The notes under the pieces: model-generated | What the model saw: only the letters and a program-made list of their open reading frames with translations | Told to the model about the DNA's origin: nothing | The model's database searches: none | Assembly (NCBI RefSeq): GCF_016597785.1 | Contig: NZ_JAENJG010000001.1 | Coordinates: 744,001-808,000 of the forward strand | DNA length: 64,000 nt | Direction of reading: 5' to 3' | Source of the DNA: Leucobacter sp. L43 | GTDB taxonomy: Bacteria > Actinomycetota > Actinomycetes > Actinomycetales > Microbacteriaceae | Part shown: positions 1 through 64,000 of the stretch, piece by piece | Layout of the letters: each line of letters begins with the position of its first letter | Numbering within the stretch: position 1 is the first letter of the stretch | Made by a program: the position numbers and the translations under genes

Positions 1-31
1 CCGCGGCGGCCCTCGCGCTGCAACGCTTCCA

Positions 32-937
32 CTACTGGAATCGCACGCCGGAACCGCCGCGGGGCCCTCGGGGACCCTTGGCCGCCCCGTCGAGGGCGTC
101 TTTCACTGCACGAGTGGCGGGCTCGCCCGACCAACCGCGGCGGGCGAGGAAGCCGAGCAGCCGGCGTTCCGCCACATGGCGTTCGAGCCCGCCGAGCTTC
201 GCCGCGCGCTCCCGCGCGGTCTGCCGCAGCAGCTCGAACTCTTCATCGGAGTCGAGTTCGCCGAGGGCGGCTTCGATCACGTCGTCGGGGAGCTTGCGCG
301 ACCTCAGCTTCACTCGGATCTGCGACCGACTCGCCCGTTTCGACTCGCGGAGCTTCTCCGTCAGTGCACGCGCGAGACCGAGGTCGTCGAGGTACAGCCC
401 GGCGGTGAACTCCTCGATGACCCCTTCGATGTCGTCGGCTCCGTGGTCGAGCCGCGCGAGCTCCTCTCGGAGTTCACCGCTCGAGCGGGCTCGACGCGCG
501 AGCAGACGCACACCGTCTTCGTGCACCGAGCGCTCAGCCGCCGCCGCATCGTCTTCGGTCGCAGCAGCGTCCTCCGCTGCAGCATCCGGTGCTCGGGTCT
601 CGGCCTGCTCGACGACGTCGCTCCCAGCGCGGGAGCCGGAAGCGTGGTCGGCGAAGTTCGCATGCACGACCGGACGCACACGGCTATCGATCACTGAGGC
701 GATGCCGGAGTCGATGAGCCTCGCCAACTCCTCGCGCGTCGCTTCACGCGGTTCGCCTTCGACAGGGTTCACGCCATCGCGATCGTTCGCTTCAGTGCGT
801 TCGTCACTCCCTGAATCGGCGCCCGGACCGCGGCGACCCAATTGAGAGCGGAGCTGGATGACCTCGGCCAGGTCGCCCCGGTCCTCCGACCGCGACGCAG
901 AACCTTCTTCGGGCGGAGGGAGGAACCGGACGGCCAT
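32..937 (-). CDS. recX: RecX family regulatory protein
   Basis: RecX modulates RecA filament activity in the cytoplasm. The conserved RecX three-helix repeats occupy about residues 140–290 of the 301-residue product (LLARRARSSGELREEL, then the SRSQIRVKLRSRKL and RRLLGFLARRGWSG regions). The first ~135 residues are an acidic, low-complexity extension that most RecX proteins (about 150–200 residues) lack. The ATG at 937 was chosen because it lies one base after the recA stop (TGA-T-ATG), implying translational coupling with recA. A longer in-frame open stretch would overlap recA and starts with Arg-rich sequence that looks untranslated. The family is clear; the role of the extension is unknown. 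Confidence 0.9.
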   Translation of the reverse strand: MAVRFLPPPEEGSASRSEDRGDLAEVIQLRSQLGRRGPGADSGSDERTEANDRDGVNPVEGEPREATREELARLIDSGIASVIDSRVRPVVHANFADHASGSRAGSDVVEQAETRAPDAAAEDAAATEDDAAAAERSVHEDGVRLLARRARSSGELREELARLDHGADDIEGVIEEFTAGLYLDDLGLARALTEKLRESKRASRSQIRVKLRSRKLPDDVIEAALGELDSDEEFELLRQTARERAAKLGGLERHVAERRLLGFLARRGWSGEPATRAVKDALDGAAKGPRGPRGGSGVRFQ

Positions 938-938
938 A

Positions 939-2063
939 TCAGGCGCTCGCGCGCTTCTCGGGCTCGACCGCAGTCGCTGTCTTGGTCGCAGGCACCGCAG
1001 CCTTCGCTGCCGCACCAGATTTCGCCGGTGCAGTCTCGGCGGCCCCTTCGGGCTCCGCTTCCTTCCGACCGTTGACGCCGAGCTTCGTCAGAATCTTCTC
1101 TTCGATCTCGAGCGCCACATCCGGATGATTGATCAGGAATCGGCGGGCATTCTCCATGCCCTGGCCGAGCTGGTCGCCGTCGTAGGTGAACCAGGCGCCG
1201 CTCTTCTTGATCAGTCCCTGCTCCACGCCGTAATCGATGAGCGACCCCTCGCGCGAGATGCCGATGCCGTAGAGGATGTCGAACTCCGCCTGCTTGAAGG
1301 GCGGCGCCATCTTGTTCTTGACGACCTTCACACGGGTCCGGTTTCCGACCGCGTCGGTGCCGTCCTTCAACGTCTGAATGCGACGGATGTCGAGTCGCAC
1401 TGACGCGTAGAACTTCAACGCCTTTCCACCGGAGGTCGTCTCCGGGCTCCCGAAGAAGACCCCGATCTTCTCACGCAGCTGGTTGATGAAGATGGCGGTC
1501 GTCTTGGTGGAGTTCAGGCTCCCCGTGATCTTGCGCAACGCCTGAGACATGAGGCGCGCCTGGAGTCCGACGTGGCTGTCGCCCATCTCTCCTTCGATCT
1601 CCGCCTTCGGCACCAGCGCCGCAACGGAATCGATGACGACGAGATCGACGGAGCCGGAACGAATCAGCATGTCGGCGATCTCCAGAGCCTGCTCACCCGT
1701 GTCGGGCTGGGCGACGAGCAACGCGTCGATGTCGACACCCAGCTTCTGCGCATAATCGGGATCGAGCGCGTGCTCGGCGTCGACGAAGGCGGCGATACCG
1801 CCGGCGCGCTGCGCATTCGCGATCGCGTGCAGCGTGAGCGTCGTCTTCCCCGAGGATTCCGGGCCGTAGATCTCGATGATGCGACCACGGGGAAGGCCAC
1901 CGATGCCCAGCGCGACGTCCAACGCGACGGAGCCGGTCGGAATCACTTCGACGGGAGCGCGCTCCTGGCTGCCCATGCGCATGATCGCGCCCTTGCCGAA
2001 GTTCCGGTCGATCTGCGCGAGTGCGGCTTCGAGTGCCTTTTCGCGGTCTTTCGGTGCTGCCAT
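939..2063 (-). CDS. recA: Recombinase RecA
   Basis: RecA is the ATP-dependent strand-exchange recombinase and LexA co-protease. The 374-residue product has Walker [10 protein letters not shown] (about residue 70), the Walker B stretch [14 protein letters not shown], the loop L2 region [19 protein letters not shown], and the usual variable C-terminal tail, here Ala/Lys/Glu-rich. The ATG at 2063 begins [12 protein letters not shown] and is preceded by ATGAGGAGCAAGACC, a good ribosome binding site; in-frame codons further upstream give non-conserved sequence. It is followed by recX after one base and preceded by a DUF3046 gene, the standard actinobacterial arrangement. A LexA-type palindrome lies about 200 bases upstream, so SOS induction is likely. 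Confidence 0.98.
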
Positions 2064-2260
2064 GGTCTTGCTCCTCATCACGTGCGCGGCGTGCCGCTGG
2101 GTGTGCTGCCTGCATACTGTCTCGACCCCGGCCGGGGCAGACAAGGCATCGGTGGTCGTGCACTGTTCACCCTAGAATCAGCCTCCGACATTCATGGCCG
2201 GAGGTACTGAACTGTGGATGGATCGATCGCTGCACCACCTGTAGACGAAGATAACACCAT

Positions 2261-2276
2261 TCGAACACAGTTTCGA
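2261..2276 (-). promoter_or_regulatory. Putative LexA (SOS) box and promoter of recA
   Basis: The 16-mer TCGAACACAGTTTCGA matches the actinobacterial/Gram-positive SOS consensus TCGAAC-N4-GTTCGA at 11 of 12 defined positions. On the minus strand a weak promoter can be drawn in which TTCGAA is the -35 element and TATCTT, 18 bases on, is the -10 element, so the box would cover the -35. The box lies between the DUF3046 gene and recA. The family knowledge is established; binding here is inferred. Confidence 0.7.
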
Positions 2277-2340
2277 ATATCGTCGCGGCGTGTTCGCGCA
2301 GATCCCCTCGTGCGCGGCGCGGCCGAGGGGCCTGCTCCCG

Positions 2341-2562
2341 TCAGTCGCGCGGGTCGGGAAGACCGCGGCCGTGACGCCGAGCGACCGGCACCCCGAGATC
2401 GACGCAGAGCGCCTCCCAGACCTGGCGCGGCGCCACACCGCGCTCGATGGCGTCATTCGCCGTACCGGCCAGAGGCGCGAGCCAGTGATCGCGCAGGAGC
2501 ACAGGCGCGTAATCCTCACCGAACTCCGAGACGCATGCGCGCCGAAACTCACTCAACCGCAT
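2341..2562 (-). CDS. DUF3046 domain protein
   Basis: This 73-residue protein has the DUF3046 pattern: an N-terminal MRLSEFRR, a central DHWLAPL, and a C-terminal PRQVWEALCVDLGVP. The family occurs almost only in Actinobacteria and is found directly upstream of recA, as here. No function is established and no membrane segment or catalytic motif is visible. The putative LexA box between it and recA suggests recA has its own promoter. Confidence 0.85.
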   Translation of the reverse strand: MRLSEFRRACVSEFGEDYAPVLLRDHWLAPLAGTANDAIERGVAPRQVWEALCVDLGVPVARRHGRGLPDPRD

Positions 2563-2602
2563 CGCTCATACTCATTTCGTATCATCGCCGACAGAACGGC
2601 GA

Positions 2603-2631
2603 AGCGCCCGAACCGGAACCGGTCGGGCGCT
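2603..2631 (-). terminator. Hairpin terminator downstream of clgR
   Basis: A perfect 9-bp stem AGCGCCCGA/TCGGGCGCT encloses an 11-base loop, 36 bases after the clgR stop. There is no T-run, as is common for terminators in high-GC actinobacteria. Confidence 0.55.
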
Positions 2632-2666
2632 GTCATGCCGATCAAACGGCGCAAGTCGGGAGACGC

Positions 2667-2987
2667 TTACGAGACCAGCTCGGGCGTGAACCCCGACACC
2701 AGTTCCGCCGGGACCGTGTCCGGAACCCGATGAGCCATCGGAAGCGACAGGCCTTCGACGACCGACAGACGCTCGCTCACTTCGCCCATGATGACCGAGA
2801 GCGGAGTGTCCAGTGCGTCAGCGACTGCTGCGAGGATCTCACTCGATGCTTCCTTCTGGCCGCGCTCGACCTCGCTCAGGTACCCGAGCGCAACGCTCGC
2901 CTCCCCGGCGACCTGCCGCAGCGTGCGACCCTTCTGCAACCGGAAGTCACGCAGTACATCGCCGATCTCTTGACGCATGAGCACCAT
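2667..2987 (-). CDS. clgR: XRE-family transcriptional regulator, ClgR-like
   Basis: ClgR activates clp protease and other proteostasis genes in actinobacteria. The 106-residue product is nearly all helix-turn-helix domain: RQEIGDVLRDFRLQKGRTL, the recognition segment ASVALGYLSEVERGQKEAS, then ILAAVADALDTPLSVIMGEV. This closely follows the mycobacterial and corynebacterial ClgR pattern. The ATG at 2987 (MVLMRQEIGD) is preceded by GGAGGG. Position upstream of DUF3046–recA and downstream of pgsA–cinA is the conserved location, although a glutamine-type ABC transporter is inserted between cinA and clgR here. ClgR itself is usually Clp-degraded; its C-terminus here (ELVS) was not examined for a degron. 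Confidence 0.88.
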   Translation of the reverse strand: MVLMRQEIGDVLRDFRLQKGRTLRQVAGEASVALGYLSEVERGQKEASSEILAAVADALDTPLSVIMGEVSERLSVVEGLSLPMAHRVPDTVPAELVSGFTPELVS

Positions 2988-3122
2988 GTGAACCCTCCTC
3001 CACGTGCACAACCCGAGTCGTGCTTTCCACCATACCCGCTCGTCGACAGGGTGTCGCTGCGGGAACGCCGACCGTTTTCCGATCGTCGTACTGGGAACAA
3101 CTGAGAGCATAGCCGCTGTATT

Positions 3123-3177
3123 CCTGAAATCTCACTGAACTTGAGCCGGGCTGACTCAAGTTCAGCGAAGTTTCAGG
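3123..3177 (-). repeat. Large inverted repeat between glnQ and clgR (probable terminator)
   Basis: Two 23-base arms with only three mismatches flank a 9-base spacer. The inner 11 bases of each arm (CTGAACTTGAG / CTCAAGTTCAG) pair perfectly. It begins 18 bases after the glnQ stop, so a transcription terminator for the ABC-transporter operon is the simplest reading. It also lies upstream of clgR, so an operator role cannot be excluded. There is no T-run. Confidence 0.75.
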
Positions 3178-3195
3178 ATGTGCGCCGAAACACCG

Positions 3196-3954
3196 TCACA
3201 AGACCTTCGACAGGAACTCCTGCGTACGGGCATGACTGGGGCTTCCGAAGACCTGATCCGGAGCACCCTCTTCGATGACGGTGCCCTCGTCCATGAAGAC
3301 CACGCGATCGCAGACCTCGCGAGCGAAACCCATTTCGTGGGTGACGAGCACCATGGTCATCCCCGACGCGGCGAGATCGCGGATCACCTGGAGCACCTCC
3401 CCCACCATCTCAGGGTCGAGCGCCGACGTCGCCTCGTCGAACAGCATGATCTTGGGCTCCATGGCGAGCGCACGAGCGATCGCAACGCGCTGCTTCTGCC
3501 CGCCCGACAGCGACGCGGGCCGCGCGTCCGCTTTCTCGGACAGACCCACGCGCTCCAGCAGCGCGAGGGCGGCCGCCCGAGCCTCGCTCTTCGACTTCTT
3601 CTTGAGGTCCACCGGCGCGAGCATGATGTTCTCGAGCACCGTCATGTTGGGGAACAGATTGAAGTGCTGGAACACCATGCCGATGTTCTGCCGGACGACA
3701 TTGATATCGGCCTGCGCAGACGTCAGCTCCATGCCGCTGACGATGACGGATCCCCCGCTCGGCTCTTCCAGGCGATTGAGGCAGCGCAGGAGCGTCGACT
3801 TGCCCGATCCCGACGGGCCGATCACGGAGACGACCTCGCCCTCCGCGACCACCAGGTCGATGCCGTTGAGCACCTCGTTGCTGCCGAAAGACTTGCGCAG
3901 GCCCGCGACCTCGATCGCGGGAGTGGCCGTCTGCGATGCCGTGTTCTCGGTCAC
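3196..3954 (-). CDS. glnQ: Polar amino-acid (glutamine-type) ABC transporter ATPase
   Basis: This is the ATP-binding subunit of a type-I polar amino-acid importer at the inner face of the membrane. The 252-residue protein has Walker [10 protein letters not shown] (about residues 44–52), the ABC signature [15 protein letters not shown], Walker [14 protein letters not shown] and the H-loop VLVTHEMGF, matching GlnQ-class ATPases throughout. Its first four bases overlap the stop of the upstream fused binding-protein/permease gene, so the two are certainly one operon and probably translationally coupled. Substrate (glutamine, glutamate or another polar amino acid) cannot be decided from sequence. 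Confidence 0.92.
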
Positions 3955-5411
3955 TTGTTCACCTTCTTATCAACGATGTTCGCGAGCCAGGTCAGCAGCG
4001 TGATGACGATGAAGTACATCACACCGACGATGATGAGCATCTCGGTCGTACGGAAGTTGGCCGCGTAGATCTGCTGCGCCTGGTAGAGGAGCTCGGCGAA
4101 GCCGATGGTCAGCAGCAACGAGGAGTCCTTCAACGTGATGACGAGCTGGTTGATGATGGACGGCATCGAGATCTTGACCGCCTGCGGCATCACGACGCGC
4201 TGCATCGACCGGCCCCACCCGAGACCCAATGATCGAGCGGCTTCCATCTGCCCCGGATCGACCGACTGGAGACCGCCGCGGACGATCTCGGTGAGATACG
4301 CCCCGGCGTTCAGCGCGAGCGTCGCGACGCCCGCGAGGAAGACATTGCCGGGAGCGCCGGTGAGCTGCGGCAGACCGAAGTAGAAGAGGAATGCCCACAC
4401 CAGGATCGGAGTGCCCCGGAAGATGGAGACGTACACCGTCGCGATTCCGCGCACGATGCGGGACGAGGAGATCTTCATGAACCCGAATACGAACCCGAGC
4501 ACCAAGGCGATCACGAACGAGACCACGGTGATCGATACGGTGTTCCACAACCCCTTCGAGAGAGCCGGCCAGCTCTGGCCGACCAGCTCGAAGATGTTGC
4601 CGTTGGCGCTCTTCGCTTCCGAGTCTCCGAGATAGGTGTTGAGAATCTCGTCGTAGGTGCCGTCGGCCTTGAGCTTTGCCAGCCCATCGTTGAAGGCGGC
4701 GAGGAGCTCGGAGTTCTGCCCCTTCGCCACCGCGAAGCCGTATTCGCCGCCCGGAATCTTCTCCGTGACGACCTTCAATCCGTTGCCCTGATCGATGCCG
4801 TAGGCGAGCACGGGGTAGTCGTCGAAGACCGCCACCGCGGATTGGTTCTTCACCGACTCGTACATGGTCGCGGACTGGTCGAGCGCCTTGACCGTGAACC
4901 CGTACTCCTCTGCGAGCTTCTCGGCCTCCGCGAGTCCCTCCGAACCCGACTTCGCGACGACCGTCTCGCCCGCGAGGTCCTCGTATCCGGTGATCGAATC
5001 GTCGTTCGCGGCGACCGCCATCTGCACGCCGGACTCGAAGTACGGTTCTGAGAAGTCGAAGATCTCCTTGCGCTCGTCGGTGATCGACATACCGGCGATG
5101 ACCCCGTCGGCCTGACCCGACTGCACCGCGGAGAGCGCGGCCTGGAAGCCGAGCGACCGAATGTCGACGCTGAAGCCCTCCTCCTCCGCGATCGTATTCA
5201 TCAGGTCCATGTCGATGCCGACGAGGTCGCCCGTGGAAGGATCACGGAACTCGAACGGGGCGAACGTCGTGTCGGTCGCGATGACGAATGACTCTCCCTC
5301 GGCCTGGGCGGGCACGACGGCCGCCGCCGCAGCAGTTCCCAGCAGCAACGTCGCTGCGATCCCTGCCGCGAGACCCGCGCGCACGCGGGTCCAACGTCTG
5401 TTCTTCTGCAC
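3951..5411 (-). CDS. Fused substrate-binding protein–permease of a polar amino-acid ABC transporter
   Basis: One 486-residue chain combines both membrane and binding parts of an amino-acid importer. Residues 1–37 are a signal-type segment (Arg-rich, hydrophobic, ending AQA). Residues about 40–270 form a GlnH-like solute-binding domain with the typical opening [14 protein letters not shown]. Residues about 280–486 form a GlnP-type permease with the EAA loop [20 protein letters not shown] and several membrane helices. There is no lipobox cysteine, consistent with tethering through the permease. The start is GTG at 5411. It precedes glnQ with a four-base overlap. Such fusions are known in Gram-positive bacteria. 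The pair interrupts the usual cinA–clgR neighbourhood. Confidence 0.92.
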
Positions 5412-5481
5412 TCTCTATTCCCCTTTGCGGAGCAAGATCGCCGCGATCTGCGATGATCGATCGCCCTCCAGCGTACCGAGG

Positions 5482-6024
5482 TCAGCGAGGCTCCGACGCA
5501 CGCTCGCTTTCGAGGCACTCCCACAGCAGCTGGATCGCCGCGGCGACGGCATCCGCACGAATGCTCGAGCGGTCGCCGTCGAGGGAGAGCAGCCGCGACT
5601 GCGTGCGTTCGCCAGAGCTCACGGCGATCCAGACCGTTCCGGCCGGCTGACCGGTCTGCGCATCGGGGTCCGGCCCAGCGACCCCCGTGGTCGCGACGCC
5701 GACATCAGCCGGGACAACGGGTCCGCTCCCCCTCGGCGTCGCACAGGCCCGCCGGACGCCCTCCGCCATCTGGCGCACCACCTCGTCATCGACCGGGCCC
5801 CGTTCGCGCAGGAGCTCGGCGTCCACGCCGAGCAGTGCATGCTTGAGCGCGGTGTCATAGGCCACCACGCCGCCGCTGAACACGCGGGAGGCTCCTGGCA
5901 CCGAGACCACGGCATCGGCGAGGAGCCCGCCGGTCAAGGACTCCGCCACGGCGAGCCTGAGCCCGCGCGACACTGCGCGCTCGATGATGCGGGCGACGAG
6001 GTCGCGGTCAGCACCGGACTTCAC
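5482..6024 (-). CDS. cinA: CinA C-terminal domain protein (nicotinamide-nucleotide amidase type)
   Basis: The 180-residue product corresponds only to the C-terminal amidohydrolase domain of CinA (PncC type), which deamidates nicotinamide mononucleotide. Diagnostic stretches are LAVAESLTGGLLADAVVSVPGAS split across residues 23–45, SGGVVAYDTALKHALLGV, and the ATTGVAGP motif. The N-terminal molybdopterin-binding domain of full CinA is absent, as in many actinobacteria. The GTG at 6024 overlaps the pgsA stop (GTGA) and is preceded by GGAGGT at a good distance, so the two genes are coupled. Role in NAD salvage is inferred from the family. Confidence 0.88.
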   Translation of the reverse strand: MKSGADRDLVARIIERAVSRGLRLAVAESLTGGLLADAVVSVPGASRVFSGGVVAYDTALKHALLGVDAELLRERGPVDDEVVRQMAEGVRRACATPRGSGPVVPADVGVATTGVAGPDPDAQTGQPAGTVWIAVSSGERTQSRLLSLDGDRSSIRADAVAAAIQLLWECLESERASEPR

Positions 6025-6620
6025 CGCGCCGACCTCCGCGCGCGGAGGTACCCGACCACGTAATCGATGCCGCTGTACATCGTGAGCACGAAGGCGATCG
6101 CCATCGTGATGATGTTCACCCAGACGACGACGGGCGCTGCCGGTCCGACGACGGCGGCGAGCGGGAGCAGGGCGAGCGTGATGGCGACGGACTGCGCGAC
6201 GGTCTTCAGTTTGCCGGCCCATGCGGCCGCGAGCACCACATCGTGCGCCACGAGCAGCCGGTGCACGGTGATCCCGATCTCCCTGACCAGAATCAGGATC
6301 GTGACCCACCACGGCAGCTCCGCGAGGATCGAGAGACCGACCAGTGCGGCACCGGTGAGGAACTTGTCCGCGATCGGGTCGAGCAGTTTTCCGAGGTCCG
6401 TGATGAGGCCTCGCGATCGCGCGATGTGGCCATCCCAGGCATCGGTCGCGATCGCGAGCACAAAGAACACCGCCGACGCCCAGCGCCATGGCCCGTCTGC
6501 GCCGCCGTCGGCCAGCAGCATCCAGAGGAAGAAGGGGGTGGCAATGATGCGCGCGCCCGTGATGATGTTCGGAGCGTTCCAGTTGCTGGGCGCCGCGGAG
6601 GCGGGTGCGTTGCCGGTCAT
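6021..6620 (-). CDS. pgsA: CDP-diacylglycerol–glycerol-3-phosphate 3-phosphatidyltransferase
   Basis: PgsA makes phosphatidylglycerol phosphate in the membrane. The 199-residue protein has the complete CDP-alcohol phosphotransferase motif D-x2-D-G-x2-A-R-x8-G-x3-D-x3-D in the stretch DAWDGHIARSRG…LGKLLDPIADK (about residues 62–88) and several membrane helices. The start at ATG 6620 is preceded by TAGGCT and exactly six bases, a likely leaderless promoter. It overlaps cinA by four bases downstream. The ftsK–pgsA–cinA order is conserved in actinobacteria. Confidence 0.93.
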   Translation of the reverse strand: MTGNAPASAAPSNWNAPNIITGARIIATPFFLWMLLADGGADGPWRWASAVFFVLAIATDAWDGHIARSRGLITDLGKLLDPIADKFLTGAALVGLSILAELPWWVTILILVREIGITVHRLLVAHDVVLAAAWAGKLKTVAQSVAITLALLPLAAVVGPAAPVVVWVNIITMAIAFVLTMYSGIDYVVGYLRARRSAR

Positions 6621-6654
6621 GCCAGCAGCCTACTTGAGTGGCCGCAGCGGGGTT

Positions 6655-7695
6655 CTAGTACGGGTAGATCGCCACGTCGAGCCCATCTGCCGTGGGGGTC
6701 ACCTCGACGTCGGCCGAGGATGCCCGGAGATCGATCTTCTCGGTGATCTCATCACCACTGGCGTCTCGTCCGGTGTAGGTGGCCCGGAACGAGCCTCGAT
6801 CTTCGATCTCCATCCACGTGGACAGCTCATCACGGGCGCTGACCGTCGGAGCTTCCGTCATCTCGACGGATACGTCTACCGCGGGGCTCGAAGAGAATTT
6901 GGAGCTCGGCTCCTCGGCGGCGATGCCGCAGGACTGCAATTCCCACACATCCGTCTGCTCGGCGCACTCCTCGTAGGCGATACCGACCTGCCGTCGCACC
7001 TCCGCCGCGTAGTCGGCACCGGGAACGATCCAGTCGGACGCGAAGAGCGCGTCAGCGTTCGATGTCACGGCGACGCGCGCGTCATCCGTGGTTTCGAAGA
7101 ACGGGTTGTGCGAGATGAGCGCGTACTCGCCCGCGTACACAGTGATCGACGGGGCGTCGGACGGGAGCGGATCGTCCGCGCCCCGGAGTCCGAGCGCACC
7201 GCCGCCCGACGCGTCGATCGCGACTTCGTACTTCAGGCCGGATGTGACGCGCCACTCGTCGTCAGCGGTGCGGCGCAGCTCGAGCTGATCGGAGTACGAG
7301 GAGCCGCCGAGTTCGTATGAGACTTGCCCGGAGGCGCGGCCGGCCTCGAAGTCGACGCGGATGCGCCCGAGCTCACTGTCGCTGATGTGCTCAGCTGACG
7401 CGAACGCAGCCGGATCCGGGGCTGCGTTCGGACGCGCCGATTCGGTGTCGCTGGAAAGCCGCTCCGCGCCGTTCGCGTCGCCAGCGGCGACGGCCTCCAC
7501 GTACTCCGCTGCGACGGCGCGAACTGCTGCGCTGTTGTTCGATTGGGCGTCGACGGCGACCACTGCTCCAGCGGCCCCGAGCACGACCACCGCGAGAGCA
7601 CCGGTCATTCCCCAGATCCAGGTCTGGCGCTGCGGACGACGGCCTGCCGTCTGCCCGTTCGCGTCATACGGAGAGGTTCCGTCCGGGTGCGTCAT
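6655..7695 (-). CDS. Membrane-anchored extracytoplasmic protein of unknown function
   Basis: I do not recognise a named family. The 346-residue product has a short cytoplasmic head (~28 residues, Asp/Gln/Arg-rich), one hydrophobic helix at about residues 29–50 (MTGALAVVVLGAAGAVVAV), and a large acidic outer part. The first outer segment (AVAAEYVEAVAAGDANGAERL) resembles the start of an NTF2/Cystatin-like fold used in many actinobacterial lipoproteins, but this is a weak guess. Only two cysteines are visible close together (YEECAEQTDVWELQSCG), plausibly a disulfide. The ATG at 7695 has AGAGGAGA upstream. It lies between ftsK and pgsA, probably co-transcribed with one of them. Confidence 0.7.
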   Translation of the reverse strand: MTHPDGTSPYDANGQTAGRRPQRQTWIWGMTGALAVVVLGAAGAVVAVDAQSNNSAAVRAVAAEYVEAVAAGDANGAERLSSDTESARPNAAPDPAAFASAEHISDSELGRIRVDFEAGRASGQVSYELGGSSYSDQLELRRTADDEWRVTSGLKYEVAIDASGGGALGLRGADDPLPSDAPSITVYAGEYALISHNPFFETTDDARVAVTSNADALFASDWIVPGADYAAEVRRQVGIAYEECAEQTDVWELQSCGIAAEEPSSKFSSSPAVDVSVEMTEAPTVSARDELSTWMEIEDRGSFRATYTGRDASGDEITEKIDLRASSADVEVTPTADGLDVAIYPY

Positions 7696-7772
7696 GCTCG
7701 TCTCCTCTGTCGTACGTCTCAGGGTTCACATCGTGTGGTGCGCACGCGCGGCACCTGGAGGGCTTTCGCAGC

Positions 7773-10682
7773 TCAGTCGCGCCCCGTGAGCTGCCACGCG
7801 TCTTCGTCGCCGTCGTCTTCGACTTCTTCGAGCGTCGACTGATGCTGCGCGATCGGATCGTCGTATCGCGAGTCGCCGAACCCCAGTGCCGGGTCGAGCG
7901 GGTCGATGACATCCGTCACGGCATCCTCGCGAGCGGAGGCGGACGGGGCGGCGCTCACTGCGGAGGCGCCGACCGCCGCAGCGGCGGCGCCCGGTGTCGC
8001 AGCAGCCGGGGGCCGCGGCGGTTCGAACGCTGGAGCCGGGGCCGACGGGCCCCCGGTCACACGCGCCAGCACCTCCGCGAGCTGCTCCGGGCTGACCAGC
8101 ACGTCACGTGCTTTCGACCCCTCGGAGGGGCCGACGATGTCGCGCGACTCCATGAGGTCCATCAGTCGCCCGGCTTTCGCGAACCCGACGCGAAGCTTGC
8201 GCTGCAGCATCGACGTCGAACCGAACTGCGAGGAGACGACCAGCTCGATCGCGGCGACGAGCACTTCGAGGTCGTCGCCGATGTCCTCGTCGATCTCCTT
8301 CTTCTCGACCACCTGAGCGACGTCAGCGCGGTATTCGGGCTGCGCCTGCGCCTTCACGTGAGCGACGACCTGCGCGATCTCTGCTTCGCCGACCCACGCG
8401 CCCTGCACGCGGACCGGCGACGATTCGCCGTTGAGCAGGAGGAGGCCGTCTCCCTGTCCGATGAGTCGCTCAGCGCCGACCTCGTCGAGGATGACGCGCG
8501 AATCGGTGCCGGAGGCGACGGCGAATGCGTACCGGCTCGGCACGTTCGACTTGATGACGCCGGTGACGACGTTCACGGAGGGACGCTGCGTCGCCAGCAC
8601 CAGGTGGATCCCGGCGGCGCGCGCCAGTTGCGTGATGCGCTGGATCGAGTCCTCGACGTCGCGCGGGGCGACGAGCATGAGGTCGGCGAGCTCGTCGACG
8701 ACGACGAGCAGGTACGGGTACGGCTTGAGCACGCGCTGGCTTCCCTCGGGAAGCACGATGCCGCCCGAGCGCACGGCTTCGTTGAAGTCGTCGATGTGGC
8801 GGAAGCCGAAGCTCGCCAGATCGTCGTACCGCATGTCCATCTCCTTCACGACCCACTGCAGCGCTTCCGCAGCTTTCTTGGGGTTCGTGATGATGGGCGT
8901 GATGAGGTGCGGCACGCCCTGGTACACGGTGAGCTCGACGCGCTTCGGGTCCACGAGCACCATGCGGACGTCGGACGGCGTAGCGCGCATCAGAATGCTG
9001 GTGATCATCGAGTTGATGAAGCTCGACTTGCCGGAGCCGGTGGCTCCGGCGACGAGCAGGTGGGGCATCTTCGCGAGGTTGGCGACGACGAAGCCTCCCT
9101 TGACGTCCTTGCCGACGCCGATCGTCATCGGGTGCACGCTGCGCTGCGCCTTGCTCGATCGCAGCACGTCGCCGAGTGCGACGTTCTCGCGGTCCTGATT
9201 CGGGATCTCGATGCCGATCGCGCTGCGGCCGGGGATCGGAGACAGAATGCGCACCTCGTTCGACGCGACCGCGTACGACAGATTCTTCGAGAGCGCTGTG
9301 ACCTTCTCGACTTTCACACCGGGGCCGAGCTCGACCTCGTACTGCGTGACCGTCGGCCCGCGCGAGAAGCCGGAGACCCGCGCATCGACCTTGAACTCCT
9401 CGAAGACCCGCGCGATGGCCGAGGTGATCAAGTCGTTGGCTTCCGTGTGGGTCTTGGGCGCGTCGCCAGTCGCGAGCGCATGCTGATCCGGAAGCTGGTA
9501 GGCCGCCTGATCGGCGGGACTGTGCGGGGGCGCGACGACGAACGGCTCGGATGCGGGCGCGGCTGCGGGCTGATCAGCGGCCGTCTCCGGCGCTGACGGC
9601 GCGAAGTCGTCCCAGGAATCATCTCCGAGACCCGAGGCCGGAGTCGGCGCGGCAGCCTGCACCGCTGCTTCTGCCTGCTCGAGGTCGTCGAAGAGGTCGG
9701 AGGGGAAGACGCCGGTCTCCGGTTCGGGTGCCAGCGCGGACTCGAAGGCGCCGCTCCGTTCGGGCTCGGGAGCGGGCCCGCCGAGGGCGGAGTCGAGCGC
9801 CGAACGATCGGCTACGTACTCCGGGTCCTCCTCACGGCCCGACGCGTTGCGACGCCACCAGGGCATCGCGTCTCCGTCGCCTTCCTGCGCCTCGAGATCG
9901 AACAGCGCCTGCTCATCGGCGCGCGCCTGCTTGCGACTGCGCTTGGGGGCCGTCGGCTCCGCGGGCGCTTCGGGGTCGCCGCTGACGCCGAACAGGAACA
10001 CGTAGGCCTCCCGCATGCGCTGCGCAATGCGGGATGGCGGCGTCTTGAGAACGATGAGCAGAGACATCAGAATCAGGATCGACAGCACCGGGACGGCGAC
10101 CCACATCGTCAGATAGCCGAGTGTTCCCCCGACGAGCCAGCCGAAGACACCGCCTGCGGCGCTGAGGCGCTCCGGGTTCTCCCACGGGTTGGGCATGCCG
10201 CCGTACAGGTGGCAGATGCCGGCGATGGAGAGCACCGCGAGCGTGAGCCCGGTGGCGATGCGGCGGTTGTCGTGCACGCTCGAGGGATGGTTGAAGAGCC
10301 AGAGCGCGAACCCCGCCATGATGATCGGCAGGCCGAAGGCGACTCGACCGAACAGGCCTCCGAACGACCACGCGTCGAGTGCGACCGCGAAGGACTGACC
10401 GATGAAGAACCACTCGATCACCGCCCCGACGATCGCGAGCAGCACGAGCAGGAAGGGGACCCCATCTCGGCGGTCCTCAGGAGCGAGCGGTTCGACTCGG
10501 AAGGCGCGCGCAGCGGCCCCGAAGGCGTGCGCCAAGCCGTTCCAGGCGCGGACGATCACGCCGTCGGTCGGCTCAGGCTCGGCGAGCACCTTCGTTTTCG
10601 CGGTCGCCCGGGTCTCCGCGGTACGGGCACCCCGTGTCGCGGTCTTGCCCGCGTTCTGGCGCGACGAAGCTTTACTGGCCAT
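7773..10682 (-). CDS. ftsK: DNA translocase FtsK/SpoIIIE
   Basis: FtsK pumps DNA at the division septum and helps resolve chromosome dimers. The ~969-residue protein has an N-terminal membrane part (about four helices within residues 60–220), an acidic linker (230–420), the RecA-like motor with Walker [11 protein letters not shown] and Walker [11 protein letters not shown], and the winged-helix gamma domain near the C-terminus ([20 protein letters not shown]). A short Ala/Pro tail and acidic end follow gamma. The ATG at 10682 is preferred over a GTG 63 bases upstream because TACCCT lies exactly six bases before it, fitting a leaderless transcript; no ribosome binding site precedes either start. 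Confidence 0.95.
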
Positions 10683-10688
10683 GGTACG

Positions 10689-10694
10689 AGGGTA
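10689..10694 (-). promoter_or_regulatory. Probable leaderless -10 element of ftsK
   Basis: TACCCT followed by six bases and ATG. The spacing would place the transcript start on the A of the start codon. No ribosome binding site precedes the gene. Confidence 0.5.
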
Positions 10695-10745
10695 CGTTCG
10701 ACCGCCGACATTGGCGAGTTGACGCTCCGGGCCCACCCGAATCAC

Positions 10746-10772
10746 CCGGAGAGCGAAGCCCGCGCTCCCCGG
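10746..10772 (-). terminator. Possible terminator after the FemAB–MurJ operon
   Basis: A 10-bp stem with one mismatch (CCGGAGAGCG/CGCTCCCCGG) lies 13 bases after the stop of the FemAB-like gene and before the ftsK promoter. Confidence 0.4.
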
Positions 10773-10784
10773 CTGCGCCGGACC

Positions 10785-11819
10785 TCAGCGGCGCTTGAGC
10801 GCCCGCACCGCTCGCTTCGCGAGCGGCAGCCCCTTGGTCCACAGCGCATAGCCAGCGCCCGGGCGATCCCAGCTGCCCGCGAGCAGGTTCTCGTGCGACG
10901 CGAACCCGGTCTTGAACGTCGTCACTCCGTCGTTGATGAGCCCGCCGAAGTCGTAGCGCTCGATGCCGAGCGACTTCATGTGCCTGATGACGTGCCATTT
11001 GAGCGCGTAGTTCGCCCGCAGGCGCTGACCCGTCTCGTCCATCCCGCCGTAGAGCTCGAAGGCGGTGCGGCCCGATTTCGCCATGAACAGGAATGCGACC
11101 GGCCGATCCTCGACGTAAGCAGCCCAGACGGGTGCGTCGTCGCCCAGCATCGTGAACACGTCATGGTAGTACGAGTCTTCATGCAGGCCGAAGTCCGCGC
11201 GCTCGCTCGTCTCCCGGTAGACCTCCAGGCAGACGTCGAGCTGCTCGAGCGATTCGACGGGGCGGATGTGGATCGCGTCCTCCCTGCCCGATTTCCGAAT
11301 GTACTGACGATGCTTCTTCGACATGTCGGCCAGAAGCTCGTCTTCCGACCGCCGGAGATCGAGAATCAACGTACGGGCCGGGAGCACGGGCGTCTCGGCT
11401 GCACGCCACGATTTCGAGAGCGGGAATTCCCCCGCGTTCTCGTCCGGCTCGATCGAGAGCGCCACCGCCCGCCGTGATCCGTGCACGTAGTCGGCGATCG
11501 CGTCTGCCACGGCCGATGGCGCCGGCGCCTTCGCGGGGCGCTCGCCGTCCGCGGGGTCTCGCGCCAGCACCGGCCCGCGGGGCGCGTAGACGAAATCTCC
11601 GAGCGGACCTGGCAGGGTTCGCGTCAGGAGCTGGCAGGCGCCGACGACCACGGCCCCTTCCTGACGCCCGGAGCGCACCAGCACGCGCTCCGCCTTCCAC
11701 CGGTGGGCGGATTTCACGTCGCCCCAGCCCCAGAGCTGCAGCGGGTGGCCGCCGAGTTCCCTGACGGTGGCGTCCCACTCGGCACGATCGGTGCACGGGG
11801 TCACGAAGAGGGAGGTCAC
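10785..11819 (-). CDS. FemAB-family peptidyltransferase (peptidoglycan interpeptide bridge)
   Basis: The 344-residue product belongs to the Fem/GNAT-fold ligases that add amino acids from aminoacyl-tRNA to the peptidoglycan stem peptide. Recognisable parts are the N-terminal HPLQLWGWGDVKSAHRWKAE segment, the MSKKHRQYIRKSGRE stretch at about residue 180, and the C-terminal FELYGGMDETGQRLRANYAL…WHVIRHMKSLGIERYDFGG region. The GTG at 11819 overlaps the murJ stop (GTGA), indicating coupling with the lipid II flippase. Microbacteriaceae carry B-type cross-linked peptidoglycan, so a bridge-forming role is plausible; the added residue is unknown. Confidence 0.85.
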   Translation of the reverse strand: MTSLFVTPCTDRAEWDATVRELGGHPLQLWGWGDVKSAHRWKAERVLVRSGRQEGAVVVGACQLLTRTLPGPLGDFVYAPRGPVLARDPADGERPAKAPAPSAVADAIADYVHGSRRAVALSIEPDENAGEFPLSKSWRAAETPVLPARTLILDLRRSEDELLADMSKKHRQYIRKSGREDAIHIRPVESLEQLDVCLEVYRETSERADFGLHEDSYYHDVFTMLGDDAPVWAAYVEDRPVAFLFMAKSGRTAFELYGGMDETGQRLRANYALKWHVIRHMKSLGIERYDFGGLINDGVTTFKTGFASHENLLAGSWDRPGAGYALWTKGLPLAKRAVRALKRR

Positions 11820-13435
11820 GAACGATTCCTTCCGAGAATACGAGAAACGGTGCCGACGATATCCGAAACTTCGGACGATCTGAGGAGTCGGAGCACCAGG
11901 AAATACACGATGCCGACGATCACTGCTTCGACGGCCGCGAACGGCAGGGCCTGCCAGACGCTGAACTCCGGGGCGATGATGCGCCCGATGTGCGTCGCGA
12001 CGAGCCCGACGGCAATCGCCGGCACCGCCGCGATGGCGTACTTGGTCAAGCTCTGCGCGATCCTGCGCCCGTCGATCGAGCCGATCTTCCGCCGGAGCAA
12101 CCAGGTCGCGATCACGGTTTCGACGATGGTGGCGAACGACCAGATCAATGCGAACGAGAATCCGATGTGGCGGGGCGCGACGAGCACGGGGAGCAGCAGG
12201 GAGAGCGCGATCACGATCACCATCTGGATCGTCGTGAACACGAAGGGCGTGCGCGTGTCGGAGAGGGCGTAGAACGCCCGCTGCACCACGAAGAGGAAGC
12301 TGTACGCAGCGAGGCTGACGGAGTAGGCCATCAGAGCCTCGCCGAACATCTCCACCTGCTCTGGCAGCGCCCCGAAGTTGATGACGCGGCCGATGAACGG
12401 AGCTGCCGTTACGAGAATGACGGCCGCGTAGACCATGACGAGCGCGATCTGGCGCACCGAGGCCGAGAAGTCGCTCTTGAACTCCGCCATCCGACCCGAC
12501 TGCCCCCATTCGGCCAACCGCGTGAAGTAGGCGGTCGCGAGGGATACGGCGATCACCGAGTGCGGCATCATGAAGATGAGCCACACGTTCTGCATCGCGC
12601 TCGTCGACGGCCCCTCCCCCGACCCGATCGCCACGATGCGGTTCGTCACGATGCCGCCGACCTGCATCACGACGACCATGGCGAGCGTCCAGGTCGCGAG
12701 TCTCGCGGTGTGGCCGAGTCCGACGCCCCGCCAGGCGAAGTCGGGACGGAATCGGATACCGGCATTGCGCCATGAGACGAACAGGATCAATGCCTGCGCG
12801 ACGATGCCGAGGGTCGCGCTGCCGCCGAGCACCGCGATCATATCGGCACTCCATCCGGTGACCGCGAGACGGCCCTCCGGATCCGCTCCGAACATGGCGA
12901 TGAAGACGAGGATGCCCGTGATCGCGATGAGGTTGTTGAGCACGGGCGCCCAGGTGAACGGGCCGAACCGGCTTCGCGCGTTCAGCACCTCGCCCATCAC
13001 GGTGTAGATGCCGTAGAAGACGACCTGCGGCATGCACCAGTACGCGAAGGCGGTTGCGAGAGCCAGCTGGTCCTCGCCCCAGCCTTCGACCGTGATCCGC
13101 ACGATCCACGGAGCGGCCGCCATCGCGAGACCCGTGATGATGACGAGCGCGGTCGTGACGAGCGTCAAGATCTTGTTGATGTACCCGGCGCCGCCGTCGC
13201 TGTTCTGCGCCGCCCTGACGATCTGCGGCACCAGCACCGCGTTCAGGACGCCGCCGATCAGGATCATGTAGACCGTGTTCGGCAGCAGGTTGCCGTTGGC
13301 GAACGCGTCGGCGGAACGGGCCCCGACCGAGCCGATCGCGTATGCGAGGAGCATGGCCTTGACCAGGCCGAGCACGCGCGAGACGATCGTGCCCGAGGCC
13401 ATGACCGCGCTCGCGCGTATGAGTCCGGCAGCCAT
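11816..13435 (-). CDS. murJ: Lipid II flippase MurJ
   Basis: MurJ flips the lipid-linked peptidoglycan precursor across the membrane. The 539-residue protein has the MurJ/MviN start (MAAGLIRASAVMASGTIVSRVLG split over residues 1–23) and about 14 membrane helices, with the conserved RAFYALSDTRTPF stretch near the middle. It lacks the long cytoplasmic kinase-like tail seen in mycobacterial MviN. Its ATG shares one base with the stop of the upstream FemAB gene (TGATG), and its stop overlaps the start of the downstream FemAB gene by four bases. The three products are therefore probably made in fixed ratio. Confidence 0.93.
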   Translation of the reverse strand: MAAGLIRASAVMASGTIVSRVLGLVKAMLLAYAIGSVGARSADAFANGNLLPNTVYMILIGGVLNAVLVPQIVRAAQNSDGGAGYINKILTLVTTALVIITGLAMAAAPWIVRITVEGWGEDQLALATAFAYWCMPQVVFYGIYTVMGEVLNARSRFGPFTWAPVLNNLIAITGILVFIAMFGADPEGRLAVTGWSADMIAVLGGSATLGIVAQALILFVSWRNAGIRFRPDFAWRGVGLGHTARLATWTLAMVVVMQVGGIVTNRIVAIGSGEGPSTSAMQNVWLIFMMPHSVIAVSLATAYFTRLAEWGQSGRMAEFKSDFSASVRQIALVMVYAAVILVTAAPFIGRVINFGALPEQVEMFGEALMAYSVSLAAYSFLFVVQRAFYALSDTRTPFVFTTIQMVIVIALSLLLPVLVAPRHIGFSFALIWSFATIVETVIATWLLRRKIGSIDGRRIAQSLTKYAIAAVPAIAVGLVATHIGRIIAPEFSVWQALPFAAVEAVIVGIVYFLVLRLLRSSEVSDIVGTVSRILGRNRS

Positions 13436-14508
13436 CAGTAGTAGGGATCCTTCCGAATGGCGAGCGAGGCGCGCCGCGCGAGCCGGTCGCCGAGCACGCC
13501 CCAGACGCGATACGCGAGCGGCCGCAGCGGGAGATCGAACGCTCCCGCGTAGTCGATGATCTGGGGCGAGAACGATCGCTTGAACTGTCCAACGCCGAAC
13601 AACGGGTGCTCCCGATCGTCCACCCGGTCGGAGGGGGGCGCACCGCAGAGGTCGTGGACGGTCGCGCCGCGCTCGTTGGCCCAGCGGATCACCTCCCACT
13701 GCAGCGCGTGAGACGCCCCGTACGCGGTCTTCGCGCGCACGGAGGCGCCGTCCTTGTAGGTGGTCTTCTCACCGAGCGCCATCGCGTACGCTCCCGCGAC
13801 GAGCGCGCCGTCGCGGTGGGCGAGGAACATCTGCCCCGCTCCGGCACGCGCGAAGCTCTGCCAGAACTCGCGGTAGTACTGCTCGGATCGCAGCACGAAC
13901 CGCCCCTCTGCGGTCTCCTGGAGCAGCCGGTACAGCGCAGCGCTGTGCTCCGCCGTCGGATCGACGCGCGTCACGACGATCCCGTCTCGCCCCGCACGAT
14001 TGACGGCGTTGCGCGCCTTCTTGCCGAGACGCGCGAACACCTCCTCTTCCGTTCCGGAGACGTCCACGAGAATCGTCGACGGATTCGGGATGATGCGAAC
14101 GGCATCCCGATACCCCGCGGCGCGGATCTCGGGAATCGCGTCTCGACCGAGACGCGGCTCGATCTTGAGGAGAAACGCTCCCGATGACCGGGCGAGTCTC
14201 GAGACGGCAACCGCCACCTCGAGCACGTCAGCGGCGCTCTCGCCCGCGGGACCTGCGGGGAGATGCCACCACGAACCGAGGAGCGGCACCCGCTTCGCGA
14301 GCACGCCGACGGCGATCGTCGCCCGCCCGGCGCGCTCGACGATCACCCGAAGATCGCGGTAGCCGTTCTGCGTGCGCTTGACCTGCAGGTACTCCTCGCC
14401 GGCCCATACCTCGCCGCCCCCGGGGTTCGCGGCGATGCGCGCATCCCACTCGGAGCGCTCCGCGTCCGTGGCGAACCGGGCGACGGCCGAAGCCGAAGCG
14501 GTCGCCAT
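13435..14508 (-). CDS. FemAB-family peptidyltransferase (second copy)
   Basis: This 357-residue protein is a second, divergent Fem-type ligase. The family pattern is seen in GGEVWAGEEYLQVKRTQNGY near the N-terminus, GKKARNAVNRAGRDGI in the middle, and TTYKDGASVRAKTAYGASHA…EVIRWANERGATVHDLCG near the C-terminus. It starts three bases after the rnj stop and ends in a TGATG overlap with murJ. The sequence differs clearly from the paralogue at 10785–11819, so the two may add different residues or act at different positions. No signal peptide or membrane segment is evident. Confidence 0.85.
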   Translation of the reverse strand: MATASASAVARFATDAERSEWDARIAANPGGGEVWAGEEYLQVKRTQNGYRDLRVIVERAGRATIAVGVLAKRVPLLGSWWHLPAGPAGESAADVLEVAVAVSRLARSSGAFLLKIEPRLGRDAIPEIRAAGYRDAVRIIPNPSTILVDVSGTEEEVFARLGKKARNAVNRAGRDGIVVTRVDPTAEHSAALYRLLQETAEGRFVLRSEQYYREFWQSFARAGAGQMFLAHRDGALVAGAYAMALGEKTTYKDGASVRAKTAYGASHALQWEVIRWANERGATVHDLCGAPPSDRVDDREHPLFGVGQFKRSFSPQIIDYAGAFDLPLRPLAYRVWGVLGDRLARRASLAIRKDPYY

Positions 14509-14511
14509 GAG

Positions 14512-16188
14512 CTACACCACGACCACGACAGGAACGATCATCGACTTGCGACGGAGCTTGGTGCCCACCCACCTGCCGACGGTGCGACGCGTGATCTGCT
14601 GCAGCGCATGCGGGTCGGTCACGCCGTCCTTCATCGCCTGCTCGAGCGCGTCGGCGATCTGCGGCTTGATCTTGTCGAACACGCTGTCGTCCTCGGCCAC
14701 GCCCTTGGCGTGGACCTCCGGCCCCGAGACGATCTGCCCGAGACTCGTCTCCACGACGGTGATGACGGAGATGAACCCCTCCTCCGCGAGCGTGCGGCGG
14801 TCTCGGAGGTCTTCGTCGGTGACACGGCCGACGCTCTTGCCGTCGACGTAGATGAAGTCGATCTCGAGCTGGCCCACCTTGCGGGCGACGCCGTCGACCA
14901 GGTCGACGACCGTGCCGTTCTCTCCGATGATGGTGCGATTCTGCGGCACGCCTGTCTGGATCGCGACGCCCGCGTTCGCGATGAGGTGGCGGTACTCCCC
15001 GTGAATCGGCATCACGTTCTTCGGGCGGACGATGTTGTAGCAGTACATGAGCTCGCCCGCGGAGGCGTGACCCGAGACGTGCACCTTGGCGTTGCCCTTG
15101 TGCACGACGTTCGCACCGAGCTTCATGAGCCCGTTGATGATGCGGTAGACGGAGTTCTCGTTGCCGGGGATCAGGCTCGAGGCGAGGATCACCGTGTCGT
15201 TCGCACCGATCTCCACCTGGTGCTCCTGATTCACCATGCGCGCGAGCACCGCCATCGGCTCACCCTGGGAGCCGGTCGACATGTACACGATGCGCTCGTC
15301 GGGAATATCGCCGCTCTTCTTGAGGTCGACGAGCACGCCCTCCGGAACCGTGAGGTATCCGAGATCGGAGGCGATCTTCATGTTGCGCACCATCGACCGG
15401 CCAAGGAGCACCACGCGGCGGCCGTTCTTCTGAGCGGCGTCGAGCACCTGCTGCACACGGTGGACGTGGCTCGAGAAGCTGGCGACCACGACCTTGCCCG
15501 GCGCCTTCTCGATGACGCGTTCGAGCACCGGACCGATGTCCTTCTCGAGCGCGGTGAAGCCCGGCACCTCGGCGTTGGTCGAGTCGGTCATGAAGAGGTC
15601 GACGCCCTCTTCCCCGAGACGGGCGAACGCGCGCAGGTCCGTGATGCGGCCGTCGAGGGGCAGCTGATCCATCTTGAAATCGCCCGTGCCGATGACGAGC
15701 CCGGCATCGGTGCGGATCGCGACTGCGAGCGCGTCGGGGATCGAGTGGTTGACCGCGATGAACTCGAGGTCGAACGGACCCGTCGTGATGCGATCGCCCT
15801 CGGCGACGACGCGCGTCTCCGGGCGGATGCGGTGCTCCTTGAGCTTGGCCTCGACGAAGGCCAGGGTCAGTTTCGAGCCGATGAGGGGGATGTTCTCCCG
15901 CCGCTTCAGCAGATACGGAACCGCGCCGATGTGGTCTTCGTGGCCGTGCGTGAGCACCACTGCGACGATGTCGCCGAGGCGGTGCTCGATCTTCGAGATG
16001 TCGGGCAGGATCAGGTCCACGCCCGGCTGGTGCTCCTCTGGGAAGAGCACGCCGCAGTCGACGACGAGCAGCTTGCCGTTGATTTCGTAGACCGTCATGT
16101 TGCGGCCCACCTCGCCCAGGCCGCCGAGCGGCGTGATGCGAAGGGTGCCCGCTTCGAGAGCGGGCGGTGTGATTACGGGGTTGGGCAC
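14512..16188 (-). CDS. rnj: Ribonuclease J
   Basis: RNase J is a metallo-beta-lactamase/beta-CASP ribonuclease with endo- and 5'-exonuclease activity in mRNA and rRNA maturation. The 558-residue product has the metal motif THGHEDHIG (about residue 80), GTGDFKMDQLP, SDSTNAE-type segment TDSTNAEVPG, the beta-CASP ASFSSHVHRVQQ, and MPIHGEYRHLIANA. The GTG at 16188 (VPNPVITPPALE) is preceded by a full AGGAGG. It follows dapA by 14 bases, the usual dapA–rnj pairing in actinobacteria, and leads directly into the FemAB–MurJ genes. Confidence 0.95.
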   Translation of the reverse strand: MPNPVITPPALEAGTLRITPLGGLGEVGRNMTVYEINGKLLVVDCGVLFPEEHQPGVDLILPDISKIEHRLGDIVAVVLTHGHEDHIGAVPYLLKRRENIPLIGSKLTLAFVEAKLKEHRIRPETRVVAEGDRITTGPFDLEFIAVNHSIPDALAVAIRTDAGLVIGTGDFKMDQLPLDGRITDLRAFARLGEEGVDLFMTDSTNAEVPGFTALEKDIGPVLERVIEKAPGKVVVASFSSHVHRVQQVLDAAQKNGRRVVLLGRSMVRNMKIASDLGYLTVPEGVLVDLKKSGDIPDERIVYMSTGSQGEPMAVLARMVNQEHQVEIGANDTVILASSLIPGNENSVYRIINGLMKLGANVVHKGNAKVHVSGHASAGELMYCYNIVRPKNVMPIHGEYRHLIANAGVAIQTGVPQNRTIIGENGTVVDLVDGVARKVGQLEIDFIYVDGKSVGRVTDEDLRDRRTLAEEGFISVITVVETSLGQIVSGPEVHAKGVAEDDSVFDKIKPQIADALEQAMKDGVTDPHALQQITRRTVGRWVGTKLRRKSMIVPVVVVV

Positions 16189-16202
16189 TGAGCCTCCTGT
16201 TA

Positions 16203-17180
16203 TTAGCGGGTGGTGCCTGCGATCTGGGGCAGGGCACCGCCGGCAGCCGCATTGCGGTCCGGCCTGAAGTTCGAAAGGTCGATGCCTGGGGCATCGGTGA
16301 TGAGAGCGAGCTCGTCCTCGATGAGGGCGGCCTCCCACTCTTCGGGACCGACGAGCGGCAATCGCACGCGCGGGCTGCTGATACGGCCGAGGCCGTGCAG
16401 AATGTACTTCGCGGCGACGGTGCCGGGAACGTGGGTCATGACCGCGCGAACGAGCGGCTCGAGCTGCTGATGGACCGCGCGCGCCGTATGCAGGTCGCCC
16501 GCGTTGACGGCGTCGACGATGGCGCGGTACGGCGCGGCGGCGATGTTCGCTGTGACGCCGATCAGGCCGGTGGCGCCGATCGAGAGGTGCGGCAGCGCAT
16601 TCGCGTCGTCTCCCGAGAAGTACATCAGGTCGGTCTGGTTCAGCACCCGGCTGACCTCGCTGAAATCGCCCTTGGCGTCTTTCACGGCGAGGATGTTCGG
16701 GTGCTTGGCGAGCCGCAGCAGCGTCTCGTACTTGATCGGCACCCCGGTCCGGCCCGGGATGTCGTACAGGATGACGGGGAGATCCGTCGCATCGGCGACC
16801 ATGCGGAAGTGGGTGAGGAGGCCGGCCTGCGTCGGCTTGTTGTAGTACGGGGTGACGATCATCACACCGTCGGCTCCGGCCTTCTCGCTGGCGCGGTAGA
16901 GCTCGATCGCGTGCGCGGTCTCGTTCGATCCGCCGCCGGTGATGATCTTGGCGCGGCCACCGGAAACCGACTTCGCGACCTCGACGAGCTTCAGCTTCTC
17001 AGGGTCGGTCAGCGTGCTCGTCTCGCCGGTCGTACCGGTGACGACGATGCCATCCGCGCCGCTCGAGATGCAGTCGTCGATGTGCTTCTCGGTCGCAGCC
17101 CAATCGACTTCACCATCAGCGTGGAACGGCGTGATGAGTGCGACGAGGACCTGACCGAAAGGATTCTCTGGGTGTGCCAC
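16203..17180 (-). CDS. dapA: 4-Hydroxy-tetrahydrodipicolinate synthase
   Basis: DapA condenses pyruvate with aspartate semialdehyde, the first committed step of the lysine/diaminopimelate branch. The 325-residue protein shows GTTGETSTL, the TPYYNKP motif with the catalytic tyrosine, and the Schiff-base lysine in ILAVKDAKGD. Start is GTG at 17180; TAGCCT precedes it by exactly six bases, inside the end of folA, so it may have its own leaderless start besides read-through. The folA stop is four bases upstream. Confidence 0.95.
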   Translation of the reverse strand: MAHPENPFGQVLVALITPFHADGEVDWAATEKHIDDCISSGADGIVVTGTTGETSTLTDPEKLKLVEVAKSVSGGRAKIITGGGSNETAHAIELYRASEKAGADGVMIVTPYYNKPTQAGLLTHFRMVADATDLPVILYDIPGRTGVPIKYETLLRLAKHPNILAVKDAKGDFSEVSRVLNQTDLMYFSGDDANALPHLSIGATGLIGVTANIAAAPYRAIVDAVNAGDLHTARAVHQQLEPLVRAVMTHVPGTVAAKYILHGLGRISSPRVRLPLVGPEEWEAALIEDELALITDAPGIDLSNFRPDRNAAAGGALPQIAGTTR

Positions 17181-17184
17181 GAGA

Positions 17185-17715
17185 CTAGGCTACCGGACGT
17201 TCTCCCTGCGAAGCCCCCATGCGCCACCGCTCGAACCGATACTCGAGCCCGGTCCGCGACGTTTCCGGCGTCCCCGGGTCGACCAGCGTCCATTCAGGAC
17301 CGATCTCGGGAGCGAAGGTATCGGCGTCCGGCACATCGAGTCCGATCCTCGTCACGACGAGTTCGTCGGCGAACGGCATGCCCGCCCGGTAGAGCTGGCC
17401 TCCGCCCATGATCCACACGCGATCGTGCGGCCCGCTGTCGCGGGCGAGCTCGTCGAGCACGCTCTCGAGCGACGGCACCACCGTCGCTCCGGGCGCGTCG
17501 TACGATGCCGTGCTGGTCACCACGAAGTTCTCACGGCCGGGGAGCGGTCTGAAGCGAGCGGGAAGGGACTCCCAGGTGCCGCGCCCCATGATGACAGGAG
17601 CGCCGAGGGTCTGCTCCTTGAAGAACGCCGCGTCCTCCGGCAGGCGCCAGGGCATCTCGCCGTCGCGGCCGATCGCCCCTCCACGGGCCTCCGCCCAGAT
17701 CATGCCGAGAATCAT
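17185..17715 (-). CDS. folA: Dihydrofolate reductase
   Basis: FolA reduces dihydrofolate to tetrahydrofolate with NADPH. The 176-residue product has the MIWAEARGGAIGRDGEMPW start with the conserved Trp, the acidic LPEDAAFFK substrate residue, IMGRGTWESLP, and WIMGGGQLYRAG. The ATG at 17715 follows the thyA stop by one base (TGA-C-ATG). Pairing with thyA is functionally expected because ThyA produces dihydrofolate. Confidence 0.95.
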   Translation of the reverse strand: MILGMIWAEARGGAIGRDGEMPWRLPEDAAFFKEQTLGAPVIMGRGTWESLPARFRPLPGRENFVVTSTASYDAPGATVVPSLESVLDELARDSGPHDRVWIMGGGQLYRAGMPFADELVVTRIGLDVPDADTFAPEIGPEWTLVDPGTPETSRTGLEYRFERWRMGASQGERPVA

Positions 17716-17716
17716 G

Positions 17717-18526
17717 TCAGACCGCGACCGGTGCTTTGATGCCCGGGTGATGCTCGTAGCCGACGACCTCGAAATCGTCGAGCGTGTACGCGAAGATCGA
17801 GTCGGCCTTGCCGATCTCGATGCTCGGGTACGGGAACGGATCGCGCGCGAGCTGGCGCTCGACCTGCTCGACGTGATTGTCGTAGATATGGCAATCCCCG
17901 CCCGTCCAGACGAACTCGCCCGGTTCGAGACCGGTCTGCTGCGCCACCATGAGCGTGAGCAGCGCGTACGAGGCGATGTTGAACGGCACCCCGAGGAACA
18001 TGTCAGCCGAGCGCTGGTAGAGCTGGCACGAGAGCTTGCCATCCGCGACGTAGAACTGGAAGAACGCATGGCAGGGCGCCAGCGCCATGTCGCCCAGGTC
18101 GGCGACATTCCATGCCGAGACGATGATGCGCCGCGAGTCGGGGTTCGTGCGCAGCTGATCGATGACGTTCGCGATCTGATCGATGTGCTCGCCGCTCGGC
18201 GTCGGCCAGGAGCGCCACTGCACACCGTACACGGGGCCGAGGTCTCCGTTCGCGTCTGCCCATTCGTCCCAGATGCTGACGTCGTGCTCCTTCAGGAAGG
18301 CCGTGTTGCCCTCGCCGCGCAGGAACCACAGCAGTTCGACTGCCACCGATTTGAAGTGCACCCGCTTCGTCGTGATGAGCGGGAAGGACTCGGCGAGGTC
18401 GAAACGGATCTGCCGCCCGAAGAGGCTGCGCGTACCGGTGCCGGTGCGATCAGATTTGGCGGTGCCGTGCTCGTACACCTCTCGCAGCAGGTCTTCGTAC
18501 GGGGTCGGGATCGCGTTCGCACTCAC
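17717..18526 (-). CDS. thyA: Thymidylate synthase ThyA
   Basis: ThyA methylates dUMP to dTMP using methylenetetrahydrofolate. The 269-residue protein shows [12 protein letters not shown], the catalytic cysteine in [30 protein letters not shown] and the folate-binding C-terminal region ending KAPVAV. The GTG at 18526 gives [14 protein letters not shown] and a length matching the family; it has no clear ribosome binding site but TAGACT lies seven bases upstream. The 10-base gap to the GGDEF gene and one-base gap to folA suggest a shared transcript. Confidence 0.94.
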
Positions 18527-18536
18527 ACGCGAGAGT

Positions 18537-19532
18537 CTACCGCGGCTCGTGCTCGGAGCTCCCGTGCGGCTCGGCATCGCCTTTCCGATTCCGTTTCGCC
18601 CCCAGCATTTCGAGGTCGGCTCGCGAGATGAAGGCATCGGGCGACTCCCCCGGCACCCACTCGGCGATGCCGTAGGACCACTTGACCGCGTCGAGCTCGC
18701 GATGCAGCCGCTCGGCAATCGACCGCGCGAGCGACGCGTCGGCATCGATGAGGAGCAGTGCGAACTCGTCGCCGCCGAACCGCGCGAACACGTCTTGCGG
18801 GCGGCAGTTCTCACGCATGTGCTGCGAGAACTGCCGGAGCACGCGATCGCCCTCGAAATGGCCGTAGCGATCGTTCACCTGCTTGAAGTCGTCGAGATCG
18901 AGGTACAGCATCGCGAGGGGCCGCCCCCCGCGGTAGGAGGCTGCGACCGCGCGATCGAGCAGCGCGCGGAACCCGGTCGCGTTCCACACGCCGCAGAGCG
19001 GATCGGTCACCGACGCCCGTTCGAGTCGTCGTTTGAACAGTCCGATCAACTCGCCGAGCACCAGACCCGTCACGGTCAACGTGACGAGCACCGAGAGCAT
19101 CGACGGCCCGAACCTCATCAGGATGAACGCATCCACCAGGAGGATCCACGGGTACCCGAGCAGCCGCGCGAACCACATCGGCAGGAACCAGACGAGGTAC
19201 AGGAAGAACGGGAGGAAGAGCAGCCCGGTATTGATCGACCGGATCGCATCGGGAGCGAGGAGCACCGAGGGAACCACGACGATGAAGACGAGGGCCATGA
19301 GGACCCCGGCTGCTCGCGTGGAGAACCGGCTGCCGGCCGCGAACACGCCGCCGGCGGCGACGAGGCAGGCGATCGCGACCGCGACGAGATCGGGTCGCTC
19401 GTCCCCCGGAGGCAGGAACACGGTCGAGTTGGCGAGCGCGAAGAGCATGCCGGCGACGAAGAACGCCGCAGTGGCGAGCGAGCGGTCGTTCTGCCGCTCG
19501 AACAGCTCCCCGATTCTCGCCCGCATCTCCAC
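18537..19532 (-). CDS. Membrane-bound GGDEF diguanylate cyclase
   Basis: The 331-residue protein has about five or six N-terminal membrane helices (residues 15–165) and a C-terminal GGDEF domain. The catalytic motif is intact ([12 protein letters not shown], about residue 270), and the substrate-site stretch [17 protein letters not shown] is complete, so synthesis of cyclic di-GMP is expected. No RxxD inhibitory site is obvious. Start is GTG at 19532. It lies directly upstream of thyA, an unusual neighbour, and a strong hairpin separates it from the upstream permease. Confidence 0.87.
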
Positions 19533-19558
19533 CCGATCTCAGAGACTTGAGCATACGC

Positions 19559-19608
19559 GACGGTCAGCGGGAGCGCAGCACAATGCTGGGCTCCCTTCGC
19601 CGACCGTC
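19559..19608 (-). terminator. Long structured hairpin after the amino-acid permease
   Basis: A 50-base structure: outer arms GACGGTC/GACCGTC, middle GGAGC/GCTCC and an inner CAGCA-CAA-TGCTG. It lies 12 bases after the permease stop and before the GGDEF start, so termination of the permease transcript is likely. There is no T-run. Confidence 0.65.
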
Positions 19609-19620
19609 ACGAACCGTGAG

Positions 19621-21219
19621 CTACGAGCCGAGCCCGTCGTCGAACACCGGCATCGCCGAAGTGTCCTCCGATGCGTCCACGCGCGCGAGCACGCGGCCGC
19701 GGAAGAACTCGGGTGACGCCTTCGCCTGCAGGAGCATGAGCACGACGCCGATGCCGAGCACCGCGACGCCGATGATGCCGACGAGGCCGACGCCGGCGAT
19801 GTTGCTGCCCGATCCAGCGTCCGGGCTCATCGCATCGATCGTGGTCTTGACGAACACGATCAGCAGCAGCACGCCGCCGAGCCCCGGGAGCACGATCTTC
19901 GAGATGATCGAGCCGACGCCCTCGCGCACAGCAGTCTTGCGGAAGTACCAGGGACTCGCGAGCGCAGTGATGCCGTAGTAGAAGCACACCATCATGCCGA
20001 GTGCGGTGATCGTGTCCCACAACACGTCCTCGCTGATGAAGCGCATCACCGCGTAGAAGACGGACGCCACGATCGACGAGAGCATGAGCGCGACGTGCGG
20101 CGACTTGTACTTCGGGTGCACCCGCTTGATCGCGGCGGGCAGTGCCCGGTAATGCGCCATGGCGAGCAGTGTGCGGGCGGGTGAGATAGCGGTCGAGTTG
20201 ATCGACGCCATCGCGCTCACGAGAATGGCGAGCGAGAGCAGGATCGCGGCAGGACCCATCACCGGGTGCGCGAGCGCGGCGAAGACGTTCTCCACGATGG
20301 CCGAGTTGCCGAGGCCTGTGGGTCCGTCGCCGATGCCGGCGAATGCGACGGTGGCGGTGGCGGTGCCGACGTAGAGCACGACCAGGATCCCGACCAGGAT
20401 CATCGCCGCCTTGCTCTCAGTGGACAGTCGGCCCTTCGACGGCTTCGTCTCCTCGCCCATCGTGAGCACCGTGTCCCAGCCCCAGTAGACGAAGATCGAT
20501 ACCGCGATGCCCGCGGCGAACGCACTGAAGCTGCTGACCTCGAAGGGGTTGAACCAGGAGAGCTGAGGTACCGTGCCCTCGGGGTTCGCGGGGTCGCCCG
20601 CTCCGACGAACATGGCGACGATGAACCACACCATGACCGCCATCTGGAAGACCACGGTGATGTACTGGAACACCTTCGTCGAGGTCATCCCGCGGTAGGA
20701 GATCAGCGTCGCCAGGGCCATGAACCCGAGGCAGACCGCGATATTGATGAACTTGTTGTCGGCGATGTCGGCGATCGACGGATCATCCATCGCGATGCTG
20801 ATCGACTGGAACAGGAATTCGACCGCGATTCCCGCGAGGTTCGACAGCACCAGCACGGTGGCCGCGATGAGTCCCCATCCCGCCATCCATCCGATCCACG
20901 GGCCGAATGCGCGCGTCGCCCACGTGAACGAGGTTCCCGAATCGGGCATCGCCGAATTCAGTGCGCGGTATCCGAGAGCGACGAGCAGCATGGGGATGAA
21001 GCCCATCAAGAAGATGGCGGGCGTCTGATACCCGACCTCGCTCGCCGCCGGGCCCACCGCTGCGGTGAGCGTGTATGCGGGGGCGCACACCGACAAGCCG
21101 ATTACGAGAGCGCCGAGCACGCCCACCGTGCCCGACGGCAGACCCTTCTTGCTGATGCCGCTGACGGAGTCGAGTGTCCGTGTCGCGGGCTCCGGAGCGT
21201 TGAGGTCGTACTTCGCCAT
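19621..21219 (-). CDS. APC-superfamily amino-acid permease
   Basis: The 532-residue membrane protein has about 12–13 helices. Helix 1 carries the APC Gly-rich pattern (GVLGALVIGLSVCAPAYTL), and TM6 includes the AGIAVSIFVYWGWDTV segment. The cytoplasmic loop GEETKPSKGRLSTESKAA is typical. The ATG at 21219 has AAAGGTGA upstream and a TAGAAT element at 21286–21291 as a likely promoter. The substrate is not deducible. It stands between the dapB–TPR pair and the GGDEF–thyA group and has its own hairpin terminator, so it is probably monocistronic. Confidence 0.88.
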   Translation of the reverse strand: MAKYDLNAPEPATRTLDSVSGISKKGLPSGTVGVLGALVIGLSVCAPAYTLTAAVGPAASEVGYQTPAIFLMGFIPMLLVALGYRALNSAMPDSGTSFTWATRAFGPWIGWMAGWGLIAATVLVLSNLAGIAVEFLFQSISIAMDDPSIADIADNKFINIAVCLGFMALATLISYRGMTSTKVFQYITVVFQMAVMVWFIVAMFVGAGDPANPEGTVPQLSWFNPFEVSSFSAFAAGIAVSIFVYWGWDTVLTMGEETKPSKGRLSTESKAAMILVGILVVLYVGTATATVAFAGIGDGPTGLGNSAIVENVFAALAHPVMGPAAILLSLAILVSAMASINSTAISPARTLLAMAHYRALPAAIKRVHPKYKSPHVALMLSSIVASVFYAVMRFISEDVLWDTITALGMMVCFYYGITALASPWYFRKTAVREGVGSIISKIVLPGLGGVLLLIVFVKTTIDAMSPDAGSGSNIAGVGLVGIIGVAVLGIGVVLMLLQAKASPEFFRGRVLARVDASEDTSAMPVFDDGLGS

Positions 21220-21325
21220 GTCACCTTTCCAGACTGGGGCGTCGAAGCGACCCAGAAAGTTCCGGTCGTGGCGGCCCGGGCATTGATTCTATGCACGCGG
21301 CGAGGAAACCACGAATCGATGGGGG

Positions 21326-21787
21326 CTATGCCCGAAGATCCTGCCGTTCGCAGGCGATCGCTCGTCGAATTGCACCGCGAGCGCGCTTTCGGTCTCCGCA
21401 CGCGTCGTAGACGATTCCGAGTCGCATCCACGCCCGCCACGAGTCTGGCTCCGCCTGGACCGCGTCGCGGTACTTCGGGAACGCCGCGTCGGCGTCCGCC
21501 CGATCCGGTCTGCCCGAAGGCGTCTCCGAGACCGGCTCCTCCGGCAGCGCATCCTCCGCCTCGAGACGATCGGCCAGGCGAGTCGCCTGACTGCCGAAGA
21601 GGATCTCGCGCAGCAGCGCCCAGGCACCGATGAGCGGCAGCACGAGCATCGCGACACCCATGATGATCGCGATCGCGTCGCCAGAACCGAGCAGCGCGAC
21701 CGCTCGAATGCCGACGAACACGAAGTAGAGCACGAGCACGGCGCTCATGATCGAGACGCCGATGATGGCCCGCGTGCGCGCACTCAC
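21326..21787 (-). CDS. Small membrane protein with TPR-like C-terminus
   Basis: The 153-residue product has two N-terminal membrane helices (residues 7–30 and 40–65) and a cytoplasmic C-terminal part that reads as one tetratricopeptide-like repeat (YRDAVQAEPDSWRAWMRLG, then GDRKRARGAIRRA). The GTG at 21787 overlaps the dapB stop by four bases. Similar genes follow dapB in related actinobacteria, but no function is established. Confidence 0.75.
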   Translation of the reverse strand: MSARTRAIIGVSIMSAVLVLYFVFVGIRAVALLGSGDAIAIIMGVAMLVLPLIGAWALLREILFGSQATRLADRLEAEDALPEEPVSETPSGRPDRADADAAFPKYRDAVQAEPDSWRAWMRLGIVYDACGDRKRARGAIRRAIACERQDLRA

Positions 21788-22539
21788 CGCGCATCACCGG
21801 CTGCTGCCGCACCGCTCAGACCGAGCAGGGCGTCGAGCCCGACCGTGAGGCCGCGAGCATCGGCGATGGCTTCGAGGGCGGCCTGCACCCCTGCGCGATA
21901 CGCCTCGTTGGAGTGGGTGTCGTGCGTCACCGTGAGCACTTCTCCGGGCCCGCCGAAGCGCACCTCCTGCTTGGCCACCACTCCGGCGAGTCTCAGGCTG
22001 TGCACGGGGATGCCCGCAATGAGCTCCCCGCGGGCCGGCTGCTCCGCGAACGGCGCATCGACCGGTCGTCCGCGACGCGCTTCCGCCATCAGCTCAGCGG
22101 TGCGCACGGCCGTGCCGCTCGGCGAGTCGACTTTGCCGGGATGGTGCGCTTCGACCACCTCCACCGCGTCGAAATAGGGCGCGGCGATACGAGCGAGCGC
22201 GGTGCCCAATACGGATCCCAGCGAGAAATTCGGCACGACGATGACGCCGCGCTCCGGCGTCCCCGCGAGCCTCGACCCGAGCGCTTCGAGCAGATCGGCG
22301 GACCAGCCGCTGGTGCCGACGATCACCTGCTGGCCTCGCGAGATCGCAGCATCGACGATCGCCGGCGAGACGTCCGGTCGGCTGACGTCGACGAGGATAT
22401 CCGCGTCTGCCCCGTCTTCGGGACGGGAAGTACTGCGCAACCGGGCGACCAGCTCGAAGTCCGGATGCTGCTCGACGACCTCGCACACGAGTCGTCCCAG
22501 CCGCCCGGTCGCGCCGGAGACCGCTACACGATTCTTCAT
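21784..22539 (-). CDS. dapB: 4-Hydroxy-tetrahydrodipicolinate reductase
   Basis: DapB is the NAD(P)H-dependent reductase after DapA. The 251-residue protein shows the dinucleotide-binding VAVSGATGRLGRLV and the catalytic/substrate motif EAHHPGKVDSPSGTA. The ATG at 22539 has GGAGGA before it, and that same sequence is preceded by TACCCT at six bases, so a leaderless transcript is also possible. It follows the M16 peptidase gene, the conserved pnp–pepR–dapB order. Confidence 0.94.
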   Translation of the reverse strand: MKNRVAVSGATGRLGRLVCEVVEQHPDFELVARLRSTSRPEDGADADILVDVSRPDVSPAIVDAAISRGQQVIVGTSGWSADLLEALGSRLAGTPERGVIVVPNFSLGSVLGTALARIAAPYFDAVEVVEAHHPGKVDSPSGTAVRTAELMAEARRGRPVDAPFAEQPARGELIAGIPVHSLRLAGVVAKQEVRFGGPGEVLTVTHDTHSNEAYRAGVQAALEAIADARGLTVGLDALLGLSGAAAAGDAR

Positions 22540-22571
22540 TCCTCCAGGGTAGCGTTCGCCGGAGGTACCGA

Positions 22572-23978
22572 TCACTCGCGGGATTCGAGCGAGGATCGCG
22601 ATGCGTCGCCGACGGCGACCACGGTGAGCGGGCGCGCGGCGAGCGTGGCGGCGACCTCCTGGATGTCCTCCGGAGTCACTGCGGCGAAGCGCTCGAGCGA
22701 GGCGTCGAGGTCGAAGAGCTCCCCGCTGCCGAGCTCGGCGCGCGCCAGGCGACCCATCCGGGTGTCGGAATCCTCGAGCGCGAGCGCCGTCGATCCTGCG
22801 ATCTGACCGAGGGCCCGCTCGAGCTCCTCCCCCGAGATCTCGGCGTCGGCGAGCTTGCGCAGCTCCACCCGGCTGAGCTCGACGACGTCGGCCGCCTTCT
22901 CCGGAGCGGTACCGGCGTACATCGCGAAGAGGCCTGAATCCGAGTAGCTCGCACCGAAGGAGTACGCCGTGTACGCGAGCCCGCGCTTCTCGCGGATCTC
23001 TTGGAACAACCGACTCGACATGCCCCCGCCGAGCACCGAGTTCATGATCCCGTAGGCGAAGCGACGCGGGTCGTTGGCGCTGAAACCGTGCGTGCCGATG
23101 AGCAGGTTCAGCTGCTCGGACGGGCGCTCGGTGATCTGCACGCGAGGTTCGCGGGCCATCGCCGAGTCGAGGGTCGGCGCTTCCAGCGTCGGGAGATCGG
23201 GCTGGGCCGCCTCGATCACCTGGCGTCGGCGCACGGGCGTCGCGCTCCCGTCGGTGTGCCAGCGCCCTTCCGGTGACGCATTCAGCGCCGCGACCACCTG
23301 AGCGACGAGCCTGTCGTGATCGACGGCGCCCGCCGCCGTCACGACGAGGGTCGATGGATCGTACCGATCGCGGTAGTGGCGGTCGACGTCGACGCGTCGC
23401 GCCTCCTTGATCGTGTCGGGCCAGCCCCCGATGGGGCGGCCCAGCGGATGCTCGCCGAGCACCGCTTCGAAGAAGCGCTCGTTGGCGACATCGGCGAGAT
23501 CATCGGCCGCCATCGCGAGCTCTTCGAGGATCACGCCGCGCTCGATCTCGAACTCATCGGCATCGAGCGTCGAATTCGCCACCATGTCGCTCAGCATGTC
23601 GACCGCGACATCGAGGTCGGCGTCGCGCACCTTCGCGTAGTAGCACGTGTACTCCTTCGCGGTGAGCGCGTTGTGCTCGGCTCCGATGCGGTCGAACTCG
23701 GTCGCGATGGAGAACGCGTCGCGAGTCGGCGTGCCTTTGAAGAGCAGATGCTCGAGGAAGTGGGTGGATCCCAGGCTGCCGGGCGCATCCGCGCGTTCAG
23801 CCTGCTCGTCGCGGGAGCCGACGCCGACCCAGAACCCGATCGAAGCGCTTCGCGCCCCTGGCATGCGCTCCGTCAGCACGCGGAGCCCGCTCGGATGCAC
23901 GGTGCGGCGAACCAGCCCGCCTCCCAGATCCGCGGTCAGTTCGGCTTGATCGAGGGGCAGTTGGATCGGTTCGCGCAT
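22572..23978 (-). CDS. M16-family zinc metallopeptidase
   Basis: The 468-residue protein has the inverted zinc motif HFLEHLLFKGT (HxxEH, about residue 75), the further glutamate in RGVILEELAMAADD, and the second-domain signature GGGMSSRLFQEIREKRGLAY. This is the mitochondrial-processing-peptidase-like family found next to pnp in most actinobacteria (often called PepR). Its physiological substrate is not established. The ATG at 23978 is preceded by TAGGCT at exactly six bases and has no ribosome binding site. Confidence 0.92.
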   Translation of the reverse strand: MREPIQLPLDQAELTADLGGGLVRRTVHPSGLRVLTERMPGARSASIGFWVGVGSRDEQAERADAPGSLGSTHFLEHLLFKGTPTRDAFSIATEFDRIGAEHNALTAKEYTCYYAKVRDADLDVAVDMLSDMVANSTLDADEFEIERGVILEELAMAADDLADVANERFFEAVLGEHPLGRPIGGWPDTIKEARRVDVDRHYRDRYDPSTLVVTAAGAVDHDRLVAQVVAALNASPEGRWHTDGSATPVRRRQVIEAAQPDLPTLEAPTLDSAMAREPRVQITERPSEQLNLLIGTHGFSANDPRRFAYGIMNSVLGGGMSSRLFQEIREKRGLAYTAYSFGASYSDSGLFAMYAGTAPEKAADVVELSRVELRKLADAEISGEELERALGQIAGSTALALEDSDTRMGRLARAELGSGELFDLDASLERFAAVTPEDIQEVAATLAARPLTVVAVGDASRSSLESRE

Positions 23979-23984
23979 GCCCTC

Positions 23985-23990
23985 AGCCTA
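23985..23990 (-). promoter_or_regulatory. Probable leaderless -10 element of the M16 peptidase gene
   Basis: TAGGCT-N6-ATG; the same spacing occurs before pgsA, ftsK and others in this window. Confidence 0.5.
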
Positions 23991-24069
23991 GGGCCTCGCC
24001 GCTCCGAGCTTCCCGCGCGGTGGGCCGCCCTCCTCCGCCGGCCCGCGTTCCCCGCGCCGCGCAACGCAG

Positions 24070-24108
24070 AACGCCCGCCGCCCCGCGCGATGCGGGACGA
24101 CGGGCGTT
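24070..24108 (-). terminator. Terminator of pnp
   Basis: A 17-bp stem (AACGCCCG… paired with …CGGGCGTT, two G·T-type pairs) with loop GCGAT lies 29 bases after the pnp stop. Confidence 0.7.
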
Positions 24109-24137
24109 GAATGCGGCGGACCGCCGCACTGCCGGAA

Positions 24138-26402
24138 CTACTCGGCTGCGGGAGCCTCGGCAGCGGCTTCGGCCGGAGCCTCAGCTGCCTGCTCCTCGAG
24201 CACGGGCTCGAGTGAGAGCTTGCCGCGATCGTCGGTCTTCGTGATCTTCACGAGGATCTTCTGACCGACCGAGAGCACGTCGTCCACGCTCTCGATGCGC
24301 TTCCCACCGGCGAGCTTGCGCACCTCGGAGATGTGCAGCAGGCCGTCCTTGCCCGGGAGCAGCGAGATGAACGCGCCGAACGCCGCGTTCTTCACGACCG
24401 TACCGAGGTACTGCTCGCCGACCTCGGGGTTCTGCGGGTTCGCGATGGCGTTGACCTGCGCGCGCGCAGCCTCCGCCGCCGGACCGTCGGTCGCGCCGAT
24501 GTAGACGGTGCCGTCGTCATCGATCGAGATGTCGGCGCCGGTCTGATCCTGGATCCCGTTGATCGTCTTGCCCTTCGGGCCGATCAGTTCGCCGATCTTG
24601 TCGACGGGAATGTTCACCGTGATCACGCGAGGCGCGGTCGGCGCCATCTCGTCGGGCACGTCGATCGCCTGGTTCAGCACGCCGAGGATCGTGAGGCGGG
24701 CCTCATGAGCCTGAGTCAGCGCGCCCTTCAGCACCGATGCCGGCAGGCCGTCGAGCTTGGTGTCGAGCTGAATAGCGGTGATGAACTCAGAGGTACCGGC
24801 GACCTTGAAGTCCATATCGCCGAGCGCATCCTCAGCGCCCAGGATGTCGGTGAGGGCTGCGTACCGCGTCTCGCCGTCGACCTCGTCGGAGACGAGACCC
24901 ATCGCGATGCCGGCGACGGGCGCGCGCAGCGGCACGCCGGCGTTCAGCAGCGACAGGGTCGACGCGCAGACCGAGCCCATCGACGTCGAACCGTTCGAGC
25001 TCAGCGCCTCTGAGACCTGGCGAATCGCGTAGGGGAACTCCTCGCGGCTCGGCAGCACCGGTACGAGCGCGCGCTCGGCGAGGAAGCCGTGCCCGATCTC
25101 GCGACGCTTCGGCGAACCGACGCGGCCGGTCTCACCGGTCGAGTACGGCGGGAAGTTGTAATGGTGCAGGTAGCGCTTGCTCGTGATCGGCGACAGCGAG
25201 TCGATCTGCTGCTCCATCTTGAGCATGTTCAGCGTGGTGACACCCAGGATCTGGGTCTCGCCGCGCTGGAAGATGGCGGAGCCGTGCACGCGAGGAATGA
25301 CCTGGACCTCGGCGTCGAGCGCACGGATGTCGCTCGTTCCGCGGCCGTCCATGCGGACGCCCTCGGTGAGCACGCGGCTGCGCACGATGTCCTTCGTGAC
25401 CGACTTGTACGCGGCGGAGACCTGCGCGTTGGCCGAATCGGGAAGGGTCCCGGCCTCAACCTGCGCTGCGATGCCCTCCTTGACGCGCGCCTTCAGCGCG
25501 TCGTCTGCGGCCTGGCGCTCCTGCTTGTCGGCGATCTGGTAGATCGGCGCGAGCTCGGTGCGCGCGAGCGCGTCGACGGCCGCGAGCACCTCATCGGTGT
25601 ACGGCAGGAAGACCGGGTAGTCGGCGATCTCCTTCGCCGACTGCGCGGCGAGCTCGGACTGCGCCTTGCAGAGCTGCGCGATGAACGGCTTCGCGGCATC
25701 GAGGCCCTCGGCGACGACTGCCTCGTTCGGCTTCTTCGCGCCGCTGCGGATGAGCTCCCAGCTGTGCTCGGTGGCCTCTGCTTCGACCATCATGATCGCG
25801 ACATCATCGTTGCCGTTGGCATCGGTCACGACACGGCCGGCCACGACGAGATCGAAGACGGCGTCCTTCAGCTGCTCGGCAGTCGGGAACGCGACCCACT
25901 GATCGCCGATGAGTGCGAGACGCACGCCCGCGATGGGACCGGAGAACGGCAGACCGGAGATCTGCGTCGACGCGGAAGCTGCGTTGATCGCGAGCGCGTC
26001 GTAGAACTCGCCGGGCGCGATCGAGAGCACGGTGATGACGACCTGGACCTCGTTGCGCAGACCGCTCACGAAGGAGGGGCGCAGGGGCCGGTCGATGAGA
26101 CGGCAGACGAGGATCGCCTCGGTCGAGGGACGGCCTTCGCGACGAAAGAACGAACCGGGAATCTTGCCGGCGGCGTACGAGCGCTCTTCGACGTCGATGG
26201 TCAGCGGGAAGAAGTCGAAGTGATCCTTCGGCTGCTTCGATGCGCTGGTCGCCGAGAGGAGCATCGTCTCCTCGTCGAGGTACGCGGCGACCGCGCCCTG
26301 GGCCTGCTGCGCGAGCCGGCCTGTTTCGAATCGGATGGTGCGCTTGCCGAATGTGCCGTTGTCGAGCACAGCTTCGGCGAACTTGATTTCAGGACCCTCC
26401 AC
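24138..26402 (-). CDS. pnp: Polyribonucleotide nucleotidyltransferase
   Basis: PNPase degrades RNA phosphorolytically from the 3' end and can also make (p)ppGpp in some actinobacteria. The 754-residue protein has two RNase PH domains, with [20 protein letters not shown] in the first and [20 protein letters not shown] in the second, then a KH domain ([20 protein letters not shown]) and an S1 domain ([20 protein letters not shown]). The start is GTG at 26402 with AAGGAGAA upstream. The usual upstream partner rpsO is not present here. Confidence 0.96.
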
Positions 26403-26613
26403 GGGTTCTCCTTACTCACGAGAGCACGCGACGGACAGTCCGGATCGCGCCGGCGTATGCTGCGGTCGATCGCGGATGCTGATGTTCAGTAGACGACCAC
26501 CCTGCGCACCGCTCCGCGCGGAACCAGAGGGATCCACCACCGAAGACCAGCCCGCCAATCGGCGTGCTCGGTTCTTCGTTTTGACACGGGCAGACGCCCG
26601 CTCTCACAGGATA
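26403..26613 (-). promoter_or_regulatory. pnp promoter and long leader
   Basis: A TATCCT -10-like element at 26608–26613 would start a transcript with a ~200-base leader. The leader has a small hairpin CGGGC-AGAC-GCCCG at 26587–26600. PNPase genes are often controlled through structured leaders cut by RNase III, so autoregulation is possible, but nothing decisive is visible. No gene was found in this stretch. Confidence 0.4.
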
Positions 26614-26671
26614 GCACCGAGGGCCTGGCAGCACGCAGGGTATCCGGGTCTGCGGCGCGCGCTCAGATGAG

Positions 26672-26713
26672 CTGTCAGACAGATTACCGAAGCGGACGAA
26701 AACTCAATATTCT
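26672..26713 (+). promoter_or_regulatory. Putative operator and promoter of the GntR/FadR gene
   Basis: A perfect palindrome CTGTC-A-GACAG (26672–26682) abuts a promoter-like pair TTACCG (26684–26689) and TATTCT (26708–26713) with 18-base spacing. Autoregulation by the adjacent GntR-family protein is the natural guess. The palindrome does not match the classical FadR TGGTNNNACCA core. Confidence 0.4.
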
Positions 26714-26786
26714 GGTGCGAGTAGATCCGCACCGACGCCGACACTCGACCTGCGAGCCCGCGTTGCGCTCCCGAAAGGTCCCGCCC

Positions 26787-27452
26787 ATGGATTCCCCCGT
26801 CAAGCGCGTCAGCGCGACCGAGGCCGCGTTCCGCGCGATCCGGGATCTCATCGACAACGATGCGGTCGTTCCCGGCGATCGTCTGCCCGGAGAGCTGACC
26901 CTCGCCAAGCAGTTCGGCGTGAGCCGATCCGTCGTGCGGGAGGCGCTCCACGCGTGCTCGACGCTGGGGCTCACCGAGACCCGCAGCGGCAGCGGCACCT
27001 ACGTCGTCTCGAAGACTCCGTCCGGCGTGTCCGAGTTCGGCGGGTTCGACCCAGACCACCTCATGGAGGCGCGTATCCACGTCGAGGTGCCCACCGCGGG
27101 CCACGCGGCGCAGCGGCGCACTGAGCTCGAGCTCGAAGCGATGCGCAGACTCCTCAACCGCATGCTCGAGACGACGGCGCTGCACGAATGGGTGCGCCTC
27201 GACCGCGACTTCCACACCCTCATCGCTGAGGCGAGCCACAATTCGGTGCTCCTCAGCATCACCGCGTCGATGCGGCGCTCGCTCGATCTGCAATCCGAGT
27301 TCTTGAACATCACGCAGGCGCGTCAGCTCGATTCCGACGTCGAGCATGCGACGATCTTCGCCGCCATCGAGGCCGGCGACCGGGTTGCGGCTGAAGAAGC
27401 CGCGCTGCAGCACATCGACGCCGTCGCCTCGGCTATCCGAGCCGGGCGGTAA
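26787..27452 (+). CDS. GntR-family transcriptional regulator, FadR/FCD subfamily
   Basis: The 221-residue protein has an N-terminal winged helix (LTLAKQFGVSRSVVREALHA, then LTETRSGSGTYV) and a C-terminal all-helical FCD ligand domain (RLDRDFHTLIAEASHNSVLL, then HATIFAAIEAGDRVAAEEAA). FCD metal-binding residues Asp/His appear present (RDFH, H near 190). The ATG at 26787 (MDSPVKRVS) has GAAAGG upstream. No metabolic operon is adjacent on the same strand, so its target is unknown. Confidence 0.87.
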   Translation: MDSPVKRVSATEAAFRAIRDLIDNDAVVPGDRLPGELTLAKQFGVSRSVVREALHACSTLGLTETRSGSGTYVVSKTPSGVSEFGGFDPDHLMEARIHVEVPTAGHAAQRRTELELEAMRRLLNRMLETTALHEWVRLDRDFHTLIAEASHNSVLLSITASMRRSLDLQSEFLNITQARQLDSDVEHATIFAAIEAGDRVAAEEAALQHIDAVASAIRAGR

Positions 27453-27476
27453 CGGCGGGGCGGATCCTGCACGCAC

Positions 27477-27511
27477 GAAGCCCCCTCCGCCGAGATCGCG
27501 GAAGGGGCTTC
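27477..27511. terminator. Bidirectional terminator between the GntR gene and serA
   Basis: A 14-bp stem with one mismatch (GAAGCCCCCTCCGC paired with GCGGAAGGGGCTTC) and a 7-base loop separates two convergent genes. Confidence 0.75.
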
Positions 27512-27523
27512 GTGGTTCGGCGC

Positions 27524-29116
27524 CTAGAGGGCGTCGATGTCGATCGTGTGCATGTGCTCGGCGCCGATCGCGCCGCGCAGTGCGCCGATGAGCGTCTCCT
27601 CGACCGGCGCGTCGACCGAGAGCACCGACAAGGCGGTGCCCCGCTTCTCATCGCGAGCGATCTGGAGACCGGCGATGTTCACGCCGGCCTCGCCGAGCAC
27701 GCCGCCGTAGGTCGCGACGATGCCGGGACGGTCGACGTAGCTGAAGACGATGAGGTGCTCCGGGATCGGCAGCTCGACCTCGTATCCGTTGATCTCGACG
27801 ATCTTCTCGACCTGCTTCGGGCCCGTCAGTGTGCCCGAAACCGAGATGGGGGTGCCGTCGGTGAGCGCGCCGCGGATGGTGATCACGTTGCGGTAGCTCT
27901 CCGAGAGCGAGTCGACGGTGAACCGAACGTCGATGTTGCGCTGCTCAGCGAGCAGTGGCGCGTTGACGTACGAGACGGGCTCGCTGACCACCTTCGAGAA
28001 CAACCCCTTCAGGCCGGCGAGTCGCAGAGCCTGCACGTTGTGCTCGGCGAGCTCGCCGTGCACCTCGATGTCGACCGAGGCGATCGCGCCGTCCGCGAGA
28101 CCGGCGAAGACCTGGCCGAGCTTCTCCGTCAGCGGCAGGCCGGGTCGCACGTACTCGTCGATGGCGCCGCCCGCGACGTTCACCGCGTCGGGAACGAGAT
28201 CGCCGGCGAGGGCGAGGCGCACCGACTTCGCGACCGAGACGCCCGCCTTCTCCTGGGCCTCATCGGTCGACGCACCGAGGTGCGGCGTCACGTTGACGTT
28301 CGGAAGCCCGGTGAGACGCGTGTCTGCGGGCGGCTCCTGCACGAAGACGTCGAGCGCCGCGCCGGCGATCTCGCCCGACGCGAGCGCCTCGGCGAGCGCG
28401 TCCTCGTCGATCAGGCCGCCGCGAGCGACGTTGATGACGAACGCGGTGGGCTTCATGGCCCGCAACTGCTCGGCGCCGATCATGCCGAGCGTCTCCGGCG
28501 TGCGGGGCATGTGGATCGTCAGGAAGTCCGCGCGGCCGACGAGCTCGTCGAGCGAGACGAGCTGCACGCCCAGCTGCTGCGCGCGCGCCGCGGTGATGTA
28601 CGGGTCGTATGCGATGAGCTCGACGCCGAAACCGCGCAGGCGGTCGGCGATGAGCGCACCGATGCGTCCCAGTCCGATGATGCCGACGGTCTTCTCGAAC
28701 AGCTCGATCCCGGTGAACGACGAGCGCTTCCATTCGCCTGCTGACAGCGACGCGTGCGCGCGGGGCAGGTGTCGCGCGAGACCCAGGATGTGCGCGACCG
28801 TCAACTCGGCGGCGCTGATGATGTTGGACGTCGGCGCGTTGACGACCATCACACCGGCCTGGGTGGCCGCCTTGATGTCGACGTTGTCGAGACCGACGCC
28901 GGCGCGGGCCACGACCTTGAGCTTCGGCGCCCAGCCGAGCGCCTCCGCATCGATCTGCGTGGCGGAGCGGACCAATACCGCGTCAGCGGAACCGAGCGCC
29001 GAGCGCAGCGCATCGCGATCCGTTCCGTCGACGTGCACCACCTCGAAGTCGGGGCCGAGAGCGGCGATGGTTGCGGGCGAAAGTTGTTCGGCGATCAGCA
29101 CGACCGGCGCAGACAT
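27524..29116 (-). CDS. serA: D-3-phosphoglycerate dehydrogenase
   Basis: SerA oxidises 3-phosphoglycerate, the first step of serine synthesis. The 530-residue protein is the long actinobacterial type: substrate and NAD domains (GLGRIGALIADRLRGFGVEL, NVARGGLIDEDALAEAL, and HLGAST with the catalytic His), an intervening domain (about 320–450) and a C-terminal ACT domain (FSYVDRPGIVATYGGVLGEA) that allows serine feedback. The ATG at 29116 (MSAPVVLIAEQL) has AAGGATC upstream. TATTGT at 29146–29151 is a likely -10. Confidence 0.95.
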   Translation of the reverse strand: MSAPVVLIAEQLSPATIAALGPDFEVVHVDGTDRDALRSALGSADAVLVRSATQIDAEALGWAPKLKVVARAGVGLDNVDIKAATQAGVMVVNAPTSNIISAAELTVAHILGLARHLPRAHASLSAGEWKRSSFTGIELFEKTVGIIGLGRIGALIADRLRGFGVELIAYDPYITAARAQQLGVQLVSLDELVGRADFLTIHMPRTPETLGMIGAEQLRAMKPTAFVINVARGGLIDEDALAEALASGEIAGAALDVFVQEPPADTRLTGLPNVNVTPHLGASTDEAQEKAGVSVAKSVRLALAGDLVPDAVNVAGGAIDEYVRPGLPLTEKLGQVFAGLADGAIASVDIEVHGELAEHNVQALRLAGLKGLFSKVVSEPVSYVNAPLLAEQRNIDVRFTVDSLSESYRNVITIRGALTDGTPISVSGTLTGPKQVEKIVEINGYEVELPIPEHLIVFSYVDRPGIVATYGGVLGEAGVNIAGLQIARDEKRGTALSVLSVDAPVEETLIGALRGAIGAEHMHTIDIDAL

Positions 29117-29205
29117 CAAGCAGATCCTTCGGGTTGAAAACGAGGACAATACGCGCAGCGCACGCAGGGCACCAGTCTAGCCCCGCAGGGGTCGGCTGCT
29201 CCCGG

Positions 29206-29526
29206 CTACGCGAAATATGACGAGTCGGGCACGACGTGCATGATGTCGATCTGCCAGGCGGCGACCAGCGCCACGCCAGCGGCGAGCAGCAGGATCCTGG
29301 CGCCCGCTCGCCGTCGTCTTCCGAGCAGGAGCGCGAGCGCGAAGACGACCGCCGGCATCACCACGCCGACGACGAGCCAGAAGCGACCCGACCCGGTGAG
29401 GCCCGTGCCGAGCGCCGCGCTCATGCCCATGACCCCGACGAGGTTGCCGATGCCCGCGACGATCGCGTACAGGTAGAGCAGCCCGAGCAGCACCCCGGCC
29501 GACCATGCGGAAATGAGTTTCGCCAT
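29206..29526 (-). CDS. Small membrane protein, unknown function
   Basis: The 106-residue protein has three hydrophobic segments (about residues 5–28, 47–68 and 75–95) and no recognised motif. It starts three bases after the stop of the upstream membrane-protein gene, so the two form an operon. The pair lies between serA and ilvC with the divergent hrpB. A family name cannot be assigned. Confidence 0.65.
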   Translation of the reverse strand: MAKLISAWSAGVLLGLLYLYAIVAGIGNLVGVMGMSAALGTGLTGSGRFWLVVGVVMPAVVFALALLLGRRRRAGARILLLAAGVALVAAWQIDIMHVVPDSSYFA

Positions 29527-29529
29527 GCC

Positions 29530-30096
29530 TCAGACGCCTCTCTCAATGAGCATCGGCAGCGGTACGAGCACCACGGCGCCGATGAGCAGCAGGATCGTCA
29601 GGAGCTTGGTGCGGCCTCCGCGCCCGGAGACGAGCGCCGTGAAGAACCAGAGGGGCGCGGCGAACGGCGCAGCCCAGAAGACGACCTGCTGCAGCACGCC
29701 GCCGATGATGCCGCTCCCCGCAGCGGTGACCGAATTGTTCTCGGAGTAGGCCTGCGCCACGATGAACCAGCCCCAGGTGTAGAGCAGGTAGAGTCCGCCG
29801 AAGACTCCCAGCACGACGAGTGCGCCGTTCGAGATCTGGGATCGCTCAGGTGCATCGGCGTCGACGACGGCGTCGATCGCGTCGCTCTCGGACTGCGCCT
29901 GCGGTCGCGCTCCCTCGTCGCCGACGCGCGACGGCGCACGTTGCACATCCGTCGCATCCGCCCCGACACCAGGAGGCGGATCGGCGCGCACTGCATCCGG
30001 ATCACCGGCTGCGGCCGGCTCCCCGGCGACGGTCCATCCGCTCGCGAGCGAGCTCTCCCGAGGTTCCCGCGACGCGCGGCCCGGCTTCTGCTTCAT
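29530..30096 (-). CDS. Membrane protein with disordered N-terminus, unknown function
   Basis: The 188-residue product begins with ~90 residues of charged, Ala/Asp/Pro-rich low-complexity sequence, followed by three membrane helices (about 95–118, 135–155 and 165–183). The ATG at 30096 (MKQKPG) is preceded by GGAGGG and, six bases upstream, by TACCCT. This arrangement is almost identical to that of dapB. The conserved unit is the membrane part (LYLLYTWGWFIVAQAYSE). No function can be inferred. Confidence 0.68.
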   Translation of the reverse strand: MKQKPGRASREPRESSLASGWTVAGEPAAAGDPDAVRADPPPGVGADATDVQRAPSRVGDEGARPQAQSESDAIDAVVDADAPERSQISNGALVVLGVFGGLYLLYTWGWFIVAQAYSENNSVTAAGSGIIGGVLQQVVFWAAPFAAPLWFFTALVSGRGGRTKLLTILLLIGAVVLVPLPMLIERGV

Positions 30097-30102
30097 CCCT
30101 CC

Positions 30103-30108
30103 AGGGTA
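30103..30108 (-). promoter_or_regulatory. Probable -10 element of the 29530–30096 gene
   Basis: TACCCT-N6-ATG, where the six bases (GGAGGG) also look like a ribosome binding site. Confidence 0.45.
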
Positions 30109-30223
30109 TCGCTCGACGACTCCACGTCTGCCGGGAGCGGCATCGCGCGGCACCCGAGGCGGCCGACCGCGAGCACGCACTGCGCCGGCACCGGCCGCGG
30201 CGCAGACCCGGGCACCGCACTTC

Positions 30224-30229
30224 TACACT
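30224..30229 (+). promoter_or_regulatory. Probable -10 element of hrpB
   Basis: TACACT-GGAGGG-ATG; the same layout as the divergent gene at 30096 and as dapB. Confidence 0.45.
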
Positions 30230-30235
30230 GGAGGG

Positions 30236-32902
30236 ATGCCCCATCGCTTCGATCTCGCCGCCATCGGCGCCGGGCTCGTCGTCGCGAACGAGGCTGAAGC
30301 GCTCGTGGCGGCTCTCGCCGGCGGCGTCGCGGTCGTGACGGCTCCCCCTGGCACCGGGAAGACCACCTTCGTGCCTCCGCTCGTCGCAGACCTGCTGAGC
30401 GAGACGTCTCCGGGCGGCGATGCCCCATCGCGGTCGAGCGGCCGGGCCCCGACGGTCTTGCTCACGCAACCGCGACGGGTCGCAGTGCGCGCGGCAGCGG
30501 CCCGGATCGCCCAGCTCGACGGCTCCCCGCTCGGCCGCGCGATCGGGTTCACCGTTCGCGGTGAACGCGTGCTCGATCCCGCGCACCGCATCGAGGCGCT
30601 CACCCCCGGGGTGCTGCTGCGCCGCCTGCTCCGGGACCCGGACCTCCCCGGTGTCGGCGCGGTGATCCTCGACGAGGTGCATGAGCGCTCACTCGACGGC
30701 GACCTGCTGCTCGGCATGCTGGCCGAGGTCCGCGTGCTTCGCGATGATCTCATCGTGGTCGCGATGTCGGCGACGCTCGATGCGCGTCGTGTCGCCGACC
30801 TCCTCGGCTCCGACGAGGCACCGGCTCCGATCGTGGACGTGCCCTCGGCGCTGCACCCGCTGCGCGTCGACTACGCCCCGTTCGACCGCCCCAGGCTCGA
30901 CGATCGAGGGGTCAGCCGGGAGTTCCTCGCGCATCTCGCGGGAGTAGCAGCGGAAGCGCAGCGCTCAGAGGGGTGCGATGCACTCGTCTTCGTTCCCGGC
31001 GCCCGCGAGGTCGATGAGCTCGTCAGCCTGCTGCGCTCCCGAGTGCCAGGACACGGGACCTCGGCGGTCGATGTGCTGCCGCTGCACGGTCGATTGGAGC
31101 CTCGGGCGCAGGATCGCGCGGTGCGCGGGCGGCTTCACGGCGATCCGCCCCGCATCGTCGTGAGCACCTCGCTCGCCGAGAGCTCGCTCACCGTGCCGGG
31201 GGTGCGCCTCATCGTGGACGCCGGTCTCTCGCGGGAGGTTCGACGGGATCGAGCTCGGAGCATGACGGGGCTCGTCACGGTGAGCGCCTCCCGCTCGAGC
31301 GTCGTGCAGCGCGCCGGTCGCGCGGCGCGCCTCGGACCCGGTCGCGCGGTGCGCGCTTACTCCGAGGCCGACTTCGCGCGCATGCCGGCCGACGCCGCTC
31401 CTGAGATCGCGGCGGCCGACCTCACGGACGCCGCACTCGTGCTCGCCACCTGGGGCACGCCTCGCGGTGAGGGCCTGGCCCTGCCGACGCGCCCGCCCGC
31501 TGCGGCGATGCGCGAGGCGGAGCACGTACTGCGCACGCTTGAGCTCGTCAACGACACGGGCAGCATCACGACACTCGGAGCGCGCGTCGCTCAACTCCCG
31601 ATCGGCGCCCGCGAAGCGCGAGCCCTGCTCTCCGGGAGCACCGCCCTCGAAGACCGGACTCGAGTGGCGGAGATCGTCGCCGCCATGACGGGAGATCACC
31701 GCGATGCGGGGGCCGACCTCGCACGGGTGCTGCGCGAGCTCCGCGCCGGGCGCTCCCCCGGTGCGGCGACGTGGCGCCGAGAGTCCCACCGGCTGCGCAG
31801 GATCGTCGATGCCGAGTTCGAGACGACCTCCGAGGCCGCAGCCGACACCCGTGCGCCCGGCACGACGGCGACGGCGACGGCGACGCAGCATTCCAACGCC
31901 GGCGCCTCGCCAGGGCCCGTCGTGGCGCTCGCCCGGCCCGAGTGGATCGCGCGGCGAGTCGCATCCGGCTCCCGAGCGTACGTGCTGGCGAGCGGGACGC
32001 GCGCGGCACTGCCCGAGGGGAGCCCCCTCCTCGGCTCGGAATGGATCGCCGTGCGAGAGGTGCAACGCGCCGACGGTCGCGCTGCCGACGGCACCGGCGC
32101 GGTGATCCGCCTCGCCGCTCCCCTCACGGATGCCGATGCACGGCACTTCGGCGCGTCCCTGCTCGCCGAGCAGCGATCGGCGCAGATCGTCGACGGCCGC
32201 GTCCAGGTGCGGGAGGAGCGGCGCCTCGGCGCGATCCTGCTCGCTTCGACTCCCGTCGCCGCAACACCGGCCGACACCGCGCCCGCGATCGCGCGCCTCG
32301 TGCGCGACGACGGGCTCGGAGCTCTGACCTGGTCGGACGTGGCGAAGGCGCTGCGCGGACGGATGGCGCTGGTGCATGCGCAGCTCGGGGCGCCCTGGCC
32401 CGCCATGCACGACGCCGCGCTGCTCGCCTCGATCGATGACTGGCTCGGCCCCGACCTCGCGCGGCTCTCAGGTCGCGCGGGCCTCCGCTCCCTCGACCTC
32501 GCCGCCGCACTGCGTCGCCTCCTGCCCTGGCTCGAGGCCGCCCGCCTCGACGAGCTCGCCCCCGAGCGACTCCCCGTGCCGTCGGGCGGCAGCGCGCGCA
32601 TTGCATACCCCGATGTCAGCGACGAAGAGGGCCGGCCGGTCGTCGCAGTGAAACTTCAAGAGCTATTCGGCCTCGCCGTCACGCCCCGGCTCGTCGACGG
32701 GCGGGTTCCGGTGCTCTTCCACCTGCTCTCCCCTGCCCGCAAGCCGCTCGCGGTGACCGACGATCTCGAGTCGTTCTGGAACGGGCCCTACCAGCAGGTG
32801 CGCAAGGAGATGCGCGGGCGGTACCCGAAGCACCCGTGGCCGGAGGATCCGTGGACGGCGCCCGCGACGGCGCGCACGAAGCGCGCTTTCGCCCGCCCCT
32901 GA
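30236..32902 (+). CDS. hrpB: ATP-dependent helicase HrpB
   Basis: HrpB is a DEAH-box (SF2) helicase. The 888-residue protein has motif I APPGTGKTTF (about residue 37), motif II LDEVHERS (DEVH form), motif III MSATLDARR, motif VI QRAGRAARLGPG, and the HrpB-specific C-terminal domain ending in the conserved YQQVRKEMRGRYPKHPWPEDP stretch. Its length fits the family. The ATG at 30236 lies in TACACT-GGAGGG-ATG. It stands alone on the plus strand, divergent from two membrane-protein genes. The RNA or DNA substrate is not established for actinobacterial HrpB. Confidence 0.94.
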   Translation: MPHRFDLAAIGAGLVVANEAEALVAALAGGVAVVTAPPGTGKTTFVPPLVADLLSETSPGGDAPSRSSGRAPTVLLTQPRRVAVRAAAARIAQLDGSPLGRAIGFTVRGERVLDPAHRIEALTPGVLLRRLLRDPDLPGVGAVILDEVHERSLDGDLLLGMLAEVRVLRDDLIVVAMSATLDARRVADLLGSDEAPAPIVDVPSALHPLRVDYAPFDRPRLDDRGVSREFLAHLAGVAAEAQRSEGCDALVFVPGAREVDELVSLLRSRVPGHGTSAVDVLPLHGRLEPRAQDRAVRGRLHGDPPRIVVSTSLAESSLTVPGVRLIVDAGLSREVRRDRARSMTGLVTVSASRSSVVQRAGRAARLGPGRAVRAYSEADFARMPADAAPEIAAADLTDAALVLATWGTPRGEGLALPTRPPAAAMREAEHVLRTLELVNDTGSITTLGARVAQLPIGAREARALLSGSTALEDRTRVAEIVAAMTGDHRDAGADLARVLRELRAGRSPGAATWRRESHRLRRIVDAEFETTSEAAADTRAPGTTATATATQHSNAGASPGPVVALARPEWIARRVASGSRAYVLASGTRAALPEGSPLLGSEWIAVREVQRADGRAADGTGAVIRLAAPLTDADARHFGASLLAEQRSAQIVDGRVQVREERRLGAILLASTPVAATPADTAPAIARLVRDDGLGALTWSDVAKALRGRMALVHAQLGAPWPAMHDAALLASIDDWLGPDLARLSGRAGLRSLDLAAALRRLLPWLEAARLDELAPERLPVPSGGSARIAYPDVSDEEGRPVVAVKLQELFGLAVTPRLVDGRVPVLFHLLSPARKPLAVTDDLESFWNGPYQQVRKEMRGRYPKHPWPEDPWTAPATARTKRAFARP

Positions 32903-32917
32903 ACCGCACCCGCCGGC

Positions 32918-32965
32918 GCCGATGCCGATGCCGATGCCGATGCCGATGCCGGTGCCGACGCCGGC
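32918..32965. repeat. Tandem hexamer repeat (GCCGAT)n
   Basis: Five perfect GCCGAT units (32918–32947) are followed by three degenerate ones (GCCGGT, GCCGAC, GCCGGC). It lies between the 3' ends of hrpB and ilvC outside any supported gene, and may vary in copy number. Confidence 0.9.
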
Positions 32966-33073
32966 GCCGCGAGCACGAGGGCTCCCCCTGAACCTGAGCG
33001 CATTTCGGCGATCAAAGCCTCGGGTTCACGTTCACTCCTCCGGTTCGGCGCCGGCACGGCCGCCGAAACAGCA

Positions 33074-33108
33074 GAACGCCCACCGGGAGCGGATCCCGGT
33101 GGGCGTTC
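33074..33108. terminator. Terminator of ilvC (and possibly hrpB)
   Basis: A perfect 15-bp stem (GAACGCCCACCGGGA/TCCCGGTGGGCGTTC) with loop GCGGA lies 14 bases beyond the ilvC stop. Confidence 0.85.
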
Positions 33109-33122
33109 AGAACTGCGTCGGA

Positions 33123-34160
<1,038 letters not shown>

Positions 34161-34207
34161 TTAGTTGTGATGGTTCGTTACAGCTCGTGCGGAAATCGGG
34201 TGTTCCG

Positions 34208-34717
34208 CTAGTTCTTGAAGACGCGCTCGGTGATCGATTTCGATCCGCGACCCATTGCGATCAACCCCGACTGAGCGATCTCCTTGATGCCGTAGGGCTC
34301 GAGCACCTTCAGGAAGGCGTCGATCTTTCCCCGGTCTCCGGTCACCTCAATCGTGAGGGCGTCGGGCACGACGTCCACGACTCGCGCCCGGAACAGCGTG
34401 ACTGCTTCGAGTACGTGGGATCGCGACTGGTTGTCGGCGCGCACTTTGATGAGCACGTGCTCGCGCTGCACCGAGGTGGCGCTCTCCAGTTCGACGATCT
34501 TGATGACGTTGACCAGCTTGTTGAGCTGCTTCGTCACCTGTTCGAGCAGCACCTCGTCCTGGTCGACGACCACGGTGATGCGCGACAGGCCCTGCATCTC
34601 GGTCGGTCCGACCGCGAGGGATTCGATGTTGAAGCTGCGACGGGCGAACAGCCCGGCGACTCGGGTCAGCAGACCCGGCTTGTCCTCGACGAGGAGGCTC
34701 AGCACGTGACGGCTCAT
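34208..34717 (-). CDS. ilvN: Acetolactate synthase small subunit
   Basis: This is the regulatory ACT-domain subunit of acetohydroxyacid synthase, giving valine feedback inhibition. The 169-residue protein has the ACT start HVLSLLVEDKPGLLTRVAGL, FNIESLAVGPTE, and the C-terminal GPYGI-type stretch LEPYGIKEIAQSGLIAMGRG. The ATG at 34717 lies two bases after the ilvB stop, so translation is coupled. Confidence 0.94.
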   Translation of the reverse strand: MSRHVLSLLVEDKPGLLTRVAGLFARRSFNIESLAVGPTEMQGLSRITVVVDQDEVLLEQVTKQLNKLVNVIKIVELESATSVQREHVLIKVRADNQSRSHVLEAVTLFRARVVDVVPDALTIEVTGDRGKIDAFLKVLEPYGIKEIAQSGLIAMGRGSKSITERVFKN

Positions 34718-34719
34718 GG

Positions 34720-36516
34720 TTACTCCACCTCCCACTCGGGACTGTGTTCGAGGGCGTATTGGATATCGCTGTTCGAGGTGCCTTGACGCACCATCGGCCA
34801 CACCATCGCATCCGCACTGACGACGAAATCGATGAGTACGGGGCGGTCGTTCGTCGCGAGGGCGAGCTGGATCGCCTCGTCGATCTGGTCCTCGCGCTCA
34901 ACGCGGATCGCCAGGCAGCCGTAGGCCTCGCCGAGCTTGACGAAGTCGGGCACGCGCTGGGAGCCGTGACCCGTGTTCAGTTCCGTGTTCGAGTACCGGC
35001 CGTCGTAGATCAGCGTCTGCCACTGACGCACCATGCCCAGCGAGGAGTTGTTGATGACGGCGACCTTGATCGGAATGTTGTTGACGACGCAGGTCGCGAG
35101 CTCCTGGTTGGTCATCTGGAAGCAGCCGTCGCCGTCGATCGCCCATACGATGCGGTCGGGCTCCGCCACCTTGGCACCCATGGCGGCCGGAACTGCGTAC
35201 CCCATCGTGCCGGCGCCGCCGGAGTTGAGCCATGCGCCGGGTCGTTCGTACTTGATGAACTGCGCGGCCCACATCTGGTGCTGGCCGACGCCCGCGGCGT
35301 AGACCGCCTCGGGTCCGGTGAGCTCTCCGATACGCTCGATCACCAGCTGCGGCGACAGCAGCCCGTCGCTCGTCGGGTGGTGCCCCAACGGGAACTTCTG
35401 CTGCAGCCCGCGGAGACGCTCCCACCACGGGCTGATGTTCTCGCACTCGCGGCTCACCTGGGCGGTCGACATCGCGGCGATGAGATCCGCGATCACGTCG
35501 GCGGCATCACCGACGATCGGCACATCCGCCGCGCGGATCTTGCCGATCTCCGCGGGATCGATATCCGCGTGGATCACCTTCGCGTCTGGCGCGAAGAGCG
35601 CCGCCTTGCCGGTGACCCGGTCATCGAAGCGCGCGCCGAGCGTGATGAGCAGATCGGCTTCCTGCAGTGCGAGCACGGCCGGGACCGTGCCGTGCATGCC
35701 GGGCATGCCGAGGTGCTGCGTGTGCGAGTCGGGGAAGGCTCCGCGAGCGGTCAGCGTCGTGACCACCGGAGCGCCCACGAGCTCGACGAGTTGCAGCAGC
35801 TCCTCTGAGGCTCCTGCGCGCACGACTCCGCCGCCGACGTAGAACACCGGTCGCTTCGCGTCTGCGATGAGGTCGGCGGCGGCCTGAATCTGCTTGCTGT
35901 TGGCCTTGGTGATCGGACGGTACCCGGGGAGGTCCGCGCGCTCGCCCCAGGCGAAGTCGAGCTCGCCCTCCTGCGCGTCCTTCGTGATGTCGACGAGCAC
36001 CGGGCCGGGGCGACCAGTGGATGCCAGGTAATAGGCGGCCGCAATCGCCTCGGGTACGTCTTCGGCGCGCTTCACGAGGAACGAGTGCTTCGTGATCGGC
36101 ATCGTGATCCCCACGATGTCGGCCTCCTGGAACGCGTCGGTTCCCATGAGGTGCGAGTAGACCTGCCCGGTGATCGCGAGGAGCGGCACCGAGTCCATGT
36201 AGGCATCGGCGATCGCCGTGACGAGGTTCGTCGCACCGGGGCCCGAGGTGGCGATGCAGACTCCGACGGTGTTGCTCGCCGTGGCGTAGCCCTCGGCCGC
36301 GTGGCCGCCGCCCTGCTCGTGCCGCACCAGGATGTGGCGAAGCTTCTCCGCGTCCATCAGGGCGTCGTACAGCGGAAGCACCGCGCCACCCGGAAGGCCG
36401 AAGACGTCGGAGACGCCGAGCGCTTCCAGGCTGCGGACGACGGCCTGTGCGCCGGTCATCCGTTCGCCGCGTTGAGCCGCATGGGGTGATGGGAGTGCAC
36501 TCGATTCCGAGTTCAT
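34720..36516 (-). CDS. ilvB: Acetolactate synthase large subunit
   Basis: The catalytic, TPP-dependent subunit forms acetolactate or acetohydroxybutyrate. The 598-residue protein has the catalytic glutamate region [16 protein letters not shown], the FAD-domain [15 protein letters not shown], and the TPP motif [14 protein letters not shown]. The N-terminal 19 residues are variable; an internal ATG ([15 protein letters not shown]) is an alternative start. The 78-base gap to ilvD shows no T-box or obvious leader peptide. Confidence 0.95.
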
Positions 36517-36594
36517 GTCCAGCTTTCGTGATCGGAGGTGATATCGCGGGACGCGGCCGGTATGGCCGACGGCGTGCCGAACTCGTCTACCGGA

Positions 36595-38289
36595 TCAACC
36601 GGTGACGGCGCCGTGGGACGCCGACTTGACGAGCTTCGCGTACTTCGCCAGCACACCGCGCGTATACCGCGGGGGAAGCGGGGCCCAGTTTTCTCGTCGG
36701 GCCTCAAGCTCTGAGGGATCTACCAGCAGATCGAGCGTTCGTGCGGCGATATCGACCCGAATCAGGTCTCCGTCGCGGACCAGAGCGACCGGACCGCCGT
36801 CCGTTGCTTCTGGTGCAATATGGCCGATGCACAGGCCGGTTGTGCCGCCTGAGAATCGTCCGTCCGTCAATAGTAGTACATCTTTGCCGAGGCCCGCGCC
36901 CTTGATGGCGGCGGTGATCGCGAGCATCTCGCGCATGCCCGGCCCGCCCTTCGGGCCCTCGTATCGGATGACGACGATGTCGCCCTTGCCGATACGCCCC
37001 TCGGTGAGGGCATCCATCGCGGCGCGCTCGCGATCGAAGACCCGCGCCGGCCCCTCGAAGAGCTCGGCGTCGAAACCGGCCGTCTTGACGACGGCGCCTT
37101 CCGGGGCCAAGGTGCCGTGGAGGATCGACAGGCCGCCCGTCGCGTGGATCGGATCGTCGAGGTGATGAATCACGGTGCCGTCGACCGGGTCCGGATTCAA
37201 TTCGGCGAGGTTCTCCGCCATCGTCTTTCCGGTGACGGTGAGCGCGTCACCGTGCAGCAGCCCAGCGTCGAGCAGCGCCTTCAGCACGACGGGCACGCCG
37301 CCCTGACGGTCGATGTCCGCCATGACGAACTTGCCGAACGGCTTCATGTCGGCGAGGTGCGGGACCTTCGAGCCGATGCGGTCGAAGTCCTCGAGCGTCA
37401 GGTCGACTTCGGCTTCGCGCGCGATCGCGAGGAGGTGGAGCACCGCGTTCGTCGATCCCCCGTACGCCATGAGCAGCGTGATGGCGTTCTCGAACGCGTG
37501 CTTCGTCAGAATGTCTCGCGCGGTGATCCCCAAGCGCAGCATGTTGACGACCGCCTCACCCGACCGGTGGGCGAAGTAGTCCCGTCGTCGATCCGCGCTG
37601 GGCGGAGCCGCAGAGCCGGGAAGGCTCATGCCGAGCGCCTCCGCGATCGACGCCATCGTGTTGGCCGTGTACATACCGCCGCACGCGCCCTCGCCCGGAG
37701 CGATGGCGCACTCGATGCGCTTCAGATCCTCTTCGCTCATCGTGCCGGCCTTGCAAGCGCCGACCGCTTCGAAGGCGTCGATGATCGTGACTTCCTTCTC
37801 CGTGCCGTCGGTGAGCTTCACCCAACCGGGAGCGATCGATCCGGCGTAGAGGAACACCGAGGCCAGGTCGAGACGGGCCGCCGCCATCAGCATGCCGGGC
37901 AGCGACTTATCGCACCCCGCGAGCAGCACGGATCCGTCGAGCCGCTCCGCCATCATCACGGTCTCGACCGAGTCGGCGATGACCTCGCGCGAGACGAGCG
38001 AGAAATGCATGCCTTCGTGGCCCATCGAGATCCCGTCCGAGACCGAGATCGTGCCGAACTGCAGCGGGTACCCACCACCCGAGTGGACGCCCTCTTTGGC
38101 GCCCTGAGCGAGGCGATCGAGGCTCAGATTGCAGGGGGTGATCTCGTTCCACGAGCTCGCAATGCCGATCTGGGGCTTGTCCCAGTCCGCATCACCCATG
38201 CCCACCGCACGGAGCATTCCCCGGGCCGCGGCCTTCTCGATTCCATCGGTGACGTCGCGGCTCCGCGGCTTCATGTCAATCTCTGCCAT
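36595..38289 (-). CDS. ilvD: Dihydroxy-acid dehydratase
   Basis: IlvD is an Fe-S enzyme that dehydrates dihydroxyisovalerate and dihydroxymethylvalerate. The 564-residue protein shows cluster cysteines in [15 protein letters not shown] and [16 protein letters not shown], plus the C-terminal [19 protein letters not shown]. The ATG at 38289 is preceded by TAGAAT at exactly six bases and lacks a ribosome binding site, so a leaderless message is likely. It leads the ilvD–ilvB–ilvN–ilvC series. Confidence 0.95.
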
Positions 38290-38295
38290 AACGCC

Positions 38296-38301
38296 ATTCT
38301 A
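38296..38301 (-). promoter_or_regulatory. Probable leaderless -10 element of ilvD
   Basis: TAGAAT-N6-ATG; close to the ideal actinobacterial -10 sequence. Confidence 0.6.
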
Positions 38302-38340
38302 AGGGCTGACGCATGCGCGAACCGGCGCGTTGGCGGGCGG

Positions 38341-38399
38341 GCTCCGCGGGAACGCGAAAGCGGGGCCGGAGGAGCGCCCTCCGACCCCGCCCGCGGAGC
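38341..38399 (-). terminator. Nested hairpin terminator of the 38403–38642 gene
   Basis: An outer 10-bp perfect stem (GCTCCGCGGG/CCCGCGGAGC) encloses an inner 13-bp stem around CGGGGCCGGAGG. It begins four bases beyond the stop of the small membrane-protein gene. Confidence 0.75.
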
Positions 38400-38402
38400 G
38401 CG

Positions 38403-38642
38403 CTACTTGCCGCTGATGGGCAGCAGCGAAAACGGGAGCGCGAAGCCCAGGCTGGCCGCAGCGAGGCCGCCCGCGAACGTCCACAGCTCGGCCGCGCCGA
38501 GTTCCGGGTTCACGCCGTAGCTCATGATGACGAACCCGCCCAGCACCAGCACGATCGAGATGACGAATACGATCGCCGTCACAGCGCTCACGGCTCCCTG
38601 CGAGCTCTCCTCGAACAGCGCGCCCGTCTCCTGCTTCGCCAT
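38403..38642 (-). CDS. Small two-helix membrane protein, unknown function
   Basis: The 79-residue product has two hydrophobic helices (about residues 19–41 and 54–75) joined by a short polar loop (SYGVNPELGAAE). GAAGGAGAA precedes the ATG at 38642, and a TAGCCT element sits at 38701–38706. A dedicated terminator supports a real monocistronic gene. No family name can be assigned. Confidence 0.7.
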   Translation of the reverse strand: MAKQETGALFEESSQGAVSAVTAIVFVISIVLVLGGFVIMSYGVNPELGAAELWTFAGGLAAASLGFALPFSLLPISGK

Positions 38643-38780
38643 ACCGGCTTCTCCTTCATCGATCAGTGGTGGCCCCGCACGCGCGAAGCCTGTCTCAGCC
38701 AGGCTACCGCAACCCCCTCCGCTCCGCGCACCCTCCCACTAGGCTGAAACCGTCATCATCACCGACCGCAGGGAGGCACC

Positions 38781-38990
38781 GTGTCTATCGGCAAGTACGT
38801 CACCAATCCCGGAGTGATCGGCGCCGCGTTCGGCGCCATGAGCACCGCACGCCGCACCGGCTCCATGCGCAAGGACTGGCGCCGCTATCTCGTGTGGGGC
38901 GCCTGGCTCGCGGGCCTCGCGCTCGCCATCGCCACCGTTTCCATGCAGGAGCAGGATGCGGAGGAGCAGGCCGGCCGCAAGCGTCGCTGA
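38781..38990 (+). CDS. Small single-helix membrane protein, unknown function
   Basis: The 69-residue product has a basic centre (RRTGSMRKDWRRY) followed by one hydrophobic helix (about residues 38–54) and a charged tail. GTG at 38781 is preceded by GGAGG, and TAGGCT at 38740–38745 is a likely -10. The coding pattern and good signals support expression; function is unknown. Confidence 0.65.
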   Translation: MSIGKYVTNPGVIGAAFGAMSTARRTGSMRKDWRRYLVWGAWLAGLALAIATVSMQEQDAEEQAGRKRR

Positions 38991-39040
38991 GCCGAACCGG
39001 CGCGATCGGGCCGCGACGCGCGCGGGATCCCGCCGTCGAT

Positions 39041-39070
39041 TTGAACGGCCTCTCTCGATCGTGCTAGAGT
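39041..39070 (+). promoter_or_regulatory. Promoter of tRNA-Lys
   Basis: TTGAAC (39041–39046) and TAGAGT (39065–39070) are separated by 18 bases, 43 bases before the tRNA. Confidence 0.7.
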
Positions 39071-39113
39071 TTCATCCGTTGCTCAGCGAGGCAAGACCTC
39101 GGAACAGCGATAT

Positions 39114-39186
<73 letters not shown>

Positions 39187-39193
39187 CAGATGG

Positions 39194-39221
39194 AAAGCCC
39201 GGTATCTCATACCGGGCTTTT
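39194..39221 (+). terminator. Terminator of tRNA-Lys
   Basis: A perfect 12-bp stem (AAAGCCCGGTAT/ATACCGGGCTTT) with a 3-base loop CTC, ending in a short T stretch. Confidence 0.85.
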
Positions 39222-39263
39222 CGCGTATCTGCCCGGTGGTTCCCGCTCATGGAAGGTGTGTCA

Positions 39264-40073
39264 ATGACCCGAGCGCTCCCCTCTCCCGACCTCGCGTTCG
39301 CCCTCGATCTGGCGGACATCGCGGACGGGATATCGCTCCCCCGCTTCCGTGCCGCTGACCTCGCGGTCGACACGAAGCCCGATCGCACATTCGTGACGGA
39401 TGCGGACACGGCGGTCGAGCGGGCGCTGCGCGCCCGTATCTCCGCCGAACGTCCGGGTGACGGATTTCTCGGCGAGGAATCCGGGCGGGAGGATCGGGGC
39501 GAGCGGCGATGGATCATCGACCCCATCGACGGCACATCCAACTTCCTCCGCGGCGTGCCCAACTGGGCCACCCTCATCGCACTCGAGATCGACGGTTCGC
39601 CCTCCGTCGGCGTGGTCTCGGCGCCCGCATTCGGCGCTCGATGGTGGGCGGAGACCGGGCACGGAGCCTGGGGCCGGCAGCAGGGTGCCGATCCCCGTCG
39701 ACTGCAGGTGTCAGCCGTCGCAGAGCTCGAGCACGCGTCCCTCAGCTTTCAGAGCATCGAGCAGTGGGATCTCGCCGGGTACCTGGATCCACTCATCGCG
39801 CTCAGTCGAGCGGTCTGGCGGGACCGGGCGTACGGCGATATGTGGTCGTACATGCTGCTGGCCGAAGGCCTCGTCGACATCGTCGCCGAGTTCGACGTGA
39901 AGCCCTATGATCTTGCTGCGCTCGTGCCCATCGTGCGCGAGGCCGGTGGGCGATTCACCGACATCGAGGGCGCTGAGAGCGCCTGGAACGGCAGCTCGCT
40001 CGCCACGAACGGTCGCCTGCACGGCGCGGTGCTGGATCTCCTCGAGCGCTCGCGAGCGGAGTCGCAGTCATGA
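39264..40073 (+). CDS. hisN: Inositol-monophosphatase-family phosphatase, HisN-like
   Basis: The 269-residue protein has the two metal-binding motifs of the family: WIIDPIDGTSNFLRGVPNWA (motif 1) and DVKPYDLAALVPIVREAGG (motif 2), plus GEESGRED for the third metal ligand. Overall pattern is closest to the actinobacterial histidinol-phosphate phosphatase HisN, but inositol or another sugar phosphate cannot be excluded. The ATG at 39264 has GAAGGTG upstream; another ATG 15 bases earlier has none. It overlaps the next gene by four bases. Confidence 0.8.
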   Translation: MTRALPSPDLAFALDLADIADGISLPRFRAADLAVDTKPDRTFVTDADTAVERALRARISAERPGDGFLGEESGREDRGERRWIIDPIDGTSNFLRGVPNWATLIALEIDGSPSVGVVSAPAFGARWWAETGHGAWGRQQGADPRRLQVSAVAELEHASLSFQSIEQWDLAGYLDPLIALSRAVWRDRAYGDMWSYMLLAEGLVDIVAEFDVKPYDLAALVPIVREAGGRFTDIEGAESAWNGSSLATNGRLHGAVLDLLERSRAESQS

Positions 40074-40489
40074 GCTCGTCGGCCCGAGAGCCAGCCGAGC
40101 GCTCCGCTTCGAAGCCACTCCGCTCAGCCGCCCTGGCGCTCGGAATCGATCTCGCGCTCGTTCTGCTCTTCGCCGGAATCGGCCGGAGCAGTCACGAGCG
40201 GGCGGCGACCGTGCTCGGACTCCTCGATACGGCGTGGCCCTTCATCATCGGTCTCGGCGTCTCGTGGCTCGCCGCACGAGTCGCTCGGCACCCGATGGCG
40301 ATCATCAGGGCCGGCCTTCCGATCTGGGTCGGCTCCGTCGTCATCGGCATGCTGGTGCGAGCGGCCACCGGTGCGGGCACCGCCATCCCGTTCGTCATCG
40401 TCGCCACCATCACTCTCGGCGTCTTCCTCATCGGCTGGCGCGCGATCGCAGCGCTCGTGATGCGCCTCCGCACTCGCACAGCGGCGTGA
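40070..40489 (+). CDS. DUF3054 family membrane protein
   Basis: The 139-residue protein has four membrane helices and the DUF3054 pattern GIGRSSHE after helix 1 and DTAWPFIIGLGVSWL in helix 2. The family occurs mainly in actinobacteria and has no assigned function. The start overlaps the HisN-like gene stop (ATGA). A strong hairpin follows. Confidence 0.82.
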   Translation: MSSSAREPAERSASKPLRSAALALGIDLALVLLFAGIGRSSHERAATVLGLLDTAWPFIIGLGVSWLAARVARHPMAIIRAGLPIWVGSVVIGMLVRAATGAGTAIPFVIVATITLGVFLIGWRAIAALVMRLRTRTAA

Positions 40490-40494
40490 GCACG

Positions 40495-40532
40495 GCACTG
40501 GCCCCTCTCGAACGAACGGGAGGGGCCAGTGC
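40495..40532. terminator. Bidirectional terminator between DUF3054 and gap
   Basis: A 16-bp stem with one G·T pair (GCACTGGCCCCTC… paired with GAGGGGCCAGTGC) and loop AACGAA separates two convergent genes. Confidence 0.85.
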
Positions 40533-40546
40533 GAGTGCTCTTCGAC

Positions 40547-41545
40547 TCAGTCGGCGAGCGTCGCGAGCACCTGAGCGGCGCGGTTCGAGAATCCCCACTC
40601 GTTGTCGTACCAAGCGGTCACCTTGACGTGCTTCCCGTCGGCGTACGTGAGCTCGGAATCGAAGATGGAGCTGTGCGGGTTCCCGACGATGTCGGAGGAG
40701 ACCAGCGGCTCTTCCGAGTATTCGAGCACCCCGGCCAGTGGTCCGTCGGCCGCGGCGCGGTATGCGGCGAGAACTTCATCCCGCGTCACCTCCCGAGACA
40801 CCACCGCGGTGAGCTCGACGATCGAGCCGACCGGAACCGGTACGCGGAGCGACCCTCCGACGAGCTTGCCGTCGAGCTGGGGCAGCACCTGGCCGATCGC
40901 GGTCGCGGCCCCGGTCGAGGTCGGCACAATGTTCAGGGCGGCGGCGCGGGCGCGGCGCAGATCGGAGTGCGGCGCATCCTGCAGACGCTGGTCGGCGGTG
41001 TAGGCGTGCACGGTCATCATCGTGCCCCACTCGATGCCGGCGAGCTCGTCGAGCACCTTCGCGAGCGGTGCGAGCGCGTTCGTGGTGCACGATGCGTTCG
41101 AGACGATGTGGTGCTGCTCGGGATCGTAGAGGTCGTCGTTGACGCCGACGACGAGTGTCAGGTCGGCGCCCTTCGCGGGAGCGCTCACGAGCACGCGCTT
41201 CGCTCCGGCCTCGATGTGCTTCCTCGCATCGGCCGCCTTCGTGAAGAAACCGGTCGATTCGAGCACGACGTCGACCTGCAGCTCGGCCCACGGCAGTTTC
41301 GCGGGGTCGCGCTCGCCCAGAATCTCGATGCGGCGGTCGCCGACTACGAGCGTCGTGCCGTCGACCGACACCGGCTGCTCGAGCTTGCCGTAGAGCGAAT
41401 CGCGGGAGAGCAGATGCGCCAGGGTCGGCGCGTCTGTGAGGTCGTTGATGGCGACGACCTCGAGGTCGTTCTGCTGCTGCAGCAGAGCGCGCAGGACGCC
41501 CCGGCCGATTCGTCCGAATCCGTTGATGGCTACCCGACGGGTCAT
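40547..41545 (-). CDS. gap: Glyceraldehyde-3-phosphate dehydrogenase, type I
   Basis: The 332-residue enzyme has the NAD-binding start RVAINGFGRIGRGVLRALL with AINDLTD, and the active-site SNASCTTNALAPL containing the nucleophilic cysteine, followed by HAYTADQRLQDAPHSDLRRAR and WYDNEWGFSNR. It is not linked to pgk–tpiA here, so it may be a second isozyme in the genome; this cannot be told from the window. The ATG at 41545 is conserved. Confidence 0.93.
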   Translation of the reverse strand: MTRRVAINGFGRIGRGVLRALLQQQNDLEVVAINDLTDAPTLAHLLSRDSLYGKLEQPVSVDGTTLVVGDRRIEILGERDPAKLPWAELQVDVVLESTGFFTKAADARKHIEAGAKRVLVSAPAKGADLTLVVGVNDDLYDPEQHHIVSNASCTTNALAPLAKVLDELAGIEWGTMMTVHAYTADQRLQDAPHSDLRRARAAALNIVPTSTGAATAIGQVLPQLDGKLVGGSLRVPVPVGSIVELTAVVSREVTRDEVLAAYRAAADGPLAGVLEYSEEPLVSSDIVGNPHSSIFDSELTYADGKHVKVTAWYDNEWGFSNRAAQVLATLAD

Positions 41546-41693
41546 GGGTTCTTCGATCTCCTTCGCAATGATGTGCATGGTGGTCTGATTCCAGACTGGT
41601 ACGTGAGAGGCACTCACGCCAGTGGCCGCATTGCCATCATTCGAACGAATCCTGCCAGGATCTCGCAGCCGCGGAACACGGGTGCGAGCCGCA

Positions 41694-42635
41694 TCATCCC
41701 GACTGCGAGAACGTGCGCCGATACGCGGTCGGAGCCGTGCCGAGCACCTGTCGGAAGTGCCGGCGCAGGTTCGTCGCGGAGCCCAGTCCGACGGCGGCCG
41801 AGATCGCGTCGACGCCGAGTTCCGTCTCCTCGAGGAGCTCCCGCGCGCGATCCACCCGGGCGCGCATCACCCACTGCATCGGCGTATAGCCGGTCTCATC
41901 GAGGAACCGTCGGGAGAAGGTGCGCTCCGACACGCGTGCGTGCTGGGAGAGACGGGCGATCGTCAACGGCTCGTCGAGGTGGCGGAGCGCCCACTCCCGC
42001 GTCTGCGTGAACCGCTCGCCGATCGACTCCGGCACGCTGTGCGGGAGGTACTGCGCCTGACCACCGCTGCGGTAGGGAGCGGCGACGAGTCGCCGAGCCG
42101 CATGATTCGCGACCGCCATGCCGGATTCGCGGCGCAGCAGGTGGAGACAGAGATCGATTCCAGAAGCGGCCCCCGCTGAGGTCAGCACCGAGCCCTCGTC
42201 GACGAACAGCACCCGGTCATCGACGCGCACATTCGGGAACTGCTCGGCGAGGCGCCGCGCGTAGTGCCAGTGCGTCGTCGCCCGCCGACCGTCGAGCAAC
42301 CCCGTGGCGGCGAGCGCGAACGCTCCGGTGGAGATCGCTGCGAGAATGGCGCCGCGATCATGTGCGGCGCCGAGCGCCGTGATGAGCGCCGCCGGCGGCG
42401 GCTCACGGTCGGGAAACCGGTATCCCGGCACGAAGATCAGATCGGCAGTCGCAAGCGACTCCAAGCCGTGCTCGACGTGATAGGAGAGACCGTCTCCCCC
42501 GGTGATCAACCCCGGCCTGACGCCGCATACATCAACCGTGAACGGCATGCTGGCACGGTGCGTGAAGACCTGCGCGGGGATTCCGACGTCCATCGGCTTG
42601 GCGCCCTCGAGCACGACGACCGCGACCCGCTTCAT
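41694..42635 (-). CDS. GlxA-type AraC-family regulator (DJ-1/PfpI + HTH)
   Basis: The 313-residue protein combines an N-terminal DJ-1/PfpI-like domain (MKRVAVVVLEGAKPMDVGIP to about residue 165) with a C-terminal double helix-turn-helix AraC domain (LTIARLSQHARVSERTFSRR and AISAAVGLGSATNLRRHFRQ). The glutamine-amidotransferase nucleophile position reads ISTGAFALA, Ser in place of the common Cys, so it is a ligand sensor rather than an enzyme. TAGGCT lies seven bases before the ATG at 42635, and there is no ribosome binding site. Target genes are not evident nearby. Confidence 0.87.
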   Translation of the reverse strand: MKRVAVVVLEGAKPMDVGIPAQVFTHRASMPFTVDVCGVRPGLITGGDGLSYHVEHGLESLATADLIFVPGYRFPDREPPPAALITALGAAHDRGAILAAISTGAFALAATGLLDGRRATTHWHYARRLAEQFPNVRVDDRVLFVDEGSVLTSAGAASGIDLCLHLLRRESGMAVANHAARRLVAAPYRSGGQAQYLPHSVPESIGERFTQTREWALRHLDEPLTIARLSQHARVSERTFSRRFLDETGYTPMQWVMRARVDRARELLEETELGVDAISAAVGLGSATNLRRHFRQVLGTAPTAYRRTFSQSG

Positions 42636-42642
42636 GGGTGCC

Positions 42643-42648
42643 AGCCTA
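42643..42648 (-). promoter_or_regulatory. Probable leaderless -10 element of the GlxA-type gene
   Basis: TAGGCT-N7-ATG. Confidence 0.4.
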
Positions 42649-42719
42649 CCGGGAGGCTCGCATCGCGCCGCCCTCACTCCGAGACGGCGCACGGCCGGCA
42701 GCAATAGCCTCTGGCACGG

Positions 42720-43208
42720 TCAGTGCTGGGCCAGGTGACGCGCCCACGCTTCCGGAAACGCGTCGTTGAGGGTCGAGAAGAACGCCATGCTCGTACCGAC
42801 TGCGCAACGGAGGTGCTGTGCGAGTTGCTCGTCGGTGACGCCGGGATCGTAATCGACCGTGTGCTCGGCGTTCAGCCGGAGCGACCCGTCGTCGTCGCGC
42901 CCGACGAACGTCTTCGGCCAGAGCCTGTCGGCATTCCACAGGTTGCAGAGCTCGAGCGCGCGGGAGTACTCCGACGCTCCGAGGCGTCCGCGCCAGTAGC
43001 CTCGCACGCAGAGCAGTGCGTCGGCTTCATCGTCGACGAGGAAGAAGAAGGACCCGTACTCCCAGCCCCCGCGGATGTCGCCCTCGTCGTCGGCGGTGTA
43101 CCGCCACCCGATGGATTCGAGGACTGCTGCGACCCGCTCCTTCGTCAGCCGTGCCAGCACCGCGTCGTCACCTGCGACTGCAGCGGTCCCCTCACCGGAG
43201 TACTCCAT
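42720..43208 (-). CDS. YbjN domain-containing protein
   Basis: The 162-residue protein matches the YbjN/type III chaperone-like family: an N-terminal VAAVLESIGWRYTADDEG, a central FFFLVDDEADALLCVRGYWRG, and the ELCNLWNADRLWPKTFV signature. Actinobacterial YbjN proteins are linked loosely to sensing or stress, without a defined activity. AAAGGAG precedes the ATG at 43208. It is divergent from the Fur-family regulator. Confidence 0.78.
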   Translation of the reverse strand: MEYSGEGTAAVAGDDAVLARLTKERVAAVLESIGWRYTADDEGDIRGGWEYGSFFFLVDDEADALLCVRGYWRGRLGASEYSRALELCNLWNADRLWPKTFVGRDDDGSLRLNAEHTVDYDPGVTDEQLAQHLRCAVGTSMAFFSTLNDAFPEAWARHLAQH

Positions 43209-43386
43209 CTCGAGCGCTCCTTTCCGGTCGTTCGTCCAGATTATCCGGCGCGAGCGGCTCCCGAAAGCGCAACGCCGAGCACGCGATCCTGTTTCTTCTC
43301 CGACGCACGCGTTCGCTCGCGGGAGAACCCCGGTCAGGGCGCCGCTGCTACCATCGGGAGCGTCCATCGAACTCTGGAGCCGCATC

Positions 43387-43791
43387 GTGACCACCATCCG
43401 CACTCGGCGTACCGCGCAGGGCACCGCGGTGCGTACGGCGCTCGAATCCATGGCCGGGTTCATCTCGGCGCAGGAGCTGCACCGGCGGCTCGCCGACGGG
43501 GGCTCGAAGATCGGCATCGCGACCGTGTACCGGCAGCTCAACACCCTGGTCGAGAATCAGGAGGCCGACGCGATCTCGACCCCCGATGGGCAGTTGTATC
43601 GGGCCTGCGAGGATCCGCAGACGCACCATCACCACATGGTCTGCACGAGCTGCGGCACGACGATCGAGATCGAGCCGCCTGACGAAGCATGGTTCACCTC
43701 CGTGGCCCGCACCCACGATTTCGAGATCCACTCCCACACGCTCGAGGTGTTCGGCATCTGCGCTGCATGCCGCGCCGCGTCCTCGCAGTGA
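43387..43791 (+). CDS. Fur-family metalloregulator, probably Zur
   Basis: The 134-residue protein has a winged-helix DNA-binding half (GFISAQELHRRLADGG, IGIATVYRQLNTLVENQE) and a metal-sensing half. A His cluster and CxxC (HHHHMVCTSCGTTIE) and a second CxxC (CAAC) form the structural zinc site; further ligands lie in HDFEIHSHTLEVFG. GTG at 43387 has GGAG upstream. Neighbouring zinc-starvation genes and two Zur-like palindromes argue for Zur rather than Fur. It is likely the repressor of the downstream module. Confidence 0.88.
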   Translation: MTTIRTRRTAQGTAVRTALESMAGFISAQELHRRLADGGSKIGIATVYRQLNTLVENQEADAISTPDGQLYRACEDPQTHHHHMVCTSCGTTIEIEPPDEAWFTSVARTHDFEIHSHTLEVFGICAACRAASSQ

Positions 43792-43885
43792 GACCGGATC
43801 GGGTCGGTGTCTGACGCTGACCCCGCAGGGGATGGAGCTGCCCCGACACGCGAGCAACGGTCAGGACCGCGCAGAGCCCCGCTTC

Positions 43886-43905
43886 TATACTGAGAACGAT
43901 TATCG
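43886..43905 (+). promoter_or_regulatory. Putative Zur box over the permease promoter
   Basis: TGAGAACGATTATCG (43891–43905) matches the palindromic TGATAATCATTATCA type at most positions. It overlaps a good -10 element, TATACT (43886–43891), so binding would block initiation of the permease operon. A related palindrome lies at 47399–47413. Confidence 0.7.
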
Positions 43906-43973
43906 GCCCGGAGCTTCGAGATTCCCCCCTCGTCCCCTGCGGCCGCATCGGCTCGGATCGGATCGGAGACAGC

Positions 43974-44978
43974 ATGGAGGCGGTGAGGCACCGCTCGCGC
44001 GCCTTCGCACTCGCCGGTCTCGCAGCACTCACACTGCTCGCAGCCGTCGCACTGCGCGCAACCACGCATCACGCGGGCGAGGCCCTCGCCCTGCCCACCG
44101 CCCTCGCCGATTTCGTCGCGCTGTCGCTCAGCGTCTTCATCGAGTCCCTCCCGTTCGTCTTCCTCGGAATCCTGCTCTCCACCGTCGTGCAGGTGTGGGT
44201 GCCCCAATCGGTCATCGACCGGGTGCTCCCGCGGCGCCCGGCCCTGAGACGCGCGGTGCTCTCGGTCACCGGGGTGCTCCTCCCGGTCTGCGAATGCGGC
44301 AATGTTCCCCTCGCACGCGGGCTCATGATGCGCGGCTTCACGGTGTCGGAGGCGGCGACCTTCTTGCTCGCTGCTCCGATCCTGAACCCGGTCACCATCA
44401 TCACGACCTACCACGCCTTCGGGTGGAGCGACGGCATTCTGGCGGCACGCGTGATCGGCGGGTTCGCGATCGCGAACCTCGCCGGATGGCTGCTCAGCCG
44501 CTCGGCGAGTCAAGCAGCGCTGCTCACCGACGATTTTCGCACGCACTGCGAGCACGCGCACGAACGCCGACCCGGCGACCGGGTGCAGCGCAGCCTCGTC
44601 GGCGTCGCTGAGGAGACGAGTGCCCTGATGCCCGCTCTCATCATCGGATCGGCGCTGGCGGGAGCGATCCAGGTCGGCGCCCCTCGCGATCTGCTGGTGG
44701 CGCTCGGGGCCCACCCGCTCTGGTCGGTACTCGCCCTGGTGCTGCTCGCATTCATCATCTCGATCTGCTCGAGTGTCGATGCGTTCTTCATCCTGTCGCT
44801 CAGCGCCACGTTCCTCCCCGGCAGTATCGTCGCCTTCCTCCTCTTCGGAGCGATGATGGATGTGAAGATGCTCGCGCTGCTGCGCACCACGTTCACCGTC
44901 CGCGCGCTCGCACTGCTCACGAGCCTCGTGGCACTCTGCTGCCTGGTCATCGGTTGGGGTCTGAACCTTGTCGCGTGA
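43974..44978 (+). CDS. DUF318/UPF0718-type permease
   Basis: The 334-residue protein has about eight membrane helices and the family motif LPVCECGNVPLARGLMMRG, with a repeat-like second motif ISICSSVDAFFILSL. Members of this ArsP_1-like family are permeases of mostly unproven substrate. When paired with a TIGR03943 protein and Zur sites, a role in zinc homeostasis is usually inferred. GGAGA precedes the ATG at 43974. It overlaps the next gene by 11 bases and is preceded by the putative Zur box. Confidence 0.85.
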   Translation: MEAVRHRSRAFALAGLAALTLLAAVALRATTHHAGEALALPTALADFVALSLSVFIESLPFVFLGILLSTVVQVWVPQSVIDRVLPRRPALRRAVLSVTGVLLPVCECGNVPLARGLMMRGFTVSEAATFLLAAPILNPVTIITTYHAFGWSDGILAARVIGGFAIANLAGWLLSRSASQAALLTDDFRTHCEHAHERRPGDRVQRSLVGVAEETSALMPALIIGSALAGAIQVGAPRDLLVALGAHPLWSVLALVLLAFIISICSSVDAFFILSLSATFLPGSIVAFLLFGAMMDVKMLALLRTTFTVRALALLTSLVALCCLVIGWGLNLVA

Positions 44979-45759
44979 GCAGTTCGATCGGTACTGGCGG
45001 GGTCTCGTGCTCAGCGGCCTGGGAATCGCGGCGATCATGTGGCTCGCATCAACCGGACGCCTGGGCTGGTACGTGCATCCACGGTACTTCTGGTTCACCG
45101 TCACCATCTGCGGGATCGCGGCGATCGCACTGTGCGCAGCCGTGCCCGTGCTGCATCGCGCCTCTCGTGCGGCGCGCGCGGAAGATCACGACCACGAGCA
45201 CGACCACGGACCCGATGCGCCCCGAGCCCGAGCGCGTCGCTCTCCCGTGCAGCGTGCGCTCCCGTCGATCGGTGCCGCACTGCTCATCGCGTCGACCGCA
45301 GCGGCGCTGCTCATCGCTCCCCCGACGACGCTCTCCGTCGCGGCTGCCCAGCAACGCCAGGTCAACTCCGGGAGCGGCCCGGCCGACGGCTCCCCGGTCA
45401 CCGGAGAGGACGCGGATCGCGACGCGCGAGACTGGGCGATGCTGCTGCGCCAAGGCGGTGGAGCAGAGGCCCAGGGACGCACGGCGAACTTCATCGGATT
45501 CGTGCTTCCCGGCACCGAAGAGTCGGGCGACGTGTTCTTCGCAGCGCGCTTCGTGGTGTCGTGCTGCGCCGTCGACGCGCAGCCGCTCGGCGTACCCGTG
45601 CTCATGCCCGGCTGGGAGCGGGATCACCGCGAGGGAACCTGGGTGCAGGTCGAGGGCGTCTTCGTCGCGAACCCGGATGTGGCGAGCGACCAACCCGTCG
45701 TCCTGCGCCCGTTCAGCGTGACGCCGATCGATGAACCGGAAGATCCGTATGTCTACTGA
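44968..45759 (+). CDS. TIGR03943 (DUF1980)-type membrane protein
   Basis: The 263-residue protein has two N-terminal helices (about 13–30 and 40–62), a His/Asp-rich loop (AEDHDHEHDHGPD) suited to metal binding, a further helix, and an extracytoplasmic domain with the family signature FVVSCCAVDAQPLGVPV containing two adjacent cysteines. The family is the constant partner of DUF318 permeases. The start is TTG at 44968, overlapping the permease by 11 bases; a GTG at 45007 is an alternative. Confidence 0.82.
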   Translation: MSREQFDRYWRGLVLSGLGIAAIMWLASTGRLGWYVHPRYFWFTVTICGIAAIALCAAVPVLHRASRAARAEDHDHEHDHGPDAPRARARRSPVQRALPSIGAALLIASTAAALLIAPPTTLSVAAAQQRQVNSGSGPADGSPVTGEDADRDARDWAMLLRQGGGAEAQGRTANFIGFVLPGTEESGDVFFAARFVVSCCAVDAQPLGVPVLMPGWERDHREGTWVQVEGVFVANPDVASDQPVVLRPFSVTPIDEPEDPYVY

Positions 45760-47227
45760 GCGCCGGGCGAACCGGCGCATGCGGATATCGAGGATCACCG
45801 TCTTCGCGATCCTCGGCCTGCTCGCCGCCGGTCTCGCCGGAGCGAATCTGGTGCAGCCTCCGCGCCTCAAAGCACTCGATGCGAACACGGCGCTGCTCGT
45901 CTCCCGAACGGACCAGCGCGTGCAACTGCATCTGAGCCAGCCGATCGACGCCGTCGCCCCAGATGCGGTCTCCGTCACCCCGGCGACCCCTGTCGACGTC
46001 ACCTCGGATGGCAGTTCGCTCACGATCCGATTTCTCGAGATGCTCGACACGGGAACGGAGTACCGCATCGAAGCCCGGGTACGGGGCGCGGCGACCGGCA
46101 GCGACGGCGTGATCACGGCACCGGTGCGCACCCCTGATCCTGCGACGTACACGGTGAACCGATCGGATGCAGGCGATCGGCTGCTCGAGCACCGCCTGCA
46201 GAACCCGGGCGCGACGCGCGCCGTCTTCACCGCGCCGCGGATCCAGGAGTATGCACGCACCGCAGCAGGGCTCGCCGTGGTCTCCCGCGACGAGACCGGG
46301 CGGGCCGCTCTCTCGATCCATTCGGAGACCGGCGGTGGTGCCGAGACGGGGAGCTTCACGGATCCCGATCCGTTCCGCATCATGTCTGCGGGGCATCTCG
46401 GTCAGCTCCGCAGCGAATCGAACAGCGGAGTGATCGGAGTCGTCGCCTCGGGCGTCGGCGACGACAGCACCGAATACGACCGCACCCTGCTCGTGATCGA
46501 CCCGGCCACCGTCATCGTCTCGACTGTGACCGACGTCGATGGAGCAGCGATACCCGTCCGCGACTGGCGGTTCATCCCCGGCACGACGTCGCTCGTGTTC
46601 CAGAGCCCGGATGGACGACTGTTCGGCTGGGAAGCGGTACCCGAACCCCGCGTCTTCGATCTCGGGCTCTCGGCAGATCTGCTCGACTTCATCCCCGGCA
46701 CCACGACGCTCGCCGTCGCACGCGACTCCGGCGCGGCACTCGTCGACCTCTCGGGAGCGGTGACGGGCACGCTCGATGCGCCCCTCTCGCCCACCCCTAT
46801 CGAGCCCCCGGAGGAATCCGCGGGCTCGGACCCCTCCGCTGTGCTCGCCGTCAGCTCCGACTCGACGCTCGCTCGACTCGCCCCGTCGGGGGCCGAGACT
46901 CACGCGACCTCGGAGAATGTCGACCACCGCTCGGCGGGCTCTCCGCTCGGCGACGGCTCGCTCGCCGTCGGCGGCAGCGTGGAGGTGCAGGAGGACGGGA
47001 AGGCGCGCACGATCTTCACCCCCGCTGCCCAGTCGACCCGGATCGGGCGCGTATGCCTCTCCCCCAACGCAGAGTTCGCGGCGATCGAGACGGTCTCGGC
47101 GGGCGGCACCTCGGACGGTACGCCGGTGTCGCTCGGCTTCACCCAGACGACCACGAACTACGTGCGCATCGACTCCGGCGAAACGGTGCGCTCCGCGATC
47201 GGCGGCCTCAGCGATTGGTGCGATTGA
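45749..47227 (+). CDS. Membrane-anchored exported protein, possible beta-propeller, unknown function
   Basis: I do not recognise a named family. The 492-residue product has a basic N-terminus, one membrane helix (about residues 18–38), an Ig-like stretch (VQLHLSQPIDAVAPDAVSV, then LTIRFLEMLDTGTEYRI) and then repeated beta-rich segments (FIPGTTSLVFQSPDGRLFGW, FIPGTTTLAVARDSGAALVD, RIGRVCLSPNAEFAAIETVS) that read like propeller blades. Only two cysteines occur, both near the C-terminus. The ATG at 45749 has GGAAG upstream and overlaps the TIGR03943 gene by 11 bases, so it belongs to the Zur-type operon. Confidence 0.7.
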   Translation: MSTERRANRRMRISRITVFAILGLLAAGLAGANLVQPPRLKALDANTALLVSRTDQRVQLHLSQPIDAVAPDAVSVTPATPVDVTSDGSSLTIRFLEMLDTGTEYRIEARVRGAATGSDGVITAPVRTPDPATYTVNRSDAGDRLLEHRLQNPGATRAVFTAPRIQEYARTAAGLAVVSRDETGRAALSIHSETGGGAETGSFTDPDPFRIMSAGHLGQLRSESNSGVIGVVASGVGDDSTEYDRTLLVIDPATVIVSTVTDVDGAAIPVRDWRFIPGTTSLVFQSPDGRLFGWEAVPEPRVFDLGLSADLLDFIPGTTTLAVARDSGAALVDLSGAVTGTLDAPLSPTPIEPPEESAGSDPSAVLAVSSDSTLARLAPSGAETHATSENVDHRSAGSPLGDGSLAVGGSVEVQEDGKARTIFTPAAQSTRIGRVCLSPNAEFAAIETVSAGGTSDGTPVSLGFTQTTTNYVRIDSGETVRSAIGGLSDWCD

Positions 47228-47254
47228 ACCTCGGGGGCGTCGCCGCCCAGGCAG

Positions 47255-47377
47255 TCAGCCCTGGCGCCCCTTGGAGCGCGGATTGAGTGTGTTGATGACG
47301 TACACGCGGCCGCGTCGGCGTACGACCTGAGCTCCGGGTTGCCACTGCAGTGACTTGAGTGATGCTCGAACCTTCAT
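47255..47377 (-). CDS. rpmJ2: Ribosomal protein L36, zinc-independent paralogue
   Basis: This 40-residue gene is easy to miss. It reads [20 protein letters not shown] and continues [21 protein letters not shown]. That is the alternative (C-minus) L36, without the Cys/His zinc ribbon of the standard protein. Such paralogues replace zinc-binding L36 under zinc limitation and are typically Zur-regulated. The ATG at 47377 has GAGGAG upstream. It is divergent from the CobW-like gene across a shared Zur-like box. Compared with usual members, LQW replaces the common LKR and the tail has [10 protein letters not shown]. Confidence 0.93.
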
Positions 47378-47398
47378 CGGATGCTCCTCAGATGTTAA

Positions 47399-47413
47399 CG
47401 ATAAGGATTATCA
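47399..47413. promoter_or_regulatory. Putative Zur box between rpmJ2 and the CobW-like gene
   Basis: CGATAAGGATTATCA has perfect GATAA/TTATC arms and matches TGATAATCATTATCA at 12 of 15 positions. The adjacent ACTATAGT (47413–47420) is self-complementary, providing a TATAGT -10-like element on both strands, so one box could control both divergent genes. Confidence 0.72.
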
Positions 47414-47457
47414 CTATAGTTGGTCGTGGGCGCTCGGCGCCTTCACGAGAGGAACCC

Positions 47458-48471
47458 ATGGAGACCATCGAAATCACGGCCGTCGTCGGCGCGTGCGCAC
47501 CGGAGCGCCGCGCCTTCGCGCAACGACGCGCGACGCAGATCGGCGCACCCCTGCTCACCGCGGCGCGGCTCTCCGCGAGCGCGGATCCCGTGCTCGAGGC
47601 CGTCACCGTCGCACCGTGGTTCGGGTCGTCGGGAGCCGTGGTGATCGAACTGCCGGCCGACGTGCGCGCGACCGACGTGATCCGCGCGTTCTCCGAGGAC
47701 TCCGAACGAATCCGTCTGACACATCTCATCTGCGTCGTCGACGCAGCCCACCTCCTCACCGACGTGATGCGCGACGACTACCTGCCGCAACGGGGCGACG
47801 CACTCTTCGTCGCGCGGGCGGAACTGCTCATCACTCAGATGGAGCACGCGTCGCAGATCGTGCTCGTGAACTGGGAGTCGCAGGCGACAGCGCAGCTGGC
47901 CGCCCTCATGGCACTCGTCCACCACCTCGCCCCCCGGGCTCGCCTGCGACTGCAGCAAGACGGTTCCGACCCGATCGCCCCGCCCACCGGGCTGTCACGA
48001 TCGCAAGATCCCGCCGGCTGGATCGCGGTGCTGAACGATGAACTCGACCCGTACATGACGGACGCGCGGGTCACGGCATTCCGGTACACGCACGAACGGC
48101 CGCTGCACGCCGGCCGCCTGCAGGCGCTGCTCGACCATCGCATCGAGCCCGGCGAATTCGGCTTCGTCGTGCGCTCAGCCGGATTCTGCCGCCTGGCCAG
48201 TCGACCCCGAACCATCGCGAGCTGGGACCACGTCGGCCGAGTGATCTCGTTCGAACCGATCGGAGCCGGCGGGATCAGTCCTGCCGCCGAACTCCTCGCG
48301 ATCGGCCAAGACCTGGCGTTCATCGGACTCGACCTCGACATCGCTGGGATCACCGCGGCGCTCGACGCGGTCGCCCTGACGGATGTCGAATTCTCGGCGG
48401 GGCCGGAAGCCTGGCTTCGACTTCCGGACCCCTTTCCCGAGTGGGCCACCGCGGAGGAGTCACCGGGGTAG
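47458..48471 (+). CDS. CobW/COG0523-like protein lacking the GTPase P-loop
   Basis: COG0523 proteins are GTP-dependent metallochaperones, several of them Zur-regulated. This 337-residue protein keeps the family's mid-region strand (THLICVVDAAHLLTDV, QMEHASQIVLVNWE) and a clear CobW C-terminal domain (FRYTHERPLHAGRLQALLDH, VVRSAGFCRLASRP). The P-loop, normally GFLGxGKTT, reads VVGACAPERRAF. The Cys-rich CxCC metal motif is missing, and NKxD is altered to NWES. GTP hydrolysis is therefore unlikely. ATG at 47458 has GAGAGGAA upstream and a Zur-like box 45 bases away. Confidence 0.82.
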   Translation: METIEITAVVGACAPERRAFAQRRATQIGAPLLTAARLSASADPVLEAVTVAPWFGSSGAVVIELPADVRATDVIRAFSEDSERIRLTHLICVVDAAHLLTDVMRDDYLPQRGDALFVARAELLITQMEHASQIVLVNWESQATAQLAALMALVHHLAPRARLRLQQDGSDPIAPPTGLSRSQDPAGWIAVLNDELDPYMTDARVTAFRYTHERPLHAGRLQALLDHRIEPGEFGFVVRSAGFCRLASRPRTIASWDHVGRVISFEPIGAGGISPAAELLAIGQDLAFIGLDLDIAGITAALDAVALTDVEFSAGPEAWLRLPDPFPEWATAEESPG

Positions 48472-48473
48472 CG

Positions 48474-49100
48474 TCAGGGTTCCGACCGCGGTCGTCGCAG
48501 AATGATGAAGGCCGCAGCGGCTACGGCGATCACGGCGAATCCGCCGACTCCGACTCCGATCCAGAGTCCGCTCACCGGGCTGCGGGTCTCGTCTGACCGG
48601 GACTCCTCGGCGGCATCCCCGGCGCCCGCTCCATCGGGGCCGGGCTCGACACCGGGGCTCGCGGCAACGGCTCCGCCGCAGAGCGGGGTCTCCGATCCCG
48701 CCCCCTCAGCGACATCGCCCCCGGGCGCAAACGTGAACGAGTAGTTCTCGGCGATCGGGTGGCCGTCGGACGACACCACACGCCACTGCACCTCGTACTC
48801 GCCCGGGGCGCCGAGCTCGACCGGCGCCGATACGACGGGACCGGCGAGCGTGGGGCAACCGGTCTCGTAATAGCGCCCATCCGGGCCGATGACCCGCACC
48901 AGGTTGCTGTTCTCGAGTCCGAGCGGCGCATTGTTGAACTGCAGCGCGATCTCCTCGAGCGCATCGACCGATGCCCCGTCGACCGGGTCGGCGCTCACCA
49001 GCTGATCATGCGCGTTCGCCGCAGTCGAGACCAGCGGGAGGGCGGCGAGCGCCAGCAGGGCGCCCGCCGTTCCTACCAGAGCCTTGCGCGTGAGGGTCAC
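48474..49100 (-). CDS. copC: CopC domain protein
   Basis: CopC proteins bind copper outside the membrane. The 208-residue product has a signal peptide ending ANAHDQ, giving a mature N-terminal Ala-His typical of the Cu(II) site. The domain core includes VSADPVDGASVDALEEIALQ and the C-terminal WRVVSSDGHPIAENYSF with a further His. A Pro/Gly/Ala linker and a membrane helix (about residues 180–200) anchor it. Start GTG 49100 overlaps the YcnI gene stop by four bases. Confidence 0.9.
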   Translation of the reverse strand: MTLTRKALVGTAGALLALAALPLVSTAANAHDQLVSADPVDGASVDALEEIALQFNNAPLGLENSNLVRVIGPDGRYYETGCPTLAGPVVSAPVELGAPGEYEVQWRVVSSDGHPIAENYSFTFAPGGDVAEGAGSETPLCGGAVAASPGVEPGPDGAGAGDAAEESRSDETRSPVSGLWIGVGVGGFAVIAVAAAAFIILRRPRSEP

Positions 49101-49840
49101 GCCGATGCCTTCCGCGTCCGTGAGAGCGCGACCGCCCCGAGCAGCACGCCACCGGCGGCGATCACGAGCGCAGCGATGCTCAGTCCGAGGGTGACCCCGC
49201 CCGCGTCAGCTGAGGCTTCCGGGGCTTCCGCGGCGGCACCGGCGGCAGCGTCCTGGTCGCCCGAGCCGGCATGATGATCGTCGGCCGGAGGTGCGTCGTT
49301 GACCCAGAGCACGGGCGCTGGGTCGAGGGTATCGTCTTCCTCGATCTGCTCCGGAGTCGCGGCCCATTCAACCACTGTGCCATCGCTGTACGTCTGGGTG
49401 ACGGGGATCGCGATGCTCCCCGTGTCGGCTACGGGGCCGACCGAGAGCGTGAACATCTGCACCTGCCCGGGCGCGATCCCTCCGCCTTCCGCCGTGTACA
49501 CGACCTCGGTCGGCGCCTCGCTCACCTCGTTTCCGAGCACATCGACGGGCTCTGGCAGCGTCTCTTCCGTGACCTCGGCCGTCCATCCTGCGACGGGCTG
49601 ATACGAGACGTGCGTGAACGGCGTGTCCTTCGGCAGGTGGAATTCGAGCTTCGTGGTGCTCGCCGTATCCGATTCGGTCGGAGCCCGGAAGGTGAGGTAC
49701 GACCATCCTCCCGCTTCGACCTGATCGGGGGTGACCGTGACGTGGGCGGAGGCCGCGAGGGGCGCCGCGATCGCGAGAAGCGCTCCTGCGCCGATGCCGA
49801 CGGCCGCGCGCGTGAATTTCTGGGTACGGGTGTGCTGCAT
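49097..49840 (-). CDS. YcnI/DUF1775 domain protein
   Basis: YcnI-type proteins bind copper through an N-terminal histidine. The 247-residue product has a signal peptide ending AASAHVTV, leaving a mature His near the N-terminus, the domain body with WSYLTFRAPTESDTASTTKL and HLPKDTPFTHVSYQPVAGWT, and a C-terminal linker with HHAG followed by one membrane helix. It overlaps copC and follows a polytopic membrane-protein gene; together they look like a copper-acquisition unit. Confidence 0.9.
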   Translation of the reverse strand: MQHTRTQKFTRAAVGIGAGALLAIAAPLAASAHVTVTPDQVEAGGWSYLTFRAPTESDTASTTKLEFHLPKDTPFTHVSYQPVAGWTAEVTEETLPEPVDVLGNEVSEAPTEVVYTAEGGGIAPGQVQMFTLSVGPVADTGSIAIPVTQTYSDGTVVEWAATPEQIEEDDTLDPAPVLWVNDAPPADDHHAGSGDQDAAAGAAAEAPEASADAGGVTLGLSIAALVIAAGGVLLGAVALSRTRKASA

Positions 49841-49906
49841 GAGATGATCTCCGTTTGACTGCGTGCGGGCGTGACGACGTCGCGCCCGCGATGAAGGTGG
49901 GTGGGG

Positions 49907-50512
49907 TCAGGCCGCGCGCGGCGGACCCCTCCGTCGCATCTCAGTCAGGCTGGTCAGGCGCGGGGCGATGAAGCGCCACGCCGCCAGCACGGGCCGAGGA
50001 TCGCCCTCGGGCCTGGGGGACCAGTCGAACAGCGCGGCGACGCGCTGCAGCCTCGCAAGGCCGAGAATCGCGACGAGCGCGCGTTCGCCGACGCCGATCG
50101 CCAGCACGGTCAGCACTGCGGCGCACGCGTGGGCGATCCACATCGCGTGGCCTCCGTGCTCGAGGTGCACTGCGGCTTCCGCACCGCCGAACGGCAGGAC
50201 CTGGGCAGACTGGGCGAGCTCGTGCTGATGCCCACCAGCTCCGAGTGCGAAGGATCCCCCGCCGAGCCCGAGGCTCAACAGACCGTGGAAGGCGAACTGG
50301 CTCGCTCCGACTGCGAGCGCGAGCCGCGTCCACGAGAGCCTGCGGCCGGCGAGCGCGATGCAGACGGGCGCCGAGAAGACCAGGGCGAGCAGCAACCCGA
50401 GCACCGGAACGGAGCCGCCATCAGCCACCGCGTGCGAGAAGACCGCGATGAACGACGCAATCGCCGCGACGACGAGCCCCCGGCTCGTCCGTTCGGCTCG
50501 CGATGACGTCAC
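49907..50512 (-). CDS. Polytopic membrane protein of the CopC/YcnI cluster
   Basis: The 201-residue product has about five membrane helices. The segment AGGHQHELAQ in the middle and HLEHGGHAMWIAHACAA before a later helix supply several histidines, suited to metal binding. No named family was recognised. It is the first gene of the YcnI–CopC series (66-base gap), so a role in copper handling is inferred from context only. Confidence 0.68.
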   Translation of the reverse strand: MTSSRAERTSRGLVVAAIASFIAVFSHAVADGGSVPVLGLLLALVFSAPVCIALAGRRLSWTRLALAVGASQFAFHGLLSLGLGGGSFALGAGGHQHELAQSAQVLPFGGAEAAVHLEHGGHAMWIAHACAAVLTVLAIGVGERALVAILGLARLQRVAALFDWSPRPEGDPRPVLAAWRFIAPRLTSLTEMRRRGPPRAA

Positions 50513-50567
50513 ACTCTGATCCTACCTCGGCGTCACCGCAGCGGAGGAACGAGGCGGGCGCGGGGTA

Positions 50568-52076
50568 TCACGGACGCCCGGCCCGCCACTCCTCTGCCGA
50601 CCGCCGCTCCTGAGCCGCCTTCGCGATGTGATCCGCACGCAGCCGCGCATGCTCCGGGTTCTTGCGCAACAGGAGATATCCGATCCCCACGACGATGAAC
50701 CACACCGGCGTGGCGATGAGCCCGATCAGCGTCTCGGGATCCTGCGTGAACGCCCACAGCAGGAAGACGAAGAACGCCATCACCACGTACGGCATCGATC
50801 GGCCGAGGGGCATCCTGAACGCGCTCGCCGCGTGCTCGTGCGGACGACGACGGCGATAGACCAGATAACTGATGAGGATCATCGTCCACACGAACATGAA
50901 GCAGAGCGACGAAATGGTCGTGACCACTGAGAACCCGGCCGATTTGTCGAGCCCGGTGAGCAGCAGCACCAACGAGCTCAGCAGCAGCACGCCGGTCAAG
51001 AACAGCGCGTTGCGCGGCACCTTCGCGCGCGTCAGCTCGGCGAACAGCCGCGGCGCATCGCCGCTCGTCGCAAGGGTGTACACCATGCGCGAGGTCGAGT
51101 AGATGCCGGAGTTCGCCGACGAGGCCGCCGACGTGAGCACGACGAGGTTCACGAGATGCGCCGCCGCACCGATGCCTGCCAGCGAGAAGAGCATGACGAA
51201 GGGTGATTCGTCTTTGCTGAACGCGACCCAGGGCACGACCGAGATGAGCACGACGAGCGATCCGACGTAGAAGAGCAGGATGCGGATCGGGATCGCCTTG
51301 ACCGCCTTGGGCAGGTTCTGCTCCGGATTGCGCGTCTCGGCCGCGGCGGTGCCGACGAGCTCGACGCCGACGAAAGCGAAGACCGCGATCTGGAACCCCA
51401 TGATGAACCCCATGAACCCGCCGCCGAAGAAGCCGCCGCCGATGGTGAAGAGGTTCATGAGCGACGCGGTCCCCTCGATCGTCTCGCCCGTGTGGGTGTC
51501 CGTGTACTGGTTCGTGAAGCCCGTCGCGATGAGCACGATGCCGGCGATGATGAGTGCGACGATCGCCACAATCTTGACCATCGCGAACCAGAACTCCGTC
51601 TCGCCGAATCCGCGCACCGACGGCAGATTGAGGAGCATCAGCAGCACGATGACGGCGACCGCCGGAATCCAGGTCGGCAATACGGGCAACCAGTACTTCA
51701 CGTAGACGGAGGCGATGACGATGACATCGGCGACACCCGTCACGACCCAGCAGAACCAATACGTCCAGCCGAGGAAGAAGGCCGCTGCCGGCCCGAGGAT
51801 GTCTCCGGCGAAATCGGCGAAGTTGCGGTAGTCGGTGCGGCTCAGGAGGAGCTCGCCCATCGCCCGCATCACGAAGTACAGCATGAAGCCGATGATCATG
51901 TATACGAGCACGACGGACGGACCGGCCACCGAGATCGTCTTCCCGGAACCCATGAACAGCCCGGTGCCGATCGCACCGCCGATGGCGATGAGCTGGATGT
52001 GCCGGTTGCTGAGGGCCCGCTCGAGCCCGTGTTCGCGAGGGAGCTGCGCCCCAGATTTCAACATGTCCCGCTGCAT
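50568..52076 (-). CDS. cycA: APC-family amino-acid permease, CycA-like
   Basis: The 502-residue, 12-helix protein closely follows the CycA (D-serine/D-alanine/glycine) pattern: REHGLERALSNRHIQLIAIG, GGAIGTGLFMGSGKTISVAG, MRAMGELLLSRTDYRNFADF and GWTYWFCWVVTGVADVI. Substrate is inferred from that similarity. The first ATG at 52076 overlaps an AGGAAAGGA tract; an in-frame ATG at 52064 is an alternative start. TACGGT about 50 bases upstream may be its -10. Confidence 0.88.
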   Translation of the reverse strand: MQRDMLKSGAQLPREHGLERALSNRHIQLIAIGGAIGTGLFMGSGKTISVAGPSVVLVYMIIGFMLYFVMRAMGELLLSRTDYRNFADFAGDILGPAAAFFLGWTYWFCWVVTGVADVIVIASVYVKYWLPVLPTWIPAVAVIVLLMLLNLPSVRGFGETEFWFAMVKIVAIVALIIAGIVLIATGFTNQYTDTHTGETIEGTASLMNLFTIGGGFFGGGFMGFIMGFQIAVFAFVGVELVGTAAAETRNPEQNLPKAVKAIPIRILLFYVGSLVVLISVVPWVAFSKDESPFVMLFSLAGIGAAAHLVNLVVLTSAASSANSGIYSTSRMVYTLATSGDAPRLFAELTRAKVPRNALFLTGVLLLSSLVLLLTGLDKSAGFSVVTTISSLCFMFVWTMILISYLVYRRRRPHEHAASAFRMPLGRSMPYVVMAFFVFLLWAFTQDPETLIGLIATPVWFIVVGIGYLLLRKNPEHARLRADHIAKAAQERRSAEEWRAGRP

Positions 52077-52297
52077 TCCTTTCCTGCGCCGCCTCGATGC
52101 GGCATCGGGCTCAGAGCCCCCGATCCACCGTATCGCGTCTTCCGCGCATGAGCGCACCGCGCCCGCTGAGCGGGATGCGGCGGGCGCGTGCGCCCGGTGC
52201 GACCCGGCGCAGGCGATGCAGTCGTCGACCCGAGCGCGCTCCGAGGATCGGGGCGGACGAGCCACTCGTGCTGCGTCGAGCATCGAACTCGACACCC

Positions 52298-52316
52298 CAG
52301 TGCATGATGCGAACGT
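52298..52316 (+). repeat. Inverted repeat flanking ssrA, 3' copy
   Basis: CAGTGCATGATGCGAACGT occurs here and, as its exact reverse complement, at 52724–52742. This copy ends five bases beyond the 3' end of mature tmRNA. The two copies enclose the whole ssrA gene. Confidence 0.95.
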
Positions 52317-52321
52317 ATCGG

Positions 52322-52691
52322 TGGAGCCGCGGGGAATTGAACCCCGGTCCACTTCGACGATTCCGTGCCTTCTACGAGCGTAGTTCGTGAAAACGTTCTA
52401 CTCGGCCCCGCACTTTGCCACGAACACCTAGTGCGACAGACCCAGCCTCAGAAAAAGTCCCGATACGCCCTGAGACTCGACGTACCAGCAAGCTTCCTAG
52501 ATGACGCCAGAAAAACGGGGCGGAAGCTCACCCGATCTGACGGACTCGGTCTCGTGCTTAGGCAGCGAGAGCGAAGTCGGTGCGCTTAACGTTGGCACCT
52601 ATGGTTTGCGAAGGGCGTTTACGAGATAACTCCGCGTCCTCGGCCCGCTTCTCACAGTCTCAAAATCGACGTGTCGAAACCGATCGGCCCC
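52322..52691 (-). ncRNA. ssrA: Transfer-messenger RNA (tmRNA)
   Basis: tmRNA rescues stalled ribosomes with SmpB. The 5' end GGGGCCG pairs with CGGCTCC at the 3' end to form the acceptor stem, the 5' region has the conserved GGTTTCGACA, and the T-arm reads GGTTCAATTCC near the 3' end. The tag reading frame (52596 down to stop at 52558) gives ANVKRTDFALAA, ending in the ALAA degron. CCA is not encoded. smpB lies about 780 bases upstream. Ends are estimated from base pairing. Confidence 0.95.
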
Positions 52692-52697
52692 GTAGGT

Positions 52698-52716
52698 GCA
52701 CCGGATTAACCGGTGC
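52698..52716 (-). other. Hairpin in the 5' flank of ssrA
   Basis: A perfect 7-bp stem GCACCGG/CCGGTGC with loop TTAAT lies six bases before the mature 5' end and inside the flanking 19-bp repeat. It could guide 5' processing. Confidence 0.6.
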
Positions 52717-52723
52717 GGTCGGG

Positions 52724-52742
52724 ACGTTCGCATCATGCACTG
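52724..52742 (-). repeat. Inverted repeat flanking ssrA, 5' copy
   Basis: Read on the minus strand it is CAGTGCATGATGCGAACGT, identical over 19 bases to the copy at 52298–52316 in opposite orientation. It starts 32 bases before mature tmRNA. Confidence 0.95.
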
Positions 52743-52844
52743 TGGACTTGTCAGTTCCGGCGCGAAGGCCGGTTCCACCGGTGAATCACCGGAACGTCCA
52801 GTCTACCAGCTCGGGCGACGCGGGGCGAGTCTCTCCCCCTTCGC

Positions 52845-53474
52845 TCATTCCGCTCGCAGCGCACGCGGGTCGACACCGAGGCTCCACCCCGCGACGTCGG
52901 CCACGAAGTGCCGGAACGCGGGATGCTCGAAGGGTGACGCGTTGTTCGCATAGACGCCGATCGCGTCGACCGCCATGTAGATGCGGGTGCTCGCCCCGAC
53001 CGGGTCGGTCGTCTGGAATGCACCGGACGCGACTCCCGCCTCGATCAGCGCGACCATCCGCGCCCGGTCGAGGGATTCCTGCTCGTCGATGGCGACGGCG
53101 AGGTTCGGTACCGCCCGCGCGAGGTGCCTCGCATTGAGCCAGAGACGGCACAGCTCGACGGCCTCCGGGCTCTCGGCTCGCCGAACGAACCCTGACATCT
53201 GCGCCAGCGGCGCATCCTCCTCGCCGAACAGCCAATCGCGCTCGGCCGTCACTGCGAGCACGAACGCTTCGATGACGAGCACCTCGACGGCGGAGAAGTA
53301 GTGGCTGATCAAGCCGGGACGAACCCCGAGCGGCTCGGCTACCGCGCGGAGCGTCACGCGCTCGAGGCCGTCACGGCGGGCGATGGCGGCGGCCTCCGCG
53401 AGAATCTCGGCCCGACGCACCTCGGCCGACTTGCGCACCCGCGACGGGGAAGCATCGCCTCCCACGCGCGTCAC
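52845..53474 (-). CDS. TetR-family transcriptional regulator
   Basis: The 209-residue protein has an N-terminal TetR helix-turn-helix ([39 protein letters not shown]) and a helical ligand domain. Its start overlaps the smpB stop by four bases, so it is co-translated with smpB, an unusual partner. No transporter or enzyme gene stands beside it. Ligand and target are unknown. Confidence 0.87.
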
Positions 53475-53947
53475 TCGCCCATGCGGTTGCGCTGGCGCAT
53501 GGCGCGCTCGGCTTCGCGCTTGTCCTGCTGCTCGCGCAGCGTCTGCCGCTTGTCGTACTCGCGCTTACCGCGAGCGAGCGCGACCTCGACCTTCGCGCGG
53601 CCGTCCAGGAAGTACATCTTCAGGGGGACGATCGTCATGCCGCCCTCACGCGTCTTCTGCCACAGCTTGTCGATCTCCTGCCGGTGCAGCAGCAGCTTCC
53701 GCTTGCGGCGCGGCGCGTGATTCGTCCACGAACCGTTCAGATACTCGGGAATGTACGCGGCATCGAGCCACGCCTCACCGTTCTCGATGAAGACGTATCC
53801 GTCGACGAGCGAGGCGCGCCCCATGCGGAGGGACTTCACCTCACTGCCGGTGAGCACCATTCCAGCCTCGTAGGTGTCGAGGATCTGGTATTCGTGCCGA
53901 GCCTTCTTGTTCGAGGCGATCAGCTTCTCGCCGGTCTCCTTGGGCAT
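53471..53947 (-). CDS. smpB: SsrA-binding protein SmpB
   Basis: SmpB delivers tmRNA to stalled ribosomes. The 158-residue protein shows [59 protein letters not shown] and the basic C-terminal tail ([20 protein letters not shown]) that enters the mRNA channel. The ATG at 53947 gives the standard [13 protein letters not shown] start. It lies between ftsX and ssrA, the usual ftsE–ftsX–smpB–ssrA order. Confidence 0.96.
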
Positions 53948-54013
53948 GGCACATCCTCTCTCTCGCGCGGCCGGACCTCCCAGCATAGCGCGATGCGCAC
54001 CGGCAGTACGCAG

Positions 54014-54071
54014 GCGATCCGCGTTCTGCGAGGCCGCACGCGGGCGCGGCAGGGTGCGGAACGCGGATCGC
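54014..54071 (-). terminator. Inverted repeat between ftsX and smpB
   Basis: Perfect 13-bp arms (GCGATCCGCGTTC/GAACGCGGATCGC) flank a 32-base GC-rich loop, 20 bases after the ftsX stop. Probable termination of the ftsEX transcript; the loop is longer than usual. Confidence 0.5.
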
Positions 54072-54091
54072 TGCGCCGATCTCCGGCTTGC

Positions 54092-55006
54092 CTACACCCG
54101 CAAGTAGCGGGTGATCGCAATCTTCGCGGCGATGGCAGAGAGCACCACGCCGACGAGTATGAGTATCGGCGGCACCACGAGCGATTGCTCGACCGTGATG
54201 TAGCTCGTGAACGGCACCTCGGTCGCCAGGAATCCCTGGACGAAGAACTTCACGATCGCGACGGATGCGGCGCTCGCGAGCACCGCGCCGATGAGCGCGG
54301 CGATGATCCCCTCCAATATGAAGGGCGTTTGTATGAACCGGTTCGAGGCGCCGACGAGGCGCATGATGCCGATCTCCCGACGGCGTGAATACGCCGACAG
54401 CCGGATCGTGGTCGAGATGAGGAGCATCGCGGCGATGAGCATGAGACCGGCGATGGCGATGGCGGTGTAGCTCGCGACGCCGAGGAACAGGAAGATGCGA
54501 TCCAGTAGACTGCGCTGATCCGAGACGCTCTGCACGCCGGGGATGCCGGCGAAGGTCTCCTGGATGATGTCCGAGCGCGACGGGTCCTTCAGTTTGATCC
54601 AGAACGTCTGGTTCAGCTGCTCCGGTCTCGTGATCTCGACGATCGGGTTGCCCTCGAACTGCTTCGTGAACTCCTCGTACGCCTGATCGTGATCGACGAA
54701 GAACGAATCGTCGATGTAGGGAGCGAGCGTGTCGGAATCGAGCGCGGCCTGCACGGCGGCGATCTCCTCCTCCCCGGCATCCGTCCCCGAGCACGTCGCA
54801 CTCTGGTCGTAGTCGGTGCACAGGTAGACCGCGACCTGAGCGCGGTCGAACCAGAACGTCTTCATCTGCTGGATCTGCAGCTGCATCAGAATCGCTGCGC
54901 CCACGAACGTGAGCGATACGAAGGTGACGAGCACTACCGAGATCACCACGGAGAGGTTGCGACGGAAGCCGCTCCAGACCTCTCCCAGTACCAGTCCCAC
55001 CCTCAT
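54092..55006 (-). CDS. ftsX: Cell-division ABC transporter permease FtsX
   Basis: FtsX couples FtsE ATP hydrolysis to peptidoglycan hydrolases at the septum. The 304-residue protein has one N-terminal helix, an extracellular domain (about 45–165) with two cysteines (LCTDYDQSATC), and three C-terminal helices with the FtsX/MacB-type segment RRREIGIMRLVGASNRFIQ. It overlaps ftsE by four bases. Confidence 0.95.
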   Translation of the reverse strand: MRVGLVLGEVWSGFRRNLSVVISVVLVTFVSLTFVGAAILMQLQIQQMKTFWFDRAQVAVYLCTDYDQSATCSGTDAGEEEIAAVQAALDSDTLAPYIDDSFFVDHDQAYEEFTKQFEGNPIVEITRPEQLNQTFWIKLKDPSRSDIIQETFAGIPGVQSVSDQRSLLDRIFLFLGVASYTAIAIAGLMLIAAMLLISTTIRLSAYSRRREIGIMRLVGASNRFIQTPFILEGIIAALIGAVLASAASVAIVKFFVQGFLATEVPFTSYITVEQSLVVPPILILVGVVLSAIAAKIAITRYLRV

Positions 55007-56166
55007 CGCACGGGCCCCACATCTGTCTGGTCGTCGTCTGGTCGTTTCAACCCGAGGCGTTCGGCGAGGCTCCCGGTCTCCGCCATCTGCACGGGGTCGA
55101 GGGGCTGGGCCGGCTCGAGGAAGCTCGGGATGGCGCGACCGTGCGGGCCGTCCGCGTGCACCGTCTCATCGATGTCGTCGTCATCCGCGTCATCGTCGCC
55201 GAACGGGTGGGGCTCCTCGAATACCGAGGCCTCCTTCGGGCGCTCTGCGGGCGGAGCGACGGGATCGTGCCGCTCCTCGATCTCCGGATCGGGGGCTGCC
55301 GCCGCGACGACCTCTGCGGCGGCGTCGACGAGTGCCGGATCGCGTTCCGCGCTGCCCTGCACCGCTGCCGACCGCGCGGCCTCGTCGAGCATTTCGGGCG
55401 CGAGTGCTGCACGCACCACGGCCTCGGAGGTGCGCAGCACCTGCACGCTCGCGTCTGAAAGATCTGCGATGGGGATGGAAGCGGTCTCGCCGTAACCGCC
55501 GCCCACTTCGTCGCGCACGACGACGCCCTGCGAGAGCTCGACGACGCGCTGCTGCATGATGTCGACGAAGGTCGCTTCGTGCGTCGCCATGACCACCGTG
55601 GTGCCAGCGGCGTTGATCGCGCGCAGGAGCTGCATGATCCCGAGGCTGGTCGCGGGGTCGAGGTTGCCCGTCGGCTCGTCCGCCATCAGGATCGCCGGCT
55701 TGTTGACGATGGCGCGGGCGATGGCGACGCGTTGCTGCTCGCCGCCGGAGAGTTCGTGCGGGAACCGCTTCGCCTTATTGGCGAGACCGACCATCTCGAG
55801 CGTGTCGGGTACCGCCTCCTGAATGAAGCCGCGCGACTTGCCGATGACCTGCAGCGTGAAGGCGACGTTGTCGTAGACGGTCTTGTTCGTGAGCAGACGG
55901 AAGTCTTGGAAGACGGTGCCGAGATTGCGGCGGAAGTACGGGACTTTGCGCGAGGAGATCTTGCTGAGGTCCTGCCCCAGCACGTGGATCTTCCCGGCAC
56001 TCGGCTGATCCTCGCGCAGGATCAACCGCAAGCAGCTGGATTTCCCAGAACCGGAGGCGCCGACGATGAAGACGAACTCGCCGCGGTCGACCCTGAGGTC
56101 GATACCGTCGAGCGCGGGTTTCGCGGTGCCCCGGTATTTCTTGGTGACGTTCTCGAAGAGGATCAT
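55003..56166 (-). CDS. ftsE: Cell-division ATPase FtsE with long C-terminal extension
   Basis: The first ~225 of 387 residues form the FtsE ATPase: Walker [11 protein letters not shown], signature [15 protein letters not shown], Walker [14 protein letters not shown], and H-loop MATHEATFV. Typical FtsE ends near residue 230. Here about 160 further residues follow, rich in Ala, Glu, Asp and Pro with an acidic run ([12 protein letters not shown]) and no recognised fold. The gene overlaps ftsX, and prfB lies upstream, the conserved actinobacterial order. Confidence 0.94.
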
Positions 56167-56253
56167 GACGAGACGACTGTACGCCCTGACGCCCGGGGCG
56201 ATGCTGAGGCGCGCTGGTGCGGCCTCGCTTCGGGTGAACTCCCAGTCGCGGTC

Positions 56254-57363
56254 TCAGTCGTTCTTGGAGAGCGAGCGCCACCGGATTCCCGCAGCGATGA
56301 ATCCGTCGAGATCGCCGTTGAAGACGGCCTCCGGCTGCGAGGCCTCGTGCCCCGTGCGCAGATCTTTGACGAGCTGCTGCCCGTACAGGAAGTAGGAGCG
56401 GATCTGGTCGCCCCAGCTCGCCGTGATGCTGCCCGCGAGTTCTTTCTTCTTCGCGGCCTCCTGCTCGCGCTGCAGCAGGAGCAGTCGCGTCTGGAGCACG
56501 CGCATCGCGGCTGCGCGGTTCTGGATCTGTGACTTCTCGTTCTGCATCGAGACGACGATGCCGGAGGGGATGTGCGTGATGCGCACGGCGGAGTCCGTGG
56601 TGTTGACCGACTGGCCCCCCGGGCCCGAGGATCGGTAGACGTCGACGCGGATGTCGCTCTCGGGCACCTCGACCTCCGTCGCCTCCTCGAGCAGCGGAAT
56701 GACCTCGACGCCCGCGAAGCTCGTCTGGCGCTTGTCGGCCGAGCCGAACGGGCTGATGCGGGCGAGGCGATGGGTGCCGGCCTCGACCGAGATCGTGCCG
56801 AAGGCGTACGGCGCGTCGATCTCGAAGGTCGCGGACTTGATGCCGGCGCCCTCCGCGTACGAGGTGTCGAGCACCTTCGTCGGGTAGTCGTGCTGCTCGG
56901 CCCAGCGCAGGTACATGCGCAGCAGCATCTCGGCGAAATCAGTGGCGTCGTCGCCGCCTGCGCCGGAGCGGATCGTGACGACTGCGGCGCGCTCGTCGTA
57001 TTCGCCCGAGAGCATCGTCTGCACCTCGAGATCCTGAATGACCTTCTCGAGCGCGACGAGCTCCGCCGCGGCCTCCGCCGCCGAATCGGCATCGTCGGCC
57101 TCCTCGGCGAGTTCGATGAGCACCTCGAGGTCGTCGAGGCGCTGCTCGACGCTCCGCACGCGCTTCACCCGCGCCTGGCGATGGGAGAGGCCGCTCGTCA
57201 CCTTCTGAGCGGCTGCGGGATCGTCCCAGAGGTCGGGGGCCGCGGCCTGCTCCTCGAGCTCAGCGATCTCCCGATCGAGCTTGGGCAGATCCAGCACCGC
57301 AGCGATGTCTGCGTACGTCGAGCGGAGTGCGCGGATGCGGGCGGAGAAGTCGAGATCGAGCAT
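56254..57363 (-). CDS. prfB: Peptide chain release factor 2
   Basis: RF2 reads UGA and UAA stop codons. The 369-residue protein has the SPF anticodon tripeptide ([16 protein letters not shown]) and the catalytic GGQ in [15 protein letters not shown]. It is encoded in a single frame, without the in-frame stop and +1 frameshift used by many other bacteria, as expected for actinobacteria. The ATG at 57363 gives [16 protein letters not shown] lies eight bases upstream. Confidence 0.96.
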
Positions 57364-57451
57364 GGTGCTCAAGCTTACTCGCCGGATCGCCAACGCTGGT
57401 GGTCGCAGTTCTGCGCGGCTGAGGATCCGGGGGCCGGTATTCGGGCTCGAG

Positions 57452-58915
57452 TCAGATCACGGCCTCCGTGAACGGCCGCGCCGCCGCACCGCCCGCCCCG
57501 CTGCGCCACGCGCGCGCGAGACGATCCACCGCCTCATCGAGCGTCGCCTCCGGCGCCGAGAACGGCAGGCGCACGAACCGTTCGAATGTGCCCGGGCTCC
57601 CGAAACGCGGGCCTGGCGGCAGATGCAGGTCGAGCTCGGCCGCGGCTCGACTCAACCGGGAGCTCGCGCGCTCGCCGATGTCGACCCAGACGCAGACTCC
57701 GCCCACCGCCGGCGAGGGCGTCCACTCCGGAACGCGCTCCGCCAGCCGTTCGACGAGGAACCGATGGCGGGCTGTGAGCTGGTGAGACCGTTCGACGAGG
57801 ATGTCGTCGTACTGCTCGAGCGCGTGGAGTGCGAGCACCTGCTCCCACGTTCCGGTGCCGAGGTCCCCGATGCGGCGCGCCGCCTCCAGGCGTCCGATCA
57901 GATCGGGAGCAGCCCGAATCCAGCCCACGCGCATGCCGCCCCAGACCGTCTTTCCGACCGACCCCACCGTGAGAATCGCATCGTGATGATGCTCCTGCTC
58001 GGCATGCGCCGCGAACGGGACGATGGGCACCGGCTCCCCCAGCGAGAGTTCAGCGGTGGTCTCGTCGGCGATGATGTACGCACCCTGACCGGCGAGCGCG
58101 GTGATCAGGCGCGACTTCAACCCGACCGGCATGCGGAGGCCGGTCGGGTTGTGGTGATCCGGAATGAGATAGGCGAGTTTCGGCGACGTGCGCTCTGCGA
58201 TCTCCAGCATGCTCGACGCGTCGTACCCGTCGTGCGAGCCGATGCCGCCTCCACCGACCGGCAGCTCGGCGAGCAGCGCACCCGTCGCCGCGATCGCCTC
58301 TCTGGCGTGCGGATAGCTGGGCGATTCGACGAGGCTGCGATCCCCGCGTCGCAGCAGGGTGCGGGCGATCAGGAAGATGGCGTGCTGCGCACCCAGTGTC
58401 ACCATGATCTGCTCCGGCGTCGTGGGGAGGCCGCGCGCGGTGTACCGTTCCGCCAGCGAGGCGCGCAGCTCCGGGAGCCCGAGTGTGTCGTAGCCGATGA
58501 GCCGAAACGCGGCAGCGTGCTCCGTCGCGGCGCGCGCATTGAGTTCCGCGAGCCCGCTCCACGGCTCGGGGCACGCGCTCGACAGGTCGATTCCGCCGAT
58601 CGTGCCAGCCCAGAGTCCCTCCCGCGTCGTTCCGCTGCCGCGCACGACGGTGCCGGAGCCGCGCCGCGAGCGCACGACCGCGGTCTCGCGCAAGCGCTGG
58701 TACGCCGCAGCCACCGTGGTGCGGCTCACCCCGAGCGACTCCGCGAGCGGGCGTTCGGCCGGCAGCGTGGTGCCCGGCACGATGCGGCCGTCGCGCACGA
58801 GCAGCGTCACGCTGTCCGCCAGCTCGAGGTAGCCGTGCCCCGCCCCGCGCCAGCGTCCGAGCAACTCGGTCAGTCGGCGCGCGCTGAGGCGCTGCCCGGT
58901 CCACGTCTCGTTCAT
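57452..58915 (-). CDS. MocR-type (GntR–aminotransferase) transcriptional regulator
   Basis: The 487-residue protein joins an N-terminal GntR winged helix ([32 protein letters not shown]) to a class I aminotransferase-like domain (about 110–470). The PLP-lysine motif reads [16 protein letters not shown] and the HNPTG motif is present ([14 protein letters not shown]), so PLP binding is likely. It is divergent from a YczE-like gene, a known association (YczR–YczE). TAGCGT-N6-ATG with TTGCCA 18 bases before it forms a good leaderless promoter. Confidence 0.9.
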
Positions 58916-58921
58916 GAGGCC

Positions 58922-58956
58922 ACGCTATGCGAATTGGCCTCTTGCTGGCAATGCCA
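58922..58956. promoter_or_regulatory. MocR/YczE divergent promoter region with inverted repeat
   Basis: ATTGGC (58933–58938) and GCCAAT (58953–58958) form an inverted repeat with 14 bases between. On the minus strand TTGCCA and TAGCGT (58922–58927) are a -35/-10 pair with 18-base spacing leading to the mocR ATG. The repeat overlaps this promoter, so autoregulation is likely. Confidence 0.55.
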
Positions 58957-58976
58957 ATATGAGGTGGACTGCTCGC

Positions 58977-59624
58977 ATGCTCCGACGATTCGCGCGCCTC
59001 ATCCCCGGCCTCCTGCTCTACGGCGTCGCCGACGCATTCATGATCCGCGCAGCACTCGGCGTCGACCCGTGGACGGTCTTCGCGCAGGGGCTCTCGATGC
59101 AGACCGGTCTCGGAATCGGCATTCTCACCAACATCATCGGGCTGCTCGTGCTGCTGCTCTGGTGGCCGCTGCGCCAGAAGCCCGGCATCGGCACGCTGCT
59201 CAACATCATGCTCGTCGGGCCCGGCATCGAGCTCGGCCTGTGGCTGCTCCCGACACCCGGATCATTCTGGCTGCGCGTCGCCTACTTCTCCATCGGGCTG
59301 CTCCTGCTCGCCGTCGCGAGCGGCATCTACATCGGCGCGAACCTCGGGCCGGGCCCGCGAGACGGCCTCATGACGGGCATCCACCTGCGCTTCGGCACGC
59401 CGATCTGGATCGGCCGCACCGCCGTCGAAGTCACCGTTCTGCTCATCGGCTGGTCGCTCGGCGGAAACGTCGGCGTCGGAACCATCGTCTTCGCCGCGCT
59501 GATCGGCCCGCTCTGCTCGATCACGCTCCCCCTCTTCGGCGGCCGCGCGATCCGGCGTCGCGACACGAGCCCCCGCACGACGAAGCCCGCCGCGTCGACC
59601 GAGGAGGAATCCCTCTCGGCCTGA
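58977..59624 (+). CDS. YczE/YitT-like membrane protein
   Basis: The 215-residue protein has five membrane helices and the family pattern: RLIPGLLLYGVADAFMIRA, GVDPWTVFAQGLSMQTG, and GPGPRDGLMTGIHLRFGTP. These proteins pair with MocR regulators; their transport activity is unproven. ATG 58977 is preferred because GAGGTGG lies upstream; an ATG at 58959 is an alternative but would fall inside the inverted repeat region. Confidence 0.82.
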   Translation: MLRRFARLIPGLLLYGVADAFMIRAALGVDPWTVFAQGLSMQTGLGIGILTNIIGLLVLLLWWPLRQKPGIGTLLNIMLVGPGIELGLWLLPTPGSFWLRVAYFSIGLLLLAVASGIYIGANLGPGPRDGLMTGIHLRFGTPIWIGRTAVEVTVLLIGWSLGGNVGVGTIVFAALIGPLCSITLPLFGGRAIRRRDTSPRTTKPAASTEEESLSA

Positions 59625-59650
59625 CACGACGGGCTCCGCCCGCACCGGAG

Positions 59651-61066
59651 TCAGTCGTCGACCGACACCTTGTTGAAGCCGGTGACGGGCTGGCTCTCGT
59701 CGAACGATGCCACCTTCTTCTGGAATCCGCGCGTGATGACGAGCAAGTAGACGAAACCGAGGCCCGTCCAGATCAGGCCGCCGAGCAGCGCGTGCCCGTC
59801 GAGGTTCACCCACAGGAGGCCGGTGAGCAACGTACCGATCACCGGCATCACGATGTAGTTGAAGATGTCCTTCGGGGTGCGGCGACGCCCCTTGCGAATC
59901 GCGAACCAGGCGATCACCGACAGGTTGACGAAGGTGAAGGCGATCAGCGCGCCGTAGTTGATGTACGCGGCGATCATCTCGAGCGTGAAGGCGATCGCGA
60001 GCAGGGAGATGGCACCGGTGAGCACGATGTTGAAGGTCGGCGTGTGCGTGCGCGGGTTCACGTATCCGAAGAACTTCTGCGGCAGTACGTTGTTGCGGCC
60101 CATCACGAGCAGCATGCGCGACACCGATGCGTGCGACGCGAGACCCGATGCGAGCGTCGCTGCGAACCCGGCCGCGGTGAGCACCGCGGAGAGCACCGTG
60201 CCGCCGACGAGGTCGCCGATGATCGGGAGCGTGCTGTCCTCCACGTACTGCATGTCGCCGCCCGGGGCGAACTCGTTCCAGTCCGGGAAGCGCTGCTGGG
60301 TGAAATACCCGGCGATGAGGAAGATCGCGCCGCCGATGACCACGGTGAGCAGAATCGCCTTCGGCATGATCTTCGGCGTCTTCGCCTCCTCCGCGTACAT
60401 CGTGACGGCGTCGAAGCCGATGAAGGAGAAGCAGACGATGGTCGCTCCGGCGAGCACCGCTCCGAACTCGACGCCGTTGTGGAAGAAGGGCTTCACGGTC
60501 ACGACGCCGTTCTCGCCGGCGCCGCCGGCGAGCTGCACGATCACCATGAAGACGAAGATGGCCATCACGACGATCGAGAAGATGAGCAGCAGCATGTTGA
60601 CGTTCGACGTGCCGCGCATCGTGAGGTAGATGACCGTCGTGACGAACAGCACGTAGACGATGACCCAGACGGCGCCGGGGATGCTCGGGAAGAACGCCTC
60701 GAGATAGCTGCGCACGATGAGGCAGTTCACCATCGGCAGCAGCATGTAGTCGATCAGCGCCGTCCAGCCGACCAGGAAGCCGACGTTCGGGTGCATCGAC
60801 TCCCGCGCATACGTGTAGGCGGACCCGGCGCTGGGGATCGCTCCCGCCATCTTCCCGTAGCTGACCGCGGTGAAGATCATGACGATGAGAGCCACGGTGT
60901 ACGCGAGGGGCACGACGTTGTTCGTGTCGCGCGCCACGAGACCGAACGTGTCGAATACCACCGTCGGGGTCATATAGCCGAGGCCGAGGCCGACGATCGC
61001 CCAGAGCCCGAGGCTCCGCTTGAGGCGAGCACCGTTCGACGAGGCCGGTGCAGACAAAGCGGTCAT
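59651..61066 (-). CDS. APC-family permease, putrescine-importer-like
   Basis: The 471-residue, 12-helix permease resembles PuuP-type transporters: SLGLWAIVGLGLGYMTPTVV in helix 1, AGAIPSAGSAYTYARESMHP, and IVCFSFIGFDAVTMYAEEAK in TM6. GAAGGAGA precedes the ATG at 61066. The pot genes lie directly upstream, so polyamine uptake is plausible, though other amines or amino acids are possible. A terminator separates it from potC. Confidence 0.83.
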   Translation of the reverse strand: MTALSAPASSNGARLKRSLGLWAIVGLGLGYMTPTVVFDTFGLVARDTNNVVPLAYTVALIVMIFTAVSYGKMAGAIPSAGSAYTYARESMHPNVGFLVGWTALIDYMLLPMVNCLIVRSYLEAFFPSIPGAVWVIVYVLFVTTVIYLTMRGTSNVNMLLLIFSIVVMAIFVFMVIVQLAGGAGENGVVTVKPFFHNGVEFGAVLAGATIVCFSFIGFDAVTMYAEEAKTPKIMPKAILLTVVIGGAIFLIAGYFTQQRFPDWNEFAPGGDMQYVEDSTLPIIGDLVGGTVLSAVLTAAGFAATLASGLASHASVSRMLLVMGRNNVLPQKFFGYVNPRTHTPTFNIVLTGAISLLAIAFTLEMIAAYINYGALIAFTFVNLSVIAWFAIRKGRRRTPKDIFNYIVMPVIGTLLTGLLWVNLDGHALLGGLIWTGLGFVYLLVITRGFQKKVASFDESQPVTGFNKVSVDD

Positions 61067-61185
61067 GTTCTCTCCTTCAAGAACGCAGCTGCGTCGCACG
61101 ACCAGAATCCGCTCGGCAGCCCTATTGCGGCGACGAGGAATTCGCCAAGCACACATCCTGCACCCGCGCGGTGCTGTCGCGCAAG

Positions 61186-61210
61186 CCGGACGTGCGAATT
61201 GCACGCCCGG
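61186..61210 (-). terminator. Terminator of the pot operon
   Basis: A 10-bp stem with one G·T pair (CCGGGCGTGC/GCACGTCCGG on the minus strand) and loop AATTC lies eight bases after the potC stop. Confidence 0.65.
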
Positions 61211-61218
61211 CCCGACGG

Positions 61219-62019
61219 CTACACCCGAGCGAGTCGCTTCCGCTTGGAGATGTTCACCATCTGGACGACGACCACGAGCAGCAGCGCCGACACGAACACG
61301 ATCGACGCCAGCACGTTCGCCTGGGCGGGCACCCCCTTGAGCGCCGACACGTAGATGAACTTCGGGAACGTCGTCGCCGTGCCCGAATTGAAGTTCGTGA
61401 TGATGAAGTCGTCGAAGGAGAGCGCGAAGCTCAGCAGCGCGGCGCCGATGATGCCGGGCGCCAGCATCGGCAGTGTCACGCGCCAGAACACCTGCCCGGG
61501 CGACGCGTAGAGATCGCGCCCGGCCTCCTCGATCGCCGGGTCGAGGCTCGCCACTCTGGCCTTCACCGCGACGACGACGTACGAGATGCAGAACATCGTG
61601 TGAGCCAGGATGATCGTGCCGACGCCCTTCTCCACTCCGGCGAGGAGGAACTGCGCTGCGAGCCCGGCCCCCAGCACCACCTCGGGCGTCGCCATCGGGG
61701 TGAAGAGCAGCAGACTCACCGTCGATCGTGCCCGGAAGCGGTAGCGCACGAGCGCGATGGCGATCATCGTGCCCAGTGCTGTGGCCGCGACGGTGGCGAC
61801 GACTCCGATGAGAATGCTGTTCCCGAAGGCGGTGCACACCTGCGGCGCACCGCACGGGTTCTCCCAGTTGCGGAGCGTGAAGCCGCGCCAGAGGATGTTG
61901 TTGCGGCCGGAGTCGTTGAAGGAGAACACGATGACGTGCAGGATCGGGAGCAGGAGGTAGATGAGGACGATCGCGCTCATGACGGGCACGAACGCCCTCC
62001 CCAGACTGAAGTGCTTCAC
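61219..62019 (-). CDS. potC: Spermidine/putrescine-type ABC transporter permease PotC
   Basis: The 266-residue protein has six membrane helices and the inner-membrane EAA loop EEAGRDLYASPGQVFWRVTLP that contacts the ATPase. FALSFDDFIITNFNSG is typical of PotC. GTG at 62019 overlaps the potB stop (GTGA). No binding-protein gene (potD) is inside the window, so it may lie beyond the right edge. Confidence 0.9.
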   Translation of the reverse strand: MKHFSLGRAFVPVMSAIVLIYLLLPILHVIVFSFNDSGRNNILWRGFTLRNWENPCGAPQVCTAFGNSILIGVVATVAATALGTMIAIALVRYRFRARSTVSLLLFTPMATPEVVLGAGLAAQFLLAGVEKGVGTIILAHTMFCISYVVVAVKARVASLDPAIEEAGRDLYASPGQVFWRVTLPMLAPGIIGAALLSFALSFDDFIITNFNSGTATTFPKFIYVSALKGVPAQANVLASIVFVSALLLVVVVQMVNISKRKRLARV

Positions 62020-62876
62020 AGCAGATCCTCCGCCCCGCTCTTGCGCACGTACGTGGCGACGAACACCAGGATGATCACCATCAGGATGATCGAGAGCGCT
62101 GCTGCCATCGGATAGTTCTGCGTTTGCAGGAAGTTCGACTCGATGACGTTGCCGATCATGGTCGTGGAGGTGCCGCCCAAGAACTCGCGCGATGCGTTGA
62201 CGTAGTCGCCCGACATCGGGATGAAGCTGAGCAGCGTCCCCGAGACGATCCCCGGCATGGAGAGCGGGAGCGTGACCCGGCGGAACGTGGTGAGAGGCGA
62301 CGCGTAGAGGTCGGACCCGGCTTCGAGCAGCCTGAGATCGAGCGCTTGGAGCGAGGCGTACATCGGCAGCACCATGAACGGGATGAAGTTGTACACGAGC
62401 CCGAAGATGACGGAGAAATGGGTTCCCACCAGCTCGCTCGGCAGGATCGCCTTCCACGCGAGCGTGCGAAGCAGGAAGCTGATGAAGAACGGCGCGACGA
62501 CGAGGATCAGCAGGATCCCCTGGAGCATCGGCCGCGAGCGCACCTTCACGCCGATCAGGTACGCGAGCGGATAGCTGATCAGGAGGCCGATGATCGTCGC
62601 AGAGATCGCGTAGACGAACGATCGCGCGAGGTGCGGCCCGTACTCCTGCAGCGCGGTCCAATAATTCGAGAACTGGGCGGCAGCGACGTACTGCCCGATC
62701 CCGCCGGCGTCGGCGGGAGCTTGGAGCGACGTCAGCGCGAGCTGGAAGAACGGGGCCACGAAGAAGAGCAGCATGTAGGCGACGCCCGGTGCGAGCAGCA
62801 CCAGCGCGACCCAGCCGCGCTTCCGGGGGGCCTGATCGGCCTGCTTCGCGCTCGTCGAGAATGCGGTGAGAGCCAC
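62016..62876 (-). CDS. potB: Spermidine/putrescine-type ABC transporter permease PotB
   Basis: The 286-residue protein has six helices, an EAA loop (EAGSDLYASPLTTFRRVTLP) and the PotB-like GTHFSVIFGLVYNFIPFMVL. The GTG at 62876 lies 10 bases after the potA stop with GGGGA upstream. It works with PotA and PotC. Confidence 0.9.
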   Translation of the reverse strand: MALTAFSTSAKQADQAPRKRGWVALVLLAPGVAYMLLFFVAPFFQLALTSLQAPADAGGIGQYVAAAQFSNYWTALQEYGPHLARSFVYAISATIIGLLISYPLAYLIGVKVRSRPMLQGILLILVVAPFFISFLLRTLAWKAILPSELVGTHFSVIFGLVYNFIPFMVLPMYASLQALDLRLLEAGSDLYASPLTTFRRVTLPLSMPGIVSGTLLSFIPMSGDYVNASREFLGGTSTTMIGNVIESNFLQTQNYPMAAALSIILMVIILVFVATYVRKSGAEDLL

Positions 62877-62886
62877 GATCGGTCCC

Positions 62887-64000
62887 CTACTCTGCGAGAG
62901 CGGCTCGGGACGCGATGGCTCGCGTCGACAGGCCCGCATCGACGATGCCGGCGTCGAGCGGATCATCCAGCAGTCCGAACGTGTGCTCGACGCGCCAGCT
63001 CAGCCAGACCTCGTCGCCCAGCGCGGCGGTCGGGCCGGCCTGCAGATTCTGAGCGAAGACCTGCACGTCGCCGGCTCCTGGCACCGCTACGGTGTACTGG
63101 GTGCTCACGCCGATGAACGACACATCGGTGACCCTCCCCGGGCCGACTGCGTTGGTCAGCGCGTCGGGTTCGGGCTCCGCATGCGCAAGCGTCAGCTTCT
63201 CCGGCCGCACGCCGATCGTGATCCGACCGCTGTCGCGCTCGCTCCGGTTACGGGGCACCGAGAGCCTCATGCCGCGGAACTCGGCGTGCAGCACCTGGTC
63301 CGTCGTTCCTGCGACCTCCACCGGGAAGAGATTCGACTGACCGAGGAAGTTCGCGACGAAGACGGTCCGCGGCAACTCGTACAGCTCTTCCGGCGCCCCC
63401 ATCTGCTCGATTCTCCCCTGGTGCATCACCGCGACCGTATCGGCCATCGTCATGGCCTCCTCCTGATCGTGGGTGACATGCAAGAACGTCAGCCCGACCT
63501 CCTGCTGAATCTGCTTGAGCTCCTGCTGCATCTGACGCCGGAGTTTCAAGTCCAGCGCGCCGAGCGGCTCATCGAGCAGGAGGAGCGCCGGCCGGTTCAC
63601 CACCGCTCGCGCCAGCGCTACGCGCTGCTGCTGCCCGCCCGAAAGCTGGGCGGGCTTCCGATCCGCGACGTGGTCGAGTTCGACCAGGCGCAGCGCTTCG
63701 TGCGCCTTGGCGGCGGGGTCGGAGATGCGACGTCGGCGCAAGCCGAACGCGACGTTCTCGAGCACCGACATGTGCGGGAAGAGGGCGTAGGACTGGAACA
63801 CCGTGTTCACCGGTCGCCGGTGAGGGGTCAGAGCGGTCACGTCCTGTCCGCCGATGAGGATGCGCCCGGCCGTGGCCTCCTCGAGACCCGCGACGAGGCG
63901 CAGCGTCGTCGTCTTGCCGCAACCCGACGGACCGAGCAGTGCGAAGAAGGAGCCCGCCGGAATCGTCAGGTCGAGATGTTCGATCGCGGTGAATCCCGGA
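62887..64000 (-). CDS. potA: Spermidine/putrescine-type ABC transporter ATPase PotA (5' end beyond window)
   Basis: The reading frame is open to the right edge, so the N-terminus is missing. Visible are Walker A GPSGCGKTTT (around 63,910–63,935), Q-loop FQSYALFPHMSVLENVAFGL, signature LSGGQQQRVALARAVVN, Walker B ALLLLDEPLGALD, H-loop LHVTHDQEEAM, and the C-terminal TOBE domain. Most similar to PotA-class ATPases; the TOBE region suggests maltose/polyamine-type regulation. An internal GTG at 63840 is not the start, because Walker A lies upstream of it. Confidence 0.92.
   Translation of the reverse strand, partial: PGFTAIEHLDLTIPAGSFFALLGPSGCGKTTTLRLVAGLEEATAGRILIGGQDVTALTPHRRPVNTVFQSYALFPHMSVLENVAFGLRRRRISDPAAKAHEALRLVELDHVADRKPAQLSGGQQQRVALARAVVNRPALLLLDEPLGALDLKLRRQMQQELKQIQQEVGLTFLHVTHDQEEAMTMADTVAVMHQGRIEQMGAPEELYELPRTVFVANFLGQSNLFPVEVAGTTDQVLHAEFRGMRLSVPRNRSERDSGRITIGVRPEKLTLAHAEPEPDALTNAVGPGRVTDVSFIGVSTQYTVAVPGAGDVQVFAQNLQAGPTAALGDEVWLSWRVEHTFGLLDDPLDAGIVDAGLSTRAIASRAALAE

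Follow-up and report, generated by a model that had tools for sequence, protein, structure and literature searches.

A conserved RNA helix around the tmRNA gene of Microbacteriaceae and its likeness to ribosomal RNA leader-trailer helices

The inverted repeat and the ssrA locus

What an inverted repeat does around a tmRNA gene (ssrA) is the question raised by the window, i.e., the whole 64,000-nucleotide stretch of Leucobacter sp. L43 DNA analysed here. The original prediction had placed a perfect 19-bp inverted repeat around this gene, 32 bases before the mature tmRNA and five bases after it, and both the repeat and its spacing were recovered. CAGTGCATGATGCGAACGT lies at 52298-52316 (plus strand), and 52724-52742 is its reverse complement without a single mismatch. 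At 95%, the repeat reaches 22 nt (52295-52316 and 52724-52745); the arms are 407 nt apart. On the minus strand, the end of the 5' arm is 32 nt from the mature tmRNA, and the 3' arm starts 3 nt past the tmRNA end called by ARAGORN, i.e., 5 nt past the discriminator base. The mature tmRNA (372 nt) is encoded by a gene of its own, in one continuous minus-strand piece with a full-length match to RF00023 (1-374; Rfam bounds 52319-52691, 149.8 bits). The minus-strand order is a prfB-type gene, an ftsE-type ATPase, ftsX, smpB, a TetR-type regulator and ssrA, and the SmpB of the window shares 99% identity with that of L. chromiiresistens. The features are as follows.

56254-57393, minus strand: peptide-release-factor gene, prfB by position
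55003-56166, minus strand: ABC ATPase, ftsE by position
54092-55006, minus strand: ftsX
53471-53986, minus strand: smpB
52845-53474, minus strand: TetR-type regulator
52800..52805, minus strand: -10-like hexamer TAGACT, possible ssrA promoter (sequence inspection)
52757..52794, minus strand: stem-loop of the leader, lying after the putative start and before the boxC-like motif (predicted fold and sequence)
52740..52752, minus strand: base of the 5' arm, with the boxC-like motif GACAAGTCCACAG, which is a variant both of GACAACTCMACAG, the family consensus, and of GAGAACTCAATAG in rRNA
52724..52745, minus strand: 5' arm of the leader-trailer helix, perfect over 52724-52742
52692..52723, minus strand: spacer from the 5' arm to the mature 5' end, with a hairpin at 52698-52716
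52320..52691, minus strand: mature tmRNA (ssrA), tag ANVKRTDFALAA (ARAGORN)
52317..52319, minus strand: 3-nt gap between the mature 3' end and the 3' arm
52295..52316, minus strand: 3' arm of the leader-trailer helix, perfect over 52298-52316
52275..52293, minus strand: short hairpin GTCGAG-loop-CTCGAC directly past the 3' arm, a possible terminator with no T run (from the sequence; absent from the terminator scan)

A scan at ssrA with the sigma-70 consensus found no promoter. By eye, a hairpin like that at 52757-52794 recurs in many family leaders and is reminiscent of the boxB of rRNA leaders. A circularly permuted two-piece tmRNA, for which precursor processing likewise matters according to the available part of its literature, was considered and rejected, since the window tmRNA is a single continuous piece, its acceptor and coding pieces are not swapped and the RF00023 match runs over its full length.

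The repeat lies far outside what chance would produce, since 0.03 such matches were expected in the window with up to three mismatches, and the two matches found were the arms alone. The original prediction had also proposed searching the genome for further copies of the 19-mer; this search returned two exact copies, which are the arms themselves, no further copy within two mismatches, and two more places at three mismatches, against one for a reversed control. The suggestion that an old mobile insertion left the repeats as its ends, or that a protein binds them as paired sites on the DNA, fits a perfect inverted repeat at both tmRNA flanks; to this reading we give practically no credence, as the genome holds no other copies and, in 40 of 48 genera, the sequences differ yet their complementarity is kept. 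Transposon terminal repeats were thus discarded on the absence of copies elsewhere in the genome together with the family-wide covariation described below. Of the two outcomes that the original prediction had named as refuting, neither was observed: relatives do have the repeat, and it does not recur elsewhere in the genome.

A long-range terminator or attenuator hairpin for ssrA was also weighed, given that the 3' arm lies directly past the gene and is followed by a short hairpin. This is extremely improbable: the arms are 407 nt apart with no T run after them, and the single terminator-like site found lies inside the tmRNA. In fact, the terminator scan found no local GC hairpin with a T run at the repeat, and an intrinsic terminator was rejected.

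Conservation and covariation of the flanking stem

The tmRNA was matched in 296 of 299 family genomes (85 genera), and the study loci were drawn among the matches listed. Genomes were grouped by database family and genus labels. In the family set of 91 loci (48 genera), the window was joined by the 30 loci of highest score and by 60 picked for genus spread with their flanks unseen, and loci outside the family were chosen by the same procedure. For each locus, 90 nt upstream were searched against 60 nt downstream for the best ungapped stem, whose score was compared with 300 mononucleotide shuffles of the 3' flank. The ungapped score was used because gapped duplex energies over-extended the pairing and discriminated poorly; over whole flanks, a z of -3 or below was reached by 51/91 family loci, against 1/53 and 0/58 outside.

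The stem was detected at p<=0.01 in 78/91 family loci, 72 of the 91 lying at the floor of 1/301, and 40 of the 48 genera had at least one. For the middle half of the species it spans 18-23 positions, ungapped. At the same threshold, four of 53 loci from other families of the order had a stem (two in family f18, one each in f5 and f9), as did none of 58 loci elsewhere in the class, and none of 24 loci in other classes reached p<=0.02. The flanks of E. coli K-12 ssrA carry no such stem (best 7 bp, p 0.40). Furthermore, the rnpB flanks gave two weak stems (scores about 10.5) among 28 loci and the AACTSMAYA motif discussed below in none of the 28, so the helix is not a general property of stable RNAs. 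A set of named Microbacteriaceae gave a similar picture: of 80 genomes retrieved via SmpB, the fetched stretch contained a usable tmRNA in 60, and the stem was present in 59 of them, Canibacter oris being the single stemless case. Six genomes, Canibacter included, are shared with the 91 loci, and the remaining 54/54 had the stem.

The standard search left 13 of the 91 family loci stemless, several of them in small genomes. A wider search recovered a stem in L072 (p 0.010) and L073 (p 0.003), with the 3' arm 53-56 nt downstream, and the other 11 stayed above 0.01. Consequently, the stem can be lost and is dispensable there.

The two flanks match each other within each locus. Pairing of a locus's own 5' and 3' flanks exceeded the mean of 15 foreign flanks in 86/91 family loci, and all 15 in 64/91. 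Among the 18 Leucobacter-type loci, self pairing exceeded the cross mean in every case and the best cross score in 10/18, as expected where the arms differ little. Covariation was followed in an alignment (A1) of 44 sequences from 40 genera plus four more of the window's genus, all taken from loci with stem p<=0.01. In its 23-bp helix, 82.7% of cells were paired, against 71.0 in shuffles, a percentage biased upwards because A1 was chosen among significant stems; the own-versus-foreign comparison and the stem test over the unselected 91 loci are therefore the safer ones. Both-side changes occurred at 16 of the 23 aligned pairs (11.8 in shuffles; 3/500 shuffles reach 16), and compensatory cells numbered 153, compared with 51.3 in shuffles (sd 9.3; 0/500) and 15-30 in slid registers. 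Some outer pairs are often broken; at the first and at the fifth, this applies to 19 of the 42-43 cells. Within the motif described below, the A of the 5' strand is invariant at columns 21 and 23 even though its partner is unpaired in 19 and 14 of 43 cells, respectively, as if this stretch were kept for its sequence.

The flanking repeats are thus the two halves of an RNA helix of the tmRNA precursor, conserved with matching changes in one family, as the covariation shows. Pairing of the arms in the precursor and conservation in Microbacteriaceae, the former claimed and the latter proposed as a check by the original prediction, were both borne out, and the predicted fold of the precursor forms 17 of the 19 repeat pairs (z of the whole RNA, -5.1). 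The 7-bp hairpin described in the 5' flank does exist at 52698-52716; as a constant part of the structure it was rejected, since family members differ in the spacer between the 5' arm and the mature 5' end, its length ranging from 6 to 61 nt. Among spacers of at least 14 nt, 51/56 fold at -3 kcal/mol or better.

The boxC-like motif and the likeness to ribosomal RNA

The family 5' arm starts in a conserved TTGACAACTCMACAG, which is nearly the motif of the 16S and 23S leader-trailer helices and sits in the same place. Its core, AACTSMAYA, was found within 120 nt upstream of the tmRNA in 57/91 family loci and in 0/91 for each of three control stretches; its strict form is missing in 34/91 family leaders, and in the 57 loci it lies at least 21 nt from the mature tmRNA. 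Among loci from elsewhere in the order and class, outside the family, the motif occurred in 49/113 (controls 1, 0 and 0 of 113), and in 38/113 (within L095-L209) it ends 0-1 nt before the mature tmRNA. The boxC half of the design may therefore be older, judging from the position of the motif at the mature 5' end in these 38 loci. This same position, together with the rarity of stems outside the family (4/111 tested loci), would suit a leader element that acts mainly as a transcription or antitermination signal (boxC/boxA-like), the pairing with the 3' flank being secondary. We regard this as very unlikely, for it leaves unexplained the complementary 3' arm and the compensatory changes that extend beyond the motif (columns 25-33 and 42-45).

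Where else the motif stands was seen from ten family genomes, in which exact TTGANAACTNNAYAG gave 42 matches: 37 of rRNA type, four in tmRNA leaders and one elsewhere. The rRNA-type assignments comprised 24 matches beside an Rfam 16S, one identical leader at a contig end and 12 made by identical sequence; for 10 of these 12, the assignment was also based on the 2 kb that separate the 16S and 23S leader motifs. One mismatch added 22 matches, two of them tmRNA leaders, bringing the total to 64, against 15 for a reversed control pattern. Among the tmRNA leaders of the ten genomes, the copies of TTGANAACTNNAYAG were thus exact in four, had one mismatch in two and more mismatches in four, the window's included. 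In the window, CTGACAAGTCCACAG has two mismatches to TTGANAACTNNAYAG and one core base off the consensus (AAGT for AACT).

Moreover, the window genome's 16S, 23S and tmRNA helices are of common layout. In its own rRNA operon, the motif lies in the 5' arm of the 16S helix (GTCTTTGAGAACTCAATAGTGTGCACTT with AAGTGCATACTATTGGGTCCTGGGAGAC) and of the 23S helix, and CTCAACAGCGTGTGACAACG, typical of the tmRNA arms, is similar to CTCAACAGCGTGCAC, typical of the 16S arms. The statement that no equivalent had been described was therefore mistaken in kind, because the 16S and 23S leader-trailer helices of pre-rRNA share the layout, their arms also join the ends of a stable RNA, and the motif in the 5' arm matches TTGAnAACTnnAYAG. 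They differ in cargo, which in the tmRNA helix is a 372-nt tmRNA with its own gene, and among the loci tested a single family commonly has the tmRNA helix. Helix and motif as such are familiar from rRNA. Their application to tmRNA is not in print as far as our literature search reaches, which found no published tmRNA leader-trailer helix and covered few subscription papers.

The factors that would act on such a helix are encoded. An RNase III gene is present (TIGR02191, 202.7 bits, cut-off 166.25), as is a NusA gene with best PDB matches to 1k0r and 2asb/2atw, presumably M. tuberculosis NusA and its RNA complex. The genome's own 16S leader contains GAACTCAATAG, which we take to be the RNA of the NusA crystal and which is the point of likeness to the boxC/NusA RNA of the M. 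tuberculosis rrn leader; the tmRNA motif, unlike it, is a variant, and its NusA site is putative, being read from the sequence.

According to the available parts of the sources, the complementary flanks of E. coli rRNA form leader-trailer helices that carry boxC in the 5' strand, are cut by RNase III and are essential for 30S formation (PMC10250234). One model keeps boxC at the polymerase during rRNA loop-out; in E. coli, pairing was far more important than the boxC sequence, and the role of boxC in rRNA leaders is described as unclear (PMC10250234). The NusA of M. tuberculosis binds an RNA resembling boxC, and its proposed role is the presentation of the upstream half-site for RNase III (PMC6614801), and in P. 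acnes both rRNA helices showed staggered cuts, likely by RNase III (PMC3848588). The sources on tmRNA itself, again in their available parts, are more scattered. In Staphylococcus aureus, tmRNA was among the RNAs recovered with RNase III mutants, which the authors did not regard as proving maturation (PMC3386247), and in an rnc mutant of Streptomyces venezuelae ssrA went up, with direct targeting suggested and unseen in the induction experiment (PMC12096830). A study of inverted repeats found them enriched around tmRNA genes and, where the repeats are at least 12 bp long, within the genes as well, and the text available mentions no such helix (PMC10434271); in E. coli, another source uses ssrA merely as a stable reference (PMC5371410). 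For E. coli pre-tmRNA (10Sa RNA), RNase P is named at the 5' end and RNase III or RNase E at the 3' side, followed by trimming, in the part of the source available (PMC3968760). This route resembles the one considered below, with the difference that the E. coli K-12 flanks are without such a stem. The maturation of 10Sa RNA was reportedly also treated by Srivastava in 1990.

A proposed processing route and variation of the gene

We consider it likely that the pre-tmRNA carries a leader-trailer helix of the rRNA type, in which a boxC-like motif serves as a site for NusA, and that RNase III cuts this helix before RNase P and 3' trimming act. An RNase III-type processing stem is our best inference, and since the flank helix copies the plan of the rRNA processing helices, tmRNA is probably made and trimmed like ribosomal RNA. 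By analogy with rRNA, we infer RNase III cutting, NusA binding, looping and the order of events in Microbacteriaceae pre-tmRNA, the binding of NusA to the tmRNA leader being suggested by the likeness of its motif to the rRNA motif.

Transcription would start upstream, near the -10-like TAGACT, and the boxC-like motif of the nascent leader (TTGACAACTCMACAG) would be bound by NusA on RNA polymerase, so that the 5' arm might be held near the RNA exit as the tmRNA is made as a loop. The emerging 3' arm would then pair with the 5' arm into the ungapped helix that the covariation shows, and RNase III would cut both strands. RNase P, 3' trimming and CCA completion, established for tmRNA elsewhere, would finish the ends. 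As the helix joins the ends of the tmRNA, it should favour the acceptor stem and, until cut, shut out exonucleases and misfolding.

The covariation shows a helix, not an enzyme, and the same arms could form a protective clamp, which would shield the ends or guide folding; RNase III would then take no part, and maturation would proceed via RNase P, RNase E/J and exonucleases. Since E. coli K-12 and most of the loci tested from other actinomycete families are without the helix, tmRNA can indeed be matured without it. We hold a clamp of this kind to be unlikely here, because layout and motif are shared with the rRNA helices, which are cut by RNase III in E. coli and very likely in P. acnes, the genome encodes RNase III, and stems of 18-23 positions suit this enzyme.

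Whether the tmRNA gene of Microbacteriaceae is, as a whole, an rRNA-like unit, with a NusA boxC-type tether, looped-out synthesis and release by RNase III, is in our judgement an evenly balanced proposition. If true, the cell's supply of its ribosome-rescue RNA would be coupled to the factors of ribosome making (NusA and RNase III), and we know of no earlier non-rRNA client of that assembly-line design. A 372-nt RNA with motif and helix, alongside other actinomycete lineages with the motif and mostly without the helix, would make antitermination, tethering and RNase III release separable; an rRNA operon is a far larger system in which to tell the roles of boxC apart. In addition, the helix hints that tmRNA maturation has a defined route through RNase III and, although known here from Microbacteriaceae, may offer a reason for the response of ssrA to the loss of RNase III described in the available text on Streptomyces venezuelae (PMC12096830).

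The gene itself varies within the family. In 14 Microbacteriaceae loci (L289, L292, L294, L297, L301, L304, L307, L308, L311, L312, L313, L315, L361 and L365), ARAGORN and Rfam found no tmRNA within the fetched surroundings of smpB (up to 3 kb per side), and ssrA may therefore have moved away from smpB there. The 3' end of the window tmRNA (52319-52322) reads ACCG, with the CCA only partly encoded. Among the 18 Leucobacter-type loci, the CCA was encoded in five, and the remaining ends were ACCG (seven), ACG (three) and ACT (three); CCA addition must thus be needed in most of them. The tmRNAs of L015, L033, L072, L073 and L077-L080 have tags of 16-18 residues (e.g., ANSNSTVAAKKASFALAA), compared with the usual 12. 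Elsewhere in the order, two genomes hold a second full-length tmRNA match (L174 and L175 in G331; L115 and L176 in G391).
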